A DNA stretch of 64,000 nt from Iphinoe sp. HA4291-MV1 (GTDB taxonomy: Bacteria > Cyanobacteriota > Cyanobacteriia > Cyanobacteriales > Nostocaceae). Each line of letters begins with the position of its first letter. The stretch's first letter is position 1. A program made the position numbers and the translations under genes. The stretch is taken from positions 58,242 through 122,241 of the forward strand of contig JAHHHH010000011.1 of assembly GCA_019359415.1 (NCBI GenBank), read 5' to 3'. The notes under the pieces were generated by a model. That model had not been told where the DNA came from, ran no database searches, and worked only from the letters and a program-made list of their open reading frames with translations. Of this stretch, positions 1 through 64,000 are shown piece by piece.

Positions 1-1
1 A

Positions 2-445
2 CCAGGTTTTAATAATCTGCAACCGCAAAATCCTGTTGCTGGAACAGGTTACATACAACCAGGAATCTCAAATCAGCCGCAAAATTCCTTTCCTAGAACA
101 GCTTATCCTCAACCTCAATTCGGACAAACAGGCATACCGCAAACTCCAAGTGCAGTCCCTAATCCCTCTGCGACTCTTTTCAACGAAATTATGAGGAATA
201 GGTTGAATAACATAAATAGCGGTCAAGCATTGCCTAGTATTGGACAACCAACATCAGTCCCGTCCCCCTCCTCTAATACACTGACTAACATTGCTCCCAA
301 CTACACCCCCAATCAAGGTAGTGTTAATTATAATACGCCTGTAATACCTAATAATTATGGAAATTCTGGCTCGCAGATAGCTCCGGCTCCAGTACCGCAG
401 TATATTTATTCATCTCCTCAGATTCCAAAACAGTCTAGTTGGTGA
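2..445 (+). CDS. C-terminal part of a Pro/Gln/Asn-rich protein (5' end outside window)
   Basis: The frame is open from the first bases of the window to the TGA at 443-445, so only the last 147 codons of a longer gene are seen. The composition is very biased (Pro, Gln, Asn, Ser, Gly, Thr) with loosely repeated PQ, QPG and PNPS blocks and no predicted globular domain, membrane segment or catalytic motif. An internal ATG at 191 is possible but the same low-complexity composition continues upstream of it without a stop, so a continuing gene is favoured. Such tails are typical of surface-exposed or cell-wall-spanning linkers. Function unknown. Confidence 0.6.
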   Translation, partial: PGFNNLQPQNPVAGTGYIQPGISNQPQNSFPRTAYPQPQFGQTGIPQTPSAVPNPSATLFNEIMRNRLNNINSGQALPSIGQPTSVPSPSSNTLTNIAPNYTPNQGSVNYNTPVIPNNYGNSGSQIAPAPVPQYIYSSPQIPKQSSW

Positions 446-569
446 AAGTACAAGTCAATATTACACAGTGGCTTGTGGAAAGCATTGCTGATTTCTGAGT
501 CAGCAATTGCTGTATTCTTCTTCAAAACAACTCTTGCTTTGGGCGATAAGAGCTCATTGTCAAATTCTT

Positions 570-1226
570 TTAGGAAGTCGCATCAAGAGCAGTTTTGAGT
601 TTCAGTTTGATGTCCGTTCCTTTTTTAAGGACGACTTCACCACCAGGGCTAGACAAGACAAAAGCAGCGGCAGCTCCACCACCTGCTAGTGCACCATGTT
701 TGAATTTTGCCTTATTACCGAGAAAATGACCTGCAACTGCTCCACCTAAAATAATGCCTGCATTCTGGATAAACTTGCCTTTGGTTTTTGTTTCAGTTTG
801 AGTGTTCACTAGAGTAGCATCGATTGGATAAGCTGAGCCATCTTTAAGCAAAATATCATCAAAAACTAAATGCAAGCTCGCTTTCTTTCCTCTAGCTGCT
901 TTGACTACATCTTCCAGATGTCCTTGAATCTGAGCATCTTTGAGTGCTTGATTTTTTCTTAATGAAGAGTTCTTCAGTTGCAGGGTAAAGCGATCGTTAT
1001 TTTTGTTTTTACCTGTGGATATATCTTGAGTGAGAATGGTGTCAAAACTGGTTCCAGCAGGTACAACTGCTTGCGGATTTTTTGATTGGTTGGATGTCGT
1101 GTTAGATACAGCAGTATTGCGATTAGTAGAAGTAGAAGCGCGATCTGTCTGGTTATTAGTCTTACTACAAGCCACTGTGCTACTCAGTAAGACGGCACTG
1201 AGTAACAATGGTAAGAAATTTTTCAT
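570..1226 (-). CDS. Putative lipoprotein with Gly/Ala-rich hydrophobic segments
   Basis: 218 residues. The N-terminus is a lipoprotein-like signal (MKNFLPLLLSAVLLSS, then TVAC), with Cys20 as the likely lipidated residue; the -3 residue is Thr rather than Leu/Val, so the lipobox is slightly off consensus. A Ser/Thr/Asn-rich linker follows, then a beta-rich middle region (about 55-140) and a Gly/Ala-rich stretch (about 150-195, GGAVAGHFLG and GALAGGGAAAA) resembling glycine-zipper segments. The end (KKGTDIKLKLKTAL) looks like an outward beta strand. I do not recognise a named family. Single gene, convergent with the partial gene before it. Confidence 0.65.
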   Translation of the reverse strand: MKNFLPLLLSAVLLSSTVACSKTNNQTDRASTSTNRNTAVSNTTSNQSKNPQAVVPAGTSFDTILTQDISTGKNKNNDRFTLQLKNSSLRKNQALKDAQIQGHLEDVVKAARGKKASLHLVFDDILLKDGSAYPIDATLVNTQTETKTKGKFIQNAGIILGGAVAGHFLGNKAKFKHGALAGGGAAAAFVLSSPGGEVVLKKGTDIKLKLKTALDATS

Positions 1227-1671
1227 TGCTGGGTTTTTAATTAAGTAGATGATGAAAAGAAGTCTTCCTTTGAGACGAGGAAAACCGCTTAAACTCTAAT
1301 TCTGCAATAGATGTATGTCTAATCTCAAGCTTGTCGTCTTTGCAAGACGCAAAACTTAATAGAAAAAGGCGAAACCTGATTTGATTAAGCGATCGCTAGC
1401 TAATACCCCAGAGTGCGATCGCTTTTATCTGAGTAAAATACATTAGACATTCGCAAAAAATTGACTGGTGAGGTTGCCAATGGGTAGTCCCCTTCGACGC
1501 TGCAAAGGTGAAACCGGATTTCTCTAAGAAACCCGGTTTCTGAATACATCTATTGTTCCCTTTTTGGCACTGCTGTTTAATCCAACCACCCAGTTCACTA
1601 CCAATTTCATTAATCAGTTGTCCGGTATATTCATACCGTCGCTCGTCGAACTGTAGATACCAAGAAGAACT

Positions 1672-1706
1672 AAGAAACCCGGTTTCTCTAAGAAACCGGG
1701 TTTCTT
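1672..1706. repeat. Paired AAACCCGGTTTC palindrome (dispersed repeat family)
   Basis: AAGAAACCCGGTTTCT followed by CTAAGAAACCGGGTTTCTT: two copies of a self-complementary 15-mer in opposite senses that can fold into a strong hairpin. The same palindrome recurs at 2073-2103, 6230-6261, 9412-9436, 9456-9478 and 55640-55670, at the last four sites inside larger MITE-like elements. Confidence 0.85.
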
Positions 1707-1708
1707 CA

Positions 1709-1953
1709 GTGTTTGATACTCGCGCTTGAGTGTTTGATACTCACGCTTGAGTGTTTGATACCCACGCTTGAGCGTTTGATACTCGCGCTTGAGCGTTTGA
1801 TACTCACGCTTGAGCGTTTGATACTCGCGCTTGAGCGTTTGATACTCACGCTTGAGCGTTTGATACTCACGCTTGAGCGTTTGATACTCACGCTTGAGCG
1901 TTTGATACTCACGCTTGAGCGTTTGATACCCACGCTTGAGTGTTTGATACTCA
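1709..1953. repeat. 21-bp minisatellite, 11 full copies plus a partial copy
   Basis: Unit (plus strand) is GYGTTTGATACTCRCGCTTGA. Eleven consecutive 21-bp units run 1709-1939 and a twelfth begins at 1940 and decays after TACTCA. Variation is restricted to a few positions (C/T at unit position 2, G/A at position 14, T/C near position 12). Because 21 is a multiple of three, all three minus-strand frames stay open through it; one reads YQTLKRE heptads, another SVSIKRS heptads. The array is flanked by two copies of the AAACCCGGTTTC palindrome family. Confidence 0.95.
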
Positions 1954-2072
1954 TCCACAAGACTGTTCGGATAAGCTCGCAGGCGCGAGCACTCGGACGG
2001 CGGTTTGCACTGTTGCTTTGAGTGGCGCGCACCCAATCGGGTGACAGTTCACTTAACGTAATTGTTGCCAAG

Positions 2073-2103
2073 AGAAACCCGGTTTCTTCAAGAAACCGGG
2101 TTT
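2073..2103. repeat. Paired AAACCCGGTTTC palindrome
   Basis: AGAAACCCGGTTTCTT then CAAGAAACCGGGTTT; same dispersed hairpin family as at 1672-1706. It lies in the spacer downstream of the NACHT-FGE gene. Confidence 0.8.
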
Positions 2104-2210
2104 GTGTCCAAGGTTTCTGTCCCAGCGCTGATCACCAAGCGTATTGCGATGGGTGGGAGCTTGACAAAATTGGAGGCTTTCTGGATAATATAGTGAGTCG
2201 TGCCAAATGT

Positions 2211-2239
2211 GAAAAAAATATCGAGCCGCCTCTGGCGGC
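2211..2239 (-). terminator. Probable rho-independent terminator of the NACHT-FGE gene
   Basis: Read on the minus strand: GCCGCC, loop AGA, GGCGGC (2239-2225), then TCGATA and a run of seven T (2217-2211). It lies 57 bp after the stop of the large minus-strand gene. A GC-rich hairpin shortly behind a variable region is also a known element of diversity-generating retroelement targets, so it could have a second role. Confidence 0.6.
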
Positions 2240-2295
2240 AAGAGAAAAGGAAAAAGAAAAAAGGGTAAAGGGTAAAAGAGCAAAAGTATAAAGGG

Positions 2296-5200
2296 CTACC
2301 AAGTCCTCGCCGCAGTGCACAAAACCCGAAAACCAATATAGTGGTGGAGGTGCACCGCGTAGTTGGGGTTGCGATTCGCAGAACGACAGTACGCAGCATT
2401 GTCGAACCAGGAACCACCGCGCAGCAGAAGATTATCACTATCACATATTTTCTGATTATTTTTCCGCCACACACTACCATCTTGAGGAGCGCCCTTATAA
2501 TTGTCGTGCCAGTGGTCAGCGCACCATTCCCAAACATTCCCGTGCAGATCATATAACCCAAAGGCATTAGCTACTTGGAAGCTGCCTACGGGCGTTGTTT
2601 GTCGACGGTTCTCTCCCTTGGGATTAGAGCCATAAGTATATTCGCCGTTATAGTTCGCTAACTTAGGTGTGATGGTTTCACCAAAGTGGAACGGGGTTGT
2701 CGTGCCTGCGCGGCAAGCATACTCCCACTCTGCTTCACTCGGAAGTCGGTAGTGTCGTTTAGTTGATTTAGATACTCTATCACAAAATTCTACCGCTTCA
2801 TACCACGATATTGTTTCTACTGGTAAGTCATCTCCTTTAAAATGAGATGGGTTGGGGTTGAGTTCGCGGTTAACTCTGGGTAATGCAGCGACTGCTCTCC
2901 ATTGTGCTTGGGTGATTGGGTACTTGCCCATAAAGAAGGGTTGAACAGTGACTTGATGCTGAGGACTTTCAGATTCATGACGTTCCGCTTCAGTTTCAGG
3001 TGAACCTATGAGGAAGGTACCACCAGGAATAGCAACCATTTCTAAGGTGATACTATTGCCTAAATCTTCGGTAAAATATTCAGCTTGACGACGCTCCCAT
3101 TGAATTTCCTGTCCTTGGGCGTTGACGGTGACGACATCGAATGCAAACAGTGGTGACAAGCGCTCTATTCCACAAGCAAGATGTTTTTGGACAAGAACCT
3201 CATAAATTTCTTTGACGTTTCCGGAAACATTCAACCACCACGAGCAACGTGAGTCACCTGAATTTGCAGGGAATCCAACACTTTCTCGCACGCCCCAGCC
3301 AAAACGCCCGTGCATCCAAAGCTGATTTATATTGAGAAGACAGGAGCAGGGAATTTTTTCTATCGACGCGACATCAAACTCACCTTCACTTTCTTGATGA
3401 GCGAGCTTAAGCATAACTTTTACCGTTTCCTGAGCGGCTTTGTCCCAATCTCCAGCTGTGAGGTAGTTAGCGAGTTTAGTGTATTCTTGAGAAACTGGGT
3501 TTCTAACTACGCGAATACCATTCTTTGGTGTATTGCTTCCATTTATAGTCCAACATCTAAGTTGCTTATGTTCTTTAGTCGAATAATTTTGAGCTTCAGC
3601 TAAAGTCGGCAGTCTGTAATAGGACAAGGCATTGTTTTCATTATTATTGCTACTTTGGGAGAGAGTAGAGAGATTAAGCCATTGACAGAAACCAATAGCA
3701 TCTGTCCAACTCATTTTAGTAATAGGATTTTTGGCATTTCCAGCAGGAAATCTGATATTTTGTGATTGTGATGTTTGACCAGAGCGTTGAGCATCAATGA
3801 AAAGTTGATATTCAGCACAGGTTATGTAGCTAGTATCAATTTCTAAATTTTCATCAATCCACTGCAAGTTTCTCAATCGCCGCGCCAGTTTCACTTGTGC
3901 TGCTAATTGAAAAATTTCTGGATCATTAGACTCTAACCCAGCATCAAGTTTATTTATAAGTTGTTGCCTTAAGGACGGATCAACATGCCAACCTTCTTCT
4001 TCGTAATCACACACAAGTAGCAAAGTATTCACAGATGGAGAAGGCACATCTATGACTGCACGCATCAAATTGCTGGCATTATTAATCTGAGCCGCATAGA
4101 GACGAATGGTTTCTGCCCACCAGGTATTATTGATATTTGCGATTAATAAATCTTCTTTATTGGATTCTTTGATTTGAACGGCTGCTAAATATTCCTGAAA
4201 ACTCAAGTGAGCAAATTCATAAATACCTAGCTCCTTTTCTACTAACAATCCACACTCATCCCGAATATGCTTGAGAAAATCTTCTGGATTAGCCAATTTT
4301 TGAGGGAAGGTTACCAACTGGTGTTGAATCAAAGATGTTCCTTCAGATATGGTAAACTCACGAGTCTTCTTTTGCATCAGTTCTACTGCTAGCACTTGCA
4401 GAACAGATTGCTTTTGGGAAGCTGTTAGCGTATCGGGTATCTTCTTAGCTCTTTGTCGCCTTTCAAGTAAAATCTGACAAATTTCCTTGTAAAGCTCAAC
4501 TCTTTTTCCTGGTAAAGCACTACCGCGACGGTGAACTGTAGCAATCATTGTGAGTAACAAAGGATTCACCGCCATCGCAGTTAAAGGACGGTTATTCTGA
4601 ATCCTCGAAATTAAATCATCAGCTTGTTTTTCTGCTTCTTGCTTCACTCCTTCATCTTCTTCTCCACCGCGACTAATCACTTCTGTTTGCAAATACCAGT
4701 TTTGAAGAAAGTCTTTTCTCTGCTGTCGGTTGAAGGGTTTTGCTTCTAGCACGATGACACTTTCTTGTAGCCGCGCAGCTTTGTAGCCATTTGGTCGAGA
4801 AGTTAAGATGAAAGCTGTGTCAGGATAGTCTTGCATCTGTTTATCTACCCAACGGCTAATGTGTTGACGTTCTTGTTCGTCAGCCACTTCATCCAATCCA
4901 TCCAACATGACTAAACATTTGTTTGCGCGTAATTTGTCAGCAAACCAATTAGGTGGTGGATTGAGCGGCTGATTATTTAATTTTTGCAGCTTTATCTGTT
5001 GATTAATCAAATCTGGTAGAGATGGATTATTATTGATAATTTCCTGACGCACTTCTCTGAGATACAACAACACAGGAATGAGTTTTGGTGCTGGGGGAGT
5101 TACTTTGCTCTGTTGCTTTGTGGCATAAATCAGCGTCAAATGTCTGAGGAGTGTCGTTTTTCCTGAACCAGGTGCGCCCAAAATGACTATGCGTGGAAAT

Positions 5201-6087
5201 TGAATTTTCCCTTCTTTATTCTTCGCTGCTAAAAAATCCCAAATGAGTTTTTCTCTAAGATGATTTGCTTCATTTCTGGGCTGGTAAATGAGTTGGTGAC
5301 ATACATTAACAGCCTCTGTTGCCGATATTTTGAGTGGGATAAATACCTTTTGCAATTTGAGTATGTGGTCTTTGTCTAATCCCTGTGTCTCATAGTCTCG
5401 ACATTTATATATTAAAGTTTGGTAATATTCACGCTTAAATGGTGAGGTTGATTCTATCCACAAATCTTCAATCTTGCTCTTAATCCAAGCAGCAACACTA
5501 ATCGCTCCTTGTCTTTGCCATTCCTCCCAAATTTGTGCAAGGTTAGTTATTAATGTCTTGAAAAACTCTTGGGCAGCAAGTAAAGATGTCACAATGACTG
5601 TTAAAATCAAAGATATAATTGCTGCTGTTGATTGCTGTTTAAGAATAAAATGAATCGTTATAAACAGCCCTGCACCAGGAAGAAGCCACAACAGTAACTT
5701 CCGCCATCGTTTGGGTAAAATCAGCACAGGCGGTAGTACAGAGCCTAAGCCAAACATTCCTATTGATATATAAGTAAATACTGTAGTCAATTCCGTTGGT
5801 ATTAGCTTGAGATACAACAGTATAGCTAGTATTAAGCCTCCTACCAAAGGTAACAAGCCACCAATCCAGTTTTGATTTGCAGTCGCTGAATTCTGTTGAG
5901 TGTCATTGGATAGTAAAGTCAGAATCAAAAGCGCTACTATAGATCCGCCTGTCAACCAAAGTATTGCTGAATCAGGAATATGTAAGTCCTTGTTGCTAGG
6001 CAATTGATTAATCAGCCAACCTAAGACACCATTGCTCGATATCAACAGCAGTGGTAGCAGCCAAGCTTTGACAACAAATTTGGGCAT
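2296..6087 (-). CDS. Membrane-anchored NACHT (STAND) ATPase with C-terminal FGE-sulfatase/C-type-lectin-like domain
   Basis: 1263 residues from the ATG at 6087; a TTG six codons upstream is possible. Order of parts: about five or six hydrophobic segments (residues 5-175); a NACHT NTPase with Walker A GAPGSGKTT (about 304-312), Walker B LVMLDGLDE (about 393-401) and a following TSRPNGY sensor region; a helical region ending in LSFQEYLAAVQI, typical of NACHT proteins; a degenerate FGE-like stretch (about 750-870, with MSWTDAIGFCQWL and YRLPTLAEA); then a full FGE-sulfatase domain (about 1015-1260: GGTFLIGSP, YRLPSEAEWEYACRAG, GLYDLHGNVWEWCAD, LLRGGSW, IGFRV). STAND NTPases are signal-sensing switches, several of them in antiphage immunity, with the C-terminal module as sensor; here that role is inferred. 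The last 40 codons are rich in NNC codons as in diversity-generating retroelement targets. No adjacent effector or reverse transcriptase is seen. Confidence 0.85.
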   Translation of the reverse strand: MPKFVVKAWLLPLLLISSNGVLGWLINQLPSNKDLHIPDSAILWLTGGSIVALLILTLLSNDTQQNSATANQNWIGGLLPLVGGLILAILLYLKLIPTELTTVFTYISIGMFGLGSVLPPVLILPKRWRKLLLWLLPGAGLFITIHFILKQQSTAAIISLILTVIVTSLLAAQEFFKTLITNLAQIWEEWQRQGAISVAAWIKSKIEDLWIESTSPFKREYYQTLIYKCRDYETQGLDKDHILKLQKVFIPLKISATEAVNVCHQLIYQPRNEANHLREKLIWDFLAAKNKEGKIQFPRIVILGAPGSGKTTLLRHLTLIYATKQQSKVTPPAPKLIPVLLYLREVRQEIINNNPSLPDLINQQIKLQKLNNQPLNPPPNWFADKLRANKCLVMLDGLDEVADEQERQHISRWVDKQMQDYPDTAFILTSRPNGYKAARLQESVIVLEAKPFNRQQRKDFLQNWYLQTEVISRGGEEDEGVKQEAEKQADDLISRIQNNRPLTAMAVNPLLLTMIATVHRRGSALPGKRVELYKEICQILLERRQRAKKIPDTLTASQKQSVLQVLAVELMQKKTREFTISEGTSLIQHQLVTFPQKLANPEDFLKHIRDECGLLVEKELGIYEFAHLSFQEYLAAVQIKESNKEDLLIANINNTWWAETIRLYAAQINNASNLMRAVIDVPSPSVNTLLLVCDYEEEGWHVDPSLRQQLINKLDAGLESNDPEIFQLAAQVKLARRLRNLQWIDENLEIDTSYITCAEYQLFIDAQRSGQTSQSQNIRFPAGNAKNPITKMSWTDAIGFCQWLNLSTLSQSSNNNENNALSYYRLPTLAEAQNYSTKEHKQLRCWTINGSNTPKNGIRVVRNPVSQEYTKLANYLTAGDWDKAAQETVKVMLKLAHQESEGEFDVASIEKIPCSCLLNINQLWMHGRFGWGVRESVGFPANSGDSRCSWWLNVSGNVKEIYEVLVQKHLACGIERLSPLFAFDVVTVNAQGQEIQWERRQAEYFTEDLGNSITLEMVAIPGGTFLIGSPETEAERHESESPQHQVTVQPFFMGKYPITQAQWRAVAALPRVNRELNPNPSHFKGDDLPVETISWYEAVEFCDRVSKSTKRHYRLPSEAEWEYACRAGTTTPFHFGETITPKLANYNGEYTYGSNPKGENRRQTTPVGSFQVANAFGLYDLHGNVWEWCADHWHDNYKGAPQDGSVWRKNNQKICDSDNLLLRGGSWFDNAAYCRSANRNPNYAVHLHHYIGFRVLCTAARTW

Positions 6088-6406
6088 AGGGGGTGAGACA
6101 AGCAACTGAGTGCTTATGTATGGGAAGTAGTTTGCATTATATCAAGTCGCTTAGTTGCTTATATAGCAGGGAACAGGGAACAGATAATTGTAGGTTGGGT
6201 TTCAATACTGCTCGGATAAGCAAAAATTAGAAACCCGGTTTCTTAAAGAAACCGGGTTTCTGGTACCTCAACTATTCTTAACCGAGCAGTATTGGGTTGG
6301 GTTTCGTTTACGCTCTACCCAACCTACAATTCTCCAAAACCCGAGCAGTATTGGTTTCACTTGGGAGTTGTCATTAGGAATGCACAAGTTGTTTGTAGTT
6401 ACGAAA
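6088..6406. other. Spacer made of nested palindromic repeats
   Basis: No gene. A GTAGGTTGGGTTT...ACCCAACCTAC palindrome (arms 6186-6200 and 6317-6331) is interrupted by a 92-bp MITE-like element (6203-6294); a lone copy of the element's end (CCGAGCAGTATTG) lies at 6341-6353. A CAGGGAACAGGGAACAG short tandem repeat is at 6167-6183. Confidence 0.8.
6203..6294. mobile_element. 92-bp MITE-like element, copy A, with 10-bp target duplication
   Basis: The ends are 18-bp inverted repeats with one mismatch: CAATACTGCTCGGATAAG at 6203-6220 and the complement of CTTAACCGAGCAGTATTG at 6277-6294. The centre is a paired AAACCCGGTTTC palindrome. The 10 bases before it (6193-6202) and after it (6295-6304) are identical, GGTTGGGTTT, which is the signature of a transposition event. 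Removing the element and one duplicate restores a clean palindromic repeat. A second copy at 55611-55702 differs at a single base. It encodes nothing, so it must be moved by a transposase elsewhere. Confidence 0.88.
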
Positions 6407-7420
6407 TCAGCAACGCTGACTACTAATTACCTCGCGTACACGATAGATGGGGCGTCCTTGGGATTCATGGTAAGTACGCATGAGTAACTCAGCTAATAAA
6501 CCAAAGCAAAACAACTGTACTCCAGTCACTAGCAGGAGAACTGCTAAAATTAGCAAAGGGCGATCGCCAATATCCTGATGAAAAGCAAATTTGACAAAAG
6601 TCAAGTAAATTCCAATCGCTCCACCTGAAGCGATCGCAATTAAGCCCCACAGCCCAAAAACGTGCATCGGGCGTGTGAGGAATTTTTTCATAAACAAAAT
6701 TGTTAACAAATCCATCAATACTCGGAATGTCCGCCATATCCCGTACTTACTGCGACCGAAGCGACGAGCGTGATGACGCACGGGCATTTCTGTAATTCTA
6801 GCTCCTTCAATATATGCTAGAGCTGGAAGAAAGCGGTGCAATTCTCCATAAAGGTTCATATCTGCCACGAGTTCGGCGCGGTAGGCTTTGAGGGAACAAC
6901 CATAGTCATGAATATTTACGCTTGTGGTTCGTCTAATTAACCAGTTGGCGATTTTGGAAGGAAGTAACCGATTCACAGCACCATCTTGTCGATTTTTCCG
7001 CCAACCACTGACTAAATCGTAGCCTTCCTCCAGCTTTGCCAACAGCATGGGTATATCTATTGGATCATTTTGGAGATCAGCATCCAAAGTGACGATCGCT
7101 TTACCCAGCGCATAGTTAAACCCAGCAGCCATCGCCGCAGTTTGACCATAATTACGACGCAAAATCACCGCTTTTAAATCGTTGCGGATTTGCGCTTGTT
7201 CTTTGAGAAGTTCTGCTGAACCATCTTTGGAACCATCATCCACACAGATGATTTCATAACTCAACTCAGTTGCAGTTAAAGTAGATGCGATCGCATCCAA
7301 CAAGTGAGGCAAACTTTCCACTTCATTATGTACAGGTACCACAACTGAAACATCTGGGACAATTGATGATATCGCGTCGTTTTGTCCAGCAAGCCCATTT
7401 GAAACCAGTCCACTCCTCAT
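6407..7420 (-). CDS. GT2 polyprenyl-phosphate glycosyltransferase (DPM1/GtrB/ArnC-like)
   Basis: 337 residues, ATG at 7420. A GT-A fold runs over about 24-185 (VSVVVPVHNEVESLPHLL, DDGSKDGS, TLDADLQNDP, CSLKAYRAEL), followed by two membrane helices (about 252-274 and 288-312). This is the architecture of enzymes that move a sugar from a nucleotide donor to undecaprenyl or dolichyl phosphate at the cytoplasmic face of the inner membrane. Its ATG is only nine bases after the stop of the NlpC/P60 gene upstream, so the two are probably cotranscribed. The sugar cannot be told from sequence. Confidence 0.88.
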   Translation of the reverse strand: MRSGLVSNGLAGQNDAISSIVPDVSVVVPVHNEVESLPHLLDAIASTLTATELSYEIICVDDGSKDGSAELLKEQAQIRNDLKAVILRRNYGQTAAMAAGFNYALGKAIVTLDADLQNDPIDIPMLLAKLEEGYDLVSGWRKNRQDGAVNRLLPSKIANWLIRRTTSVNIHDYGCSLKAYRAELVADMNLYGELHRFLPALAYIEGARITEMPVRHHARRFGRSKYGIWRTFRVLMDLLTILFMKKFLTRPMHVFGLWGLIAIASGGAIGIYLTFVKFAFHQDIGDRPLLILAVLLLVTGVQLFCFGLLAELLMRTYHESQGRPIYRVREVISSQRC

Positions 7421-7429
7421 ATTCTGTCC

Positions 7430-8134
7430 TCAGCGTCTTTGTGGCTCGTAACTGCTAACCACTCTTCCAGCACCACGTAGTTCCTGGTAATATGACAGGC
7501 TAACCTCATCACCTTGTTCCGAAAGACAGTCAATAGCAATACCATTACGTCCCTTACCTTTTCCAGAACTATGGATGTAGCAGTTATCTCCTAAATAGAG
7601 TCCCACATGAGTTGCTTTTTGGGAAGTTCCAAAAAACACGAGATCACCTGGTTGTAATTCTGCAACAGGGATGGGTTGAGTGAAAGCTTCCTGCTGATAA
7701 GCGTCTCTCGGTATGCGAATACCTACAGAAGCAAACGCTGCTTGCATCAATCCTGAACAGTCGTAATTTGGTCCTACTGTACCACCCCAGAGGTAATAAT
7801 TTGGTTGTTGCATAGCTTTTTGGGTAAACCCAATCACCTGTGGTAGACGTTTTTTGATTTCAGATTCAGAAAATGTTTTCGCTTTATAAGGTACAGTGCA
7901 TGGTTGTAATAAACTCAAATCGGATAGCGACAGCCACCCTGGATAGTCATCCTCGCACAAACACACCTCAACTGCTGAACTCTGATAGTTTGATATTACC
8001 CACAGATGTCGTCCAGTTGCAGCTTGAGTTGCGAGTTGGTCACAACTGGGTGAATCATATATGTTCAGATCAGCTAAACACTGGTACTCACCCGATTTGA
8101 GGTTTTGGATTTTAAATTTTAGATTAGAGGACAT
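7430..8134 (-). CDS. NlpC/P60 (C40) peptidoglycan endopeptidase with N-terminal SH3b-like domain
   Basis: 234 residues from the ATG at 8134. A longer frame reaches 8176 but would overlap the divergent gene's start. The N-terminal 100 residues fit the bacterial SH3-like domain of cyanobacterial cysteine peptidases of this type; the C-terminal NlpC/P60 domain has the catalytic Cys in NYDCSGL (about 126) and His in THVGLYLG (about 176). This family cleaves between D-Glu and the diamino acid in peptidoglycan stem peptides, in turnover or recycling. No signal peptide is seen, which agrees with cytoplasmic recycling enzymes of cyanobacteria. Confidence 0.9.
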   Translation of the reverse strand: MSSNLKFKIQNLKSGEYQCLADLNIYDSPSCDQLATQAATGRHLWVISNYQSSAVEVCLCEDDYPGWLSLSDLSLLQPCTVPYKAKTFSESEIKKRLPQVIGFTQKAMQQPNYYLWGGTVGPNYDCSGLMQAAFASVGIRIPRDAYQQEAFTQPIPVAELQPGDLVFFGTSQKATHVGLYLGDNCYIHSSGKGKGRNGIAIDCLSEQGDEVSLSYYQELRGAGRVVSSYEPQRR

Positions 8135-8146
8135 CCTTAAACAACA

Positions 8147-9091
8147 ATGAACTTCTTCTTTAATAAAGACGAACAACTTGAAAATCTTGGTAATGGTATT
8201 TTAGAAGCAACTTGGGAAGCATTTCCAACTGTAGCCCGCAACCAAATTGCTTTGACTTGGATTGTCTACGATCCGCCTATACTCGTAAACACTGGTGGCG
8301 CTTTAACTCCAGATGCTTTTTGGAATCATCCAGTTCGTGGTTTCACTTATCGCGGGGTAGAACGAATTTACCCTGCGAGTGTGGTGAAGCTGTTTTACCT
8401 GGTAGCAGTTAACGAATGGCTGGAGAAAGGCATGATTTCCACATCTCGTGAGTTGGAAAGAGCTATGCGTGATATGATTGTTGATTCTAGCAATGATGCT
8501 ACTAGTTTAGTTATAGATATCCTCAGTGGAACCACTTCTGGACCAGAATTAACACCAGGACCATTTGAAACTTGGAAGCAGCAGCGCAATATCGTTAACC
8601 GCTATTTTCAGTCTCTTGGATGGTCAGAAATGGAAACGATAAACGTCTGTCAAAAAACCTGGTGTGATGGTGCTTACGGACGCGAACGGGTTTTTTTAGG
8701 AGAGTTGCTAGAGAATCGCAATATGCTCACGACAAATGCTACCGCGAGATTGTTACATAGTATTGTAGGTGGTGTGGCGGTGTCTAGTGGGCGATCGCAA
8801 GCTATGATGGCTTTGATGAAACGTAGTCTTAACCCCAATGATTTGCCAAAAGATGTTGAAGAAAACCAAGTGACAGGTTTTTTGGGTGGTGCGCTTCCCC
8901 AAGAAGCACAAATTTGGTCTAAGGCTGGTTGGACGAGTCAAGTTCGCCATGATGTAGCTTACATAGAGTTAAGCGATAAACGCCCTTATCTACTCGTTGT
9001 ATTTACTGAGGGGAAAGCAAATGCTAAAAACCGCGAAATTTTGCCTTTTGTCTCTAGGTTAGTTGCTGAAGTCGTGGGCGGTTTAGGATAA
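8147..9091 (+). CDS. Class A beta-lactamase-fold serine hydrolase
   Basis: 314 residues. Conserved elements of the penicillin-binding serine hydrolase fold are present: SVVK (the SxxK nucleophile, about residue 79), SSND (SxN-like) and KAGWT in place of the KTG box. No signal peptide is seen, so it may not be a secreted beta-lactamase; a cytoplasmic or esterase/amidase role on cell-wall fragments is an inference, helped by the divergent NlpC/P60 neighbour. Only 12 bp separate the two start codons, so each promoter must lie within or beyond the other gene's leader. Confidence 0.8.
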   Translation: MNFFFNKDEQLENLGNGILEATWEAFPTVARNQIALTWIVYDPPILVNTGGALTPDAFWNHPVRGFTYRGVERIYPASVVKLFYLVAVNEWLEKGMISTSRELERAMRDMIVDSSNDATSLVIDILSGTTSGPELTPGPFETWKQQRNIVNRYFQSLGWSEMETINVCQKTWCDGAYGRERVFLGELLENRNMLTTNATARLLHSIVGGVAVSSGRSQAMMALMKRSLNPNDLPKDVEENQVTGFLGGALPQEAQIWSKAGWTSQVRHDVAYIELSDKRPYLLVVFTEGKANAKNREILPFVSRLVAEVVGGLG

Positions 9092-9154
9092 GTAGGGGTA
9101 AAAAGGCGCTCATAAAAAACGCATCTGAGCCGCCACTCGCTGCTCAAACATTCA

Positions 9155-9195
9155 AAATTCACGCATTCAAAATTCTTTTTTGAATGCGTGAATTT
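9155..9195. terminator. Long perfect hairpin after the serine hydrolase
   Basis: Arms AAATTCACGCATTCAAAA (9155-9172) and its exact complement (9178-9195), 18 bp, loop of five. Located 63 bp after the stop. The T-run is inside the loop region rather than behind the stem, so it may be a dispersed repeat that acts as a transcript end rather than a classical terminator. Confidence 0.5.
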
Positions 9196-9302
9196 CGAAT
9201 TCCTCAGTTTACACAGCTTCTCCAACAGGAGAAGGGAGTTTGTGGTAAGCTAATACGTATTTAACTTGGCCTTTGTTGATTTTGAAGAAAAAGCGTCAAC
9301 CT

Positions 9303-9337
9303 TCTCCCCTGCTCCCCTGCTCCCCTGCTCCCCTGCT
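9303..9337. repeat. Short tandem repeat CTCCCCTG
   Basis: Four consecutive 8-bp units CTCCCCTG and a partial fifth, in the non-coding spacer. Short tandem repeats of this type are common in filamentous cyanobacteria. Confidence 0.8.
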
Positions 9338-9398
9338 GTCTAAATGTGCAAATTAAAAGCGCAACAGCTTATCTAGGGGACATTTGCCAGCAGTAATC

Positions 9399-9499
9399 AG
9401 GACTTACGCAAAGAAACCCGGTTTCTTGCAAAAATCGTCTGTTTCGCAACCAAATACGAACGAAGAAACCGGGTTTCTAGCTGATGATGCGTAAGTCCT
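9399..9499. mobile_element. 101-bp MITE-like element with AGGACTTACGCA ends
   Basis: Perfect 12-bp terminal inverted repeats: AGGACTTACGCA at 9399-9410 and TGCGTAAGTCCT at 9488-9499. Inside are two AAACCCGGTTTC palindromes in opposite orientation (9412-9436, 9456-9478). AGTAAT occurs just before (9392-9397, one base from the end) and just after (9500-9505), a possible 6-bp target duplication. A solo end (TGCGTAAGTCCT) is found at 31891-31902. Non-coding. Confidence 0.75.
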
Positions 9500-9690
9500 A
9501 GTAATTTTGAGCAAGCGCTAGCTATACGATAGGTATTATGTGCCAACAATCTACTCAACTATGGTCGCATTGAGGAAAGTCGAAGAGGACAAGAGAAACT
9601 GGAACTGGTTTGAGCCTTTTTGATTTGCAAGCAGATCCAGTGAGTAGATTCTATGGTACCATCAGGTTATTCAACCACCAAACTAGCAGA
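9500..9690. other. Spacer with a possible folded RNA
   Basis: No open frame of note. AATCTACTCA (9549-9558) pairs exactly with TGAGTAGATT (9642-9651), enclosing about 80 bases. No family recognised. Confidence 0.3.
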
Positions 9691-10725
9691 CTAATTGACT
9701 GATGCTTCTTGCTGAATGCGGCGTCTTTGACTAGCTCCTGTGATTTTTAAAGCAACGGACTGTATTTGATTGTAGAGCGATCGCGGCATCAGCCAGAGAA
9801 AATAGGCAGCAGCTAGGGTGATAATTGTACGGCGTGGTTCTTCTAGTAGAATACGCCAATGGGTAGAGAGCGATCGCTGGACAAACTCAACAGCTGTTGA
9901 ACCAGCTTCTAAAGTGACTGCTCTCCTAGCTAAATGGCGTAGTTGATAAGCCATAGCTATCTTTTCCAACTCAGTCATTGATGCTGGAGGTATGTAGGCG
10001 TGTGCTTTTTCCAGCATTCTTTCCCAAGAATTTAACTTTTTCACCAGTTGAGCCGAAAATCCCTGCGAATTCACCCGGTAAAGTGTCAAGGCTTCTGGAA
10101 TACCCTCAATAAGCCATTTGGTTTTCATCGCAATCCGCAGCCAACATTCCACGTCTTCCGAGGGGTGCAATTGTCGATCATCATCAAAATAAAAGTTTTC
10201 TACCACTCCATAAAGATTATCTTGGAATGCAATATTTTCAAAAACCTCTCGTCGAATTACTGGTACTGATCCATTCCCAATTGGAGTACGACAAAGTAAA
10301 TCAAGCGGGGTAATTTCTTTGAGTTTGGTTATCTGATAAATACCTAAGGGCTTTCCCGTTTCATTAATAAAAGAAGAGCGACAAAAACTCACCCCTACTG
10401 CTGGTGAGTTATCTAAATGCTCAACATGTTTTTCTAACTTTTCTGGTACCCATAAGTCATCTGCATCTAAAAAAGCCAAATACTCTCCTTCCGCATGACG
10501 GATACCAACGTTTCGAGCTGCAGCAACTCCCCGGTTCTCCTGACGGATTATTTTTATCCTGTTATCTGTAAATTGCTGACAAATTTCTATGCTTCTATCT
10601 GGAGAGCCATCGTCAATGATGAGCAACTCAAAATTTTTATAGGTTTGAGCAAGAACTGATTCTACTGTAGCGGCTACATATTTCTCGACTTTGTAAACTG
10701 GAATGATGACAGAAACTTTTTTCAC
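9691..10725 (-). CDS. GT2 family glycosyltransferase
   Basis: 344 residues, GTG start at 10725 with AGAGG ahead of it. GT-A domain at the N-terminus: VSVIIPVYKVEKYV, DDGSPDRS, NRGVAAARNVG, FLDADDLW, all hallmark GT2 motifs with the DxD in the LDADD box. The C-terminal third is helical and basic without clear membrane segments. It is the last gene of a minus-strand run with the flippase (17 bp upstream) and the BY-kinase, so it probably adds one sugar of the repeat unit of an exopolysaccharide. Donor and linkage unknown. Confidence 0.88.
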   Translation of the reverse strand: MKKVSVIIPVYKVEKYVAATVESVLAQTYKNFELLIIDDGSPDRSIEICQQFTDNRIKIIRQENRGVAAARNVGIRHAEGEYLAFLDADDLWVPEKLEKHVEHLDNSPAVGVSFCRSSFINETGKPLGIYQITKLKEITPLDLLCRTPIGNGSVPVIRREVFENIAFQDNLYGVVENFYFDDDRQLHPSEDVECWLRIAMKTKWLIEGIPEALTLYRVNSQGFSAQLVKKLNSWERMLEKAHAYIPPASMTELEKIAMAYQLRHLARRAVTLEAGSTAVEFVQRSLSTHWRILLEEPRRTIITLAAAYFLWLMPRSLYNQIQSVALKITGASQRRRIQQEASVN

Positions 10726-10742
10726 GTAAACCTCTACATTTT

Positions 10743-12041
10743 CTAAGTTTTAGGAAAAATATAACGTGTAGCCCACAATGTAAACAGAGGTAAGAAAATA
10801 AGATGAACTAATAAGACAGATATAGCTACACAAATAATTTTCCAGTACTCTCCTAAATAAACTGATAAAACAGATGTATCTACACCAATAACTTGCAAGT
10901 TAACTCCTATCAGTATTGCTATGGTGAATAGCATAGTAAATAATAGGTTCCAACGCAAATCTAAGTGAGGTTTCCCAACAGCTATGAGCAATTGAGATGC
11001 AGCATCTGCAAAGGGTCGTGGAATTGCTGATAAACAAATTAGTATCACAATCGGAATCGCAGGCTCCCACTTCTGACCAAAAACAATTGGTACATAGATA
11101 TGAGCTAAACTAGACTGGAGGACAACAAAAGGAACAATGGTAACACAAATAATTTTCAGACTACTAAAATAAGATTTTTTGAATTTAGACCATTCTGAAC
11201 GAACTGCACATAAATGAGGCAAAATTGCTGAGTTAATAGCATTAATAAAACTTAAACTAATTCCTAATCCGGCGTTGAAACCAAAGAAATATAGCCCTAA
11301 TTCGTTAATTCCTGCAAAACGACCAACCAATAAATAATCTAAGTTATTTCTTAATGTTCTTAATAATGAAACACCTAAAATATTATAACCAAATTTTAAA
11401 ATACGACTCCAATTCTTTGTCGTAAATCCTCCCGTCAAACGCCAAGGATGTGCTCTGTAGTATACTAATGTTTCTATAGGTGCTGCTAACACTGAAGGCA
11501 AAACAAGTGACCATACACCCAGACCAAAAATAGCAAATACCGCAGCCAATATGGTGGCAATAATGTTTTGAATGCTGTCAGTAATAGCTATAACTTTCAA
11601 ACGGTTCTCTCTTTGTATGAGAGTTTTTTGTATGAGAGATATAGGCCAAACTAAGTAAGCAATACCTGAGACAATAATTGGCAAAATGAGATTTGGACTT
11701 TTATAAAACCAAGCTATGGGAAAAGCAGCAATAGACTGAATAACAAAGAGACTAAAAAAAACGATCCAGGTTAACCAGTATGCAGAATGACACAAATCCT
11801 CTAATTCTTCTTTTTCAGCTTGAATAATTTTTGCGCCTATACCTATGTTGGCAAACGTGATTGAAAACTCACGTACTGTCATCACAATCGCTCCTAAACC
11901 GTAGTCGTAGGAAGTCAAAAACCTGGCAATAATGACAACTAAGCCTAAGCGTAAGGCTCTGTAGATAATCTCTGAGATACTCAACCAGCCAATATTACGA
12001 ATGAATTGGCTGGAGAGTTTTTGCTTAATAACTGTTATCAC
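10743..12041 (-). CDS. Wzx-like oligosaccharide flippase (MOP superfamily)
   Basis: 432 residues, GTG start. Nearly all hydrophobic, with about twelve membrane segments and the N-terminal pattern (NIGWLSISEIIYRALRLGLVVIIARFL) of the polysaccharide biosynthesis/flippase family. It would move the lipid-linked repeat unit across the inner membrane. It lies between the BY-kinase and a GT2 on the same strand, the usual context for Wzx. Confidence 0.88.
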   Translation of the reverse strand: MITVIKQKLSSQFIRNIGWLSISEIIYRALRLGLVVIIARFLTSYDYGLGAIVMTVREFSITFANIGIGAKIIQAEKEELEDLCHSAYWLTWIVFFSLFVIQSIAAFPIAWFYKSPNLILPIIVSGIAYLVWPISLIQKTLIQRENRLKVIAITDSIQNIIATILAAVFAIFGLGVWSLVLPSVLAAPIETLVYYRAHPWRLTGGFTTKNWSRILKFGYNILGVSLLRTLRNNLDYLLVGRFAGINELGLYFFGFNAGLGISLSFINAINSAILPHLCAVRSEWSKFKKSYFSSLKIICVTIVPFVVLQSSLAHIYVPIVFGQKWEPAIPIVILICLSAIPRPFADAASQLLIAVGKPHLDLRWNLLFTMLFTIAILIGVNLQVIGVDTSVLSVYLGEYWKIICVAISVLLVHLIFLPLFTLWATRYIFPKT

Positions 12042-12107
12042 TGTATGAATCTCACTACTATGTTTGAGACAGCAAAAAGTAACGTTTTCCTCACTGTCTC
12101 CTACTAG

Positions 12108-14429
12108 TTACCGTTCAATGGTATCAGTTACTATACCCAATATTGGAACTCGACTAGTTTTCAATTCTTCTAATGCTTGTTGTAAAGAAGGACGGACTGT
12201 TTTACCAAGTCCTGCGACTATCAAAACTCCATCGACGTGGTTTGCTAAAATGTTAGTGTCTAAAAGTCCTATAATATGGGGTGCGTCATACACAACTAAA
12301 TCATACTTTGTATGGACTAGCTCTATAAAATTATCCATTCTTTGGGATGAAAACAGCTTTGTGGGATTTTGTAGCGTGTCACCAGCCGTGATGACAAAAA
12401 GATTTTCTTCTTTGGGTGCTTGTTCAATGACATCACTAAAATCTATGTCTTGGGAAAGTATATCGCTAAATCCCCTAGTGTTAACTAAACCTAATGCATC
12501 ATGGACTTGAGGATGGCGTAAATTGGCATCTACTAGTAGCACTTTCTGACCTGCTTGAGCAGCTATAATTGCTAAATTCGCTGCTACTGTAGATTTACCA
12601 TCACTACTTGTCGCTGATGTGACGATTAGTGAGCGGATAGAAGCTTCTGACTTGAGAGAGTTTATCCTGTTATAGAGAGAGCAAAAAGCTTCTGTAAAAA
12701 CAGTTGTTTTCTGCTCTTGAGTATCTGCTTTGACAATTGACTCAAATTGGTGTTTTCCTTTTTGAGCTGGATAAGCTAGTTCTTTATCAGTGACTGAAGT
12801 TCGGTGTCTTAACTTTTTATGGAAAGGAATAGTTCCAAGAACTGGTAGTCTAGTTGCAAGTTTTACTTCATCAGAGTCATGAAAGACATTTTGCCAATTC
12901 TCAATAACGAAAGCGGCTAGCATTCCTATGAGTAAACCTGCAACTCCTCCCAAGAGAATATTACGTTCAGTATTTAGTCCTACTGGTATAAGATTACCGA
13001 TTTTGTCACTAGGGAGTGTGGGAGGCGTAATCACTTCCCAAGGAAAATCCTGTTGAGCAGCATCTACCCGCAGTGCTTCTTGCTTAGCTAGAAGCTGGTT
13101 GAGGGTGTCGGTAGAAACTTGCAAATCTCTTTGCAAATTAGTGTACTGGCGTGAAAGGGAAGGATATTGCTGAACTTGTTGGTTAACCTCACGTGTTGCG
13201 TTTTGATTAGCCTCAAGGCTACTTTCTGTTGCCTTAATTTGGTTAGCGGTATCAGCCAGTTGTTTGATGAGATCACGCCGAACTGAGTTTTGATAAACTC
13301 CTACTTGGGAATTACGCTTACTAGAGACAGAGGGGTTGTTGCCTAATGCCAGTTTTGCTTCTTGCTGTACTAAAGGTAGCAGTTTCTGTCGCTGTTCACG
13401 CAAATTCTGCATGGTTGGGCTGTCGTCAGTGAGGCGAGCTGATTCTGTGGCAATTTTTGTTTCTATCTCTCGTAGACGAGTGATGAGCTGTTGATATTGA
13501 GGCGATTCACTCAAAGCCGAGGCGGCGATCGCTGTATTCTCTGACAATGACAACTGCTTTCGCAATGAAGCAGAAAGTGACTTAGTTTCAGCTAACTTTC
13601 TTTCAGCTTCTATGCGCTGTGCTTTGAGTTCATCAACTCTGTTGAGCAATTGTTTTTCTTGAAGTTCAGGGTCGAACATACTGTACTTCTTTTGGAACAC
13701 TTGCATTTGTCCTTGAAGTGTACTTACTCGAAGCTGCATTTTGGGAATCTGCTGCTCAACAAATTTGATTCCTTGACGTAAGTTCGTCTGTTGCTGTTCT
13801 TTACTGTAGCTTTGATACGCCTGTGATACCTGCTCCAAGACATACAGGATCTTTTGTGGATCGGATTCTCGATAGCGAATTTCTATAACTCTTGATAGCT
13901 CCTTACCTTTACCAATGCGGCTAATATGTAACGTGCCAACTCGCTCTGGAGACACTTTGCCAGATGTATCACTGCCAACAAGTTGATCATATTCAATTTC
14001 TGGATAGCGCTTTTTCAAGTCTTTAACAACTGGATCTATCAGCTTAGGACTTTTTAAAACCTCCATCAAAGCCTGATAATCCAACTCTGTTCTATTCTGT
14101 TTAGTAATTTCGTTGACATTTTGCTTTAGGGTTTCGGATAGTAAAAGCAGCAACTCACTGTCAGAAGTTTTTAAAGGTTCAACCAATAACTGAAACTTGC
14201 CTTCATACTTTGGAGTTCGAGTCGCTGTCCACGCAATAGCTAGTGTCGTTAAAATGACTGTCGCACCAGCAATCAAACCTACCCGACGACGCAATACAGG
14301 AATAAATCGATTGAAACCTGTATTTTCTTCTTCGCCTTCTGGTTTTCTCAAGAACAAATACGGTTCTCTCAATTTAGGATTCTGGTGGTACTGCAAGCTT
14401 TGTTCCTTAATTGGCATCTGTTTTCCCAT
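12108..14429 (-). CDS. Polysaccharide copolymerase with C-terminal tyrosine autokinase (Wzc/BY-kinase type)
   Basis: 773 residues. Order: a membrane segment (about 50-70, VGLIAGATVILTTLAIAWTA), a Wzz-type periplasmic region with long coiled coil (about 180-470), a second membrane segment (about 490-512), then a P-loop kinase domain with Walker A ATSSDGKST (about 605), Walker A' VLLVDANLRHP and Walker B LVVYDAPH. BY-kinases control chain length and export of capsule or exopolysaccharide through cycles of Tyr phosphorylation. The usual C-terminal Tyr cluster is absent; the protein ends at VTDTIER, so phosphorylation may occur elsewhere. Heads the minus-strand half of the cluster; a partner outer-membrane exporter (Wza) is not in this window. 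Confidence 0.9.
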   Translation of the reverse strand: MGKQMPIKEQSLQYHQNPKLREPYLFLRKPEGEEENTGFNRFIPVLRRRVGLIAGATVILTTLAIAWTATRTPKYEGKFQLLVEPLKTSDSELLLLLSETLKQNVNEITKQNRTELDYQALMEVLKSPKLIDPVVKDLKKRYPEIEYDQLVGSDTSGKVSPERVGTLHISRIGKGKELSRVIEIRYRESDPQKILYVLEQVSQAYQSYSKEQQQTNLRQGIKFVEQQIPKMQLRVSTLQGQMQVFQKKYSMFDPELQEKQLLNRVDELKAQRIEAERKLAETKSLSASLRKQLSLSENTAIAASALSESPQYQQLITRLREIETKIATESARLTDDSPTMQNLREQRQKLLPLVQQEAKLALGNNPSVSSKRNSQVGVYQNSVRRDLIKQLADTANQIKATESSLEANQNATREVNQQVQQYPSLSRQYTNLQRDLQVSTDTLNQLLAKQEALRVDAAQQDFPWEVITPPTLPSDKIGNLIPVGLNTERNILLGGVAGLLIGMLAAFVIENWQNVFHDSDEVKLATRLPVLGTIPFHKKLRHRTSVTDKELAYPAQKGKHQFESIVKADTQEQKTTVFTEAFCSLYNRINSLKSEASIRSLIVTSATSSDGKSTVAANLAIIAAQAGQKVLLVDANLRHPQVHDALGLVNTRGFSDILSQDIDFSDVIEQAPKEENLFVITAGDTLQNPTKLFSSQRMDNFIELVHTKYDLVVYDAPHIIGLLDTNILANHVDGVLIVAGLGKTVRPSLQQALEELKTSRVPILGIVTDTIER

Positions 14430-14942
14430 TCAAAGTTGAATACATGATTTTGTTATTTTCTAGTTTTTGCCAACTTGACAGACATAAAAATAAACGGGAT
14501 AACCATCTGCAATAGTATTGCCTCTACCAGAATCAATGGTGGCGTGAGTACTGCTCATCCAACAAGGTGATGCGTTTGTAAACTCTGCAGCCGAGATTTT
14601 TACAGTTCTATTAATTTTACCTCCGCAGAGTGCTTCTTGGTTTAGAGACAAATATACCAGACTTTTGATACGTTTCGATACTTCCAACATATCTTGCTAC
14701 GTATATCATACAAGGCTCTTTACAAAAAAAATATAAAAAGCGTTTACTAATAAAGATACAGTAAAGTCCAAACTTAAGATGGAACAAAAAAATTACTTCT
14801 TCAGACATATATATACGAATATGAAATGGGATAATCTTTCTACGGTAAGTTCTTTGGGGTGCTCATTTAACTCAAGGTGTACTTTTTCTGTTCAAGAAAT
14901 TTTCTTTGGACACCTAATTTAGTTATTGGACACAAAGCTGTC
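14430..14942. other. Divergent regulatory region of the exopolysaccharide cluster
   Basis: About 510 bp between the divergent BY-kinase and ligase genes. It is AT-rich from 14700 to 14830 and should contain promoters for both halves of the cluster. I see one weak small frame (listed separately) and no strong palindrome. Confidence 0.5.
14460..14690 (-). CDS. Possible small protein, unknown
   Basis: 76 codons from an ATG at 14690. The sequence has three Cys and mixed polar composition but no membrane segment or known motif, and no good ribosome binding site is seen. It lies in the divergent regulatory region, 30 bp from the BY-kinase start and on the same strand. It may be a chance frame. Confidence 0.25.
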   Translation of the reverse strand: MLEVSKRIKSLVYLSLNQEALCGGKINRTVKISAAEFTNASPCWMSSTHATIDSGRGNTIADGYPVYFYVCQVGKN

Positions 14943-16268
14943 ATGCATAAACTATCAAGGCTAGCCGAAAAGGTATTTGTTGTCTTGACTCTTTTTTTCT
15001 CAACAACTGCCTTGATACCTCTTCTTTTAGACACGGAAGATGCTTCTGTTACCTCTGAAGACCCCTACAGTCCAATTTTGTTTGCAGGAATCTACATGGT
15101 TACTTTCCTCCTAGTCATTGCAAGGTGGAAAAGTTTTGTATATGTTGTACAGAAGAACATGTGGATCTGGTTACTGATAGGGATTGCATTAGCGTCGGTG
15201 TTATGGACAGTGGCACCAGAGATTACACCACGTCGTAGCATACTTCTTTTAGCAACAACTGTATTTGGAGTATACCTAGCTACGCGCTACACCTTGAGGG
15301 AACAACTAGAACTATTAGCCTGGACATTTGCCTTAATCATTTTATTGAGTTTCGTGTTTGCTGTTGCACTGCCATTTTACGGGGTGATGAGTATTCAGGA
15401 AGAAGGCGCTCACGCAGGAGCATGGCGGGGTGTGATGAGACAAAAAAACACCCTTGGTCGCATCATGGATATGAGCACCATCGTCTTTCTATTACTCTGT
15501 TTTAAAAACTCCGGTCTTCAAGCTAAATACAAATGGGTTGCATGGATTGGTTTTATTCTATCAGCAATTTTAATCATTCTTTCGACTTCAAAAACAGCCT
15601 TAGTTATTCTTCTCACCATCATAGTTCTTGTGCCACTGTACAGGATTTGGCGAAGCAATTACACTCTAGTAGTGCCTTTAACAATTACTGTGATACTTGT
15701 GGTAGGAAGCTCAGCAACCTTGGTATTAGATAATTTACCAACTATAGCGACTGCATTAGGTAAAGATGTGACCCTAACAGGACGTACAGAAATATGGTCA
15801 GTTATGCTTGAGCTAATTTCGCAAAAACCCTTGCTTGGTTATGGATTTAATGCCTTTTGGATAGACTGGGATCATGAGGTAACAGCTTACGTTTGGCGCA
15901 CTCTTGAGTGGGAATGCCCTACTGCTCACAATGGCTGGATGGATCTGTTCGCAGAATTGGGTATATCAGGGTTAACAGTCTTTTCAATCAGTTACGTGAC
16001 TACCTGTGTAAGAGGAGTTATTTGGTTAAGGACAACTAGAACTGTAGAGGGACTATGGCCATTACTGTACTTGTCGTTTTTACTGATATGCAATATAACA
16101 GAAAGTTCCCTCTTAGCAACTAACAGTATTTATTGGATAGTCTATGTATCAATAATTTTTTCAATATCTGTGGATTATGAACAAGCGAAGCTCTACAAAT
16201 ATGACAGTTCTTATATAAATAATGAAGAATGGATTGAGATAGAAGCATCAAATAAGCAAGATTTATAA
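14943..16268 (+). CDS. O-antigen ligase/Wzy-like polymerase
   Basis: 441 residues from the ATG at 14943; a GTG at 14877 would add 22 residues but leaves a poorer N-terminus. About ten to twelve membrane helices and a large loop with the family motif LTGRTEIWSVMLELISQKPLLGYGFNAFW and AHNGWMDLFAELG. Members join lipid-linked glycan repeat units (polymerase) or transfer them to an acceptor (ligase) on the periplasmic side. First gene of the plus-strand half of the cluster, 16 bp before the next GT. Confidence 0.88.
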   Translation: MHKLSRLAEKVFVVLTLFFSTTALIPLLLDTEDASVTSEDPYSPILFAGIYMVTFLLVIARWKSFVYVVQKNMWIWLLIGIALASVLWTVAPEITPRRSILLLATTVFGVYLATRYTLREQLELLAWTFALIILLSFVFAVALPFYGVMSIQEEGAHAGAWRGVMRQKNTLGRIMDMSTIVFLLLCFKNSGLQAKYKWVAWIGFILSAILIILSTSKTALVILLTIIVLVPLYRIWRSNYTLVVPLTITVILVVGSSATLVLDNLPTIATALGKDVTLTGRTEIWSVMLELISQKPLLGYGFNAFWIDWDHEVTAYVWRTLEWECPTAHNGWMDLFAELGISGLTVFSISYVTTCVRGVIWLRTTRTVEGLWPLLYLSFLLICNITESSLLATNSIYWIVYVSIIFSISVDYEQAKLYKYDSSYINNEEWIEIEASNKQDL

Positions 16269-16284
16269 TTGAAGTGAGGAGAAG

Positions 16285-17217
16285 ATGTTAATTTCTGTGT
16301 GCGTGGCAACATACCAACGTCCTGAAGGATTAGAACGCTTACTCAATGGTCTCAATCAACTAATATTTAGTAAGTGTGAAACTCCAGATTTAGAGGTCAT
16401 TGTTGTTGATAATGACTCCACTGGATCTGCTCATGCAGTTTGTCAAAGTATAGAGCCAGAATTCAAATGGCCACTGAAATACTACATTGAATTGCAGCGT
16501 GGCATCTCCTATACTCGAAACAAAGCAGTTGCCTCAATCAGTAAAGATGCAGAGTTTGTAGCTTTCATTGATGATGATGAACTTCCCAAACAAAATTGGC
16601 TGGAAGAACTGTTATTTGTTCAGCAAAGAAATAATGCAGACGTAGTAGCTGGACCTGTTTTACCGTATTTTGCAAACAAGGAAGATATTCCAGCTTGGGT
16701 TGTCAAAGGAAAGTTTTTTGAGCCGTCTCGTTATCCTACGGGTTATCTCCTCAAAATTGCATTTGCTGGTAATGTTCTTGTTCGTGTAGAGATATTTAGA
16801 AAAATCGATAAAGTTTTTGATGAACGCTTCGCCCTAACAGGTGGAGAAGATACCCATTTCTTTATGCGTATCTACCGTATGGGCTATAAAATGGTGTGGG
16901 CAAACGATGCTGTCGCATATGAGTGGATACCAGAAAGCCGTACTAATGTGAAATGGATTCTTCGACGAGGTTATCGTTGTTGGAGTACACAAAGTTTGTG
17001 CGAACGAGAATTCTATCCTTCAATTATGGTTTTCTCCATGCGTGCTTGTAAAGGAATCGGACTCATTAGTCAGGGATTATGCTTGATTCCTCCTTCTTTG
17101 CTGTTAGGACAACACGCAATAGTGAGAGCATTACTACATATTTGTAGAGGAACAGGAACACTTGCAGGTCTTGCTGGAATCCGTTACCAAGAATACAAAA
17201 TCACTCACGGAGTATAG
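16285..17217 (+). CDS. GT2 family glycosyltransferase
   Basis: 310 residues with a good GAGGAG ribosome binding site six bases before the ATG. GT2 motifs: SVCVATYQRPEGLERLL, VVDNDSTGS, RGISYTRNKAV, FIDDDELP (DxD) and GGEDTHFFMRIYRMGYK. The C-terminal part is more hydrophobic (about 240-285). It directly follows the ligase gene and very likely works in the same polysaccharide pathway. Confidence 0.88.
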   Translation: MLISVCVATYQRPEGLERLLNGLNQLIFSKCETPDLEVIVVDNDSTGSAHAVCQSIEPEFKWPLKYYIELQRGISYTRNKAVASISKDAEFVAFIDDDELPKQNWLEELLFVQQRNNADVVAGPVLPYFANKEDIPAWVVKGKFFEPSRYPTGYLLKIAFAGNVLVRVEIFRKIDKVFDERFALTGGEDTHFFMRIYRMGYKMVWANDAVAYEWIPESRTNVKWILRRGYRCWSTQSLCEREFYPSIMVFSMRACKGIGLISQGLCLIPPSLLLGQHAIVRALLHICRGTGTLAGLAGIRYQEYKITHGV

Positions 17218-17367
17218 GATTACTGAAAACCTGGCATAAGTTTCCGTTGGGTTATCGAAAAACTCAAGATTATCTGAACTCTTGAAAAATATTTTGAAGT
17301 AGCAGGTTTTGTAAATGATTCACAGTTTATACTTAGATAATTTCTAACAGAAGTTCTACATGAAGAT

Positions 17368-18408
17368 ATGCATTGGACAATTGCAGCTCCCTTTATCAAT
17401 AAGCCCAATCTTATCAACGAGCCTTGGTTAACCCGAAATGTTCCCGGCTCTCGTCACAAGTTCCATATCATCGCACGTCCAAAGCCATTAGAGAATTGGC
17501 ATAATCAGAAGTCCTCTGTAACTGGAGTCAGGGATTGGCTAATACATTGGCAACATGGCATGGAAGCGATGAAGGCGACAAAGGGAGGTGTGATTACCCT
17601 TTTTCCTCAGCTACCAGCAATAGTAGGAATGCAACGGCGGAACACTGGCAAGAAGCGCATTCCTGTAGTGGATTGGTTATTCAATGTTGGCACCTGCTCA
17701 AGTGGGATTCGGCGAATTATAGCCCAATTTAGCCTGAAAGATATAGATCGCTTTATTGTCCACACGCGTCGCGAAGTGAATATTTACCACCAGTGGTTGG
17801 GAATTCCAAAGGAGCGTTTTGAATTTGTCTCCTTTCATGGATCACAGATTCCTGTAACTTACCAAGAGAATACAACCGATCCTTTTCTCACAGCGATCGG
17901 TTCTGCTCATCGCGACTTTCCCACCTTATTCCAAGCAGTAGAAAAGCTAAACCTACCAACGGTTGTCGCATCAGGCAAACGTGTATTAGAAGGATTAACC
18001 GTTCCACCGAATGTGAAAACGCCGTTTGGCATTGACAGAGCAGATTGCCTGCGTTTAGCTCAAGAGGCGCGGATCAACATCGTACCTCTGCTTCCGAAGC
18101 CCCAAGTGACAGCAGCAGGACAAATCACTATTGTAGAAGCTATGCAAATGGGTCGTGCAATTATCGCCACCCGTTGTCATGGAGCAGAAGATTATATTCA
18201 GCACGGCGAGACAGGTTTGTTGGTTGAGCCTCAATCTGTTGATGACTTAGTGCAGGCGGTAGAAATGTTATGGAACGACGCAGCACTACGCACCCGTCTC
18301 GGTCAGGCAGCTAAACGCTACGCTGAAGAACATTTTTCTGATGATGCAGCAGGAGTAGCTCTGGGTAGAATCCTAGATAAGGTTGCAGACGCAGCAGGTA
18401 TGTACTAA
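17368..18408 (+). CDS. GT4-type (GT-B fold) glycosyltransferase
   Basis: 346 residues, ATG at 17368 with GAAG just ahead. The C-terminal half has the GT-B donor site pattern: GQITIVEAMQMGRAIIATRCHGAEDYIQHGETGLLVEP, with the EAMxxGxPxxAT...G...EDY...G.tGlLv signature of group 1 transferases. The N-terminal acceptor half is poorly conserved. The gene follows a 150-bp gap after the GT2 gene and precedes the GH5 gene by 18 bp. Confidence 0.85.
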   Translation: MHWTIAAPFINKPNLINEPWLTRNVPGSRHKFHIIARPKPLENWHNQKSSVTGVRDWLIHWQHGMEAMKATKGGVITLFPQLPAIVGMQRRNTGKKRIPVVDWLFNVGTCSSGIRRIIAQFSLKDIDRFIVHTRREVNIYHQWLGIPKERFEFVSFHGSQIPVTYQENTTDPFLTAIGSAHRDFPTLFQAVEKLNLPTVVASGKRVLEGLTVPPNVKTPFGIDRADCLRLAQEARINIVPLLPKPQVTAAGQITIVEAMQMGRAIIATRCHGAEDYIQHGETGLLVEPQSVDDLVQAVEMLWNDAALRTRLGQAAKRYAEEHFSDDAAGVALGRILDKVADAAGMY

Positions 18409-18426
18409 CAATGTCTCACAGGATAT

Positions 18427-19656
18427 ATGGTGCAATTTATACAGAATATAACCTTCTCAATAACTCACTATTACAAAAAGTGGGGACATTTCACAAAAAA
18501 TATTGCGGTTGGCTTGGCTTTAGTGTTGCTTTACACAAGTCTCCACAGTTGTTCGCCGCAGTTCTTGGAAAAGTTTGGCGTGACAACAACTGAAGCCGCT
18601 ACGACTATTGTCCCTCCTTTGTCTACTCGCCGTTCTCAGATTGTTGATGCAAAAGGTCGAGTTGTCCTACTACGCGGTATCAATTGGTTTGGTATGGAAG
18701 TGGAGGGACATGTTCCTCATGGGCTGTGGGTTAGAGATTACAAAGAAATGCTTGCTCAGATAAAAAGTCTGGGCTATAACGTCATCCGCTTGCCCTATTC
18801 TGTCCAAGCACTGCGTTCTAAAGACATCAAAGGCATCGATTTTTACATTGGATCAAATAAGGATTTCCAAGACAAAACCCCGTTGGAAATCATGGATATA
18901 GTGATCAAAGAGGCGCAACGGCAGGGGTTGCTAATTCTGCTCGACAGTCACCGCCTCAACGACAAGGTCGAGTCAGAATTGTGGTATGGTGACGGGTTTA
19001 CCGAGAATGACTGGATTAACACGTGGACTCTTTTGGCAAAACGCTACAAAAGCTATAGTAACGTCATTGGCGCAGATCTCTGGAGCGAACCTCATGGTCG
19101 TGCTAGTTGGGGAACAGGCGATCGCGCTACAGACTGGCGGCTTGCTGCAGAACGGGCTGGAAACGCTATTCTTGGTGTGAACCCAAATTGGCTGATTGTG
19201 GTGTCGGGAGTAGAAAAAAATGTGCCAGGTCAAAAACTGTCAGCTCATTGGTGGGCTGGAAATCTGGAGGGCGTCCGCAAATATCCAGTGCGTCTGAAGA
19301 TACCTAGAAAGCTCGTGTATTCTCCTCACGAGTACTACGGTTCTTTTCAACCGTGGTTTTCAGAACCGACATTTCCCAAAAACTTATATCGACGTTGGGA
19401 AATTGGATTTAACTATATTGCGACTCAAGGCATTGCCCCGATTTTGATTGGTGAATTTGGTGGATATCATGTAGATACCAAATCTAAAGAAGGGATTTGG
19501 CAGCGACAGTTTGTTGATTACATTGATAAGAACAAGCTTAGCTTTACATACTGGTGCTGGAACCCGAACAGTAAAGGTACTGGAGGTATTCTGCTAGACG
19601 ACTGGAAAAATATCAATACAGAAAAGCAGAAACTTTTGAGTAAGCTACTGCGTTAA
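18427..19656 (+). CDS. GH5-family glycoside hydrolase (endoglucanase-like), exported
   Basis: 409 residues. N-terminal hydrophobic signal/anchor (about 24-42, VGLALVLLYTSLHSC), then a (beta/alpha)8 catalytic domain starting at VDAKGRVVLLRGINWFG. The general acid is Glu in SEPHG (about 221; most GH5 enzymes have NEP here) and the nucleophile is Glu in IGEFGG (about 343); SPHEYYG carries the conserved His/Tyr. GH5 members cut beta-glucans and related chains. Inside a polysaccharide cluster it probably trims, releases or remodels the exported polymer, as BcsZ does in cellulose operons; substrate unproven. Confidence 0.85.
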   Translation: MVQFIQNITFSITHYYKKWGHFTKNIAVGLALVLLYTSLHSCSPQFLEKFGVTTTEAATTIVPPLSTRRSQIVDAKGRVVLLRGINWFGMEVEGHVPHGLWVRDYKEMLAQIKSLGYNVIRLPYSVQALRSKDIKGIDFYIGSNKDFQDKTPLEIMDIVIKEAQRQGLLILLDSHRLNDKVESELWYGDGFTENDWINTWTLLAKRYKSYSNVIGADLWSEPHGRASWGTGDRATDWRLAAERAGNAILGVNPNWLIVVSGVEKNVPGQKLSAHWWAGNLEGVRKYPVRLKIPRKLVYSPHEYYGSFQPWFSEPTFPKNLYRRWEIGFNYIATQGIAPILIGEFGGYHVDTKSKEGIWQRQFVDYIDKNKLSFTYWCWNPNSKGTGGILLDDWKNINTEKQKLLSKLLR

Positions 19657-19845
19657 CTAATGAGGTCTGAGGTAAGCTGTCGCGCATTTAATTTGTATTT
19701 TTTTTGCACTAAAATTTGTGCTGTAAAGCTTTTGAACATGAAAATTGAAAGCGTGACTGTTTATTGGCATTCACAATAACCAACAGTATTTTTTGTGTCA
19801 TACTAGGATGAGATTTATCTGAGCGTGAATTGAATCATATCTCAA

Positions 19846-21006
19846 ATGTCTCGAGAAAATGGATTATCTAAAAATTTAGAACTTCGTTCAAATCAAAAAC
19901 CACGTATTTTAATAGTATCAATGCGTGGTTTCCACTCTGAAGCATATCGCTCTGCCGAGTATGAGTTTGAAGACACTATTTGTACTTTTGACTATGCTGA
20001 TATACTCACTCCTGTATCAGCTTCTGGTGTAGTCAGTACATTTAATAAAAAGCTGGCAAACTATGTAGCAAGAGCTTTTGGTAAAAGTAAACTTCTCAGT
20101 TCAAATTGTATCCCCTCTATTGTAGATAGAGAATACGACTTATTATTTTTTATCTGCCAACAGTTTTGGGATCTCACGTCTATAAATTCTATTAAAGATT
20201 GGCGAGAAAAATGCCGTAAAGCGGTTTTGTGGATAGATGAAATCTGGGCAAAAGAAATTGGAGAGCATAAAATTAGACTTTGTTTTGAACTGGTGAAAGA
20301 TTTTGATTATATTTTCACGACACAAACTGCTAGTGTTAATGCTATTGCTAATTTGGTTCAGCGTCCTTGTTACTCTCTCCCATATGCTACCGATACTATA
20401 AAGTTTTGCCCCTATCCGCAACTACCTCAACGCTGTATAGATGTTTATAGCATTGGTCGCCGTTCACCGATAGTACATAAAGCTTTACTGGGAATGGCAG
20501 AACAAGAAAACTTTTTATATCTATTTGACTCTCTCAAAGGTTTACAAATGACGGACTATAAAGAACATCGAACTTTATATAGCAATTTGATTAAAAGAAG
20601 TCGTTACTTTATTGCTAATAAAGCAAAATTCGATGCTATCCACCAAACAGGTGGTCAAGAGGAGTTAGGTTCTCGCTTTTTTGAGGGAGCAGCAGGGGGA
20701 GCAGTTATGATTGGGACTCCTCCAGTTTGTGAAGCTTATACAACTTACTTTAACTGGTCTGATGCAGTGATTGAAATTCCCTATGATGCTACTAATTTAG
20801 CAGATATTATAACTGAACTTGATGCACAACCTGAGCGCCTAAATAGAATTCGTAAAGATAATGTGATGAATTCCTTACTGCATCATGATTGGGTGTACCG
20901 TTGGGAGCAAATTTTAGAGAAAGTCGGACTTGATAGCACACCAGAAATGTTATCTCGAAAAGCTTACCTCGCAAATTTAGCTGACAAGATGAAAAGTGAA
21001 TATTGA
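19846..21006 (+). CDS. CgeB/GT1-like glycosyltransferase
   Basis: 386 residues. A GT-B-like protein resembling CgeB-type transferases: PRILIVSMRGFHSEAYRSAEYEFED at the start, LPYATDTIKFCPYPQLPQ in the middle and the donor-site like stretch ELGSRFFEGAAGGAVMIGTPP, where Glu follows the aromatic pair as in this family. It follows the GH5 gene after 190 bp of AT-rich sequence on the same strand. Assigned to the same exopolysaccharide cluster by position. Confidence 0.72.
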   Translation: MSRENGLSKNLELRSNQKPRILIVSMRGFHSEAYRSAEYEFEDTICTFDYADILTPVSASGVVSTFNKKLANYVARAFGKSKLLSSNCIPSIVDREYDLLFFICQQFWDLTSINSIKDWREKCRKAVLWIDEIWAKEIGEHKIRLCFELVKDFDYIFTTQTASVNAIANLVQRPCYSLPYATDTIKFCPYPQLPQRCIDVYSIGRRSPIVHKALLGMAEQENFLYLFDSLKGLQMTDYKEHRTLYSNLIKRSRYFIANKAKFDAIHQTGGQEELGSRFFEGAAGGAVMIGTPPVCEAYTTYFNWSDAVIEIPYDATNLADIITELDAQPERLNRIRKDNVMNSLLHHDWVYRWEQILEKVGLDSTPEMLSRKAYLANLADKMKSEY

Positions 21007-21067
21007 AGCTGTAGGGTGTGTAATATATAACGTACCGCGACTAAAAAGGCATTTTGCGATGCTATAC

Positions 21068-21856
21068 CTATAATCTGTCAGCGATTTGCCAGATCGGGTT
21101 GTTATTCTTGCGTTTCTTAGTTATATACAAGTTGAATTTTTGTTTCAAAATTAGTATTAAAAAAGGAACATCATCTACTAAATATCTTTTCCATAATCTT
21201 TTTGGTTCACGTAAAATTCTAAACAACCACTCTAAGCCAACTTCACTCATCCACTTTGGAGCTCTTTTCAAGTTTCCTGCTTCAAAATCAATAGTGGCAC
21301 CGAGCGCCATAAATATTTTTATCTGGGGTAGCATACTTTTGTACTTGTATAACCATTTTTCTTGTTTTGGAGCGCCTAATCCAATAACTAAGACAGTAGC
21401 GTCAGAGCTATTTATCATGTTAATTATGTTCTGACACTCTTCTTCATTTTTCTCAAATCCAAACGGCGGAGAATATGAAGCAACAACAATATTCCTGCCT
21501 GTTTTTCTGTTTATTTCATTTTGAGCTTTACTAGCTATCCCTATACCTGCCCCTAAAAGGAAGATTTTGATGTCTTCATTATTCTTATGGTAATTATAGA
21601 AGGCTGGGAACAAATCTGAACCTGAGATCTTCTCTTTGATTGGTGTTCCTAAAAACTTAGACGCATAAATGAGTATTTGACTATCACAAACCTTATAGTC
21701 ACTAATACTATACGCCTGTAAGAAGTCCAGGTCTTTTTGTAGTTTAATCAGATGATCGACATTTGGCGTAAATACTACCCCAGATTGCAATTTCTCTAAA
21801 AACTCTGCCTTCGACAAATTGTCGATCTCTAAGTTCAGAATTCTAACTTTGTTCAT
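21068..21856 (-). CDS. WecB/TagA/CpsF family (GT26) glycosyltransferase
   Basis: 262 residues from the ATG at 21856; a GTG three codons earlier is the alternative. Family motifs: VFTPNVDHLIKLQ near the N-terminus, GSDLFPAF, IFLLGAGIGIA, GFGAPKQE-like GLGAPKQEKWLY, and ALGATIDFEAGNLKRAPKWMSEVGLEWLFRILREPKRLWKRY. These enzymes add N-acetylmannosaminuronate or N-acetylmannosamine residues to lipid-linked sugars. Last gene of the polysaccharide cluster, convergent with the CgeB-like gene. Confidence 0.92.
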   Translation of the reverse strand: MNKVRILNLEIDNLSKAEFLEKLQSGVVFTPNVDHLIKLQKDLDFLQAYSISDYKVCDSQILIYASKFLGTPIKEKISGSDLFPAFYNYHKNNEDIKIFLLGAGIGIASKAQNEINRKTGRNIVVASYSPPFGFEKNEEECQNIINMINSSDATVLVIGLGAPKQEKWLYKYKSMLPQIKIFMALGATIDFEAGNLKRAPKWMSEVGLEWLFRILREPKRLWKRYLVDDVPFLILILKQKFNLYITKKRKNNNPIWQIADRL

Positions 21857-22365
21857 GACTTGCACAATATAGCTTAATATCTAACTTTTGGTAATTTACA
21901 AAGCAGACAATTAGAGGGTGAAGAGCATATTGAGAGTTTGGTAACGCCCTGATCCTACGTTTTCATCCTAGTTGTTTACAGCACTTAATCTTGCAGCAAA
22001 TGAATAGATTTCAAAGAGATTTATGTGAAAATTGTGAACTCTCAGAAGATTTGGCATCGCTTCGAAGGGAAGCTGCGCCATCGTCCTGAAGGGCACTGCG
22101 CTTTGCACAATCGCTGTTTGCGGTACTGGGCAAAACCAATTACTCCTTGGGGTACTGCATTTTGCGCCATCACACTCTCTTCTCAACAGAATTAGAACAC
22201 TTAACTAAGTACACATCACCACAAGAGGAGGTTCGCAATTCACCTGAGGAACGAATCATTGTTCAGAATTATCAACATTTAGATTTTCAACCCCCATTAA
22301 TGACGAGTTATACTAAGCTGAATTGTTTTTACAGCCGATACAACTTTTGGAAATTAAGCTTTTTT

Positions 22366-22399
22366 GAGAGCATCAATTTGCTTTTGCTCTCGATTTTTT
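22366..22399 (+). terminator. Terminator-like hairpin in a gene-free region
   Basis: GAGAGCA (22366-22372) pairs with TGCTCTC (22385-22391), followed by GATTTTTT. No plus-strand gene is found in the 1.3 kb before it, so it may end a non-coding transcript. Confidence 0.55.
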
Positions 22400-22845
22400 A
22401 GGTGTATTTACAGCTTAATTGAGTGGAATTTCTCATTGTAACGACTATAAATCAGAATTATTAAGTAATAATTTATCATGAAAATACAAAGTAAAACCGT
22501 AACTTTACATAGTTTTCATAAAAATAAAATATGATATTCAGTGTATATACAGTCAATATCAATCTAGAATTTAGTTATTTTGTAGATTCTAACCCAAATT
22601 GGCACACTTCTAAGTCATATATGAAAATTGTGTAAAGCAATAATAAGATTAATACTGTATTGAAAAGCACATTGAAGAAGAATGCAGAATACAGAACATA
22701 GAAATCAGCAATGCTTGCAGTTGACGGTAGGATCCACCACTCATTAGAGATTAGAGACCGCTCTTACGGGTATCTCCTGCACAGACGCTACGCATAATAC
22801 GCTCCTGTGCAGGAGGCGTGCCTGAAGGGTTGGGGAAAACTTGGA

Positions 22846-22984
22846 TAAATCTGGGTGGACAACTGTCGCAACTTGGGCATTTTTGGAGGTCGAGATTTGA
22901 TGATTGATTCTCAATCAACAGCCCAAATTGCAGAAACGTAGACGCTAAATGGCTCGTTTTCTCATACGGTTACCCAGATTTATT
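22846..22984. repeat. 139-bp nested fold-back element
   Basis: Outer arms ATAAATCTGGGT (22846-22857) and ACCCAGATTTAT (22973-22984) are exact complements. Inner arms GCAACTTGGGC and GCCCAAATTGC pair with one mismatch, and the centre holds TGATTGATTCTCAATCA. The whole segment can fold as one long structured stem, compatible with a small RNA or a defective mobile element. Confidence 0.6.
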
Positions 22985-23280
22985 TAGATTTGATGAAGGG
23001 GTAAAAAGTTTGGACAAGAGCGCTCGTTGAGCCAAGAATCCTCCGATTTTAAGCCGAGGGAATATTAACAACTATTACTCTCCTCTATGGTATAAACATT
23101 TCTTGTCATCTGTTAAACTGAGGATATATATGCATTAAAATTCTTATTTCAAATTTTAGCTAATCCAGTCGAGTAGAGGATGTAGAAATTAATTTTTTGA
23201 TGTTAAATGGTGGATATTGCCAAAAGTTGACTAAAAACCACAGAACTCGTTATCTAGTGAGGCAATATTCAGGAGTGAAT

Positions 23281-24162
23281 GTGAACACTATTATTTTCCG
23301 CAAAAATGTATTTTGGTTGCTGAGTTTATCAGCTATAGCGGTTTTAGGAAGTGGCTTATCTGTTGGTGCCCAAACGGTAGATGCTACAAGCACTCAGCAG
23401 CTGATCGAGTCTTCTGGAACCGATGCGTCTGTGAATCAGGTAAGTACTGAAGTAGAAAGTTTCTACCCACAAGCCTTTAGCCCTACTCCGGTAGAGTCTA
23501 TTGTTGTACAAGTGAATCCAGCGCCAGTCTCAAATATAAACCAGTTACAGCAATTGCCAATTAGCACACACCCGGAAACTGCGAAGAACGTGGTTATACC
23601 TGTTCCTGGGACAACAGCAACTTCATCTGCCGCACTTATAGCTCCCCAGAATGTAGAAGCTCAGGCTCAACCATCGACTTCTCAACCATCTACCTCTAAA
23701 GTGGCACAAGCGGATATTGATCCAGGGAGACCAACCCGTGGTGGCTCAAGTTATGTCGGAATTGCTGGCAACATTGGTCTAGGTGGTGACTCTGCTTTGG
23801 GTGATGCTAACTTTATGGTTATCAGCAAAATTGGACTGACAAATGCGATCTCAGTACGCCCTGCAGCAGTTATAGGAGACAACACTGTCATTCTAGTTCC
23901 TGTCAGTTACGACTTTTCATTCAGGCAGCTATCAGATCCATTTGCTGAACCGTTGCCTATTGCTCCTTATATTGGAGCAGGTGCAGCTATTGAAACTGGC
24001 GACGACACTGAAGTTGCCTTGCTTCTCACTGGTGGAATTGATGTGCCCATCACTCCTCAATTTACAGCAACAGCTGCTGTGAATGCAGCATTTTTCGATG
24101 ACACTGATATAGGGTTGTCGATAGGAGTTGGGTATAACTTTAGCGGTCTTTTTGGCTTATAA
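23281..24162 (+). CDS. Exported outer-membrane beta-barrel-like protein
   Basis: 293 residues from the GTG at 23281, chosen because AGGA sits six bases ahead and it yields a clean signal peptide (NTIIFRKNVFWLLSLSAIAVLG, cleavage near VGAQT). Residues 30-165 are Pro/Ser/Thr/Gln-rich linker; the last 130 (from GGSSYVGIAGNIGLGG) show alternating hydrophobic/polar beta strands, two clear repeats of the ...PYIGAGAAIETG... and ...GLSIGVGYNF type, and a terminal aromatic-containing strand, as in small outer-membrane barrels. A longer frame begins at 23197 but lacks these properties. Confidence 0.75.
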   Translation: MNTIIFRKNVFWLLSLSAIAVLGSGLSVGAQTVDATSTQQLIESSGTDASVNQVSTEVESFYPQAFSPTPVESIVVQVNPAPVSNINQLQQLPISTHPETAKNVVIPVPGTTATSSAALIAPQNVEAQAQPSTSQPSTSKVAQADIDPGRPTRGGSSYVGIAGNIGLGGDSALGDANFMVISKIGLTNAISVRPAAVIGDNTVILVPVSYDFSFRQLSDPFAEPLPIAPYIGAGAAIETGDDTEVALLLTGGIDVPITPQFTATAAVNAAFFDDTDIGLSIGVGYNFSGLFGL

Positions 24163-24200
24163 AAGCTAGTACCGCTCTCGTCGCAAAGCGACACGGTGGA

Positions 24201-24229
24201 TGGTGCGTTACGCTTAGGCTAACGCACCA
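24201..24229. terminator. Bidirectional hairpin between convergent genes
   Basis: TGGTGCGTTA (24201-24210) and TAACGCACCA (24220-24229) are exact complements with a nine-base loop, in the 87-bp gap between two convergent genes. Confidence 0.55.
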
Positions 24230-24249
24230 TACTTATTAAGTTCTAAGTT

Positions 24250-25569
24250 TTATTTTGGGCTAACTTTATCAATCGTCTTGATTTTACCGTCGTCCCCAAC
24301 TGTCCAGACATCATAGATACCGACAACATCCCCGTTTTCGTCAACATCCACGTTGCCACTGGCTCCTTGGTAGTTGATGTCTTTACCTTCTTTTAATAAC
24401 TTGAGTCCCTCACATACATCTGTCACTTCTATCCCAGGAGCATTGGCAACCTCGCGGATTTTGTTGGCTATGCCAACACCTGTATTCTCCTTCGCAGCTT
24501 GTGCCGCTAGCACTAACAAGGCGGTGGCGTCCCAACCTTGAGGAGCAAATTCTCCTGGTGCGCCTCCTCTTTTGGACTTCCAGAGTTTAGTAAGAGCTTC
24601 TAATGCTTTGCCGTTGGAACCTGGTACCGTACCAATCACTCCAGATACGATATATTTACCGTCACTGGTTTTGCCGACTTGTCCAGGAAAATCATTTGAC
24701 TTCATTCCATCTGTCAGCATTACCTGCACCCCTTGCAGCAAACCTTGCTGATACGCTGCTTTTAGCAGTAAACTACCTGTTTCTACGTAAAAAACGCCAA
24801 GGACTGCATCAGGCTTACCAGCAAAAGCAGCCGATGCTTCAGTATCAAATGTGGTTGCTTTTGGATCGTAGCGGACAGGATTGTTTTTATTAACAATAGT
24901 TCCCCCTTGTTTTTCAAAAGCTTGCACAAATGCTTTTTCAAAGCCGACGCCATAATCATTATTTATGACGACTGTAGAAACTCTTTTATAACCTCTTTTA
25001 TTGGCAAGTGCGGCTATGGCTGGTCCCTGGTAGCTATCAGGTGGAACGGTACGTGCCCAAAATCCTTTAAATTTACCTTGTTTCGCTTGTTCAGTAAATA
25101 TGGGGCTAGTACTGCCAGGAGAAACTAGTATGACTTTATTTTGAGCGGCAATTGAGACAGCAGCAGTAGAAACGCTGCTGGCAAAAGAGCCAACGACGCC
25201 TGCAACTCGATCTACAGTTGCCAGTTTGGTCATACCAGCAGCACCAGCTTTGGGGTCAGTTTGGTCGTCTACTTGCACAAGAGTTACAGGCTCACCGTTC
25301 ACGCCATCACAAGCATTGACAGTTTCCACAAGCAAGGGGACTGAGGGTATAATCTGCTGTCCAATGGAAGCTAAGTCACCAGTGGCTGGTAGCAGAGAAC
25401 CGATTTTCAATCCTTTACCACTGGTAGGTATTGTTGTTGAGCCTTCTTTTGTGGCACTCCCACCATTACCAGCTGCGTTGTTCGGGGCGGTAGTATCACA
25501 AGCCGCTGCCAGGAAACCAACTGCCAGAGTAGCCAAAGCCAGAGCAAAAGCAGCATTTATCTTTTGCAT
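24250..25569 (-). CDS. ABC-transporter substrate-binding lipoprotein, branched-chain amino acid type
   Basis: 439 residues. Lipoprotein signal with lipobox LAAAC (Cys24), then a type I periplasmic binding protein fold: LKIGSLLPATGDLASIGQ, VDDQTDPKAGAAGMTKL, GSFASSVSTAAVSIAAQNKV, VVINNDYGVGFEKAF, GVFYVETGSLLLKAAYQQG. It resembles cyanobacterial binding proteins for neutral or branched-chain amino acids (NatB/LivK group). Cognate permease and ATPase genes are not adjacent, which is common for these systems in cyanobacteria. The ligand cannot be assigned. Confidence 0.88.
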   Translation of the reverse strand: MQKINAAFALALATLAVGFLAAACDTTAPNNAAGNGGSATKEGSTTIPTSGKGLKIGSLLPATGDLASIGQQIIPSVPLLVETVNACDGVNGEPVTLVQVDDQTDPKAGAAGMTKLATVDRVAGVVGSFASSVSTAAVSIAAQNKVILVSPGSTSPIFTEQAKQGKFKGFWARTVPPDSYQGPAIAALANKRGYKRVSTVVINNDYGVGFEKAFVQAFEKQGGTIVNKNNPVRYDPKATTFDTEASAAFAGKPDAVLGVFYVETGSLLLKAAYQQGLLQGVQVMLTDGMKSNDFPGQVGKTSDGKYIVSGVIGTVPGSNGKALEALTKLWKSKRGGAPGEFAPQGWDATALLVLAAQAAKENTGVGIANKIREVANAPGIEVTDVCEGLKLLKEGKDINYQGASGNVDVDENGDVVGIYDVWTVGDDGKIKTIDKVSPK

Positions 25570-25798
25570 ATATCAGTTTCACTCCTCATTTGTTCAGGAG
25601 CCTAAAAGTTTATATTCAAATTTGATGAATTAAATTCTTTAATGGCTCCAAAAGATAAATAATAACATCCCTCTCTAGGAGGAAAATCATTTTGGCTATC
25701 TACTCTTAAGGTTTTCTGTTGCCGTTTCTCCACAACAGAGATGGTACTAGCTCTGGCGCACAAGTTCATTACAGAAGCGCGAGATACGGTATAGGAGA

Positions 25799-25890
25799 CG
25801 GAGAGGGAGGGATTCGAACCCTCGGTACAGCCTTACGAACTGTACAACGGATTAGCAATCCGCCGCTTTCGACCGCTCAGCCACCTCTCC
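25799..25890 (-). tRNA. trnS: tRNA-Ser (anticodon GCT)
   Basis: Read on the minus strand from 25890: acceptor GGAGAGG pairs with CCTCTCC, discriminator G at 25799. D-arm GGCTGAGCGGTC, anticodon stem-loop CGGATTGCTAATCCG with GCT at 25856-25854, a long variable arm (TACAG/CTGTA stem) as in class II tRNAs, and the T-arm GGGTTCGAATCCC. The CCA end is not encoded. Reads AGC/AGT codons. Confidence 0.98.
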
Positions 25891-25997
25891 ACGGTCACGA
25901 TGGTTAATGATAACAGACTATAAGGTTAAATGTCAATAGTCTATCTGTGATTTGCCATTCATCATTGATCAGGATAAATAACCCTCGCTTCTCAAAC

Positions 25998-26028
25998 ATT
26001 CAAAATCACTGAAGAGGTGATTTTGAAT
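25998..26028. terminator. Hairpin between tRNA-Ser and crtB
   Basis: ATTCAAAATCAC (25998-26009) and GTGATTTTGAAT (26017-26028) pair perfectly over 12 bp. It lies 25 bp after the crtB stop and may end the crtP-crtB transcript, although no T-run follows. Confidence 0.4.
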
Positions 26029-26052
26029 TTCCCCAAAGGGGGTTGATGCTTC

Positions 26053-26985
26053 TCATAACACTTGTGCTCGTAACCATGCCACTGGCAAAGCACGTAACTT
26101 TTGCCACTGAGGCACATAGGCACGTCGAGTAAAGACATTGTAATCATTACGTTCAATGACAGTCAAAATTCGACTGTAATGCATGAGAGATGCCCACACA
26201 GGTAATCGAGCATCAGTAGATAGATAGGAAATTCCCTTTTCTGCCTTGGCGTAAAATTGGCGTGCCCGTGCAATTTGAAAGCGCATGAGTGCCCGCCAGC
26301 GCTCATCCACCACTCCTTTCAACAGGTCTTGCTCTGTGTAGTTGAATTGCGCTAAGTCTTCTTGAGGAATATAAATCCGCCCTCGCCTTGCATCTTCCCC
26401 CACGTCCCGCAGGATGTTGGTGAGTTGATGGGCTATTCCCAAGGTAATCGCTTCTTCAGTGGGAATATACGGTTGTTGATGGCGATTCCACGGAGCTGTG
26501 TTTGTGGAGGTATCAACCCCCATCACCGCTGTTGACATCAAACCTACCGTGCCAGCGACGCGGTAACAGTAGAGGTATAACTCCTCAAAAGTTTGGTAGC
26601 GACTACGGTATAAGTCCATACCCTGACCGGCAATCATATCCCGGAAGGGCTGAATATCTATCGGGAAACGCTGAATGGTATCCACCAAAGCGACATCAAG
26701 ACTGTCCAATGGATGTCCTGCAAAAATCAATTCTAGCTGCTGTTCCCACAGATCCAGGGTTTCTGGTGTGGTCATAGCAGATGCGGGACCATCCACGAGT
26801 TCGTCTGTACGGCGACACCAAGCATAAATTGCCCAAATATGTTTGCGCTTTGGCTTGTTGACCAGCAAAGTGCCAATGTAAAAAGTCGTGGAATACTTGA
26901 CTATAAGCTGGCGACAAAGTTTGTAGGACTCGTCCACAGAGACCGGTGTTTTCATGCGAGGGATGGAATCAGGCAGTTGCAGCAT
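26053..26985 (-). CDS. crtB: Phytoene synthase
   Basis: 310 residues. Joins two geranylgeranyl diphosphates to 15-cis-phytoene, the first step of carotenoid synthesis. Both Asp-rich Mg-diphosphate motifs are present: DELVD within AWCRRTDELVDG and DVGED within NILRDVGEDARRGRIYIP; SSxFY-like TTFYIGTLL and AHQLTNILRD are also conserved. It lies 80 bp after crtP on the same strand, the standard cyanobacterial pair, so the two are probably cotranscribed. Confidence 0.97.
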   Translation of the reverse strand: MLQLPDSIPRMKTPVSVDESYKLCRQLIVKYSTTFYIGTLLVNKPKRKHIWAIYAWCRRTDELVDGPASAMTTPETLDLWEQQLELIFAGHPLDSLDVALVDTIQRFPIDIQPFRDMIAGQGMDLYRSRYQTFEELYLYCYRVAGTVGLMSTAVMGVDTSTNTAPWNRHQQPYIPTEEAITLGIAHQLTNILRDVGEDARRGRIYIPQEDLAQFNYTEQDLLKGVVDERWRALMRFQIARARQFYAKAEKGISYLSTDARLPVWASLMHYSRILTVIERNDYNVFTRRAYVPQWQKLRALPVAWLRAQVL

Positions 26986-27065
26986 TCGTTGCAGGCTGAA
27001 GGGTTTGCGTTTGCAGGCTTTTTGAATTTGCCATCGGATGTGCTTCAGCAGTCGTGTAGCGCGTC

Positions 27066-29235
<2,170 letters not shown>

Positions 29236-29955
29236 GTGCGAGATGATTTACAAGGATTGGAGATTAGTCAAAAAGAACTGCAAAAATTGACTAATTTACC
29301 TGTGAACGATGAACTTATCATTCTTATTCATCCTGTTAAAAGAGTTCTTAGTCAAGTTATAGAACAAGCCAAAGGACCTGAAGGTGCTACCGTAGTTTTT
29401 ATTGGAGTTGCGATACTAGTTTTTAGTCATGTGACATTTGATATCATTATCAAACTGTTTGCCCATTGGGTTACCATACCCTCCTGGCTACTATTAATAA
29501 CTTTTAGTCTATCAGCAGGATTTGTGACACAAATTTTATTCTATTTTTTATGGAAACAAAGAAGTCGTACTGTCAGAAAAAATATAACACCTTCATTGAA
29601 AATTCTCCTAAATGATGTTGATAGATATAATGCTATTATTAAAGCAATAGATATCAACGACCAAATAGAAGCGGCTGGGAATCCAGGAGTGATTTTGAAG
29701 GAAAGAAAGAAAGTCATAGAAGCACTAAAACTGACAAGAAATGATTTAATTCGGGCATTAAAGACGGAAAAAATTTTAAGAGAGAATAAAAAATTTATTG
29801 TTAGTAAATCAGAATTATTTGCCGATAATTTAACAACATTAACAGCAATGCAAGTGAGCGAACAGGCTAGTGAACACGGACGATTGCTCAATGAAGCATT
29901 GCAAATTGCATTGAATGTGCAACAAGAAATGAAAAGTTTACAGAGTCAAAGCTAG
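29236..29955 (+). CDS. Membrane protein of unknown function with coiled coil
   Basis: 239 residues, GTG start with AAGAGG about ten bases ahead. Two adjacent hydrophobic helices (about 55-80, ATVVFIGVAILVFSHV, and 85-110, SWLLLITFSLSAGFVTQILFYFLW), then a basic cytoplasmic region with long helices and heptad-like spacing (about 115-239). No catalytic motif is recognised. Base composition is more AT-rich than the neighbours. It stands alone between an IS remnant and a convergent hydrolase gene. Confidence 0.7.
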   Translation: MRDDLQGLEISQKELQKLTNLPVNDELIILIHPVKRVLSQVIEQAKGPEGATVVFIGVAILVFSHVTFDIIIKLFAHWVTIPSWLLLITFSLSAGFVTQILFYFLWKQRSRTVRKNITPSLKILLNDVDRYNAIIKAIDINDQIEAAGNPGVILKERKKVIEALKLTRNDLIRALKTEKILRENKKFIVSKSELFADNLTTLTAMQVSEQASEHGRLLNEALQIALNVQQEMKSLQSQS

Positions 29956-29971
29956 AAAGAATAGAGAAACT

Positions 29972-30805
29972 TTATAGAGACTTTAAAAAAGTCTTCACTG
30001 TTTGGTTAAAAGCTTCAGGCTCTGTTAAGAAGGGCCAATGATTACCAGGAACTTGACAAATGCGTAAGTTTTTCAGATTAGTTTTGTAAGGTTGAAGTTG
30101 CCAATCTTTACGGTTGAGTCCTTTTTCTGGCTGTACAAACAGGGTGGGAATGTGAATGGAGACTGTAAAACCGGGAAAGAGCATCACTTCCTCAAAAATC
30201 CGATCGCGAGCTGCGATGGTAAATTTACTCCCCCAACTCCCATCGGGTTTTTGTTCAAGACCTGCTTGAAAGACTTGCTGCTGTAGGGGACTCCATCCCT
30301 GGAATTGGTTTAACTGAAACGCTTGCTGTTGGGCTTCCTCGTAACTAGCAAATGGTCCCATGCCTTTTAGAAAGGACAAAAAACGGTACAAAAAGGGAAA
30401 AGTGATCTTGAAAAAGCTAGGTATTTTCCAAATAAAAATGGGATCGACCAGAACCATACTCCGCAAACGCTGCGGATTGCTCCTTGCCCATATAACAGCT
30501 AGTTTACCTGTCCACGAGTGAGCGACAACATGAGCAGCCGACCATCCCAAGCTATCCATCAGTGCTTCTAAGTCCGCGATCGCACTCTCAAAACTATAGT
30601 CCAACTCTGGCTTGCTACTCTCACCATGACCACGCATATCTGGTGCAACTATATGGTAGTTTGGCGCGAGGTCATCTCCTAAGCTAGACCAAACCAAGGC
30701 ATGGTCGGCTAAACCGTGTAATAGTAATAAAGGTTCTTGACCTTGGTTCCATTCTAAATAAGAAAGTTTGATGTCAGGTATCGATAAGGTTTGACGTACA
30801 GGCAT
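29972..30805 (-). CDS. Alpha/beta-hydrolase fold protein
   Basis: 277 residues from the ATG at 30805 (MPVRQTLSIPDIKLSYLEW); a longer frame to 30970 runs into repeat sequence and is unlikely. Oxyanion region LLLLHGLADHALVWSSL, PDMRGHGES, nucleophile elbow VVAHSWTGK (Ser in AHSWT; the usual first Gly is Ala), and C-terminal His in VPGNHWPFL. Probably an esterase, lipase or related enzyme acting on a small ester; the substrate is unknown. Convergent with the membrane protein at 29236, 16 bp between stops. Confidence 0.85.
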   Translation of the reverse strand: MPVRQTLSIPDIKLSYLEWNQGQEPLLLLHGLADHALVWSSLGDDLAPNYHIVAPDMRGHGESSKPELDYSFESAIADLEALMDSLGWSAAHVVAHSWTGKLAVIWARSNPQRLRSMVLVDPIFIWKIPSFFKITFPFLYRFLSFLKGMGPFASYEEAQQQAFQLNQFQGWSPLQQQVFQAGLEQKPDGSWGSKFTIAARDRIFEEVMLFPGFTVSIHIPTLFVQPEKGLNRKDWQLQPYKTNLKNLRICQVPGNHWPFLTEPEAFNQTVKTFLKSL

Positions 30806-31150
30806 TATCGTAAATTTGAAAAAGAATTCAGCAAGTCCTGATTCAGGAGCGGAGCCGGAGACGCTCCGCCAAGGAGTCAGAATCACTTCCGCCCTTGGAT
30901 TGGTGACCCCAGACACCCAACGAGAGAGCAGTCGCCTCTGTCGGGAGACATCGGTGCAGCGCTGTCTCACCGTGTAGACGGTGGGGATTTAAACCCCTTT
31001 ACTCATCCGAGCGTCGCACAGAATTCAATTCTGTTAGCGGAGCGGGACGCAGTCCATTCTGGCGACTGACACCGTCGTTCTTTCAGTTAAATTTAATCAT
31101 AAATTTATAGGTTCTATAGCAATCCTAAATCATTCGTACACAACAAGATT

Positions 31151-31173
31151 CCCGACTTCTCTTAGAAGTCGGG
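31151..31173. repeat. Perfect 10-bp-stem hairpin
   Basis: CCCGACTTCT (31151-31160), loop CTT, AGAAGTCGGG (31164-31173). Probably a dispersed cyanobacterial hairpin repeat; no gene end is close enough to call it a terminator. Confidence 0.7.
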
Positions 31174-31619
31174 AAGGGTGAACATGCGCGATTTATGCGC
31201 TGAGTCCTTCTCTTATCGGAACAGGTGAGCCAACGGACACGCACTCGCGAACGCGCAGGCTACGCCTACACAAATCAAATAGGATGACTATATGTCCCAG
31301 TTCCTCCGCGAATGTCCGGGCTTGAAGTATCCCAAAAGAATAGGTATAGTTTATAGGACTAGTATTTGATTTTTGAAAAACCAAATGAGCTAAGGGCTTA
31401 CCGTACAAAGGTTTAGTTCTCAGTATACGTAGTAAAAATCAAGTATGATTCCTATATCTGGCATGGAGTATTCGGAGAAATTATATTGCCTGTATCACGT
31501 ATGCAGGTCAACGTCTTGTTGCCTCAAACCTGTGACATTTACCCACATCCTTGGTATACATTTGAAAGCGTGATTGGGTGCACATTTTCATTCCTATTGT
31601 GGGTATTTTACCTAACAGT

Positions 31620-31881
31620 CATCTGTGAGATATTAAGATAACATTCATTTTGTCAATTAGAAATTATGCTGAAAAAAGAGTCAAAAATAAGGTATTAAAC
31701 TAAGCTTAGTACTGAGTTTGAAGCGCCAAAGTGAATAATGAGTAACTTGGTTACGCGATAGAGTGCAGGCGGCTTCCGCATCGCTCCCACAAAAATTATG
31801 TTTTTTACCACGTTTTTGGTAGTGTTTTTAAGTTATTTTACTTATTGACAGAATCACCATAACCTTAATTTCTCACAGATG
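31620..31881. mobile_element. 262-bp MITE-like element with 9-bp target duplication
   Basis: Terminal inverted repeats of 20 bp matching at 18 positions: 31620-31639 (CATCTGTGAGATATTAAG...) and 31862-31881 (...CTTAATTTCTCACAGATG). The 9 bases before (31611-31619) and after (31882-31890) are identical, CCTAACAGT. The interior is AT-rich, contains one small hairpin (TACCACGTTTTTGGTA near 31806) and no coding frame. It ends 38 bp before the start of the HlyD-family gene and so must replace or displace that gene's original promoter region. Confidence 0.85.
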
Positions 31882-31918
31882 CCTAACAGTTGCGTAAGTC
31901 CTGATAAGAATAGACAAG

Positions 31919-33526
31919 ATGCAGAATAAAGCAAGGAAACTCTTCCGAGAAGAAGCATTAGAACGCCTGTCCTCACCAGAACAACTTGATCGACTAATGC
32001 AGGTAACAAGCCCCCAAGCTTGGTTACCTTTAGTTTCTATAAGCTCTTTGGTCGTTGTGGTTGGCATTTGGGGTATAGTTGGGCGAATTCCGCTCACTGT
32101 TACAGGCTCTGGAGTGTTGCTGCGACCCCGTCATGTGGTACAATTTCAAGCACCTAGTACTGGTCAATTGTTAACTCTCAATATCAAGCCAGGAGATGTC
32201 GTTAGGCAAAGTCAAGTACTCGCCACAATCGACCAATCTAATGTTAGGCAACAACTACAACAAGAGAGATCAAAGTTAGTTCAGCTGCAAGAGCAGAATC
32301 TAGACACCGATAGGCTGCAAAAGCAACAAACAGCGCAGGCACTAAGAACACTTCAGCAGCAACAAAAAGATTTTGAAGAAAACCTGCACCGAGAATCAGT
32401 AGCACCAAAACTGCACTCACAAACGCTTCAAGCGCTAGAGCAAAAACGACAAAGCCTTGAGCAAAGTGTGTCAAGAGAACAAGTCGCGCCAACGCTGCAT
32501 AAGCAAACTCTCGCCGCACTAGCAGAAAAACGCAAAAGTCTTCAACAGCAAAAGGAACAAATCAACTCATTGCTGCAAACCTTGCAACAACGAGTTGAAA
32601 CTCGTCGTAATCTCTTTAAAGAAAAAATTATTAGTCAGGATGCATTACTGCAATCCCAGCAAGAATTGTTGAATGCTCAGACGCAAGTGTCGGACATTGA
32701 AGCACAACTCAAAGAACTTGAAGTTCAAAGAACCAATGCAGAGCGGGATTATTTGCAAAACCTCAATAAACTTGACGAAGTCAAAAACAACATTCAAGAA
32801 ATTGAAGTTCAAAGAACCGATGCAGAGCGGGATTATTTGCAAAATCTTAATAAATTTGACGAAATAAAAACCAAAATCAAAGATATCGAAGCGCAAAAAA
32901 CCAAACTGGTTCAACAAGATTTAGAAAAGTCAATAAATAAATTAAATCAAATTCAGGAAGTGAGACGCAAGATTGCCCAGTTAAAACTGCAATTAACTCA
33001 ATCAAGCCAAATTATTAGTAAATATGATGGTCGTATTTTGGAAGTTAGCGTCCTCCCCGGTCAAATTGTCGGCTCTGGTACCCGTATTGGAGCGATTGAA
33101 GCTGAAGATTCTAAAGCCAAACTACAAACCCTTGTCTACTTTGCAGATAAGGATGGCAAGCAAATAAAACCTGGCATGACTGTACAGGTCACTCCTAATG
33201 TTGTCAAGCGCGAGCGTTACGGTGGAATTGTTGGGGTAGTAACGAACGTTTCTCCCTTTCCCGTAACAACTGGCGACATTACAGCACAAGTCGGCAACGA
33301 AGACCTAGCTAAAAGCCTTGCTAATAGTAACGCAGCTCGCGTGCAAGTCTTCGTCCAACTCCAAAAAGACCCAAACACTGTCAGTGGTTACAAATGGTCT
33401 TCTTCTGATGGACCAGCACTCAAACTCTCATCTGGTACGACTACGCTAGTCCGGGTTAAAGTTGGAGAAGTCGCACCTATCTCTTACATCATTCCTATAT
33501 TTCGCTCTTGGACTGGCATTTACTAA
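31919..33526 (+). CDS. NHLP/NHLM-type bacteriocin secretion protein, HlyD family
   Basis: 535 residues. One membrane helix (about 35-56, WLPLVSISSLVVVVGIWGIVG), then a barrel-sandwich half (PSTGQLLTLNIKPGDVVRQSQVLATID), a very long periplasmic coiled coil (about 110-370), the second half-motif (YDGRILEVSVLPGQIVGSGTRIGAIE) and a beta-barrel domain. It bridges an inner-membrane ABC exporter to the outer envelope in type I-like secretion. The coiled coil has an in-frame 84-bp direct repeat (32720-32803 and 32804-32887, 28 residues each, EVQRTxAERDYLQNLNK). First gene of the exporter operon; the start lies 17 bp after a MITE end. Confidence 0.9.
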   Translation: MQNKARKLFREEALERLSSPEQLDRLMQVTSPQAWLPLVSISSLVVVVGIWGIVGRIPLTVTGSGVLLRPRHVVQFQAPSTGQLLTLNIKPGDVVRQSQVLATIDQSNVRQQLQQERSKLVQLQEQNLDTDRLQKQQTAQALRTLQQQQKDFEENLHRESVAPKLHSQTLQALEQKRQSLEQSVSREQVAPTLHKQTLAALAEKRKSLQQQKEQINSLLQTLQQRVETRRNLFKEKIISQDALLQSQQELLNAQTQVSDIEAQLKELEVQRTNAERDYLQNLNKLDEVKNNIQEIEVQRTDAERDYLQNLNKFDEIKTKIKDIEAQKTKLVQQDLEKSINKLNQIQEVRRKIAQLKLQLTQSSQIISKYDGRILEVSVLPGQIVGSGTRIGAIEAEDSKAKLQTLVYFADKDGKQIKPGMTVQVTPNVVKRERYGGIVGVVTNVSPFPVTTGDITAQVGNEDLAKSLANSNAARVQVFVQLQKDPNTVSGYKWSSSDGPALKLSSGTTTLVRVKVGEVAPISYIIPIFRSWTGIY

Positions 33527-33703
33527 CACAATCACTGACGGTTGTCAACTCATTCGCTTAATTCAATTCAAATTATAAATTCAAAATTAAGATTCTTGTT
33601 TTTTGAATTTCTCACGCTCGCGAATGAGTGAATTTGAGCGTGCTCGTGGGTCACCCTTCACGCCTGATTCTATCTTTTTTGGGCACTCATGCTGAACTAA
33701 ACT

Positions 33704-35920
33704 ATGCCTTTTGCTTTGATTGAGAAGATTCTGCAACACCACACGAGTCGTGTTCGCACCCCTACACTTTTGCAAATGGAAGCGACCGAATGCGGTGCTG
33801 CTGCCCTCGGAATTATTCTAGGTTATTACAGTCGTATTGTACCTTTAGCTGAATTGCGTCGCGAGTGTGGTGTCTCGCGAGATGGTTCCAATGCTTTTCA
33901 TATCGTTAAAGCAGCCCAAAACTATGGCTTAAATGCCAAAGGTTTCAAAAGATCCCTAGAAAGTCTTACAGCCCTTTCTTCCCCCTACATTGTCTTTTGG
34001 AATTTTAACCACTTTTTGGTGGTGGAAGGTTTTGGAAGAAACCGCGTCTACCTTAACGATCCTGCTACAGGACGCCGGACCGTTTCCCTAGAAGAGTTTA
34101 ACCGTGCTTACACTGGCGTTGTCTTGGCGATGGAGCCAGGACCAAACTTTCAACAATGTGGTAGAAAAAGTAACATTGTCTGGTCCTTGGCTTCACGCTT
34201 GCAACACTCGCAGGGTACTATCCTATTCTGCCTTCTAGCAGGACTGTTGCTGACTGTTCCTCGGTTGGCAGTACCAGGTTTTACTCAAGTATTTGTCGAT
34301 GAAATTCTCATCTCTGACCGTTCTGACTGGATACGACCATTGGTATTAGGAATGGTTCTCACCGCCGTGCTCAGGGGCTTTCTCGCTTCGTTGCGGCTAA
34401 CCTACCTGCGACGGCTGATGCTTAAGTTGTCAGTCACGATGTCGGGGCAGTTTCTCTGGCATATACTGCGTTTGCCAGTTGGGTTTTACGCCCAGCGCTA
34501 TTCTGGTGAAATCAGCTCTCGGGTGCAACTGAACGACAAAGTTGCGGGTGTACTTTCAAGTTCCCTTGCAACCACGGTTATTGACGCGGTGATGATGGTC
34601 TTTTACTTTCTGATTATGTTTCAGTATGACCGGGTACTCACAAGCGTAGCTCTTGGTTTTGCGGTGATAAATTTCCTCGCCCTACAGTTTTTATCGCAGA
34701 TGAGGGTGGATGCCAATATGAAGCTGGCGCAGGAATATGGTAAGGTCAATGGGGTAGCGATCGCAGGCATTCAAACGATAGAAACAATCAAAGCTTCGGG
34801 GCTTGAGTCCGACTCGTTTGCTAAATTCGCTGGGTATTATGCCAAAGCACTAAATGCTCAACAGGAATTGGCTCTCCAAACTCAAATTCTGACAATCTTA
34901 CCTACCCTTTTGACAGCGCTAACAACCGCCTCTATTTTACTTGTTGGCGGCTATAGAGTGATGAACGGTAGCCTCAGTATTGGGATGTTAGTTGCCTACC
35001 AAAGTTTAACAGCAAGTTTCCTGGAGCCAATTAACAGTCTAATTAATTTTGGCAGTTTGTTGCAAGATTTAGAGGCTGACTTAAACCGACTTGATGACGT
35101 ACTGCAAAACTCAACTGATGCAGAGGTGGAAAGGAAAGCAGGAGAGCAGAGGAGCAACGGAGCAACGGAGAATGACCAATTACCAATATCCTTTCGGTTG
35201 CAAGGTTACGTTGAGTTGCGGAATATAACCTTTGGCTACAGCCGCGTGGACAATCCCTTGATTGAGAACTTTAGTCTGACTTTGAAGCCAGGACAACGAG
35301 TAGCGATTGTGGGGGGTAGTGGTTCTGGCAAGTCTACGATTGCTAAGCTCATTTGCGGTCTTTATGAGCCTTGGGGGGGAGCAATTTACTTTGATGGCGA
35401 ATCCAGAACTCAAATTCAGCGTTCTGTTTTAGCAAATTCTTTGGCAATGGTGGAACAAGATATTTTTCTGTTTGCTGGGACGGTTCGGGAAAATCTTACT
35501 CTATGGGATTCGACAGTATCACAAGCTGATTTGGTGCGGGCTTGCTCTGACGCAGCCATTCACGATTTAATTCTATCTCTGCCTGGGGGATATGACGCCA
35601 ACCTGATTGAAGGAGGAATGAACCTCAGTGGCGGACAGCGCCAGCGTTTAGAAATTGCCCGCGCTTTGGTGAGAAATCCGGTGGTGTTGGTGTTGGATGA
35701 GGCAACAAGTTCGCTGGATGTTCAAACAGAATTAATGATTGATAGGAATTTGCGGCAGCGCGGTTGTTCCTGTATTGTCATTGCCCACCGGCTCAGCACG
35801 ATTCGAGATTGCGATGAAATTATCGTACTGGAGCAGGGCAAAGTCGTACAACGAGGCACCCATGAGGAGTTATGGGAACAAGGAGGTAAATATGCCCACT
35901 TAATAGGCATGAATTTTTGA
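33704..35920 (+). CDS. C39 peptidase/permease/ATPase ABC exporter, NHLP bacteriocin type
   Basis: 738 residues. N-terminal C39 peptidase (about 15-145) with catalytic Cys30 (MEATECGAAAL), His103 (NHFLVVEGF) and Asp119 (LNDPATG); this domain cuts leader peptides after a double Gly. The permease domain has about six helices (160-460), with a low-complexity insert (EVERKAGEQRSNGATEN) before the ATPase. The ATPase carries GGSGSGKST (about 537), LSGGQRQR (about 641) and LVLDEATSSLD. It follows the HlyD gene by 178 bp and precedes two double-Gly peptide genes that are its likely cargo. The second, peptidase-free ABC protein of complete NHLM systems is not seen here. Confidence 0.94.
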   Translation: MPFALIEKILQHHTSRVRTPTLLQMEATECGAAALGIILGYYSRIVPLAELRRECGVSRDGSNAFHIVKAAQNYGLNAKGFKRSLESLTALSSPYIVFWNFNHFLVVEGFGRNRVYLNDPATGRRTVSLEEFNRAYTGVVLAMEPGPNFQQCGRKSNIVWSLASRLQHSQGTILFCLLAGLLLTVPRLAVPGFTQVFVDEILISDRSDWIRPLVLGMVLTAVLRGFLASLRLTYLRRLMLKLSVTMSGQFLWHILRLPVGFYAQRYSGEISSRVQLNDKVAGVLSSSLATTVIDAVMMVFYFLIMFQYDRVLTSVALGFAVINFLALQFLSQMRVDANMKLAQEYGKVNGVAIAGIQTIETIKASGLESDSFAKFAGYYAKALNAQQELALQTQILTILPTLLTALTTASILLVGGYRVMNGSLSIGMLVAYQSLTASFLEPINSLINFGSLLQDLEADLNRLDDVLQNSTDAEVERKAGEQRSNGATENDQLPISFRLQGYVELRNITFGYSRVDNPLIENFSLTLKPGQRVAIVGGSGSGKSTIAKLICGLYEPWGGAIYFDGESRTQIQRSVLANSLAMVEQDIFLFAGTVRENLTLWDSTVSQADLVRACSDAAIHDLILSLPGGYDANLIEGGMNLSGGQRQRLEIARALVRNPVVLVLDEATSSLDVQTELMIDRNLRQRGCSCIVIAHRLSTIRDCDEIIVLEQGKVVQRGTHEELWEQGGKYAHLIGMNF

Positions 35921-36436
35921 TCAATCTCCTTTGGGTCTGTTGAATCGAACTTCAAGAGACATCCTCTTACGGAAATCTACGATCTGAAATGTTTTAAATT
36001 GATGACTTTCTCCTCCTTTTGGAAGATTTTTTAGCTCAGTAAATCCTCCATACTTTCAACAGTATTACGCACTACTTAAGTAGTCAATCTGCACTCACGC
36101 CACTAACTCAGGGTGCTCGATATCTTCAGCAGTTATGCATCTTACCTTTCACAATATGTTCCGAATTGCTGCTCGACGTTACTTTCGAGTTACTCATATT
36201 CTGAACTCGTTTTTTGCACTCACCACGTGGTGGGTATAATGTGCTTAGTACGACTGGTTCTACTGTTTACATTATTTTCTCTGTGATAGCACTGAGAATG
36301 AAATCCGTTTTTAATTCTGAATCAAAAAATTAAAGATTAGGTAAAAGTTGCTCTATTGACTCTCTTAAGCGGTTTACAAGTTCCAAATATTCTTCTAAAC
36401 TTGTGATGAAATACTTACTCAAAGGAGTCATTCAAC
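35921..36436. promoter_or_regulatory. Leader region of the first peptide gene
   Basis: About 515 bp. It contains a segment (36017-36085) that is repeated ahead of the second peptide gene (37049-37117), a perfect palindrome ACTACTTAAGTAGT (36071-36084) and a promoter-like site (36214-36240). No gene is convincing; a 34-codon frame at 36135-36239 is noted and rejected. Confidence 0.55.
36214..36240 (+). promoter_or_regulatory. Candidate sigma-70 promoter with palindrome in the spacer
   Basis: TTGCAC (36214-36219), then a perfect 12-bp palindrome CACCACGTGGTG (36221-36232), then TATAAT (36235-36240). The -35/-10 spacing is 15 bp, shorter than ideal. A dyad between the two boxes is a classic operator position for a dimeric repressor. 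Transcription would begin near 36247, giving a leader of about 190 bases before the peptide gene. Confidence 0.5.
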
Positions 36437-36634
36437 GTGAAAAAGATACAAACAAAAATCAACACTGTAACAGATGTTGAGACCAAAGAACAAGAATGTG
36501 AACTAACTTCTGCGGATCTAAAGGCGGTAGTTGGTGGGATAGACATTGTATTTGGAGACTTTGTAATTACAGTTCCTCATTATGTATACGCCGATGTGGA
36601 TGGGAGGCAATATAAAGTTTATGCCGAACAATAA
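36437..36634 (+). CDS. Double-glycine leader peptide precursor 1
   Basis: 65 residues, GTG start with a strong AAAGGAG site eight bases ahead. The leader (1-34) ends in ELTSADLKAVVGG: hydrophobic residues at -12, -7 and -4 relative to the cut and Gly-Gly at -2/-1, as C39 peptidases require. The predicted released core is 31 residues (IDIVFGDFVITVPH... to AEQ), without Cys, acidic (about five acidic against two basic residues), rich in Val, Asp and Tyr, and predicted beta. It follows the C39 exporter by 516 bp. Function could be a microcin-like toxin, a signalling peptide or a precursor modified by enzymes elsewhere. Confidence 0.82.
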   Translation: MKKIQTKINTVTDVETKEQECELTSADLKAVVGGIDIVFGDFVITVPHYVYADVDGRQYKVYAEQ

Positions 36635-37130
36635 GTCTTGAAGTGTCTCCAGTTGTCTCGTGAGGAGGATGTATCCTATCCCCTCAATCATGTTTTGATA
36701 AGCACTCGATTGGCTTGGACAAACTTTTCAACCACTTGTGACACTCTAGGACGTTCCGATACTTGGTACCCCTCCCAAAGAGCCTACTGATCAAGTGTGT
36801 ATCATTAAATAGATAACGGCGAGTGTCCATGTGCAAGCGTGCCGCAAGTGTCAATTACACTGAGCGCAGTGCTCATTGGGCAATCGCTGTTATTTTGTGA
36901 GAGTGTGGACAATACGGTTTAGATAAGCCCACAGGTTAAGCCTGAGGCTAAACACACAAAGCTCGCCTGCGTGGGCTATATTGAAAGCTTTTTATTACTT
37001 AAGTAGATATACCAAAAAAAATATTTTAAATTTGTAGCTATTTATAACTTTTGGAGGATTTTTTCTTCTCAGTAAATATTCGATAACTTTAAGAGTACTA
37101 CGTACTACTCTAGTTAAGGGGAAGCTACTA
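36635..37130. promoter_or_regulatory. Region between the two peptide genes, duplicated flank
   Basis: The first part (about 36659-36800) matches the region after peptide gene 2 (about 37340-37480): shared blocks include ATCCTATC, ATAAGC, TTGGC.., GACAAAC.TTT and TGTGGCACT-like TGTGACACT. The last part (37049-37117) matches 36017-36085 ahead of peptide gene 1. TACTTAAGTA occurs at 36996-37005 as it does at 36073-36082. So each peptide gene sits in its own copy of one ancestral cassette. Confidence 0.65.
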
Positions 37131-37331
37131 ATGATGAAAGCAAAACAGCAAGAAGCCAGCAACCTAGAGCGCAACACCCTTCAATTTGAGGAACTTAGTG
37201 ATGCGGATCTCTTATCGGTGGTTGGTGGTCAAGATGGAATTGCTGATTTTTTTTACAATATAGGGATAAGCGCTAAGAACAGCTTCCTTGTCGCCTTCCT
37301 TGGCAGTGATGGAAAAGTTGGAGAATACTAG
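37131..37331 (+). CDS. Double-glycine leader peptide precursor 2
   Basis: 66 residues, ATG at 37131 with AAGGGGA eight bases ahead. Leader (1-33) ends in FEELSDADLLSVVGG, a textbook double-Gly leader. The predicted core is 33 residues (QDGIADFFYNIGIS... to GEY), no Cys, with Gly, Phe and small residues and an amphipathic middle (IGISAKNSFLVAFLG). Leader similarity to precursor 1 is clear (xELxxADLxxVVGG) but the cores differ fully, the usual pattern for peptide families under diversifying selection that share one exporter. Confidence 0.82.
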   Translation: MMKAKQQEASNLERNTLQFEELSDADLLSVVGGQDGIADFFYNIGISAKNSFLVAFLGSDGKVGEY

Positions 37332-37799
37332 ATTTAGGTCATCCTATCCTATCTCCCAAATCATTTATTAATAAGCGCTCTATTGGCAAAGACAAACCTT
37401 TCTACCATTTGTGGCACTTTGGGATGCTTAGGATAAGAGGCACTGCTCCCTGCTAAGCTAATTAACTATGACCAGGTGTGCATTTTCAATTGCCTTTTGG
37501 GCTAACTTTTACCCCACATTCCGCAGGTGTGATCGTAAATGCTGTATTTTCAGTAGACCGAAAAGATTTCTAGAAGGCTTACCATTGGGGCATTCTGGCG
37601 GATTGTATACAATCCGCCAGAATGCCCGTATCATCTGCGTTTTGAGCAATAGGGTTGTAGATGAGTTCTCCTGCTAAGGTAAGCGATCGCTCGACCCTGT
37701 GCCCAAAACATCGCCCCAAACCCTCATTCTTGCGTTGACTGACAAAAGTTTTCGGTCTACTGATTTTTGAAAATGAAGTAAATGCTGCAATTTTGAAGC
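37332..37799. repeat. Remnant sequences with large palindromes upstream of the transposase
   Basis: After the duplicated flank of the peptide cassette (to about 37480) come a perfect palindrome GGCATTCTGGCGGATTG/TATACAATCC... (37588-37625) and a wide inverted repeat: CAGTAGACCGAAAA (37550-37563) and TTTTCGGTCTACTG (37749-37762). These are probably leftovers of an insertion sequence whose transposase starts at 37800. Confidence 0.55.
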
Positions 37800-38203
37800 A
37801 TGACAGCATCACCACTAAATATCAGGGTACAGGATATTGACCACTGCGGCATAGTCGCAGGTATATGTGATCAAATGGGACTAATAGAGCAAATCAATCG
37901 ATTGCTAGGAACCCATCCTCAAGAAATAATTAGTACAGGGCAAGTTGTGAAAGCAATGATTCTCAATGGATTAGGCTTTGTGAGTGCGCCATTGTACCTG
38001 TTTGAAAAATTTTTTGAAGGGCATTGCCACAGAACATTTGTTGGGGTCAGGGATACACCCTGAACACTTAAACGATGACCGTCTGGGTAGGGTTTTAGAC
38101 AAGCTTTATTCCAAAGGTCAAAGGGCATTGCGTCAAGCCTTAGAACGAGCAAAACAAACGATCAATAACCAGTTGAGCAAACCGACAGCTACCCCAACCT
38201 TAC
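37800..38203 (+). pseudogene. IS1634-like (DUF4277) transposase, frameshifted and internally deleted
   Basis: The first frame gives MTASPLNIRVQDIDHCGIVAGICDQMGL... GQVVKAMILNGLGFVSAPLYLFEKFFEG, the N-terminal DUF4277 domain of this transposase group. A one-base insertion near 38020 moves it to the next frame, which continues ATEHLLGSGIHPEHLNDDRLGRVLDKLY. Then some hundreds of residues are missing and a C-terminal-like helix (RALRQALERAKQTINNQL) follows directly. The remnant ends at the junction with a glycosyltransferase fragment at about 38203. Inactive. Confidence 0.85.
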
Positions 38204-38890
38204 ATCAGTATTTCCGATACACAGCGAGAACAAAGGCTAGAGTTGAACTATGTAGCAACGGTTTACAACGGAATTGATGTTAGCAGTTATAAATTTTATC
38301 TCCAACCTGACGAACCGTCATATCTGGCATTTCTAGGTCGAATTTCTCCAGAGAAAGGAGCGCACTTGGCGATAGAAATTGCCAAACAAGCAGGCTGGCG
38401 CTTGAAGATGGCAGGTAAAGTGGATGTCGTTGATGTGGAATACTTTGAAAGAGAAATCAAGCCTTTAATTGATGGTCAGCAAATCGAATATTTGGGTGAA
38501 GCTAACCATGAGCAAAAAAATGCTTTGATGGGAGGTGCAGTAGCAACCTTATTCCCTATTACTTGGCGAGAACCGTTCGGGTTGGTTATGGTTGAATCAA
38601 TGGCATCTGGTACCCCAGTGATTGCGATGAACCTAGGGTCTACACGAGAGGTTATTGCTCACGGCAAAACAGGTTTTCTCTGCAACAACGTTGAAGAATG
38701 TGTGAGTGCTATTAGCAAGGTTGCTGAATTAGAACGCTCTGCCTGTCGAGAGTATGTCTGGAACTGTTTCAGCGTTCAGAACATGACTGATGGCTATGAA
38801 GCCGTTTATCACAAGATTTTGACAGAACGCTTTGCTTGGAATAACGGATATTTCCGCCATCCAGTTATTTCAAGCAACAAGTCTATTTAG
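38204..38890 (+). pseudogene. GT4 glycosyltransferase, 5' half missing
   Basis: In-frame homology starts at ISISDTQREQRLELNYVATVYNGIDV and continues to the stop: FLGRISPEKGAHLAIEIAKQAG, then EPFGLVMVESMASGTPVIAMNLGSTREVIAHGKTGFLC, the donor-binding half of group 1 transferases with its E-x7-E motif. The acceptor-binding N-terminal half (about 150 residues) is replaced by transposase sequence. A TTG at 38243 could start translation, but the product would lack half the active cleft. Unlikely to be functional. Confidence 0.85.
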
Positions 38891-38922
38891 GGAGATTAAA
38901 ACAGTTATCAGCTATCAGTTAT

Positions 38923-39045
38923 CAATGGGCAATGGGCAATGGGCAATGCTCGATTTCCGAGTTCCGCTATTCCCAATTCCCAATTCCCAATTCCCAATTC
39001 CCTATGCCCCATGCCCAATTCCCAATTCCCAATGCCCTGTTCCTT
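38923..39045. repeat. Short tandem heptanucleotide repeats
   Basis: ATGGGCA is repeated about three times near 38923-38947 and ATTCCCA about four times from 38968, with further mixed copies (ATGCCCC, ATTCCCA) to 39045. This is the heptanucleotide repeat class typical of filamentous cyanobacteria. Confidence 0.9.
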
Positions 39046-39053
39046 GTTCACTG

Positions 39054-39560
39054 TTAAGTTTGCTCGGCATAGCCTTGCAAATTCTCTGGCTCAAATTGAC
39101 GTAGAATGCGAGTTGCCTGATTGGTTAATGCTTGATTACCTTTGATGACAATCAGATACTTGCCTGCATTGAGGCGGTTCCGATAGGGTAGAGCATCTCC
39201 ACTTCCTACAGTTAAACCAACTCCACCGCCGACAAAGTATGCACCCAAAGCACCAGAAGCGGCTCCCAGCAGTCCACCAATGAGGTGATTACCAAGCCTG
39301 CCAATAGGAAATAGTTCAATGCCAGTCAAAAGGTTGAAGGCGTAACCAGCAACAAAACCAAAGGGAATCAGCCAAGGTGCCAAACGATATATTCCTTTCT
39401 TTGCTTGCTGATTTGGGTTAATGAACCCATACTCATCAGCACTTTTGTATCCTCTGCCTAAAATATCAATTTGATTGGTGGGTAAGCCTTCTTTTTCTAG
39501 GGCAGTGTAAGCTTCTTCTGCTTTTGGTCTGTCTGGTAGAACTGCAACAAGATAATTCAT
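39054..39560 (-). CDS. Small membrane protein with glycine-zipper segment (stress-protein-like)
   Basis: 168 residues. A soluble N-terminal alpha/beta part ([32 protein letters not shown]) resembles the YflT/general-stress-17M type fold; the middle is hydrophobic with Gly/Ala-rich helices ([15 protein letters not shown] and [25 protein letters not shown]), and the C-terminus returns to alpha/beta ([22 protein letters not shown]). Homologues are widespread in cyanobacteria with no assigned function. Its 3' end abuts the heptanucleotide repeats. Confidence 0.7.
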
Positions 39561-39842
39561 AGCGTTATTCCGAGTTATGTTGTCATTGGTAAAAACAATC
39601 TTTCGCTCACTTCCATGACTATTAAATCAAGTGAGACAACTAACCATAAACCGTAAATGTTGAAGCAGTAAAAAACGTCAATCTTCAGGTTGAAATGGAA
39701 ATGAAACTGAAATCTGTTATTTATATCTCCTAAACTAATTGCGAACAAAAAAACCTCAACCTTGAGGCTGAGGACTTTAATACTTCCACGGCTACAAAAA
39801 TTTCAATGGCGCTCATTTTTGCGAATCAACAGCAAGACTAAA

Positions 39843-40328
39843 CTATACCCTTGTCTCAACTTGAGCAAAGTCAGCCAATAATTTTTCTATATTGCTGGGA
39901 TGCATAGCGTTGAGATATTGGGAAGCCATAGCTGGAGTTAAGAACTCTAACATCAGCCTGTTTTCAATCCAAAACTCAATGACATCGAAGAACCCATCTC
40001 GGTTGCAAGGCAAAACCCGCCAACCTTCCCGTGCAGCAATTCGCTCAATTTGTTCTAAGCTGGTTGGCACGGAAATTGCTGCATGAGTTGCTGTGTAGGT
40101 TGCAGGATGAGGAGCCTCTTGAAATGACGCTTGTTGATCGCCTTGCCCCGGAATGATTTCACTACCCAGAGGATAAATTTCAATCAACGTGCCGTATTCA
40201 TCCCCTGCTACCACCATGTAGCTGTTTGGATTGGGTAGGAATTTTCCCATTTTACCGTTGAATACCTCAGCCAGAACCTTTGCAACGTGCAATGGATTGT
40301 TAGCAGGAATCGAAATGTGATGAATCAT
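39843..40328 (-). CDS. VOC/glyoxalase-fold protein
   Basis: 161 residues from the ATG at 40328 (MIHHISIPANNPLHVAKVLAEVFNG), with AGAAAG ahead; a start nine codons upstream is less likely. The paired beta-alpha-beta-beta-beta modules, N-terminal HH and the C-terminal EFWIENRLMLEFLTP fit the vicinal oxygen chelate superfamily. A metal-binding His and Glu can be placed but the substrate cannot. Single gene. Confidence 0.7.
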   Translation of the reverse strand: MIHHISIPANNPLHVAKVLAEVFNGKMGKFLPNPNSYMVVAGDEYGTLIEIYPLGSEIIPGQGDQQASFQEAPHPATYTATHAAISVPTSLEQIERIAAREGWRVLPCNRDGFFDVIEFWIENRLMLEFLTPAMASQYLNAMHPSNIEKLLADFAQVETRV

Positions 40329-40759
40329 AATGTTTCTTTCTTGCAAAAACGTCAAGAAAATATAGTCTTCTTACTATCTTTAACCTTTTTCTTTTGAAAG
40401 AGCAGTACGAAAAAGTCACAAAAAATCAGGACATTTCTCTTAAAATTAAACTCCTTTGTCAGATTTGGTAAGAAATGGTCATTTATGTATGGGATTTCTC
40501 CCTTGCTCCCCCAGCCCCCTGCACAAGGTGCCTCTTCCACGACTTGTAACTGAGATCTTGCACCATTCTCAACAAACGTAGGGGAGCCAGTACTGCAGGA
40601 GGGTTTCCCGACAGAGGTATCTGGCGTTGGGCACTGACTTGAAAATAGAACGCAGAACTCAGAACTCAGAAGGGAAGAAATCTTTTTTTAGTTAGGATAT
40701 CTGACTATTAACTCACCTGATTGGGTGAGTTAATACCTTCAAACCATTAGGGACATGAC
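40329..40759. other. Spacer without recognisable genes
   Basis: About 430 bp. Only weak direct repeats (GAACTCA at 40652-40666) and a palindromic TTAACTCACC..GGTGAGTTAA (about 40711-40731) that could end the nitrilase-like transcript are seen. Confidence 0.5.
40711..40731. terminator. Hairpin downstream of the nitrilase-fold gene
   Basis: TTAACTCACC, short loop, then GGTGAGTTAA, about 30 bp after the minus-strand stop of the nitrilase-like gene. Confidence 0.45.
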
Positions 40760-41803
40760 TCAAATGACCCCTAGTTTAGCTAGACGCTCTATCGTTTCTT
40801 GCTGTGTTTGGATGAAGTGTTTGCGGTCTACTTCTTTTTCCAGCATAGTGTTAGCTGGGTAAAAGTGCGAGTGACGATAACTTTCTGCGTAGAGTTCAAA
40901 CCGCTGTCGTGAAAGTAAATTATTTAACCCTGGTCGGCGGCGGTAGCGGCGTAAAGCAGTCAAGTCTATCTCAGCAAAAGCTGCCATACTCTCCCCTGCA
41001 CCTGTCTCAGCTAAAACCAGCCCTCGATAGTCAATGATTTTAGAGCCACCATCGGCAGAAGCAACAGGGATGGGGATATTAGCGACGCCAGCAGTATTGG
41101 AGGATACTACGTATACCAGATTTTCCACAGCGCGGCAGATTTTTGCCGCTTCTTTGGGAGCGCGTTCTTTGTCACAAACTTCTGAGGTTGAGTGCAGAAA
41201 AATTTCTGCTCCACGTATTGCAAGACAGCGCGTCACTTCCGGATATAAAATTTCTTCTGATGCGATCGCCGCTAAATTCCCAATTGCAGTCTTTGCAACC
41301 GGAAACACACCTTCAAGTCCGTAACAGTCAAGATATTTCTCCCATACATCATGCGGTGTCGGAGCAAACATAGAATTCAGCCGCCGATACCGCAAAACAA
41401 CTGACCCGGATGGGTCAATAACAAAGCAAGTTTGAAAGTACAGCTTGGGAAAATTGGGGTCAAGTTCGTAGGCGTTACCTGCAAGAAAAATACTATGTTT
41501 GTGTGCAATATTGCTGAGTGCCTCATATTCAGCACCCGCCATTTCTAGACAAGCTTTTTCCCCCCAGACAGCCAGTGACTCTCCCATTGGAAAACCCGTG
41601 AAGAAGTATTCCGGTAGAACAATTAAACGACAGTCAGAGCCGATGAATGCTATACTGGCAGCGATTTGTTGTGCTAAACGGTTGATAGTATTTTGCATCA
41701 AAGAACGTGCTTCCTGACGGTTAGTTGCTTGGTTGACGGCGTGGCACGTTACCTGAAGTGCTAGAGCTCGGAATGAGTCGATGGTTTCTGGATTGACTGT
41801 CAT
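40760..41803 (-). CDS. Nitrilase-superfamily protein lacking the catalytic Cys
   Basis: 347 residues with the alpha-beta-beta-alpha carbon-nitrogen hydrolase fold over about 12-280. The catalytic Glu is present (VLPEYF, Glu65). The position of the catalytic Lys (YRK in active members) is Arg141 in RYRRLN, and the nucleophile Cys (ICxDxxxPE) is Ser182 in IASEEILYPE. The C-terminal tail (about 290-347) is helical. The rest of the fold is well kept (CLAIRGAEIFLHSTSE), so it looks maintained rather than decayed. It may be a binding protein or use different chemistry; normal amidase/nitrilase activity is not expected. Confidence 0.82.
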   Translation of the reverse strand: MTVNPETIDSFRALALQVTCHAVNQATNRQEARSLMQNTINRLAQQIAASIAFIGSDCRLIVLPEYFFTGFPMGESLAVWGEKACLEMAGAEYEALSNIAHKHSIFLAGNAYELDPNFPKLYFQTCFVIDPSGSVVLRYRRLNSMFAPTPHDVWEKYLDCYGLEGVFPVAKTAIGNLAAIASEEILYPEVTRCLAIRGAEIFLHSTSEVCDKERAPKEAAKICRAVENLVYVVSSNTAGVANIPIPVASADGGSKIIDYRGLVLAETGAGESMAAFAEIDLTALRRYRRRPGLNNLLSRQRFELYAESYRHSHFYPANTMLEKEVDRKHFIQTQQETIERLAKLGVI

Positions 41804-41963
41804 ACCCTGCTTTGTCTAAATTATCATTTTCCTTATTCCTATTCTGACTGCTGAGTTCTTTCTTCGGTCATTTTCTTACGTCGAACTCAGGTTCGAAGAT
41901 TCATGTCATATAATAGTATTCGGGAATTCTTAGTAATTTTTGCAACACTAAAGTTAACGCGAC

Positions 41964-42077
41964 GTGGCTGCCCAACACACCACGCTCAACGTATCACTGA
42001 CTCGTGAGCTTAATGAATTTATCGCTTTGCTCATATACAAATCAGCAAGCGAAGTCGTCTACAAAGGGCACTTATGA
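41964..42077 (+). pseudogene. ParD-like antitoxin N-terminal remnant
   Basis: Small frame of 37 codons (GTG start) reading AAQHTTLNVSLTRELNEFI and then KSASEVV, the ribbon-helix-helix start of ParD antitoxins (TTLNVSLxxELxEFV...SASEVVREAL). A few residues between the two helices and the whole C-terminal toxin-binding part are missing. Its TGA overlaps the start codon of the sensor kinase (ATGA). No ParE toxin follows. Probably a relic; it could still couple translation to the kinase. Confidence 0.6.
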
Positions 42078-45000
42078 AGGACGGGCATCAATCGGACTAC
42101 TTCCCTGGACCTGGTGAAATGAGGGCACGTATGCGTGCGTTCGATTGGGCAAGCACACCTGTTGGTCTGGTTGAGACATGGTCGCAAAGCCTGAAAAGCA
42201 TGGTGAAGACTCTCCTGGCGTCACAGTACCCAATGGTCCTGATTTGGGGTTCTCATCTCATTCAGTTTTATAATGATGCTTATTCCAAGCTGATCGGTGA
42301 TAAGCACCCTGCTGCTCTTGGTACTGATATTAGAATGACGCTGGCGGAGGCGTGGGATACGCTTGGTCCGATGATTGACGAAGTTATGACAACTGGCGTG
42401 GCAAATTGGGTTCCGGCACAGATGCTTGTCTTGGAACGAGCAGGCTACCGTGAAGAGTCCTACTTTAGCCTCTCTCATGCCCCGGCGGAAGATGATTCGG
42501 AACAAATCGTTGGTATGTTTTGCGTTTGTAGCGAGGTGACCCAACAGGTCTTAGGCGAGCGGAGGTTGCGACTTCTTCGTGATCTGGCATCAAAAGCAGG
42601 CGAGACGCGCAGTGTAGAAACAACGTGCCACGACTTAGCAGGAGCGATCGCAGAACACCCACTTGATGTGCCATTTGCCCTACTCTACCTCCGTGAGGCG
42701 GATGGCAAAACTCTCACACTACGTAGCTCGGTACGGTTACCAGAGGGAGAACTGCTTAGCCCAGTTTCTGTAGATACCACAGCACCAGGAACAGATATAT
42801 GGTCGCTAGCACGAGCAGCGACAGGTGAAACTGTCCTAGTTGAGGGTGTAGATTGCTACGAATCATTACCCGGCGGACCTTGGAATGAGCCTACCCGTGC
42901 TGCACTTGTGATGGCGATCGCTTCATCAAGTCAAACGGCTCCACTAGGCGTTCTGGTTGCTGGAGTCAGTCCTAACCGAGCGCTCGATGAAGGTTACAAC
43001 TCGTTCTATGAACTCCTTGCAGCGCAGGTATCTGTTGCCATACGAAACGCCCAAGCATACGAGGAAGAAAGGCGGCGATCTGAAATACTTGCTGAACTTG
43101 ACCGAGCAAAAACCGCCTTCTTTTCCAACGTCAGTCATGAGTTCCGCACCCCGCTCACGCTCATGCTAGGTCCATTGGAAGACGCGCTTTACGACCCACA
43201 ACTCTCATCGCCTCAGCGAGAGCAGATTACCATTGCTCACCGCAACAGTCTCAGGCTACTGAAACTCGTCAATACGCTTCTTGACTTCTCGCGTATCGAA
43301 GCGGGTCGAATGCAAGCTGTCTACGAACCTACAGATCTAGCAGCACTGACTACAGATCTTGCAAGTGTGTTTCGGTCAGCGATCGAGAAGGCAGGGTTAC
43401 AGTTGATGGTTGATTGTCCACCATTGCCTGAGCCAATTTATATAGACCGGGATATGTGGGAAAAGATTGTCCTTAACCTACTCTCGAACGCTTTGAAATT
43501 TACGCAACAAGGTTACATCACGGTTCGCCAGTATATAGTTGGGGAAAACTTTGAACTGCAAGTCGAAGATACAGGCAGTGGTATTCCTGAGTCTGAACTG
43601 AACAACGTATTTAAGCGGTTCCATCGCATTGAAGGAACACAAGGTCGAACATATGAAGGCACTGGGATTGGTCTTGCGCTTGTGCAGGAACTCGCCAAAC
43701 TGCATGGTGGCAATGTGCGGGTACAAAGCATTTACAACTCTGGGAGTATTTTTACTATCTCAATTCCCCGAGGCAAGCAGCACCTTTCCTCCGACCGGAT
43801 CGGAAGTGAACGCACACTAACCTCAACAAACATTCGAGCCGACATATTCGTTGAAGAAGCACTGCGGTGGTTGCCAGAAGAAGCAAGGGAGCAAACTCTC
43901 TCCCCTGCTCCTTCTGCCCGAATTCTCCTCGCAGACGACAACGCAGATATGCGTGAGTATGTGCGAAAGCTTCTGAGCACACAGTATGAAGTTGTTGCCG
44001 TCGCAGATGGCGAGGCAGCCTTGGTTGCGGCATATGAACGGGTACCGGACTTGGTGCTAACTGATATTATGATGCCGAAACTCGATGGCTTCGGTCTTCT
44101 CACACAGCTTCGTACTGACGAGCGTACACGTTCTGTACCAATCGTTCTCCTTTCGGCTCGTGCAGGTGAGGAATCACGTGTTGAGGGATTGGAAGCAGGA
44201 GCGGACGACTATTTGGTAAAGCCGTTTAGCACTCGAGAACTCTTGGCTCGTGTCAAAGCAACCTTGGAAACAGCTCGGCTGCGACAGGAAGCTGCTCGCT
44301 CTCGCTTGGAGATTGAAGCGACTCAGGAACGAGCAGCCATTCTTGAACGTGTCACCGATGCCTTTTATGGACTTGACCGACAGTGGCGATTTACGTATGT
44401 GAATCGGCGATGTGAGGAGTATCTCGGCAAAACACGTGAAGAGTTGCTCGGTAAAGTCATCTGGGACGAGTTTGCGATCGCAAGGGGCACTGCCTTCGAG
44501 GAGCAGTACCATAAAGCCATACGTGATCAAGTAGCGGTGCATTTTGAGATATTATCCCCTTTCTCTAACCGATGGGTGGAAATGCATGCCTACCCCTCTG
44601 CTGACGGGCTTTCAGTTAATTTCCATGACATCACTGACCGTAAACATCTGGAGGAGCGACGCGAGGCGCTTTTGGAAAGCGAGCAAGCAGCCCGTGCGGA
44701 AGCAGAGAGAATTGGACGTCTCAAAGATGAATTCCTCGCAACCCTCTCTCACGAACTCCGGACACCGCTGAATGCAATACTAGGTTGGACTCAGATTTTG
44801 CTGCGTAGAGGAACAATTGATACTACAGAATTGAGAAAGGGGCTTGAGACCATTGAGAGAAACTCGCGATCGCAAGCGCAGATTATCGAAGACCTTTTGG
44901 ACATGAGCCGAATCATATCGGGTAAAGTTCGACTTGATGTGGAGAATGTCAATCTTCGCTCAGTGATTGAAGCGGCGATTGAATCTATCCTTCCAGCTCT

Positions 45001-45868
45001 TGCAGCAAAGGACATACGACTTCAAACAGTTTTGGATGCTATTCCTGTGTTCATGACTGGCGATCCGAACAGATTACAACAAATTGTGTGGAATCTTCTC
45101 TCCAATGCCATTAAGTTTACCCCTCAGGGTGGAAGGGTGCGGGTGTTGCTTGAAAAGATGGATTCCCACGTCGAGTTAATAGTCAGTGATACAGGTGAGG
45201 GCATCAAATCTGAGTTTTTGCCCTACGTTTTCGACCGTTTTCGGCAAGCAGATTCTTCTACGACACGGAAGTTTGGCGGTTTGGGATTAGGGCTTTCAAT
45301 TGTCAAGCAACTCGTTGAGCTTCACGGAGGAACCATACAAGCAACAAGCCCTGGAGAGGGACAAGGCGCTACACTTACTGTGATGTTTCCACTCGCTCAT
45401 AGAGAAAGCGATAGTCATACTCAAGCAATTGAACATAGTTTTGATGATGAAAGGTTTACGACTACTGGATGTGAGAAAACGAACCTTGAAAGTACGAAAG
45501 TTCTCGTAGTCGATGATGAAATCGATGCTCAAGAGTTGGTCAAGAGAGTCCTTGAGGAATGCGGGGCTAACGTCCTTACCGCTTCCTCAACAGATGAGGC
45601 GCTTGAGCTTGTACAAACCTATATGCCACACGTAGTCGTTAGTGATATTGGTATGCCCGGAAAAGATGGGTATGAGTTCATCCGCACACTGCGAGGGCTT
45701 CCCTCGGAGATGGGAGGAGATATTCCGGCTGCAGCAGTCACCGCCTTTGCTCGTTTTGAAGATCGAATTCGTGCCTTGCGCTCTGGTTACCAAACGCATG
45801 TTGCCAAGCCTGTTGAGCCAGCAGAACTCATTGCGGTTGTCGCGTCTCTTGCAGGTCGTCATGACTGA
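42074..45868 (+). CDS. Hybrid sensor histidine kinase with two kinase cores and two receivers
   Basis: 1264 residues, soluble. Order: PAS-like sensor (about 40-155), GAF domain (about 165-320), HisKA with His354 (NVSHEFRTPL) and HATPase (NLLSNALKFT, DTGSGIP, GTGIGLALV), receiver with phospho-acceptor Asp about 663 (LVLTDIMMPK), PAS (about 750-860, VTDAFYGLDRQWRFTYVNRRCEEYLG), a second HisKA with His about 893 (TLSHELRTPL) and HATPase (DTGEGI, GLGLGLSIV), and a final receiver with Asp about 1190 (VVVSDIGMPG). This allows an internal phosphorelay. No transmembrane segment, so it senses a cytoplasmic signal. Cognate regulator not adjacent. Confidence 0.94.
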   Translation: MKDGHQSDYFPGPGEMRARMRAFDWASTPVGLVETWSQSLKSMVKTLLASQYPMVLIWGSHLIQFYNDAYSKLIGDKHPAALGTDIRMTLAEAWDTLGPMIDEVMTTGVANWVPAQMLVLERAGYREESYFSLSHAPAEDDSEQIVGMFCVCSEVTQQVLGERRLRLLRDLASKAGETRSVETTCHDLAGAIAEHPLDVPFALLYLREADGKTLTLRSSVRLPEGELLSPVSVDTTAPGTDIWSLARAATGETVLVEGVDCYESLPGGPWNEPTRAALVMAIASSSQTAPLGVLVAGVSPNRALDEGYNSFYELLAAQVSVAIRNAQAYEEERRRSEILAELDRAKTAFFSNVSHEFRTPLTLMLGPLEDALYDPQLSSPQREQITIAHRNSLRLLKLVNTLLDFSRIEAGRMQAVYEPTDLAALTTDLASVFRSAIEKAGLQLMVDCPPLPEPIYIDRDMWEKIVLNLLSNALKFTQQGYITVRQYIVGENFELQVEDTGSGIPESELNNVFKRFHRIEGTQGRTYEGTGIGLALVQELAKLHGGNVRVQSIYNSGSIFTISIPRGKQHLSSDRIGSERTLTSTNIRADIFVEEALRWLPEEAREQTLSPAPSARILLADDNADMREYVRKLLSTQYEVVAVADGEAALVAAYERVPDLVLTDIMMPKLDGFGLLTQLRTDERTRSVPIVLLSARAGEESRVEGLEAGADDYLVKPFSTRELLARVKATLETARLRQEAARSRLEIEATQERAAILERVTDAFYGLDRQWRFTYVNRRCEEYLGKTREELLGKVIWDEFAIARGTAFEEQYHKAIRDQVAVHFEILSPFSNRWVEMHAYPSADGLSVNFHDITDRKHLEERREALLESEQAARAEAERIGRLKDEFLATLSHELRTPLNAILGWTQILLRRGTIDTTELRKGLETIERNSRSQAQIIEDLLDMSRIISGKVRLDVENVNLRSVIEAAIESILPALAAKDIRLQTVLDAIPVFMTGDPNRLQQIVWNLLSNAIKFTPQGGRVRVLLEKMDSHVELIVSDTGEGIKSEFLPYVFDRFRQADSSTTRKFGGLGLGLSIVKQLVELHGGTIQATSPGEGQGATLTVMFPLAHRESDSHTQAIEHSFDDERFTTTGCEKTNLESTKVLVVDDEIDAQELVKRVLEECGANVLTASSTDEALELVQTYMPHVVVSDIGMPGKDGYEFIRTLRGLPSEMGGDIPAAAVTAFARFEDRIRALRSGYQTHVAKPVEPAELIAVVASLAGRHD

Positions 45869-45930
45869 TACAAATGGGCAATGGGCAAGCTCGCAATGGG
45901 CAAGCTCGCAATGGAGACAAGAAGAAGAAC

Positions 45931-45979
45931 TAATGACTAATGACTAATGACTAATGACTAATGACTAATGACTAATGAC
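45931..45979. repeat. Heptanucleotide repeat TAATGAC, seven copies
   Basis: Seven perfect consecutive TAATGAC units between the kinase and the phytol-kinase-like gene; just before it (45876-45915) are diverged CAATGGGCAAGCTCG repeats. Confidence 0.95.
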
Positions 45980-46005
45980 TAATTTCCATTTATATCAAAA
46001 TTAAA

Positions 46006-46728
46006 GTGAAACGGTATGAGTCTATGTTATTTTCTGCTTTAGGTATCAGTCCGCTACTAGGAAATTTGATAGCAACAGCGCTAACGATTGTTTATGTGTT
46101 CGGGCTGGTAGCACTGTTAAATATTTGTGTAACTAAATTTGGACTACCGCAAGACATTAGCCGTAAAATTACGCATATTGGTGCTGGGTCGGTTATTGGG
46201 TTTTTACCTCTTTACAGTGATTTACATTGGTCGAAGTACTTGAATGTGACAATTTTTGTAGTGTGGATAGTCCTCCTTGTACAGAAAGGACTATTTGCCA
46301 AACCTGACGATGACGCTGTTAACATTATGACCCGGACGGGCGACAGGCGTGAACTCCTCAAAGGTCCGCTTTATTTCGTGATTGTGGCAACTCTTTGCGG
46401 CACACTACTGTATAAAAATTTTCCTGGAATTGTCGCAATGACAGCTCTCGGCTGGGGTGATGGTGTCGCACCAATAATTGGCTCTCGATATGGCAAGCTG
46501 AAATACAAAATCCTTAGCGACAAAAGCTGGGAAGGAAGCCTTTCAATGTTTATTTTCGCTTTCGCCGCCAGCATCTTTTTTGTTTGGCTTATCATACCAG
46601 GTCAACTAAATTATAGTCAGATTTTATTGTTGGCATTTATTGCCACAGTTGTTGAAGGATGTAGTCCAAAAGAGGTTGATAATATTTTAATTCCAGTAGC
46701 AGTTATTGTGGCAGCAAGTTTTGTTTAA
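46006..46728 (+). CDS. Phytol/dolichol kinase-like integral membrane protein
   Basis: 240 residues from a GTG; an ATG at 46024 is an equally good start. Six to seven membrane helices with the CTP-dependent polyprenol kinase/cytidylyltransferase signature: DISRKITHIGAGSVIG, GWGDGVAPIIGSRYGK and SDKSWEGSLSMF, then VEGCSPKEVDNILIP. In cyanobacteria and plants relatives phosphorylate phytol released from chlorophyll for tocopherol synthesis. Precise substrate unproven. Confidence 0.85.
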   Translation: MKRYESMLFSALGISPLLGNLIATALTIVYVFGLVALLNICVTKFGLPQDISRKITHIGAGSVIGFLPLYSDLHWSKYLNVTIFVVWIVLLVQKGLFAKPDDDAVNIMTRTGDRRELLKGPLYFVIVATLCGTLLYKNFPGIVAMTALGWGDGVAPIIGSRYGKLKYKILSDKSWEGSLSMFIFAFAASIFFVWLIIPGQLNYSQILLLAFIATVVEGCSPKEVDNILIPVAVIVAASFV

Positions 46729-46869
46729 CTAATACCAAATTCTTTAGATACACAAACACAGCCTGCCTGAGCGAGCTAAAAAATAAAAGAGGGTAAAAAA
46801 CGTGATTGTGTCATTTTCTAGCAGAGCCAAGCGAAGAATAGTTGAATTTTTATAGAATAATAAATATGG

Positions 46870-46875
46870 TATAAT
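46870..46875 (+). promoter_or_regulatory. Candidate -10 box for the vapBC pair
   Basis: TATAAT in ATATGGTATAATAGCG, 64 bp before the antitoxin start. No good -35 box at the normal distance. Confidence 0.35.
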
Positions 46876-46938
46876 AGCGTTGCAAATACATAATATTTAA
46901 GCATTGAAAAAAGATAAGTCACAACGCAGGTAATTCTA

Positions 46939-47175
46939 ATGCAGAAGGCAGTAACTCTAGAGGAAGCTTTAGAATTGATAAAGCAGCTTTCCTTAGTAGA
47001 CAAAGTGCGCTTGATTGAGCAAGTTGCGCCCCAAATTGAAAGGGAATTGAGAATTGTTCAGCCCAAACCGCGAAAGTCTTTGAGAGGGCTGTGGCGGGGT
47101 AGTAATATTACAGAGTCAGATATTGCTGAAGTCAGACAGCAAATGTGGGGAAACTTCCCTCGTGAGGATGTTTGA
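46939..47175 (+). CDS. Antitoxin of a VapBC-type pair
   Basis: 78 residues. N-terminal helical segment (TLEEALELIKQLSLVDKVRLIEQVAPQIERELR) of the DUF2281-like type found in antitoxins next to PIN toxins, then a basic linker and a C-terminal part (SLRGLWRGSNITESDIAEVRQQMW) that would occupy the toxin's active site. The stop codon overlaps the toxin start by one base (TGATG), the coupling expected for a toxin-antitoxin operon. Confidence 0.8.
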   Translation: MQKAVTLEEALELIKQLSLVDKVRLIEQVAPQIERELRIVQPKPRKSLRGLWRGSNITESDIAEVRQQMWGNFPREDV

Positions 47176-47576
47176 TGTCTGATGCGGTAATAGATACCCA
47201 TGCCCTAATTTGGTATTTGGAAGATAGTCCTCGTCTTAGTCCTGCTGCAAACCAGGTTTTTGAACGATGCGACAGGGGAGAGATAGTTATTTACATACCA
47301 ACGATTTGCTTAGTAGAAATTGTGTATTTACAGGAAAAAAGACGCATCTCAGCAGATATGAAAGCGCAGCTAGATGCTGCATTAATGGCTGGGACTAGTG
47401 GAATGATTCTAGCCAATCTTACATCTGGGGTGGTTGATGCATTAGCTACAATACCGCGAGATAGTGTCCCTGATATGCCTGACAGGATTATTGCAGCTAC
47501 TGCTATACATCTGGGTTTACCTTTAATTAGTCGAGATAGCAGGATGCCTTTATCTGGGGTGATTCTCATCTGGTAG
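47175..47576 (+). CDS. VapC-type PIN-domain ribonuclease toxin
   Basis: 133 residues from the ATG at 47175. PIN fold with acidic metal-binding residues: Asp in VIDTHALIWYLE, Glu in CLVEIVYL, and Asp in DMPDRIIAATAIHLGLPLISRDSRM. PIN toxins cleave tRNA or rRNA when freed from the antitoxin. Translationally coupled to the antitoxin gene. All catalytic acidic residues are present, so it looks intact. Confidence 0.9.
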   Translation: MSDAVIDTHALIWYLEDSPRLSPAANQVFERCDRGEIVIYIPTICLVEIVYLQEKRRISADMKAQLDAALMAGTSGMILANLTSGVVDALATIPRDSVPDMPDRIIAATAIHLGLPLISRDSRMPLSGVILIW

Positions 47577-47580
47577 AGTC

Positions 47581-47814
47581 AGAATTCTGACGATTGCGAT
47601 CGCCTCAAAGGGTGCGGAGCTTTGCGCGATCGCACAGTATCTCAACTTCAATCATCCGGTGGTAGTCTTCTATCGTCCACTTGGCAAAGGTCTTCATGAT
47701 GTAAGAGATTGTGACTCAGTCCAGTTTGCCTTAATGCTTGTTCCATTAAGGCAAGCTAGTAAAGAGCTTCATCAAATTGTTACTTGTGTTCGTTCTGCTC
47801 TTGAGCGTCGCTAG
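47581..47814 (+). pseudogene. Unassigned coding remnant between vapC and the HNH gene
   Basis: A frame without start codon reads LTIAIASKGAELCAIAQYL, then NHPVVVFYRPLGKGL and VQFALMLVPLRQASKELHQIV up to TAG at 47812. The last part has a weak resemblance to PTS EIIA-type domains (VxxVFxLLVPxxxSKEHLxxL). No upstream extension is possible. I cannot name it with confidence. Confidence 0.3.
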
Positions 47815-47835
47815 TAAGTAGTTAGACAAAATTAA

Positions 47836-49266
47836 TTACATGATTTTCTCCAAATTCTCTCAGAATTTTTTCAAAGAGAAACTAATGAATGGGATGGTCA
47901 GAAAATATATGAGTTTATAGAAAATTTTTTAGATGGAGATTTAATACCAGCAGTTATTCTTTGGAGAAGTTGTAGTGGTTATTTTTTTGTCATTGATGGC
48001 TCGCATCGACTTAGTTCTTTTATAGCCTGGATAAATGATGACTATGGTGATGGTAATATTTCTAAGGAATTTTATGATGGAGACATCACAGAAGAGCAAA
48101 AAAGTGCTGCTCAGCAAGTAAGGAAACTAATTAAGGAGAAAATAGGTGATTACAAGGATTATCAATCATTAACACAGAATCGAGGACAAGTAGATCAAAA
48201 ACTTATTGAAAGAGCAAGAAACTTAGGTGCTTTAGGTATCCAGCTTCAGTGGGTTGAAGGTGATGCAGACAAAGCGGAAGCCTCATTTTTCAGGATTAAC
48301 CAAAAAGCTGCACCTATCAGTGAAACTGAGATACGTTTGTTACGAGCTCGAAAAACGCCTAATGGCGTTGCTGCGCGTGCAATTTTGAGAAGTGGTAATG
48401 GTCATAAGTATTGGTCAGATTTTTCACAAGAGAAACAGGATGAAATTGAAAAAATAGCCGAAGAAATACATCAATTGATTTTTGAACCTAAACTAAGAAA
48501 TCCAATTAAAACTCTAGATGTACCAATAGTGGGAAATCTATCAACTTCAGAAAAACTAGAAGTCATATTAGAGTTTGTCAATATAGTCAACGGTATAGAA
48601 GTAGATGACCAATTAGGAGACGATGCAACGGGAGACAAAACTGTCGAACTGTTAAAAAGTTGCAGAAGAGTAGCCCAAAGGATAAACAGCAATCATCCTT
48701 CATCTCTTGGGTTACATCCAATTGTATATTTCTACACTAATACTGGAAAGCCTAAAATTGGCTCATTTTATGGCGTAGTTACTTTTATATTACATTTAGA
48801 AAAAACAAAATCTTTTTCTAAATTGAGTAAATTTAGAAAAGACTTTGAATGGATAATTTGGCAAGATGATATGGTTCCTCAGATTGTCAGTAAGAGCAGT
48901 GCAGTTAAAGCGCGAGATAAGGTGAAAGATTTTTATCTGAAAATAATTGACAAATTATTCCAAAGAATAGATAAGAAAAATGTCATCAAGGAGATAGTAG
49001 CTGAGAAATATTTTGGCTCCTTAAAAAGTAAAACTAAAGACAACACAAGTGAGATCCAAAGTAAGGAATTTTCACGAGAGACGAAAGCAGCAGCTTATAT
49101 AAGAGAAGCTTTACCTGGTTCTCCACGATGTAAAATCTGTGGTGGCTATCTCCCCTGTCGCGTTAACTCCATAGATCACAAAAAAAGAAAAGCAGATGGT
49201 GGCTTAGGTACTTTAGATAATGCACAGTTGACTCACCCCTACTGCAATACAACATTCAAAAACTAA
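47836..49266 (+). pseudogene. DUF262/GmrSD-like protein with HNH nuclease end, 5' truncated
   Basis: The frame is open from after a TAA at 47833 to 49266 (about 476 codons) but has no ATG/GTG/TTG until 48337. The part before 48337 is clearly protein: FFQRETNEWDGQKIYEFIENFLDGDLIPAVIL, then FVIDGSHRLSSFIAWINDD, which is the ParB-like DGQxR region of DUF262. The end is an HNH nuclease: CKICGGYLPCRVNSIDHKKRKADGG then HPYCN. Relatives include restriction systems against modified DNA. The N-terminal 30-80 residues and the start codon are missing, so it is probably a pseudogene unless a TTG (48337) product of 309 residues is made. Confidence 0.72.
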
Positions 49267-49327
49267 CTGTTCCTAAGCCACCTATAAAACTTAGACCTAG
49301 TAAGGTGCATCATATTACACCCACATA

Positions 49328-52201
49328 CTATATCTCTACCTGATACTGCTGCAACACCTGCTTAACATACTCCCCAGTATATGATCGAGAATTCTTTGCC
49401 ACTTCCTCTGGCGTACCTACAGCAATCACCTCTCCCCCTTTGTCGCCACCTTCTGGTCCTAAATCTATTAACCAATCAGCACAACGAATCACATCTAAGT
49501 TATGTTCAATGACTAAAATAGAATTACCCTTATCTACCAAACGTTGCAAAACATCTAACAACTTATGAACATCATAAAAAGATAAACCTGTTGTGGGTTC
49601 ATCTATTAAATAAAGAGTCTTACCTGTAGCGCGGCGAGAAAGTTCTGTTGCTAATTTCACCCGCTGTGCTTCACCACCAGATAAGGTTGTTGCTGGTTGT
49701 CCAAGATGAATATATCCTAACCCAACATCAACCAAAGTTTGCAGTTTACTAACGGCTTTGGGAATATTTGTAAAAAATTCCAAAGCTTCCTCAACCGTCA
49801 TGTTGAGAACATCAGAAATAGACTTGTCTTTGTACTTCACCTGCAAAGTTTCGCGGTTATATCTTGCACCTTTGCAAACTTCGCACTGTACATAAACATC
49901 CGGCAAAAAGTTCATTTCAATGATATTCACACCCTGTCCGCTGCAAGCTTCACAACGTCCACCTTTGACGTTGAAGGAAAATTGTCCTGGTTTATAACCC
50001 CTTGCTTTTGCTTCAATTGTTTCTGCAAATACATCACGAATGACATCAAAAACCCCTGTATATGTCGCTGAGTTAGAACGTGGTGTTCTCCCAATGGGTG
50101 ATTGGTCAATGACAATTGCTTTATCAACTGTATCTAATCCCTCAATTGCGTCTATTTCTTTAGGGAATGGAACTTTACGCATCAACTGATGTTGCAGTGC
50201 AGGGTAAAGTAACTCATTAATTAAGGTAGATTTGCCAGAACCAGAAACACCAGTCACGGCGACAAGTTTACCCAAAGGTATTTCTATATTAATATTCTTT
50301 AGATTATTGCGACGAGCATTTTTGATGACTAAACTTAGACCATTTCCTTCTCTGCGTACGGCTGGAGTTGTAATCACTCGCCGTCCTGACAAATATGCAC
50401 CCGTAAGAGATTCTTCCGACTCCAGCAACGCTTGCAAATCACCTTGGACAACAATATTTCCGCCATGAATACCTGCATGAGGACCAATATCAACAAGGTG
50501 GTCAGCAGCACGAATGGTTTCTTCATCATGCTCTACCACAATCAATGTATTACCTAAATCCCTCAACCTTGTTAAAGTTCGCAGCAACCGTGCATTATCT
50601 CGTTGATGCAAACCAATACTCGGTTCATCCAAAACGTACAAAACCCCAGTCAACCCAGAACCAATTTGAGTTGCAAGACGAATTCGTTGTGCTTCCCCAC
50701 CCGAAAGCGTCATCGCTGGACGGTCAAGTGTCAGATAATCCAACCCGACATCCAAGAGAAATTGCAATCGCGCTCTAATTTCTCTCAATACCAAATCTGC
50801 AATTTGCAACTGACGTTGACTCAACTCTAACTTATCAACTTTCTCGCGACACTCCCGAATTGAGGAAGTTGTCAAATCCAAAATTCGGTACTGTCCCAAC
50901 CGCACCGCCAACGCTTCCGGTTTCAATCGCTTTCCTTCACACACCGGACACGGCTGGTCAATCAAATACTGTTCCAACTTTTGTTTAATTAACTCCGAAC
51001 TACCATCATATTGCCCTTGCAACATAGGAAGCACGCCTTTAAACCCTGATCTCTGTGTCCTCTGCGTCTGTGCGGTTCCATACAAAACAACTTCCCGCTG
51101 TTCCTCAGTTAACTGACTCCACAAAGTCTGCAATTCAAACCCAAACTCTTGCCCTAACTTATACAGTAACTCTATATAATAAGAATTCTCCTTCTCCGAC
51201 CAAGGAGCAATCGCAGAATACACAGGTGCTTTCGGGTCAGGAACTACCAACTCTGGCGAAAATCTTCTTAAACTTCCAATTCCGTGACAGTTGGGACAAG
51301 CACCATAAGGAGAATTAAACGAAAACAGGCGCGGTGATAATTCCTCCATAACCGCCCCGTGTTCTGGACAAGCAAAGTTCTCTGAAAAGACCAATTCTGA
51401 AGAAGATTCTTGTTTATCTGTATCTTTTATAATTTCAATAACCGCAATTCCACTTGATTGTTTCAGGCAAGTTGCAAGAGAATCAACCAAACGCTCCTGA
51501 ATACCAGGTTTTTTTACAAGACGGTCAATGACCACCTCAATCGTATGAGTAATATTTTTATCTAAGTAAATAGCGTCAGAAAGTTCTCGCACTTCGCCAT
51601 CCACCCGCACACGGACAAAACCTTGGGAGGCTAAACTTGATAACAGCTTTTTATGAGTCCCTTTTTTACCCCGGACAACAGGTGCGAGGATTTGAAAACG
51701 GGTGCGATCGCTTAGTTCTAAAATGCGATCGCACATCTGGTCTATCGTCTGAGGGGCAATACAGCGATCGCATATGGGACAATGAGGTTCACCCGCCCGT
51801 CCAAACAACAGTCGCATATAATCGTAAATCTCCGTCACCGTCCCCACCGTGGAACGGGGGTTATGGGAAGTAGACTTTTGGTCAATGGAAATCGCTGGAC
51901 TTAAACCCTCTATCGCCTCCACATCAGGTTTTTCCACCTGTCCCAAAAATTGCCGTGCATAAGCACTCAGGGATTCTACATAGCGGCGTTGCCCTTCTGC
52001 GAAAATGGTATCAAATGCTAGGGAAGACTTGCCAGAACCAGAAACACCAGTGAAAACAATCAGGCGATCGCGTGGCAGTTCTAAATCAATATTCTTGAGA
52101 TTATGCTGTCTTGCACCGCGAATGCGGATCGTGTTTTGGTTGTTGCTGGAGTTGGGAAGGTGTCCATTTAAGGATACGGCTATCTGCTGGCTATTTGACA
52201 T
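49328..52201 (-). CDS. uvrA: UvrABC excision nuclease subunit A
   Basis: 957 residues from the ATG at 52201 (MSNSQQIAVSL); a start 26 codons earlier exists but the shorter form fits the family. Two ABC ATPase modules: first Walker A GVSGSGKSSLAFDT, second GVSGSGKSTLINELL; signatures TLSGGEAQRIRLA and TLSGGEAQRVKLA; zinc fingers CPICDRC, CPEHG...CPNCHG and CEACSGQG...CEVCKG. UvrA finds DNA lesions with UvrB in nucleotide excision repair. Standalone gene, divergent from a Uma2 gene. Confidence 0.98.
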   Translation of the reverse strand: MSNSQQIAVSLNGHLPNSSNNQNTIRIRGARQHNLKNIDLELPRDRLIVFTGVSGSGKSSLAFDTIFAEGQRRYVESLSAYARQFLGQVEKPDVEAIEGLSPAISIDQKSTSHNPRSTVGTVTEIYDYMRLLFGRAGEPHCPICDRCIAPQTIDQMCDRILELSDRTRFQILAPVVRGKKGTHKKLLSSLASQGFVRVRVDGEVRELSDAIYLDKNITHTIEVVIDRLVKKPGIQERLVDSLATCLKQSSGIAVIEIIKDTDKQESSSELVFSENFACPEHGAVMEELSPRLFSFNSPYGACPNCHGIGSLRRFSPELVVPDPKAPVYSAIAPWSEKENSYYIELLYKLGQEFGFELQTLWSQLTEEQREVVLYGTAQTQRTQRSGFKGVLPMLQGQYDGSSELIKQKLEQYLIDQPCPVCEGKRLKPEALAVRLGQYRILDLTTSSIRECREKVDKLELSQRQLQIADLVLREIRARLQFLLDVGLDYLTLDRPAMTLSGGEAQRIRLATQIGSGLTGVLYVLDEPSIGLHQRDNARLLRTLTRLRDLGNTLIVVEHDEETIRAADHLVDIGPHAGIHGGNIVVQGDLQALLESEESLTGAYLSGRRVITTPAVRREGNGLSLVIKNARRNNLKNINIEIPLGKLVAVTGVSGSGKSTLINELLYPALQHQLMRKVPFPKEIDAIEGLDTVDKAIVIDQSPIGRTPRSNSATYTGVFDVIRDVFAETIEAKARGYKPGQFSFNVKGGRCEACSGQGVNIIEMNFLPDVYVQCEVCKGARYNRETLQVKYKDKSISDVLNMTVEEALEFFTNIPKAVSKLQTLVDVGLGYIHLGQPATTLSGGEAQRVKLATELSRRATGKTLYLIDEPTTGLSFYDVHKLLDVLQRLVDKGNSILVIEHNLDVIRCADWLIDLGPEGGDKGGEVIAVGTPEEVAKNSRSYTGEYVKQVLQQYQVEI

Positions 52202-52305
52202 ATTGGCGGTCTGGGAGAAAGCAGTAGGGGCGAAACAGTTCTTAATATTATCATTGTTGTCTTTACTATGGTAGAACAAGAGTACTGCTTTAGGTGGCGA
52301 TCGCT

Positions 52306-52926
52306 ATGACTACTACCACAGCTAAAAAACTAACTTTTGAGGAATTTTTGGAACAGTACCCAGATGGCTTAGGCATTTACGAACTTGTGAATGGGAAAAT
52401 TGTACAGGTGGAACCGACCAGAGCGCATAAAAATGTAGCACGATATCTCGTCAAGTCTTTTGACAGAGAGATTGAACGTTTGGGACTTGATTACATTGTT
52501 GACAAGGATATTGTCGTTAAAACTGTAACAGCTTTTCTGAAAGAGCAAGGCAGAAATCCGGATGTGAGTGTAGTGAGTGCATCAAAGTGGAACTCAAATG
52601 TAATGGCATATGGTGCTTTGACTGAACCGATCCAGCTGGCTGTGGAAGTTGTCTCAACGAATTGGGAAGACGATTACGTTGATAAACTAGACGAGTACCA
52701 ACGACTCGGTATCCCTGAGTATTGGATTGTGGACTATCTGGCAATCGCTTCTAGAAGTTATCTGGGTAATCCCAAAGTCCCCACGATTTTTGTTTACCAA
52801 TTGGTAGAAAGTCAATATCAAGTCCAAAAATTTACGAGTGATCAGCACATTGTATCGCCCACTTTTCCAGAACTAGAGCTAACTGTTGAGATGGTTGTGG
52901 GCGCAAGCCAAATGCGAAAACTTTGA
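52306..52926 (+). CDS. Uma2-family (DUF820) PD-(D/E)xK-fold protein
   Basis: 206 residues from the ATG at 52306; a GTG at 52294 is the alternative. Typical Uma2 layout: LTFEEFLEQYPDGLGIYELVNGKIV, RNPDVSVV (the PD Asp), then LAVEVVSTNWEDDYVDKLDEYQRLGIPEYWIVDYL with ExV and K. The fold is that of restriction endonucleases and is strongly expanded in cyanobacteria; the biological role is not settled. Confidence 0.9.
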   Translation: MTTTTAKKLTFEEFLEQYPDGLGIYELVNGKIVQVEPTRAHKNVARYLVKSFDREIERLGLDYIVDKDIVVKTVTAFLKEQGRNPDVSVVSASKWNSNVMAYGALTEPIQLAVEVVSTNWEDDYVDKLDEYQRLGIPEYWIVDYLAIASRSYLGNPKVPTIFVYQLVESQYQVQKFTSDQHIVSPTFPELELTVEMVVGASQMRKL

Positions 52927-52932
52927 CTCTTG

Positions 52933-53343
52933 TTACGCTAAGTTTTGTAAAAATGTTGCCATTGGAATTGCAACCAATGGGAAACTCGCAATCAGTTTGC
53001 GATCAGCTGTAATGAGAGGTACCCCCAACTGCTGTGCTAAGACAATATATTCACTAGTAAAGGCAGAACAACCTGATTCAAAAGTAAGCTGTAGAACTGC
53101 GATCGCATCAATTGCATACTCACCCTGCTGCATCAAGGTTTCTGCTTCCTGGTAAATCCCAATCGCATCCTCTAAACAGAGGTATCCTTGACGCAGATAC
53201 AACGCCAGAACGTTACGGAATTCTGATCGCCAAAGATAAGGAGCCACCCATTCTGGATCTTGTTCATAAACAGCTTCTGCTTGTTGCGTTTGTTCACCCT
53301 CCAAAAAGAAGTAGGCGATGACATTCGTATCTACAACAATCAC
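52933..53343 (-). CDS. VapC-type PIN-domain toxin
   Basis: 136 residues. PIN acidic residues: Asp5 in MIVVDTNVIAYFFL, Glu in APYLWRSEFRNVLA, Asp in AIDAIAVLQL (AIDAIA), Asp in GVPLITADRKLI. Four-base overlap with the stop of the antitoxin gene upstream (ATGA), so the two form one operon. Convergent with the Uma2 gene, six bases between stops. Confidence 0.9.
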   Translation of the reverse strand: MIVVDTNVIAYFFLEGEQTQQAEAVYEQDPEWVAPYLWRSEFRNVLALYLRQGYLCLEDAIGIYQEAETLMQQGEYAIDAIAVLQLTFESGCSAFTSEYIVLAQQLGVPLITADRKLIASFPLVAIPMATFLQNLA

Positions 53344-53582
53344 AACCTTCCCTCGTTTTTCGCCTCAAACAACTCTGTTTGTGTTAAAAGATGATTGACT
53401 GTTTTCTGGCGAAGAGCATGAACTCTTTCCAAAACTTCAGTTTTCTTGAGTTTTGGGGTTGCTACGGCTTGTTCTAGACAAACTAGAATTTCGCTATTTA
53501 GACTACGACGATTCTGAGCGGCGTTTTGCTTCAGTTTGTCATAAAGTGTTTCTGGAATATTTTTAAGGGTTAACGTGACCAT
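53340..53582 (-). CDS. Ribbon-helix-helix antitoxin (FitA/Arc type)
   Basis: 80 residues from the ATG at 53582 (MVTLTLKNIPETLYDKLKQNAAQNRRSLNSEIL), which is the normal start of these DNA-binding antitoxins; the longer frame upstream adds unrelated hydrophobic sequence. The C-terminal helix (EVLERVHALRQ) binds the toxin. It would also repress its own promoter, as for other RHH antitoxins. Confidence 0.88.
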   Translation of the reverse strand: MVTLTLKNIPETLYDKLKQNAAQNRRSLNSEILVCLEQAVATPKLKKTEVLERVHALRQKTVNHLLTQTELFEAKNEGRL

Positions 53583-53640
53583 ACACATCAGGGATAACAG
53601 TGGAACCATAATGGAACCATAATCACTGAAAAAGTAAATG

Positions 53641-54060
53641 TCAAGTATAAGTAAAAGGATTATAAAATTCCACTCCGATGTTTTGGATGTCCTTAACATT
53701 GCGGGTAATCAAAGTCAGATCGTGAACCTTGGCGGTAGCAGCCAGTAAGCCATCCACTATAGAAACCGGATTAGGAACATTGATTCTCCCCCACTCTTGG
53801 GCAATTGCTTGAGTAATTGGAAGGATACGGCTTTCGTAGCCAGTCACAATTTTATTTAACCAAACATCTAGAGCTACAGCAGCTTTTTGGTCGCGTCGCC
53901 GAATTCTCTCGATTCCGCTTTCAATCTCGCCAATCACCAAGACGCTAAGAAAAATGTCTTGCTCGTCAACGAGCTCAAACCACCCCGCTACCCCCGGATG
54001 GCAGCGCTTGCCTTTGCGTAATTCGAATAGAATATTCGTATCGAGCAAGCAGCCCTTCAC
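53641..54060 (-). CDS. VapC/FitB-type PIN-domain toxin
   Basis: 139 residues. PIN motifs: Asp in CLLDTNILFELRKG, Glu in FLSVLVIGEIESGIERI, Asp in PVSIVDGLLAATAKVHDLTLITRNVKDI. FitB-like in sequence. Starts four bases before the stop of the antitoxin gene (54057-54060). Second toxin-antitoxin pair of this block on the same strand; the first follows after 58 bp. Confidence 0.9.
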   Translation of the reverse strand: MKGCLLDTNILFELRKGKRCHPGVAGWFELVDEQDIFLSVLVIGEIESGIERIRRRDQKAAVALDVWLNKIVTGYESRILPITQAIAQEWGRINVPNPVSIVDGLLAATAKVHDLTLITRNVKDIQNIGVEFYNPFTYT

Positions 54061-54290
54061 AAATCTACCTCACGACTGCGATCTTCTATCCGGTCAAAGT
54101 CAGTATCCTCGCCAACATCCGGCATCGACTGCAAGAGTTGTTTCAGTGATGATTGAGAGGAGCGCTCAAGCAAAACTGCTTCCAGAATCGCTCGATGTTC
54201 CGCTTCAGCAGAACGACCATTTTGAGCGGCTCTGAGCTTCAGTCGGCGAACTACCTCTTCATCTAAGTTACGAACGATGAGCTGTGCCAT
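54057..54290 (-). CDS. FitA-like ribbon-helix-helix antitoxin
   Basis: 77 residues: AQLIVRNLDEEVVRRLKLRAAQNGRSAEAEHRAILEAVLL is the FitA RHH domain almost to consensus, followed by an acidic tail (DTDFDRIEDRSREVDL) that neutralises the PIN toxin. Overlaps its toxin gene by four bases. Confidence 0.92.
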   Translation of the reverse strand: MAQLIVRNLDEEVVRRLKLRAAQNGRSAEAEHRAILEAVLLERSSQSSLKQLLQSMPDVGEDTDFDRIEDRSREVDL

Positions 54291-54442
54291 AGCTTCTTTG
54301 TCATGCTTCTGCTAAAGAATTTTACTTTATGATAGCATTGATATCATAGTTTAATTTTCTATACTTTTTGTTGTGGAATGTTTCCACCAACTGTCAACAG
54401 TTAAGCTAGATTTATCAATGGCATTGAAGAGGTATTCTGACT

Positions 54443-55150
54443 ATGCTAGCCAGTGCAACCACATATGAAATTACCTGGCAAAAGTTACCAGATGATTTTG
54501 TTTTAGATGACGAACCAGTGGATAACATTAATCAGCCACTACTAGCAGCGGCTTTAACAGAAAGCTTAGAACTTGCTGAAAAATTGCCAGCCAACGCCTT
54601 AACTATAACTAACTACGGCATCTGTGCCACTTTAAATAACAAAATTGTCGTGAAAGCTCCAGATTGGGGATTTATACCTTCTATTAAAGTGTCACGCTCA
54701 GAAGTTAAGCGGAGTTACACCCCACAACTCCAAGGCGATTTTCCACTCATCGTGATGGAATTTCTTTCGGATACAGAAGGTGGAGAATACTCTAGTAAAC
54801 CAACTTATCCACCGGGGAAATGGTTCTATTATGAGCAAGTTTTAAAAGTTCCTAACTACGCGATTTTGGAACCAGAAACGGGAGTGTTAGAAGTGTATCA
54901 GTTAGATAATTCTGGGCGGTATCAACTTCAAACACCAGATGAGAATAACCGTTACTGGATTGCGAAAATGAACTTGTTTTTAGGAATATGGCAAGGAAGC
55001 CGAGAAAATCGCACTGGTTATTGGTTGCGTTGGTGGGATGAAACAGGAGAACTCTTGCTGTGGGGTTGGGAGTTAGCAGCCAAGGAACGACAGCGGGCAG
55101 AAAGATTAGCTGCTCAACTGCATGCATTAGGAGTAGAACCGGAAGCTTGA
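54443..55150 (+). CDS. Uma2-family protein, copy 1 of a duplicated pair
   Basis: 235 residues. Uma2 core with LPDDFVLDD at the start, PDWGFIPSIKVS, then FPLIVMEFLSDTEGGEYSSKPTYPPGKWFYYEQVLKVPNYAILEPETG (EFxS and Y-x-Q-xLKVPxY as in this subgroup), and a short helical C-terminus (ELAAKERQRAERLAAQLHALGVEPEA). Near-identical to the gene at 56459-57229, including about 25 bp before the start codon. Confidence 0.9.
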   Translation: MLASATTYEITWQKLPDDFVLDDEPVDNINQPLLAAALTESLELAEKLPANALTITNYGICATLNNKIVVKAPDWGFIPSIKVSRSEVKRSYTPQLQGDFPLIVMEFLSDTEGGEYSSKPTYPPGKWFYYEQVLKVPNYAILEPETGVLEVYQLDNSGRYQLQTPDENNRYWIAKMNLFLGIWQGSRENRTGYWLRWWDETGELLLWGWELAAKERQRAERLAAQLHALGVEPEA

Positions 55151-55321
55151 GAGAGCTTTTAGCCATCCATTTGTGAACTCAGGGTTACCTTTGCCAACTC
55201 ACAATCACTTGCTAATAACTCACTGATTTAGACAGACTTTGGGTGTATCAGGATGACTTTTGCTGCTACCTTGGAAAGTCAAAAGCTATGATTGGGAAAA
55301 AGCTTAGTCATCAAAAACTTT

Positions 55322-55627
55322 ATGGCTCTCAATTTATCAAATACAACATTGTCTCAATCTGCAAATCTGAAGCTACATATTTTGATAGAACACAGCAGTG
55401 AGGAAATGGTGATTGCTTCTGTTTTAGAACTTCCCAACTGTTTTGTTGAAGCCCCTAACCAGGAGCAAGCTCTAGAAGACATAAAAAAACTGTTGCATTC
55501 TCGATTAGAAAAGATAGAAATCTTTCCCTTGGAGATTCAATTGTCTCAAGCAAAACAAACTGAGAATCCTTGGATAAAGTTTGCAGGTGTCTTTCAGGAT
55601 GATCCTGACTCAATACTGCTCGGATAA
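55322..55627 (+). CDS. HicB-like/PIN-partner antitoxin, 3' end replaced by a MITE
   Basis: 101 residues from the ATG at 55322. The body (LKLHILIEHSSEEMVIASVLELPNCFVEAPNQEQALEDIKKLLHSRLEKIEIFPLEI, then NPWIKFAGVFQDDPD) matches the small cyanobacterial HicB-fold proteins that precede PIN toxins. After Asp-Ser the frame enters the 92-bp element at 55611 and ends in SILLG and a stop supplied by it, so the native C-terminus is lost. Confidence 0.72.
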   Translation: MALNLSNTTLSQSANLKLHILIEHSSEEMVIASVLELPNCFVEAPNQEQALEDIKKLLHSRLEKIEIFPLEIQLSQAKQTENPWIKFAGVFQDDPDSILLG

Positions 55628-55702
55628 GCAAAAATTAGAAACCCGGTTTCTTAAAGAAACCGGGTTTCTGGCACCTCAACTATTCTTAACCGAGCAGTAT
55701 TG
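55611..55702. mobile_element. 92-bp MITE-like element, copy B, inserted in a toxin-antitoxin locus
   Basis: 91 of 92 bases identical to copy A (6203-6294); the single difference is C for T in TGGCACCTCAAC. Same 18-bp imperfect ends and central palindrome. The flanking bases (GATCCTGACT and GGAGTGATGG) are not a direct repeat, so a deletion or recombination followed insertion. It joins an antitoxin head to a VapC tail. Confidence 0.9.
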
Positions 55703-55777
55703 GGAGTGATGGTGACTCGTAATCAGAAGGATTTTTCTCAAATTCCTGGTTTAGTGCTGGAAGATTGGACGTTATGA
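55703..55777 (+). pseudogene. VapC C-terminal remnant
   Basis: Right of the MITE the plus strand reads [23 protein letters not shown] and TGA at 55777, the well-known C-terminal end of PIN toxins (VTRNxxDFxxIPGLxxEDW). The rest of the toxin gene is missing. Confidence 0.85.
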
Positions 55778-55779
55778 CA

Positions 55780-56373
55780 CTCTGTAGGCTGCAACCCTTT
55801 GGGATGGCTAGCAAGGTAAGGTTTGAGCAAGTCGCAACCCCGCGCTAGTAAATCATCAAGATCCAAACTCCACAAAATCACGGTTTTGTCCTTACTAGCA
55901 GAGGCAAGTGTTTTGCCATCTGGGCTAAAACTGACGCTGTTAACCTCAGCGCCTGCCCAGTGAGGGTTTTAACGTAGGCTGGGCGAGGTATAATACTCAT
56001 CAGCCAACCCCTAGGCGATCGCGAAAGTATTGACGATACAAATCACACAAAGGCATTACCTTATTGCCCTGAAACTTGACGATTCCCATACTCCGGAGCT
56101 TAAACGCCTCCACAGAACCGACATCCACTGGTATGTCTGACGTAACAACTAGTTTAACCGCAGCCAGCAATTCTGCATCCTCTTCTAAATTTCGCAGATG
56201 ACGGCGTAGATGGTCACATAATGGTCCTTCTTCTGTAGGTGCGACTTGCTCTAGCTTCTGTAGCGTCATTCTACCACGAGCAATTTGATACAAAGCCACT
56301 CGCACCAAATAGGGATGCCCACCCACAAGTGTCATCAGCTCCTCCAGTTGTTCTTGAGTCCACTGTTGAGTTT
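55780..56373 (-). pseudogene. AAA-like/WD40 protein remnant
   Basis: Minus strand. The upper part (56373-56000) is an intact frame for the end of a cyanobacterial AAA-like (AAA_35) domain: QQWTQEQLEELMTLVGGHPYLVRVALYQIA to YRQYFRDRLGVG. The lower part (about 55968-55780) reads one WD40 repeat, [54 protein letters not shown]-like plus WD40 is a known combination; here the front of the ATPase and most of the propeller are deleted. The frame breaks between the parts. Not functional. Confidence 0.75.
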
Positions 56374-56458
56374 AAGGTGATTTCTTTTTTCCCTAGTCTT
56401 AAGCGATTATCTACAGTTATCTTAGATTTATCAATGGCATTGAAGAGGTATTCTGACT

Positions 56459-57229
56459 ATGCTAGCCAGTGCAACCACATATGAAATTACCTGGCAAAAG
56501 TTACCAGATGATTTTGTTTTAGATGACGAACCAGTGGATAACATTAATCAGCCACTACTAGCAGCGGCTTTAACAGAAAGCTTAGAACTTACTGGAAGAT
56601 TGCCCGCCAACGCCTTAACCATGACTAACTATGGCATCTGTGCCACTTTAAATAACAAAATTGTCGTGAAAGCTCCCGATTGGGGATTCGTTCCATCTAT
56701 TCAGGTATCACGAGAAGAAGTCAAGCGGAGTTATACTCCCCGACTCCAAGGCGATTTTCCACTCATCGTGATGGAATTCCTTTCGGATACTGAAGGTGGA
56801 GAGTATTCCAGTAAACCAACCTATCCACCTGGTAAATGGTTCTATTACGAGCAAATTTTAAAAGTTCCCAACTATGCGATTTTGGAACCAGAAACGGGAG
56901 AGTTAGAAGTGTATCAGCTAGATAATTTAGGGCGGTATGAACTTCAAACACCAGATGAGAATAACCGTTACTGGATTGCGAAAATGAACTTGTTTTTGGG
57001 AATATGGCAAGGAAGCCGAGAAAATCGCACTGGTTACTGGTTGCGTTGGTGGGATGAACATGGTGAACTATTACTATGGGGTTGGGAGTTAGCAGCCAAG
57101 GAACGTCAGGAGAAAGACGCGGCTCTTCGACAGGTAGAACAGGAACGTCAACGGGCAGAACAAGAACGCCAACGAGCAGAACAATTAGCAGCCCAACTGC
57201 ATGCCTTGGGAGTAGAACCGGAAGTTTAA
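56459..57229 (+). CDS. Uma2-family protein, copy 2 of a duplicated pair
   Basis: 256 residues; about nine-tenths identical to the gene at 54443. The main difference is a longer helical tail (ERQEKDAALRQVEQERQRAEQERQRAEQLAAQLHALGVEPEV), made by repeating the short ERQRAE block. The shared sequence begins upstream of the ATG (ATTTATCAATGGCATTGAAGAGG), so a segment with its promoter was duplicated about 2 kb apart. The AAA/WD40 and toxin-antitoxin relics lie between the copies. Confidence 0.9.
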   Translation: MLASATTYEITWQKLPDDFVLDDEPVDNINQPLLAAALTESLELTGRLPANALTMTNYGICATLNNKIVVKAPDWGFVPSIQVSREEVKRSYTPRLQGDFPLIVMEFLSDTEGGEYSSKPTYPPGKWFYYEQILKVPNYAILEPETGELEVYQLDNLGRYELQTPDENNRYWIAKMNLFLGIWQGSRENRTGYWLRWWDEHGELLLWGWELAAKERQEKDAALRQVEQERQRAEQERQRAEQLAAQLHALGVEPEV

Positions 57230-57293
57230 ACTTGGCTTTGATTTATCTAAAATCATATTCTGTAGGTAAAACAAAGTTAGCCAGGGGTCGTTT

Positions 57294-59045
57294 ATGATGC
57301 TAATCTTCCAGAAAATCTCTAAAAAAGTTGATCAGCTTGGTGACAGTCTTTTCCTGTTTCTGTTAGAGAAATCAGCCCAAAGAAGTCTCAAAAGTTTAGA
57401 AACAGATACTGCCAAAGCTGCTCAACTGCAACAGAAAGTTTTGCTGGAGATTTTGCAGTTGCAAAAGAACACCGAATACGGAAGGAAGTATAACTTTGCA
57501 GTCATGCGATCGGTGGTTGACTTCCAAAAAGCACACCCTCTCTCTACTTATGACAACTACCAGGCAATTATTGACAATATCTCTAACAATGGCAAGTTTA
57601 CACAACTGGTAGCAGAGCCAATTATTCTGTTTCAAGAAACATCAGGAACGACTGGCAAAACGAAACTCATACCTAGAACAAAACGTCTATTTACCACCGT
57701 TCAAAAAGCTTTCCAAGCTGTCCAAGCAATCATTCAATCTCACTATCTTAATCAAAAAATATATTCAAAGAACTATCGTGGTCTTGGCTTGGGTAACGCA
57801 CAGCCACTCAGCTTAACACCAAGTGGTATTCCTAGAGGTGGTGCAACAAGTGGAGGAATCAGACAATCTAAATTGCTGAAGAAAATTTTCCGTCTGTCTT
57901 ACACTAGCCCTGCTAGCGTCTTCTTAATCGAAGATTACCGTAGCGCTTACTATTGCCATTTGCTGTTTGCTCTACTTGATCCAGACTTAGCATATATATC
58001 CTCTAACTATGCCTCAAATGTGTTGGAAGGAATACAAATATTGGAAACACAATGGCGGCGATTAGTCAACGATATCCAGTCGGGTAGCATTGATGAAAGT
58101 ATACAACTGGATGCTGCCACACGAGAGGAATTGCAAAATTTACTCCAGCCAAATCCTGCTCGTGCTGAGGTACTGAGGACTGAATTTGAACAAGGGATGC
58201 AAGGAATTTTACCCCGGATCTGGTCCCGATTGTCCTACATCCAATGCATCACCACAGGGTCAATGGGGCTTTACAAAGAAAAATTGCAATTTTACGCAGT
58301 TCAGGTTCCTATTTACTCGGCTGGTTTTGGCGCGAGTGAATCCTGGCTTGGTGTCAACCTCCAGCCAGAAAGAAATCCTCCTGCTTATGTGATAACTCCG
58401 CATGCGGCGTTTTTTGAATTTATCCCTTTTAGTGAAATTGATGCCCAGCAACCCACTACAGTTGATTTAACTTCTTTAGATGTTGGCGAAAGTTACGAAA
58501 TCGTGGTGACAACGGTAGCTGGACTTTACAGATATAGAATGGGAGATATTGTCAAGTGCGTTGGCTACTATCATCAAAGTCCGATGGTCGAATACCAGTA
58601 CCGACAAGGTTCTCTGCTCAACATTACAGGGGAAAAAGTTAGTGAACAAACAGTTTTTACTGCGATTACTGAAGCGATAAAACTGCTAGAGTCAGACTGC
58701 GAACTAGTAGACTACACAACCCGCATAGAATTTATCTCTGGTTCCGGGAGATATGTTGTCTACGTGGAAGTTTCTCAAACATTTTCATCTCTACCAGATT
58801 TAAACGAATGCCGGGAGAAAATCGAAGCAGTTATTGCAAGTTTAAATACTGCTTATAAACAGTGTAGAGCAGAAAATAGAATCGACCAACTTGAATTGAA
58901 GTTGGTGCAGAAAGACACTTTCAAACTCCTGCAACAAATGTTGCTCTCAACAGGGACTTCCAATTCACAGTTTAAGATGCCACGCTTGTTAAAAAACCCC
59001 CAGCAGGTAGAATTGATGGAAAGTATGGCATTCGGGATAGGTTAA
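57294..59045 (+). CDS. GH3-family acyl-acid adenylating/amido synthetase
   Basis: 583 residues. GH3 fold (ANL superfamily): ATP-binding motif ETSGTTGKTKLIPRTK (about 118-133), GYGASE-like SAGFGASESWLGV, YEIVVTTVAGLYRYRMGDIVKCVGY (motif with conserved Tyr/Asp) and NITGEKVSE. Plant GH3 enzymes conjugate jasmonate or auxin with amino acids; the substrate of bacterial relatives is not known. Starts 64 bp after the second Uma2 gene on the same strand. Confidence 0.9.
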   Translation: MMLIFQKISKKVDQLGDSLFLFLLEKSAQRSLKSLETDTAKAAQLQQKVLLEILQLQKNTEYGRKYNFAVMRSVVDFQKAHPLSTYDNYQAIIDNISNNGKFTQLVAEPIILFQETSGTTGKTKLIPRTKRLFTTVQKAFQAVQAIIQSHYLNQKIYSKNYRGLGLGNAQPLSLTPSGIPRGGATSGGIRQSKLLKKIFRLSYTSPASVFLIEDYRSAYYCHLLFALLDPDLAYISSNYASNVLEGIQILETQWRRLVNDIQSGSIDESIQLDAATREELQNLLQPNPARAEVLRTEFEQGMQGILPRIWSRLSYIQCITTGSMGLYKEKLQFYAVQVPIYSAGFGASESWLGVNLQPERNPPAYVITPHAAFFEFIPFSEIDAQQPTTVDLTSLDVGESYEIVVTTVAGLYRYRMGDIVKCVGYYHQSPMVEYQYRQGSLLNITGEKVSEQTVFTAITEAIKLLESDCELVDYTTRIEFISGSGRYVVYVEVSQTFSSLPDLNECREKIEAVIASLNTAYKQCRAENRIDQLELKLVQKDTFKLLQQMLLSTGTSNSQFKMPRLLKNPQQVELMESMAFGIG

Positions 59046-59657
59046 GAGAAAATAATTTTTTCATTCGTTGCGGGCGTGTAATCGCGCCCCTTGGGCGCAC
59101 GGAGTAGAGGCTGTTCCTCGTTCCTATGCTCTGCATGGGAATGTACTACAGGAGGCTCTGCCTCCTTTTAATCAGCTTGAGGCAGAGCCTTGACCAAATG
59201 CATTCCTTGTCAGAGATAAGGAACAAGAAAACGGTAATGACAGTTTTCAGGTTAACCCTGGAAACTGTTTTTATTTTGGGCGGTCTTTTTTGACTTTAAC
59301 TGGCAAAAGTTCAAAGTTCTTTTCTTATAATTAACAAAAATAAAAATACGGTAGAGCAATTACAATTATGATTAAAAAAATAACTTTACTGATGCAAAGT
59401 TTCTTAGTAAAAGTTTAGATAAATATATTGATAAAAGAAAGAATTTATGTAAAACCAGATATTAAGATAAAGAAAAAGTTTCCCATCCAGAAACATTGTC
59501 TCTTAGGGAAACTAATTAACAGTATTTTGGTGTGAGCAAATTCAGTTGTCCTCAAGCTTAGGCAGAGGAAAATTAGCAAACTTGGATAAAACAGCAGATT
59601 TCTCAATTCTTTAGAGTTGAGTCAGTTTTTATTAGCAGTTTATCACTAAATACAGCC
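59046..59657. promoter_or_regulatory. Upstream region of psbA
   Basis: About 610 bp. The first 170 bp hold GC-rich repeat sequence (GAGGCTCTGCCTCC near 59153). A terminator-like hairpin is at 59240-59276. From 59290 on it is strongly AT-rich, as expected for a light-regulated psbA promoter and leader, but I cannot fix the -35/-10 boxes. Confidence 0.5.
59240..59276 (+). terminator. Rho-independent terminator upstream of psbA
   Basis: ACAGTTTTCAGG (59240-59251), loop TTAAC, CCTGGAAACTGT (59257-59268; one G-T pair), then TTTTATTTT. It probably insulates psbA from read-through of the GH3 gene. Confidence 0.7.
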
Positions 59658-60740
59658 ATGAGCACGACTTTAAAAAGAAGCGAAAGCGACAATCTGTGGG
59701 TTCGGTTCTGTGAATGGATTACTAGCACCGAAAATCGACTCTATATTGGCTGGTTCGGTGTGTTGATGATTCCTACATTGTTAACCGCCGCCATTGTCTT
59801 TGTTATTGCCTTTATTGCGGCACCACCTGTTGATATCGATGGAATTCGTGAGCCGGTTTCTGGTTCTTTGTTATACGGTAACAACATCATCACTGGCGCT
59901 ATTGTACCAACATCTAATGCTATTGCATTACACTTTTATCCCCTTTGGGAAGCATCTTCTCTAGATGAATGGCTCTACAATGGCGGTCCTTATGAGCTTA
60001 TTGTTTTCCATTTCCTGATTGGTATTTTCTGCTGGTTGGGTCGTCAATGGGAACTCAGCTATCGTTTAGGAATGCGTCCTTGGATTTGTGTCGCTTACTC
60101 TGCTCCTGTAGCAGCCGCTACTTCTGTTTTCTTGATTTACCCACTTGGGCAAGGTAGCTTTTCTGATGGAATGCCTCTAGGTATTAGCGGCACATTTAAC
60201 TTCATGTTCGTGTTCCAAGCTGAACATAATATTCTCATGCACCCGTTCCATCAATTCGGTGTAGCAGGTGTATTTGGTGGTGCGCTGTTCAGTGCAATGC
60301 ATGGTTCTTTGGTGACTTCTTCTCTCATACGTGAAACCACTGAAAATGAGTCCCAAAACTACGGGTATAAGTTTGGTCAACAACAGGAAACTTACAATAT
60401 CGTTGCGGCTCACGGTTACTTTGGACGGTTAATCTGGCAATACGCTAGCTTTAACAACTCTCGCTCCTTGCATTTCTTCTTAGCATCTTGGCCCGTTATT
60501 GGTATCTGGTTAACTGCTTTGGGTATCAGCACAATGGCATTTAACCTCAATGGTTTCAACTTTAACCAATCAGTGCTTGACTCTCAAGGTCGTGTGGTTA
60601 ATACATGGGCAGATGTTCTCAACCGTGCTAACTTGGGTTTTGAAGTGATGCACGAGCGCAATGCTCACAACTTCCCACTCGATTTGGCTGGTGGTGAAGC
60701 TTATCCTGTGGCTTTACAAGCTCCTGCAATTAATGGTTAG
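59658..60740 (+). CDS. psbA: Photosystem II D1 protein, divergent isoform
   Basis: 360 residues, no gaps against standard D1, so normal numbering applies. All functional ligands are kept: Tyr161, Asp170, Glu189, His190, His198, His215, Ser264, His272, His332, Glu333, His337, Asp342 and Ala344, followed by the processed tail [16 protein letters not shown]. So an oxygen-evolving cofactor can be built. Gln130 is as in the constitutive D1:1 type. Unusual residues: Trp126 (normally Tyr), Leu127, Gln199 and Phe200 next to His198 (normally Met-Leu), Ala209, Gln242-Gln243, Trp260 (normally Phe) and Leu285. Single gene with its own terminator; probably a stress- or condition-specific D1. Confidence 0.97.
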
Positions 60741-60784
60741 TAATCTTCACAAGAATTGATAACGTTGTTTTTGTGAAGAAGAAA

Positions 60785-60817
60785 GCGCTCTCTCTATATA
60801 TATGAGGGCGTTTTTTT
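60785..60817 (+). terminator. psbA terminator
   Basis: GCGCTCTCTC, AT-rich loop, GAGGGCG then TTTTTTT; 45 bp after the psbA stop. Stem contains G-T pairs. Confidence 0.65.
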
Positions 60818-60934
60818 GTTGCTTAGTTTTATTGCTGACTTGTATCTGTATTGTTACTTATGGTTTGATAGAGTCAGGAAAATCACTCACTAAAAGTGAT
60901 ATTTAAGTATAGTTTCATAAAGATTGAAGTGACT

Positions 60935-61558
60935 GTGAAACTCAATTTATTTGCTCACATACCCAGTGCGATCGCTCGTAAGAGCACGACGCTTTACGCA
61001 ATCGCCTTCACTATCAGCTCAGCTGCAACTCTGATTCAGCCAAGTTATGCTCAACAAAACCAAAAGTTCTTCTGCGGAATAAGCGAGGGTGTTCCAGCAA
61101 CCTTTGTTTACACCACACGGGGTGACATCCCAATGATTCGCTGGGTTGATGCAGGATTCGCCCCTCCTTGGACTCCTGAGCGGCGCTGTGAAGCAATCTC
61201 TGAGAGATTCCGACGATTTTACAACAACGGTACGCTGAATTTCCTCCGCGCTGGTAAGTCCGAGCGTCAACCTGTATTATGCGTTGCTAGCGAAAAAGGT
61301 GGTCCTTGTTTGCCTAACGGGGTATTGCTCACCCTCAAACATGGTCAAAATCCCCAGGAGATTCTACAACAACTGCTTAATAATCGCGGTGGGGTTAGTC
61401 CCGGATTTATTGAACTCAGTGGTAATAACAGTAAAGCAGTTATTTACTCAGAAAAAGACGCAGCTTACCTTGATGTCCAAAAACTCCTCTCTGAGATGGA
61501 AGGTACAGGGGCGACACGTACATCTTGTCCACCAGGACAACCTCTTTGGAAATGTTAA
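60935..61558 (+). CDS. COP23-domain secreted protein
   Basis: 207 residues from the GTG at 60935 (KLNLFAHIPSAIARKST...), which gives a signal peptide cut after PSYA; longer starts at 60896 and 60929 exist. The body matches the circadian oscillating protein COP23 family: FFCGISEGVPATFVYTTRGDIPMIRW, RRCEAISERFRRFYNNGTLNFLRAGK, PVLCVASEKGGPCLPNGVLLTLK, four or more conserved Cys and a terminal CPPGQPLWKC. COP23 is a peripheral membrane protein of unknown role. It precedes two trypsin-fold protease genes on the same strand, a frequent neighbourhood. Confidence 0.88.
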   Translation: MKLNLFAHIPSAIARKSTTLYAIAFTISSAATLIQPSYAQQNQKFFCGISEGVPATFVYTTRGDIPMIRWVDAGFAPPWTPERRCEAISERFRRFYNNGTLNFLRAGKSERQPVLCVASEKGGPCLPNGVLLTLKHGQNPQEILQQLLNNRGGVSPGFIELSGNNSKAVIYSEKDAAYLDVQKLLSEMEGTGATRTSCPPGQPLWKC

Positions 61559-61580
61559 GCAAATTGCAAACTAAACTGAC

Positions 61581-62447
61581 ATGCAATGGCGCTTACTTAT
61601 ACTGGTTACCTGTATTGGTGGTTTATCAATCTCGTCGGTAGCGTCAGCACCGAATATCGGGGTTTGTGCTAAGCAACCGTCAACCCAACGTTTGGGAAAC
61701 CAACTGCAACACAAAGCCAAGTCGATTACAGTCAAAGTTCTATCGAAAGGCTTTCTGGGGTCAGGTATTCTGATTCACAGAAAAAGTTCAGTTTATACAG
61801 TACTGACGAATGCTCATGTACTCAAGTCAGGTAATCCTCCATATCAAATTCAAACCCCCAATGGTCATATGTATGTGGCTGATGTCCCCAGTACTAAAGA
61901 CTCTCCTCCCTACTTTAAAGACAATGATTTGGCTGTTTTGCAGTTTCGCAGTCCGAAAGTGAACTATGCTGTTGCTTCTCTTGGTTCTGCATCAAGTCTG
62001 AATGTGGGTAATGAAGTGTTTGCAGCGGGATTTCCCTTTGATTTTGACAGAAATCAGGACCAGGGATTTGTTTTTAAAACTGGTAAAATTTCTTTGATTC
62101 TAAAGAAAGCTTTAGAGGGTGGCTACCGAATTGGATATACTAATGATTTGCAAAAGGGGATGAGTGGAGGACCACTGCTCAATCGCTTTGGCGAGGTAGT
62201 GGCTATTAATGGAATGCACGCTGAACCTCTTTGGGGTAATCCATATGTTTATCAGGATGGAACTGAGCCGGAACAACCTTTGCGAGAGAAGATGAGTAAA
62301 TCTAGCTGGGGGATTCCGATTGAGACATGGAAAAATGCGAAGAATCCCACCCCCGTAAAGCTACGCTCCACGTCCCCTCCTCTTAGTAAGGGGAGGGGCG
62401 GTTTTGGCGTTAGACAAAACCGGGGTGGGGTTGTGCGGGATTTATAA
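61581..62447 (+). CDS. Secreted trypsin-fold (S1) serine protease
   Basis: 288 residues with a signal peptide (RLLILVTCIGGLSISSVASA). Catalytic triad: His about 78 (VLTNAHVL), Asp about 115 (DNDLAVLQF), Ser about 195 (QKGMSGGPLL). HtrA-like protease core without PDZ. The last 40 codons (from about 62340) are derived from repeat-like DNA (PTPVKLRSTSPPLSKGRGGFGVRQNRGG), so the native end was probably replaced. Starts 22 bp after the COP23 gene; likely one operon. Confidence 0.85.
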   Translation: MQWRLLILVTCIGGLSISSVASAPNIGVCAKQPSTQRLGNQLQHKAKSITVKVLSKGFLGSGILIHRKSSVYTVLTNAHVLKSGNPPYQIQTPNGHMYVADVPSTKDSPPYFKDNDLAVLQFRSPKVNYAVASLGSASSLNVGNEVFAAGFPFDFDRNQDQGFVFKTGKISLILKKALEGGYRIGYTNDLQKGMSGGPLLNRFGEVVAINGMHAEPLWGNPYVYQDGTEPEQPLREKMSKSSWGIPIETWKNAKNPTPVKLRSTSPPLSKGRGGFGVRQNRGGVVRDL

Positions 62448-62507
62448 GCAATTAAGCAAACTTGATATTACTGATTTTGATATAACAATTGGAGCAAAAG
62501 TCAAACA

Positions 62508-64000
62508 ATGAATTTCTTTTCTCGTCGTCTTCCAGCAATGTTGATTGGGGCTGCAGTTGTAGTGGTAGAGCCTCAACTAGCTGTAGCATTAACTCCAGTA
62601 CAGGTCAACAATATTGCTAAAGAATTTACTGTTCTCATTACTGGTAAAGGTACTGGCTCTGGGGTGATTTTTGAACGTAAAGGTGACACTTACTCTGTCA
62701 TGACTAATCAGCACGTAGTGGCTTACGATGGGAGATATGAGATTCAAACTCCTGATGGAATTCGCTACCCAGTTTACCACAGACGGGTTTTACCTGGGTT
62801 GGACATTGCGATTTTGCAATTCACTAGTAATAAAAAATACAACGTTGGCTATTTCTGGAACTCTGACCAAATACAGGAAGGCACAACGGTTTATGTAGCA
62901 GGTTGGGCAGTTAGTTTACCAGGTATTACTAACGAACGTCACTATCAATTCACAAAAGGGAAACTTCGCCGCAGTCAACTTAAAAACGCTGATAACGGCT
63001 ATGCCTTAGTTTATGACAATGAGGCTAAACCAGGGATGAGTGGCGGTCCCGTGTTGGATGAAAATGGTCATGTGGTAGGAATTAATGGGCGAGCCAATAC
63101 AGAGGTACGATCTCCTCGTATATTAGGGCTTAGATTAGGGATTCCAATTAATAGTGTTTTAACAGCCATAAGTCGTCCAACGACAGGTTCGCCAGCTGCT
63201 ATTGCAGCTGTTCCACAAAAACGCACTGCTGAGGCTTTAATCAGCTTGGGGGGAGGTAAAGCCGATAGAAAAGACTACCAGGGAGCGATCGCTGATTACA
63301 ACCAAGCTTTGCTGATTAATCCCAACAATCCTGATGCTTACTTTCAACGAGGTAGCGCTTACTATTATCTGAAAAAGTACGAGGCAGTTCTTGAGGACTT
63401 TAACAAGGTACTACAACTCAATCCGGAAAGTTCAGCTGCTTACATTTCCCGGGGTAATTTCTATGCCCAATTGGGAGAACCCCAGAAGGCGATAGCTGAT
63501 TTTAATCAGGCAAAGCTCATTAATCCTAATATTGAGATTCCGAATCTTATTCTGGTCCCGAATAAGAGAATTAATATTCGGATTCTCCCGAATAATATTC
63601 AAAATCCGAATAAGAGAATTAATATTCAGAATTTTCCGAATAATATTCAGAATCCAAAATATAGAATTAATATTCAGAATTTTCCGAATAATATTCAGAA
63701 TCCAAAATATAGAATTAATATTCGGAATTTTCCGAATAATATTCAGAATCCAAAATATAGAATTAATATTCGGAATTTTCCGAATAATATTCAGAATCCA
63801 AAATATAGAATTAATATTCAGAATTTTCCGAATAATATTCAGAATCCAAAATATAGAATTAATATTCAGAATTTTCCGAATAATATTCTGGTTCCAAAGA
63901 AGGAAATTAATATCCAGAATCTTCCGAATAATATTCTGGTTCCAAAGAAGGAAATTAATATCCAGAATCTTCCGAATAATATTCTGGTTCCAAAGAAGGA
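62508..64000 (+). CDS. Secreted S1 protease with TPR repeats and a 16-residue tandem repeat tail (3' end outside window)
   Basis: At least 497 codons, ATG at 62508 with GGAG 14 bases ahead; no stop before the window end. Signal peptide (SRRLPAMLIGAAVVVVEPQLAVA), then trypsin-like domain with His69 (MTNQHVVAY), Asp99 (LDIAILQF) and Ser178 (KPGMSGGPVL). Residues about 241-345 form three TPR units (YQGAIADYNQALLINPNNPDAYFQRG and so on). From residue 355 the frame is a perfect-period 16-residue repeat, INIQNFPNNIQNPKYR, with Asn, Ile, Pro and Gln. Third gene of the COP23-protease set. Confidence 0.85.
   Translation, partial: MNFFSRRLPAMLIGAAVVVVEPQLAVALTPVQVNNIAKEFTVLITGKGTGSGVIFERKGDTYSVMTNQHVVAYDGRYEIQTPDGIRYPVYHRRVLPGLDIAILQFTSNKKYNVGYFWNSDQIQEGTTVYVAGWAVSLPGITNERHYQFTKGKLRRSQLKNADNGYALVYDNEAKPGMSGGPVLDENGHVVGINGRANTEVRSPRILGLRLGIPINSVLTAISRPTTGSPAAIAAVPQKRTAEALISLGGGKADRKDYQGAIADYNQALLINPNNPDAYFQRGSAYYYLKKYEAVLEDFNKVLQLNPESSAAYISRGNFYAQLGEPQKAIADFNQAKLINPNIEIPNLILVPNKRINIRILPNNIQNPNKRINIQNFPNNIQNPKYRINIQNFPNNIQNPKYRINIRNFPNNIQNPKYRINIRNFPNNIQNPKYRINIQNFPNNIQNPKYRINIQNFPNNILVPKKEINIQNLPNNILVPKKEINIQNLPNNILVPKK
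63570..64000 (+). repeat. 48-bp in-frame tandem repeat
   Basis: Units start at 63570, 63618, 63666, 63714, 63762, 63810, 63858, 63906 and 63954 (partial at the window edge). Each is 48 bp and encodes INI(Q/R)N(F/L)PNNI(Q/L)(N/V)PK(Y/K)(R/E). The middle five are nearly identical at DNA level, the last three form a second variant (ILVPKKE). Within a unit NIQNFPN and NIQNPKY look like two half-repeats. Confidence 0.95.

What the first reader, a model, noticed from the sequence alone, without database searches (positions are those of the whole stretch)
31919..37331. Exporter with two tandem double-glycine peptides: an uncharacterised secreted peptide system
An HlyD adaptor and a C39-ABC exporter of NHLP type are followed by two small genes with strong ribosome binding sites. 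Both products end their leaders in xELxxADLxxVVGG and have unrelated 31- and 33-residue cores without Cys, so they are neither lantipeptides nor disulfide microcins. NHLP transporters usually go with nitrile-hydratase-like or Nif11 leaders and with modifying enzymes; here leaders are short and no modification enzyme or immunity gene is present. One core is acidic and Val/Tyr-rich, the other amphipathic. They could act together as a two-peptide toxin or signal.
Basis: partly seen in the sequence, partly recalled or inferred. Interest (0 to 1): 0.78.

Follow-up and report, generated by a model that had tools for sequence, protein, structure and literature searches.

The report
Variable secreted peptides of a cyanobacterium
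A filamentous cyanobacterium has a peptide exporter followed by two small genes that share the same export tag but carry unrelated payloads; relatives put a similar tag on other payloads, one of them resembling a surface coat protein of soil actinomycetes.

Summary
In detail: an NHLP-type HlyD (TIGR03794) and C39-ABC exporter (TIGR03796) are followed by two small genes with homologous double-glycine leader ends and unrelated, Cys-free 31- and 33-residue cores. The kind is known (cyanobacterial 'bacteriocin' clusters, PMC3140520); a two-peptide toxin is not specifically supported. New here: (1) a model of the two window leaders alone finds the leader at 5 of the 9 closest exporter loci at E<0.01 (a sixth at 0.038), with other cores, and in 1 of 71 more distant loci. 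(2) In three Brasilonema loci this leader carries a chaplin core (PF03777), the Streptomyces surface protein; with EbfG of Synechococcus elongatus this favours surface or matrix peptides. (3) Between the two genes leader end and 3' flank are alike, cores are not. (4) The 3' flank is an antisense remnant of an IS200-like transposase, also found behind unlinked GG-peptide genes (10 of 22 copies by model, 14 with four accepted by eye). (5) The partner ABC2 lies on another contig. Secretion, cleavage and function are inferred. New variant of a known kind.

The parts
31919..33526 (+). HlyD-type membrane fusion protein (NHLP secretion protein), 535 aa
   Evidence: TIGR03794 359 bits, cut-off 156; 76.6-83.6% identical to the HlyD beside the exporter in L009-L017
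33704..35920 (+). C39 peptidase / ABC exporter (NHLP ABC1), 738 aa; no cyclic-nucleotide-binding domain among its Pfam matches
   Evidence: TIGR03796 1160 bits, cut-off 853; Peptidase_C39, ABC_membrane, ABC_tran; Cys/His/Asp align to a solved transporter; only match over the cut-off in the genome
36437..36634 (+). precursor 1: 34-aa leader ending in GG, 31-aa acidic core; GTG start
37131..37331 (+). precursor 2: 33-aa leader ending in GG, 33-aa acidic core; ATG start
36672..36751 (+). 3' flank of unit 1; 79% identical to 37345-37424
   Evidence: 3' flank z 12.7
37345..37424 (+). 3' flank of unit 2
36703..36782 (-). remnant of the C-terminal coding end of an IS200-like (Y1_Tnp) transposase, antisense to precursor 1
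   Evidence: model R1 77.8 bits (this copy was in the training set); protein match with one stop; longer relatives
37375..37452 (-). the same remnant behind precursor 2
   Evidence: model R1 67.6 bits (in the training set)
36027..36081 (+). upstream repeat, unit 1 (75% identical to 37060-37114), about 355 nt before the start codon
37060..37114 (+). upstream repeat, unit 2, 16 nt before the start codon
37550..37763 (.). 214-bp MITE-like element with 20-nt inverted ends (90% complementary); copies on contigs C8 and C13
   Evidence: (pair I2)
37800..38063 (+). DUF4277 ORF (probably a transposase piece, recalled) beyond the peptide genes
   Evidence: PF14104 E 1.7e-25

Best explanation
This is an NHLP-type (HlyD + C39-ABC) secretion locus with two unmodified precursors. 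The C39 domain cuts each precursor after Gly-Gly and the ABC/HlyD pair releases the 31- and 33-residue cores. The leader is an export tag found mainly at close relatives of this exporter; what lies behind it is freely exchanged. The two window genes are a duplicated cassette whose ends (leader end; 3' flank with a transposase remnant) stayed alike while the core was replaced or diverged beyond recognition, and further cassettes with the same kind of 3' flank are scattered in the genome. The cores most likely act outside the cell as surface or matrix peptides (self-assembling or adhesive), as EbfG does in Synechococcus elongatus and as the chaplin core behind a homologous leader in Brasilonema suggests. 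Shown: gene content, leader homology, unrelated cores, shared 3' flank, chaplin core in relatives. Inferred: cleavage, secretion, duplication with core exchange, surface or matrix role.
For: Exporter families and aligned catalytic positions. A model of the two window leaders alone finds other-core peptides at E<0.01 in 5 of the 9 closest loci (L009, L012, L013, L016, L017) and in 1 of 71 more distant ones. Island pattern between the two genes: leader end z 6.8, core -0.1, 3' flank 12.7. Further precursors on C13 and C81 by leader (read), on C33 and C138 by 3' flank. Chaplin core PF03777, E 1e-23 to 6e-29, between HlyD and exporter in L009, L016, L017; its leader is recovered by a model that holds no chaplin leader, E 4e-6 to 3e-5; a MauE-domain gene follows (cluster in all three; Pfam run on the L016 copy). 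EbfG1-4 secreted through a C39 exporter and needed for biofilm (PMC4997328, Results read); EbfG1-3 form amyloid (PMC9981879, passages). Precursor 1's core is rich in V, I, Y, F, W, T (1.1% of 2,801 background windows reach it; by mean beta propensity 5.4%).
Against: Precursor 2's core is not beta-rich (33% and 45% of background windows reach it), and the chaplin core itself does not stand out by these measures (43% and 24%), so they say little. Neither window core matches a Pfam or NCBIfam family at its cut-off or a PHROG at E 0.1. No match to either core region appeared in a DNA search of 30 relatives, but that search scored at most 12 candidates per genome and is insensitive; selection on the cores cannot be measured. 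The chaplin is in Brasilonema; I did not search the window's own genome for PF03777. S. elongatus has no match over the TIGR03796 cut-off, so EbfG's exporter is only a distant cousin. The Nostoc locus L021 has a LanM near the same exporter type, so substrates vary.
Confidence: 0.5

Rival explanations
1. Unmodified double-glycine bacteriocins (microcin-like), acting singly or as a pair against related cyanobacteria; core variability reflects an arms race and immunity lies elsewhere or in the exporter.
For: C39/HlyD export, very variable cores, several scattered precursors; the field's default name (PMC3140520, Results read). Hypervariable cores fit antagonism well.
Against: No immunity gene recognised in the window proteins scanned; no GxxxG in either core; relatives carry a chaplin core behind a homologous leader. 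Both cores are acidic (-3, -2), but PMC3140520 reports that most NHLP and N11P precursors are negatively charged, so this weighs little.
Confidence: 0.33
2. Secreted signal peptides (between cells or along the filament).
For: C39 exporters may serve signalling: HetC in Nostoc PCC 7120 is proposed to export a signalling peptide (PMC10986499, passages). A hybrid histidine kinase (42074-45868) lies 4.7 kb beyond peptide 2 and a periplasmic ligand-binding protein at 24250-25569, with unrelated genes in between.
Against: Cores differ completely between close relatives and between the two genes, which a receptor would not easily tolerate; no receptor gene is directly adjacent.
Confidence: 0.1
3. Modified RiPP whose enzymes act in trans.
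For: The Nostoc locus L021 has a LanM (PF13575 + LANC_like) near the same exporter type.
Against: No Cys in either core, 1 and 3 Ser/Thr only; no PF13575 hit in the own genome (no control genome rang, so absence is not proven). Other modifying enzymes were not searched genome-wide.
Confidence: 0.05
4. Decaying remnant: the cassette has lost its ABC2 neighbour, is beset by transposon debris, and the small genes are no longer used. (This can overlap with any former function, so the odds given here do not add to one.)
For: ABC2 unlinked on C8, although 67 of 80 relatives' stretches hold one; MITE and transposase pieces downstream.
Against: HlyD, ABC1, ABC2 and both precursors are open frames; exporter 81-85% identical to those of nine relatives.
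Confidence: 0.12

Closest known systems
Cyanobacterial 'bacteriocin' gene clusters, group III of Wang, Fewer and Sivonen 2011 (PMC3140520)
   Same: HlyD plus short C39-ABC without CAP_ED, several small GG precursors with variable cores; 40 of 74 group III precursors there also fall outside the named leader families (Table 2)
   Different: By descent probably a three-gene cassette: 67 of 80 relatives' stretches hold ABC2, here ABC2 is unlinked. Exchange of cores between a conserved leader and a transposase-derived 3' flank is not in the parts I read (abstract, Results, passages); the paper does mention transposase-linked rearrangements
NHLP/NHLM three-gene export system (TIGR03794, TIGR03796, TIGR03797)
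   Same: All three families present over their cut-offs in this genome
   Different: ABC2 on another contig; leaders match no family model at cut-off
EbfG1-4 / PteB of Synechococcus elongatus PCC 7942 (PMC4997328, PMC9981879)
   Same: Small GG precursors, C39 exporter, several precursors together
   Different: S. elongatus gives no match over the TIGR03796 cut-off; sequences not aligned here beyond a short NIG motif seen by eye; biofilm role untested here
Chaplins (ChpA-C, PF03777) of Streptomyces
   Same: In Brasilonema L009, L016, L017 the core behind the homologous leader is a chaplin; the L017 core is 64-86% identical over the aligned part to proteins on actinomycete plasmids (15 of 21 records listed)
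   Different: Double-glycine leader and C39 exporter instead of a Sec signal (Sec export of chaplins recalled); the window's own precursors have no PF03777 match
RAYT / IS200-like Y1 transposases (name RAYT recalled)
   Same: 3' flanks of the peptide genes match the C-terminal end of such a transposase
   Different: Only remnants here; REP repeats were not tested for

Membership tests
NHLP three-gene export system | HlyD of TIGR03794 | tested here: met
   359 bits, cut-off 156
NHLP three-gene export system | C39-ABC of TIGR03796 | tested here: met
   1160 bits, cut-off 853
NHLP three-gene export system | second ABC protein TIGR03797 in the cluster | tested here: not met
   present over the cut-off but on contig C8, not in the window
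NHLP three-gene export system | precursor with NHLP or Nif11 leader | tested here: not met
   no Pfam or NCBIfam match at cut-off for either precursor
Wang group III cluster | HlyD + short C39-ABC; no second ABC, LanM or SurA in the cluster | tested here: met
   Pfam on 16 window proteins between 24250 and 45868 shows none of these beside HlyD and ABC1
Wang group III cluster | ABC1 falls in clade III, not V+VII | tested here: inconclusive
   no tree made; ABC2 in 67 of 80 relatives' stretches argues for V-like descent
EbfG/PteB biofilm system | exporter of the same family | tested here: not met
   S. elongatus control genome rings below the TIGR03796 cut-off only
EbfG/PteB biofilm system | secreted matrix or biofilm function | not testable with these tools
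   needs culture work
Two-peptide (class IIb) bacteriocin | GxxxG-type motifs in the cores (recalled as a class feature) | tested here: not met
   none in either core
Two-peptide (class IIb) bacteriocin | dedicated immunity gene next to the peptides | tested here: inconclusive
   none recognised; a 57-codon hydrophobic ORF at 36113-36286 has no Pfam match and no other support
Chaplin | ChpA-C domain (PF03777) | tested here: not met
   window precursors: no match; met in L009, L016, L017
Class II lanthipeptide | Cys in the core | tested here: not met
   no Cys in either core
Class II lanthipeptide | LanM encoded in the genome | tested here: inconclusive
   no PF13575 hit, but no control genome rang either

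The most novel reading that the evidence does not exclude
Scytonema/Brasilonema-type cyanobacteria use one double-glycine leader as a universal export tag onto which arbitrary cores are grafted, including a chaplin domain shared with Streptomyces; the tagged genes spread around the genome as cassettes bounded on the 3' side by a transposase end, so that a mobile element helps to build a changing coat of secreted surface peptides.
Probability: 0.25. Interest if true: 0.82.

Novelty: new variant of a known kind. Interest (0 to 1): 0.58.

Why it matters
Many double-glycine peptides of cyanobacteria are called bacteriocins (290 precursors from 58 genomes in PMC3140520) with little functional data. 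A clade where a homologous leader carries a recognisable surface protein gives a testable alternative for a whole class. If cores are really swapped between a fixed leader and a transposase-derived 3' flank, it also gives a physical route for the core variability of such precursors, and a handle (the 3' flank) for finding precursors that the leader search missed, as happened here for C33 and C138.

Tried and rejected
Rejected: (a) 3' flank as a structured regulatory RNA. RNAalifold gave a weak structure with an unfavourable covariation term for the first part; Rfam had no match up to E 0.1 in 35900-38300; the flank turned out to be antisense transposase coding sequence. The second part (hairpin, A4/R2) shows one pair with changes on both sides and may be a terminator, but in the window R2 has only one weak match (13.4 bits, at 1040, far from the peptides). 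In the own genome R2's six places at E<1e-4 (C81, C33, C138, C26, C119, C48) have a GG-peptide ORF on the 5' side, same strand, in three (C81, C33, C138); C48 has one on the other side; C26 and C119 none found. (b) A conserved antisense immunity gene in the flank: some copies contain stops and longer relatives are transposases. (c) Such transposases in general linked to GG peptides: in 20 loci only L160 scored with the leader HMM, three counting the places seen by eye as L149 and L155. The link is with one set of remnants. (d) Beta propensity as evidence: only precursor 1 stands out, and the chaplin does not. (e) Orthologues of the two-peptide unit: none in 30 relatives by an insensitive DNA search; hits were transposase remnants and a dispersed repeat. 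(f) Precursor 2 on plasmids: no match. (g) Upstream regions of unlinked precursors in the own genome: none shared except peptide 1 with peptide 2.

Caveats on counts. R1 was trained on five peptide-linked copies, so its hits lean towards their kin. Of the 17 copies not used in training, 6 have a leader-HMM hit (score 5 or more, within 400 nt, same strand), 9 with those accepted by eye (L148, L149, L155). The value 2e-10 treats copies as independent, which they are not. Four of the eight misses are copies behind enolase (L145, L146, L156, L157; read, Pfam on the L145 frame only). Leader specificity is not absolute: the model also hits two ORFs of L056 (E 5.8e-4, 1.6e-3) and the window-only model one of L071 (9.2e-3), all distant loci.
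Full report
WHAT IS THERE. The window is a 64-kb part of contig C4 of a 7.36-Mb genome in 140 contigs. HlyD (31919-33526) and the C39-ABC exporter (33704-35920) pass the NCBIfam cut-offs for TIGR03794 and TIGR03796. The C39 domain is full length and its Cys, His and Asp align with a solved C39-ABC transporter. Two small genes follow: 36437-36634 (GTG start) and 37131-37331 (ATG), each with a purine-rich ribosome site. Neither matches a Pfam or NCBIfam family at its cut-off or a PHROG at E 0.1. Pfam on ten further window proteins shows ordinary genes (phytoene synthase and an amine oxidoreductase type, hydrolases, a periplasmic binding protein, a hybrid histidine kinase) or nothing; none is a known modification or immunity protein.

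THE LEADER IS REAL AND CENTRED ON CLOSE RELATIVES. I fetched 80 loci with related exporters from named genomes, the best 80 of 432. A first leader model (nine seeds) gave 18 match rows at E<0.01 from 11,480 small ORFs: 16 ORFs, among them the seeds and two ORFs of the distant L056; shuffled ORFs gave none at E<1. The fairest test uses the two window leaders alone: at E<0.01 it finds peptides in 5 of the 9 closest loci (L009, L012, L013, L016, L017; exporter 81-85% identical), L010 at 0.038, none in L011, L014, L015, and 1 of 71 more distant loci (L071, 9.2e-3). A seven-seed model without chaplin leaders, five of its seeds taken from L010, L012, L013, L016 and L017, adds L009 and finds no distant locus below 0.01. 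Trained without the window peptides, a five-seed model finds both (E 1.3e-6, 1.8e-3). Distant loci have other small GG precursors; the Nostoc loci L021 and L027 have long-leader ones, and L021 a LanM.

CORES ARE UNRELATED, ENDS ARE ALIKE. Between the two window genes the last 15 leader codons align at z 6.8 and the 3' flank at z 12.7 against shuffles; the first part of the leader gives 0.0, the 100 nt before the start codon -0.4, the cores -0.1 (DNA) and -0.6 (protein). Direct repeats: 55 nt upstream (75%), 38 nt leader end (74%), 80 nt downstream (79%). In unit 1 the upstream repeat lies about 355 nt before the start codon, in unit 2 only 16. This looks like a duplicated cassette with an exchanged or fast-changing core.

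MORE PRECURSORS IN THE SAME GENOME. A leader search of the whole genome gave the two window genes (E about 2e-9), C13 (7.5e-5), C81 (1.3e-3), then only E 0.7 or worse. The 3' flank led to two more that this search had missed: C33 (read) and C138. Others were seen only by eye (C81b, C124, C48).

WHAT THE 3' FLANK IS. It is shared by unlinked precursors. Read antisense it encodes a conserved end; a protein search of 21 genomes gave 43 matches in 14 of them, some in longer frames that are IS200-like Y1 transposases (PF01797), of the kind called RAYT (name recalled). An 82-position sequence model of five copies (R1) has 22 matches at E<=1e-3 in 31 genomes: 7 own, 15 in relatives, 9 of 31 genomes. 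A leader-HMM hit (score 5 or more) lies within 400 nt on the 5' side, same strand, in 10 of 22; on the 5' side, opposite strand, in 0 of 22; on the 3' side in 1 of 22 (that one is peptide 2 behind unit 1). The background rate per such window is 0.005, from 34 ORFs in 1.32 Mb of loci L018-L088. Accepting C138 and L148 (scores 3.3 and 4.6) and L149 and L155 by eye gives 14 of 22. The eight misses: C21, C26, L143, L150 and four copies behind enolase. Such transposases in general are not linked to GG peptides (1 to 3 of 20 loci). Hence one lineage of remnants travels with, or was trapped beside, these genes; dispersal as a unit and repeated insertion cannot be told apart here.

A CHAPLIN BEHIND A HOMOLOGOUS LEADER. 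In Brasilonema bromeliae SPC951 (L009), Brasilonema sp. CT11 (L017) and the MAG B. angustatum HA4187-MV1 (L016) a gene between HlyD and exporter has this leader and then a chaplin domain (PF03777, E 1.3e-23, 1.4e-27, 5.8e-29; gathering 21 bits). A gene of one cluster follows in all three, MauE-domain in the L016 copy; MauE-type proteins serve disulfide formation (recalled) and these cores have two Cys. The nearest matches to the L017 protein in the plasmid collection are in Streptomyces and kin (21 records, 15 listed, 64-86% identical over 42-58% of the query); alignments start at residue 40 to 55, around or after the GG at 42-43. In L016 the leader end reads VIAG, without GG. The same order in three assemblies makes contamination unlikely (inference). 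Chaplins coat aerial hyphae in streptomycetes (PMC4255298, passages). Literature: listings for chaplin with cyanobacteria (15 of 200 rows, many apparently the surname), chaplin with double-glycine and others (15 of 150) and chaplins, cyanobacteria, double-glycine (20 of 36) showed no title or abstract start on such a protein; of the papers that hold both chaplins and cyanobacteria I opened only PMC4255298.

HOW IT PROBABLY WORKS. The exporter cuts after GG and releases the cores (inferred from family). For function, precedents point three ways. EbfG1-4 of S. elongatus are secreted with a C39 exporter and needed for biofilm (PMC4997328, Results read); EbfG1-3 form amyloid (PMC9981879, passages). 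HetC of Nostoc PCC 7120 is proposed to export a signal (PMC10986499, passages). The default label is bacteriocin (PMC3140520, Results read). The chaplin core tips my balance to surface or matrix peptides, about 0.5 against 0.33 for bacteriocins. Peptide 1 is rich in V, I, Y, F, W, T (52%; 1.1% of background windows reach that), peptide 2 and the chaplin core are not. Peptide 2 holds FFYNIG, near the LAFNIG hotspot of EbfG2 quoted in PMC9981879; six residues prove nothing.

A SPLIT CASSETTE. In 67 of 80 relatives' stretches a second NHLP exporter (ABC2; 40% or more over 500 or more residues) is present; several of the other 13 are cut by contig ends. In this genome the only TIGR03797 match over the cut-off is on contig C8, 75.6-78.1% identical to the ABC2 in L010-L013 and L017. 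A 214-bp MITE-like element lies behind peptide 2 and has near-identical copies on C8 and C13, which may have helped to scatter the parts (speculation). Contig C8 is 13.7 kb, so the distance is unknown.

VERDICT. Confirmed observation, known kind, new variant. The two-peptide-toxin reading is possible but not favoured.

Noticed in passing
L009:7871-8152, L017:8550-8849, L016:8499-8810: Double-glycine-type leader followed by a chaplin domain (PF03777), with a MauE-cluster gene next to it, inside the orthologous exporter locus of three Brasilonema genomes.
   Followed up: yes
36703-36782 and 37375-37452: Antisense remnants of an IS200-like transposase C-terminus behind both peptide genes, and behind unlinked peptide genes on C33, C81 and C138.
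   Followed up: yes
37550-37763: MITE-like element with 20-nt inverted ends and an inner 40-nt palindrome; 99.6-100% identical copies on C8 (L095 850-1071) and C13 (L098 2029-2242).
   Followed up: partly
L095:2337-5123: ABC2 exporter (TIGR03797, 1004 bits) unlinked from HlyD and ABC1, on a 13.7-kb contig.
   Followed up: partly
36928-36978: Dispersed repeat between the two peptide genes; 12 matches in relative G018 at 81-91% identity.
   Followed up: no
L145, L146, L156, L157: The same transposase remnant lies behind the enolase gene in four relatives, without a GG peptide gene (Pfam check on one).
   Followed up: partly
L155:1228-1464: GG precursor in relative G002 with a Cys-rich core (4 Cys in 22 residues), before the same 3' flank.
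   Followed up: no
36113-36286: 57-codon ORF with a hydrophobic C-terminus just before peptide 1; no Pfam match, a conceivable immunity peptide without other support.
   Followed up: partly
26053-28517 (-): Phytoene-synthase family ORF (SQS_PSY, E 1e-76) next to an amine-oxidoreductase family ORF (E 8e-96), probably phytoene synthase and desaturase (names recalled).
   Followed up: no
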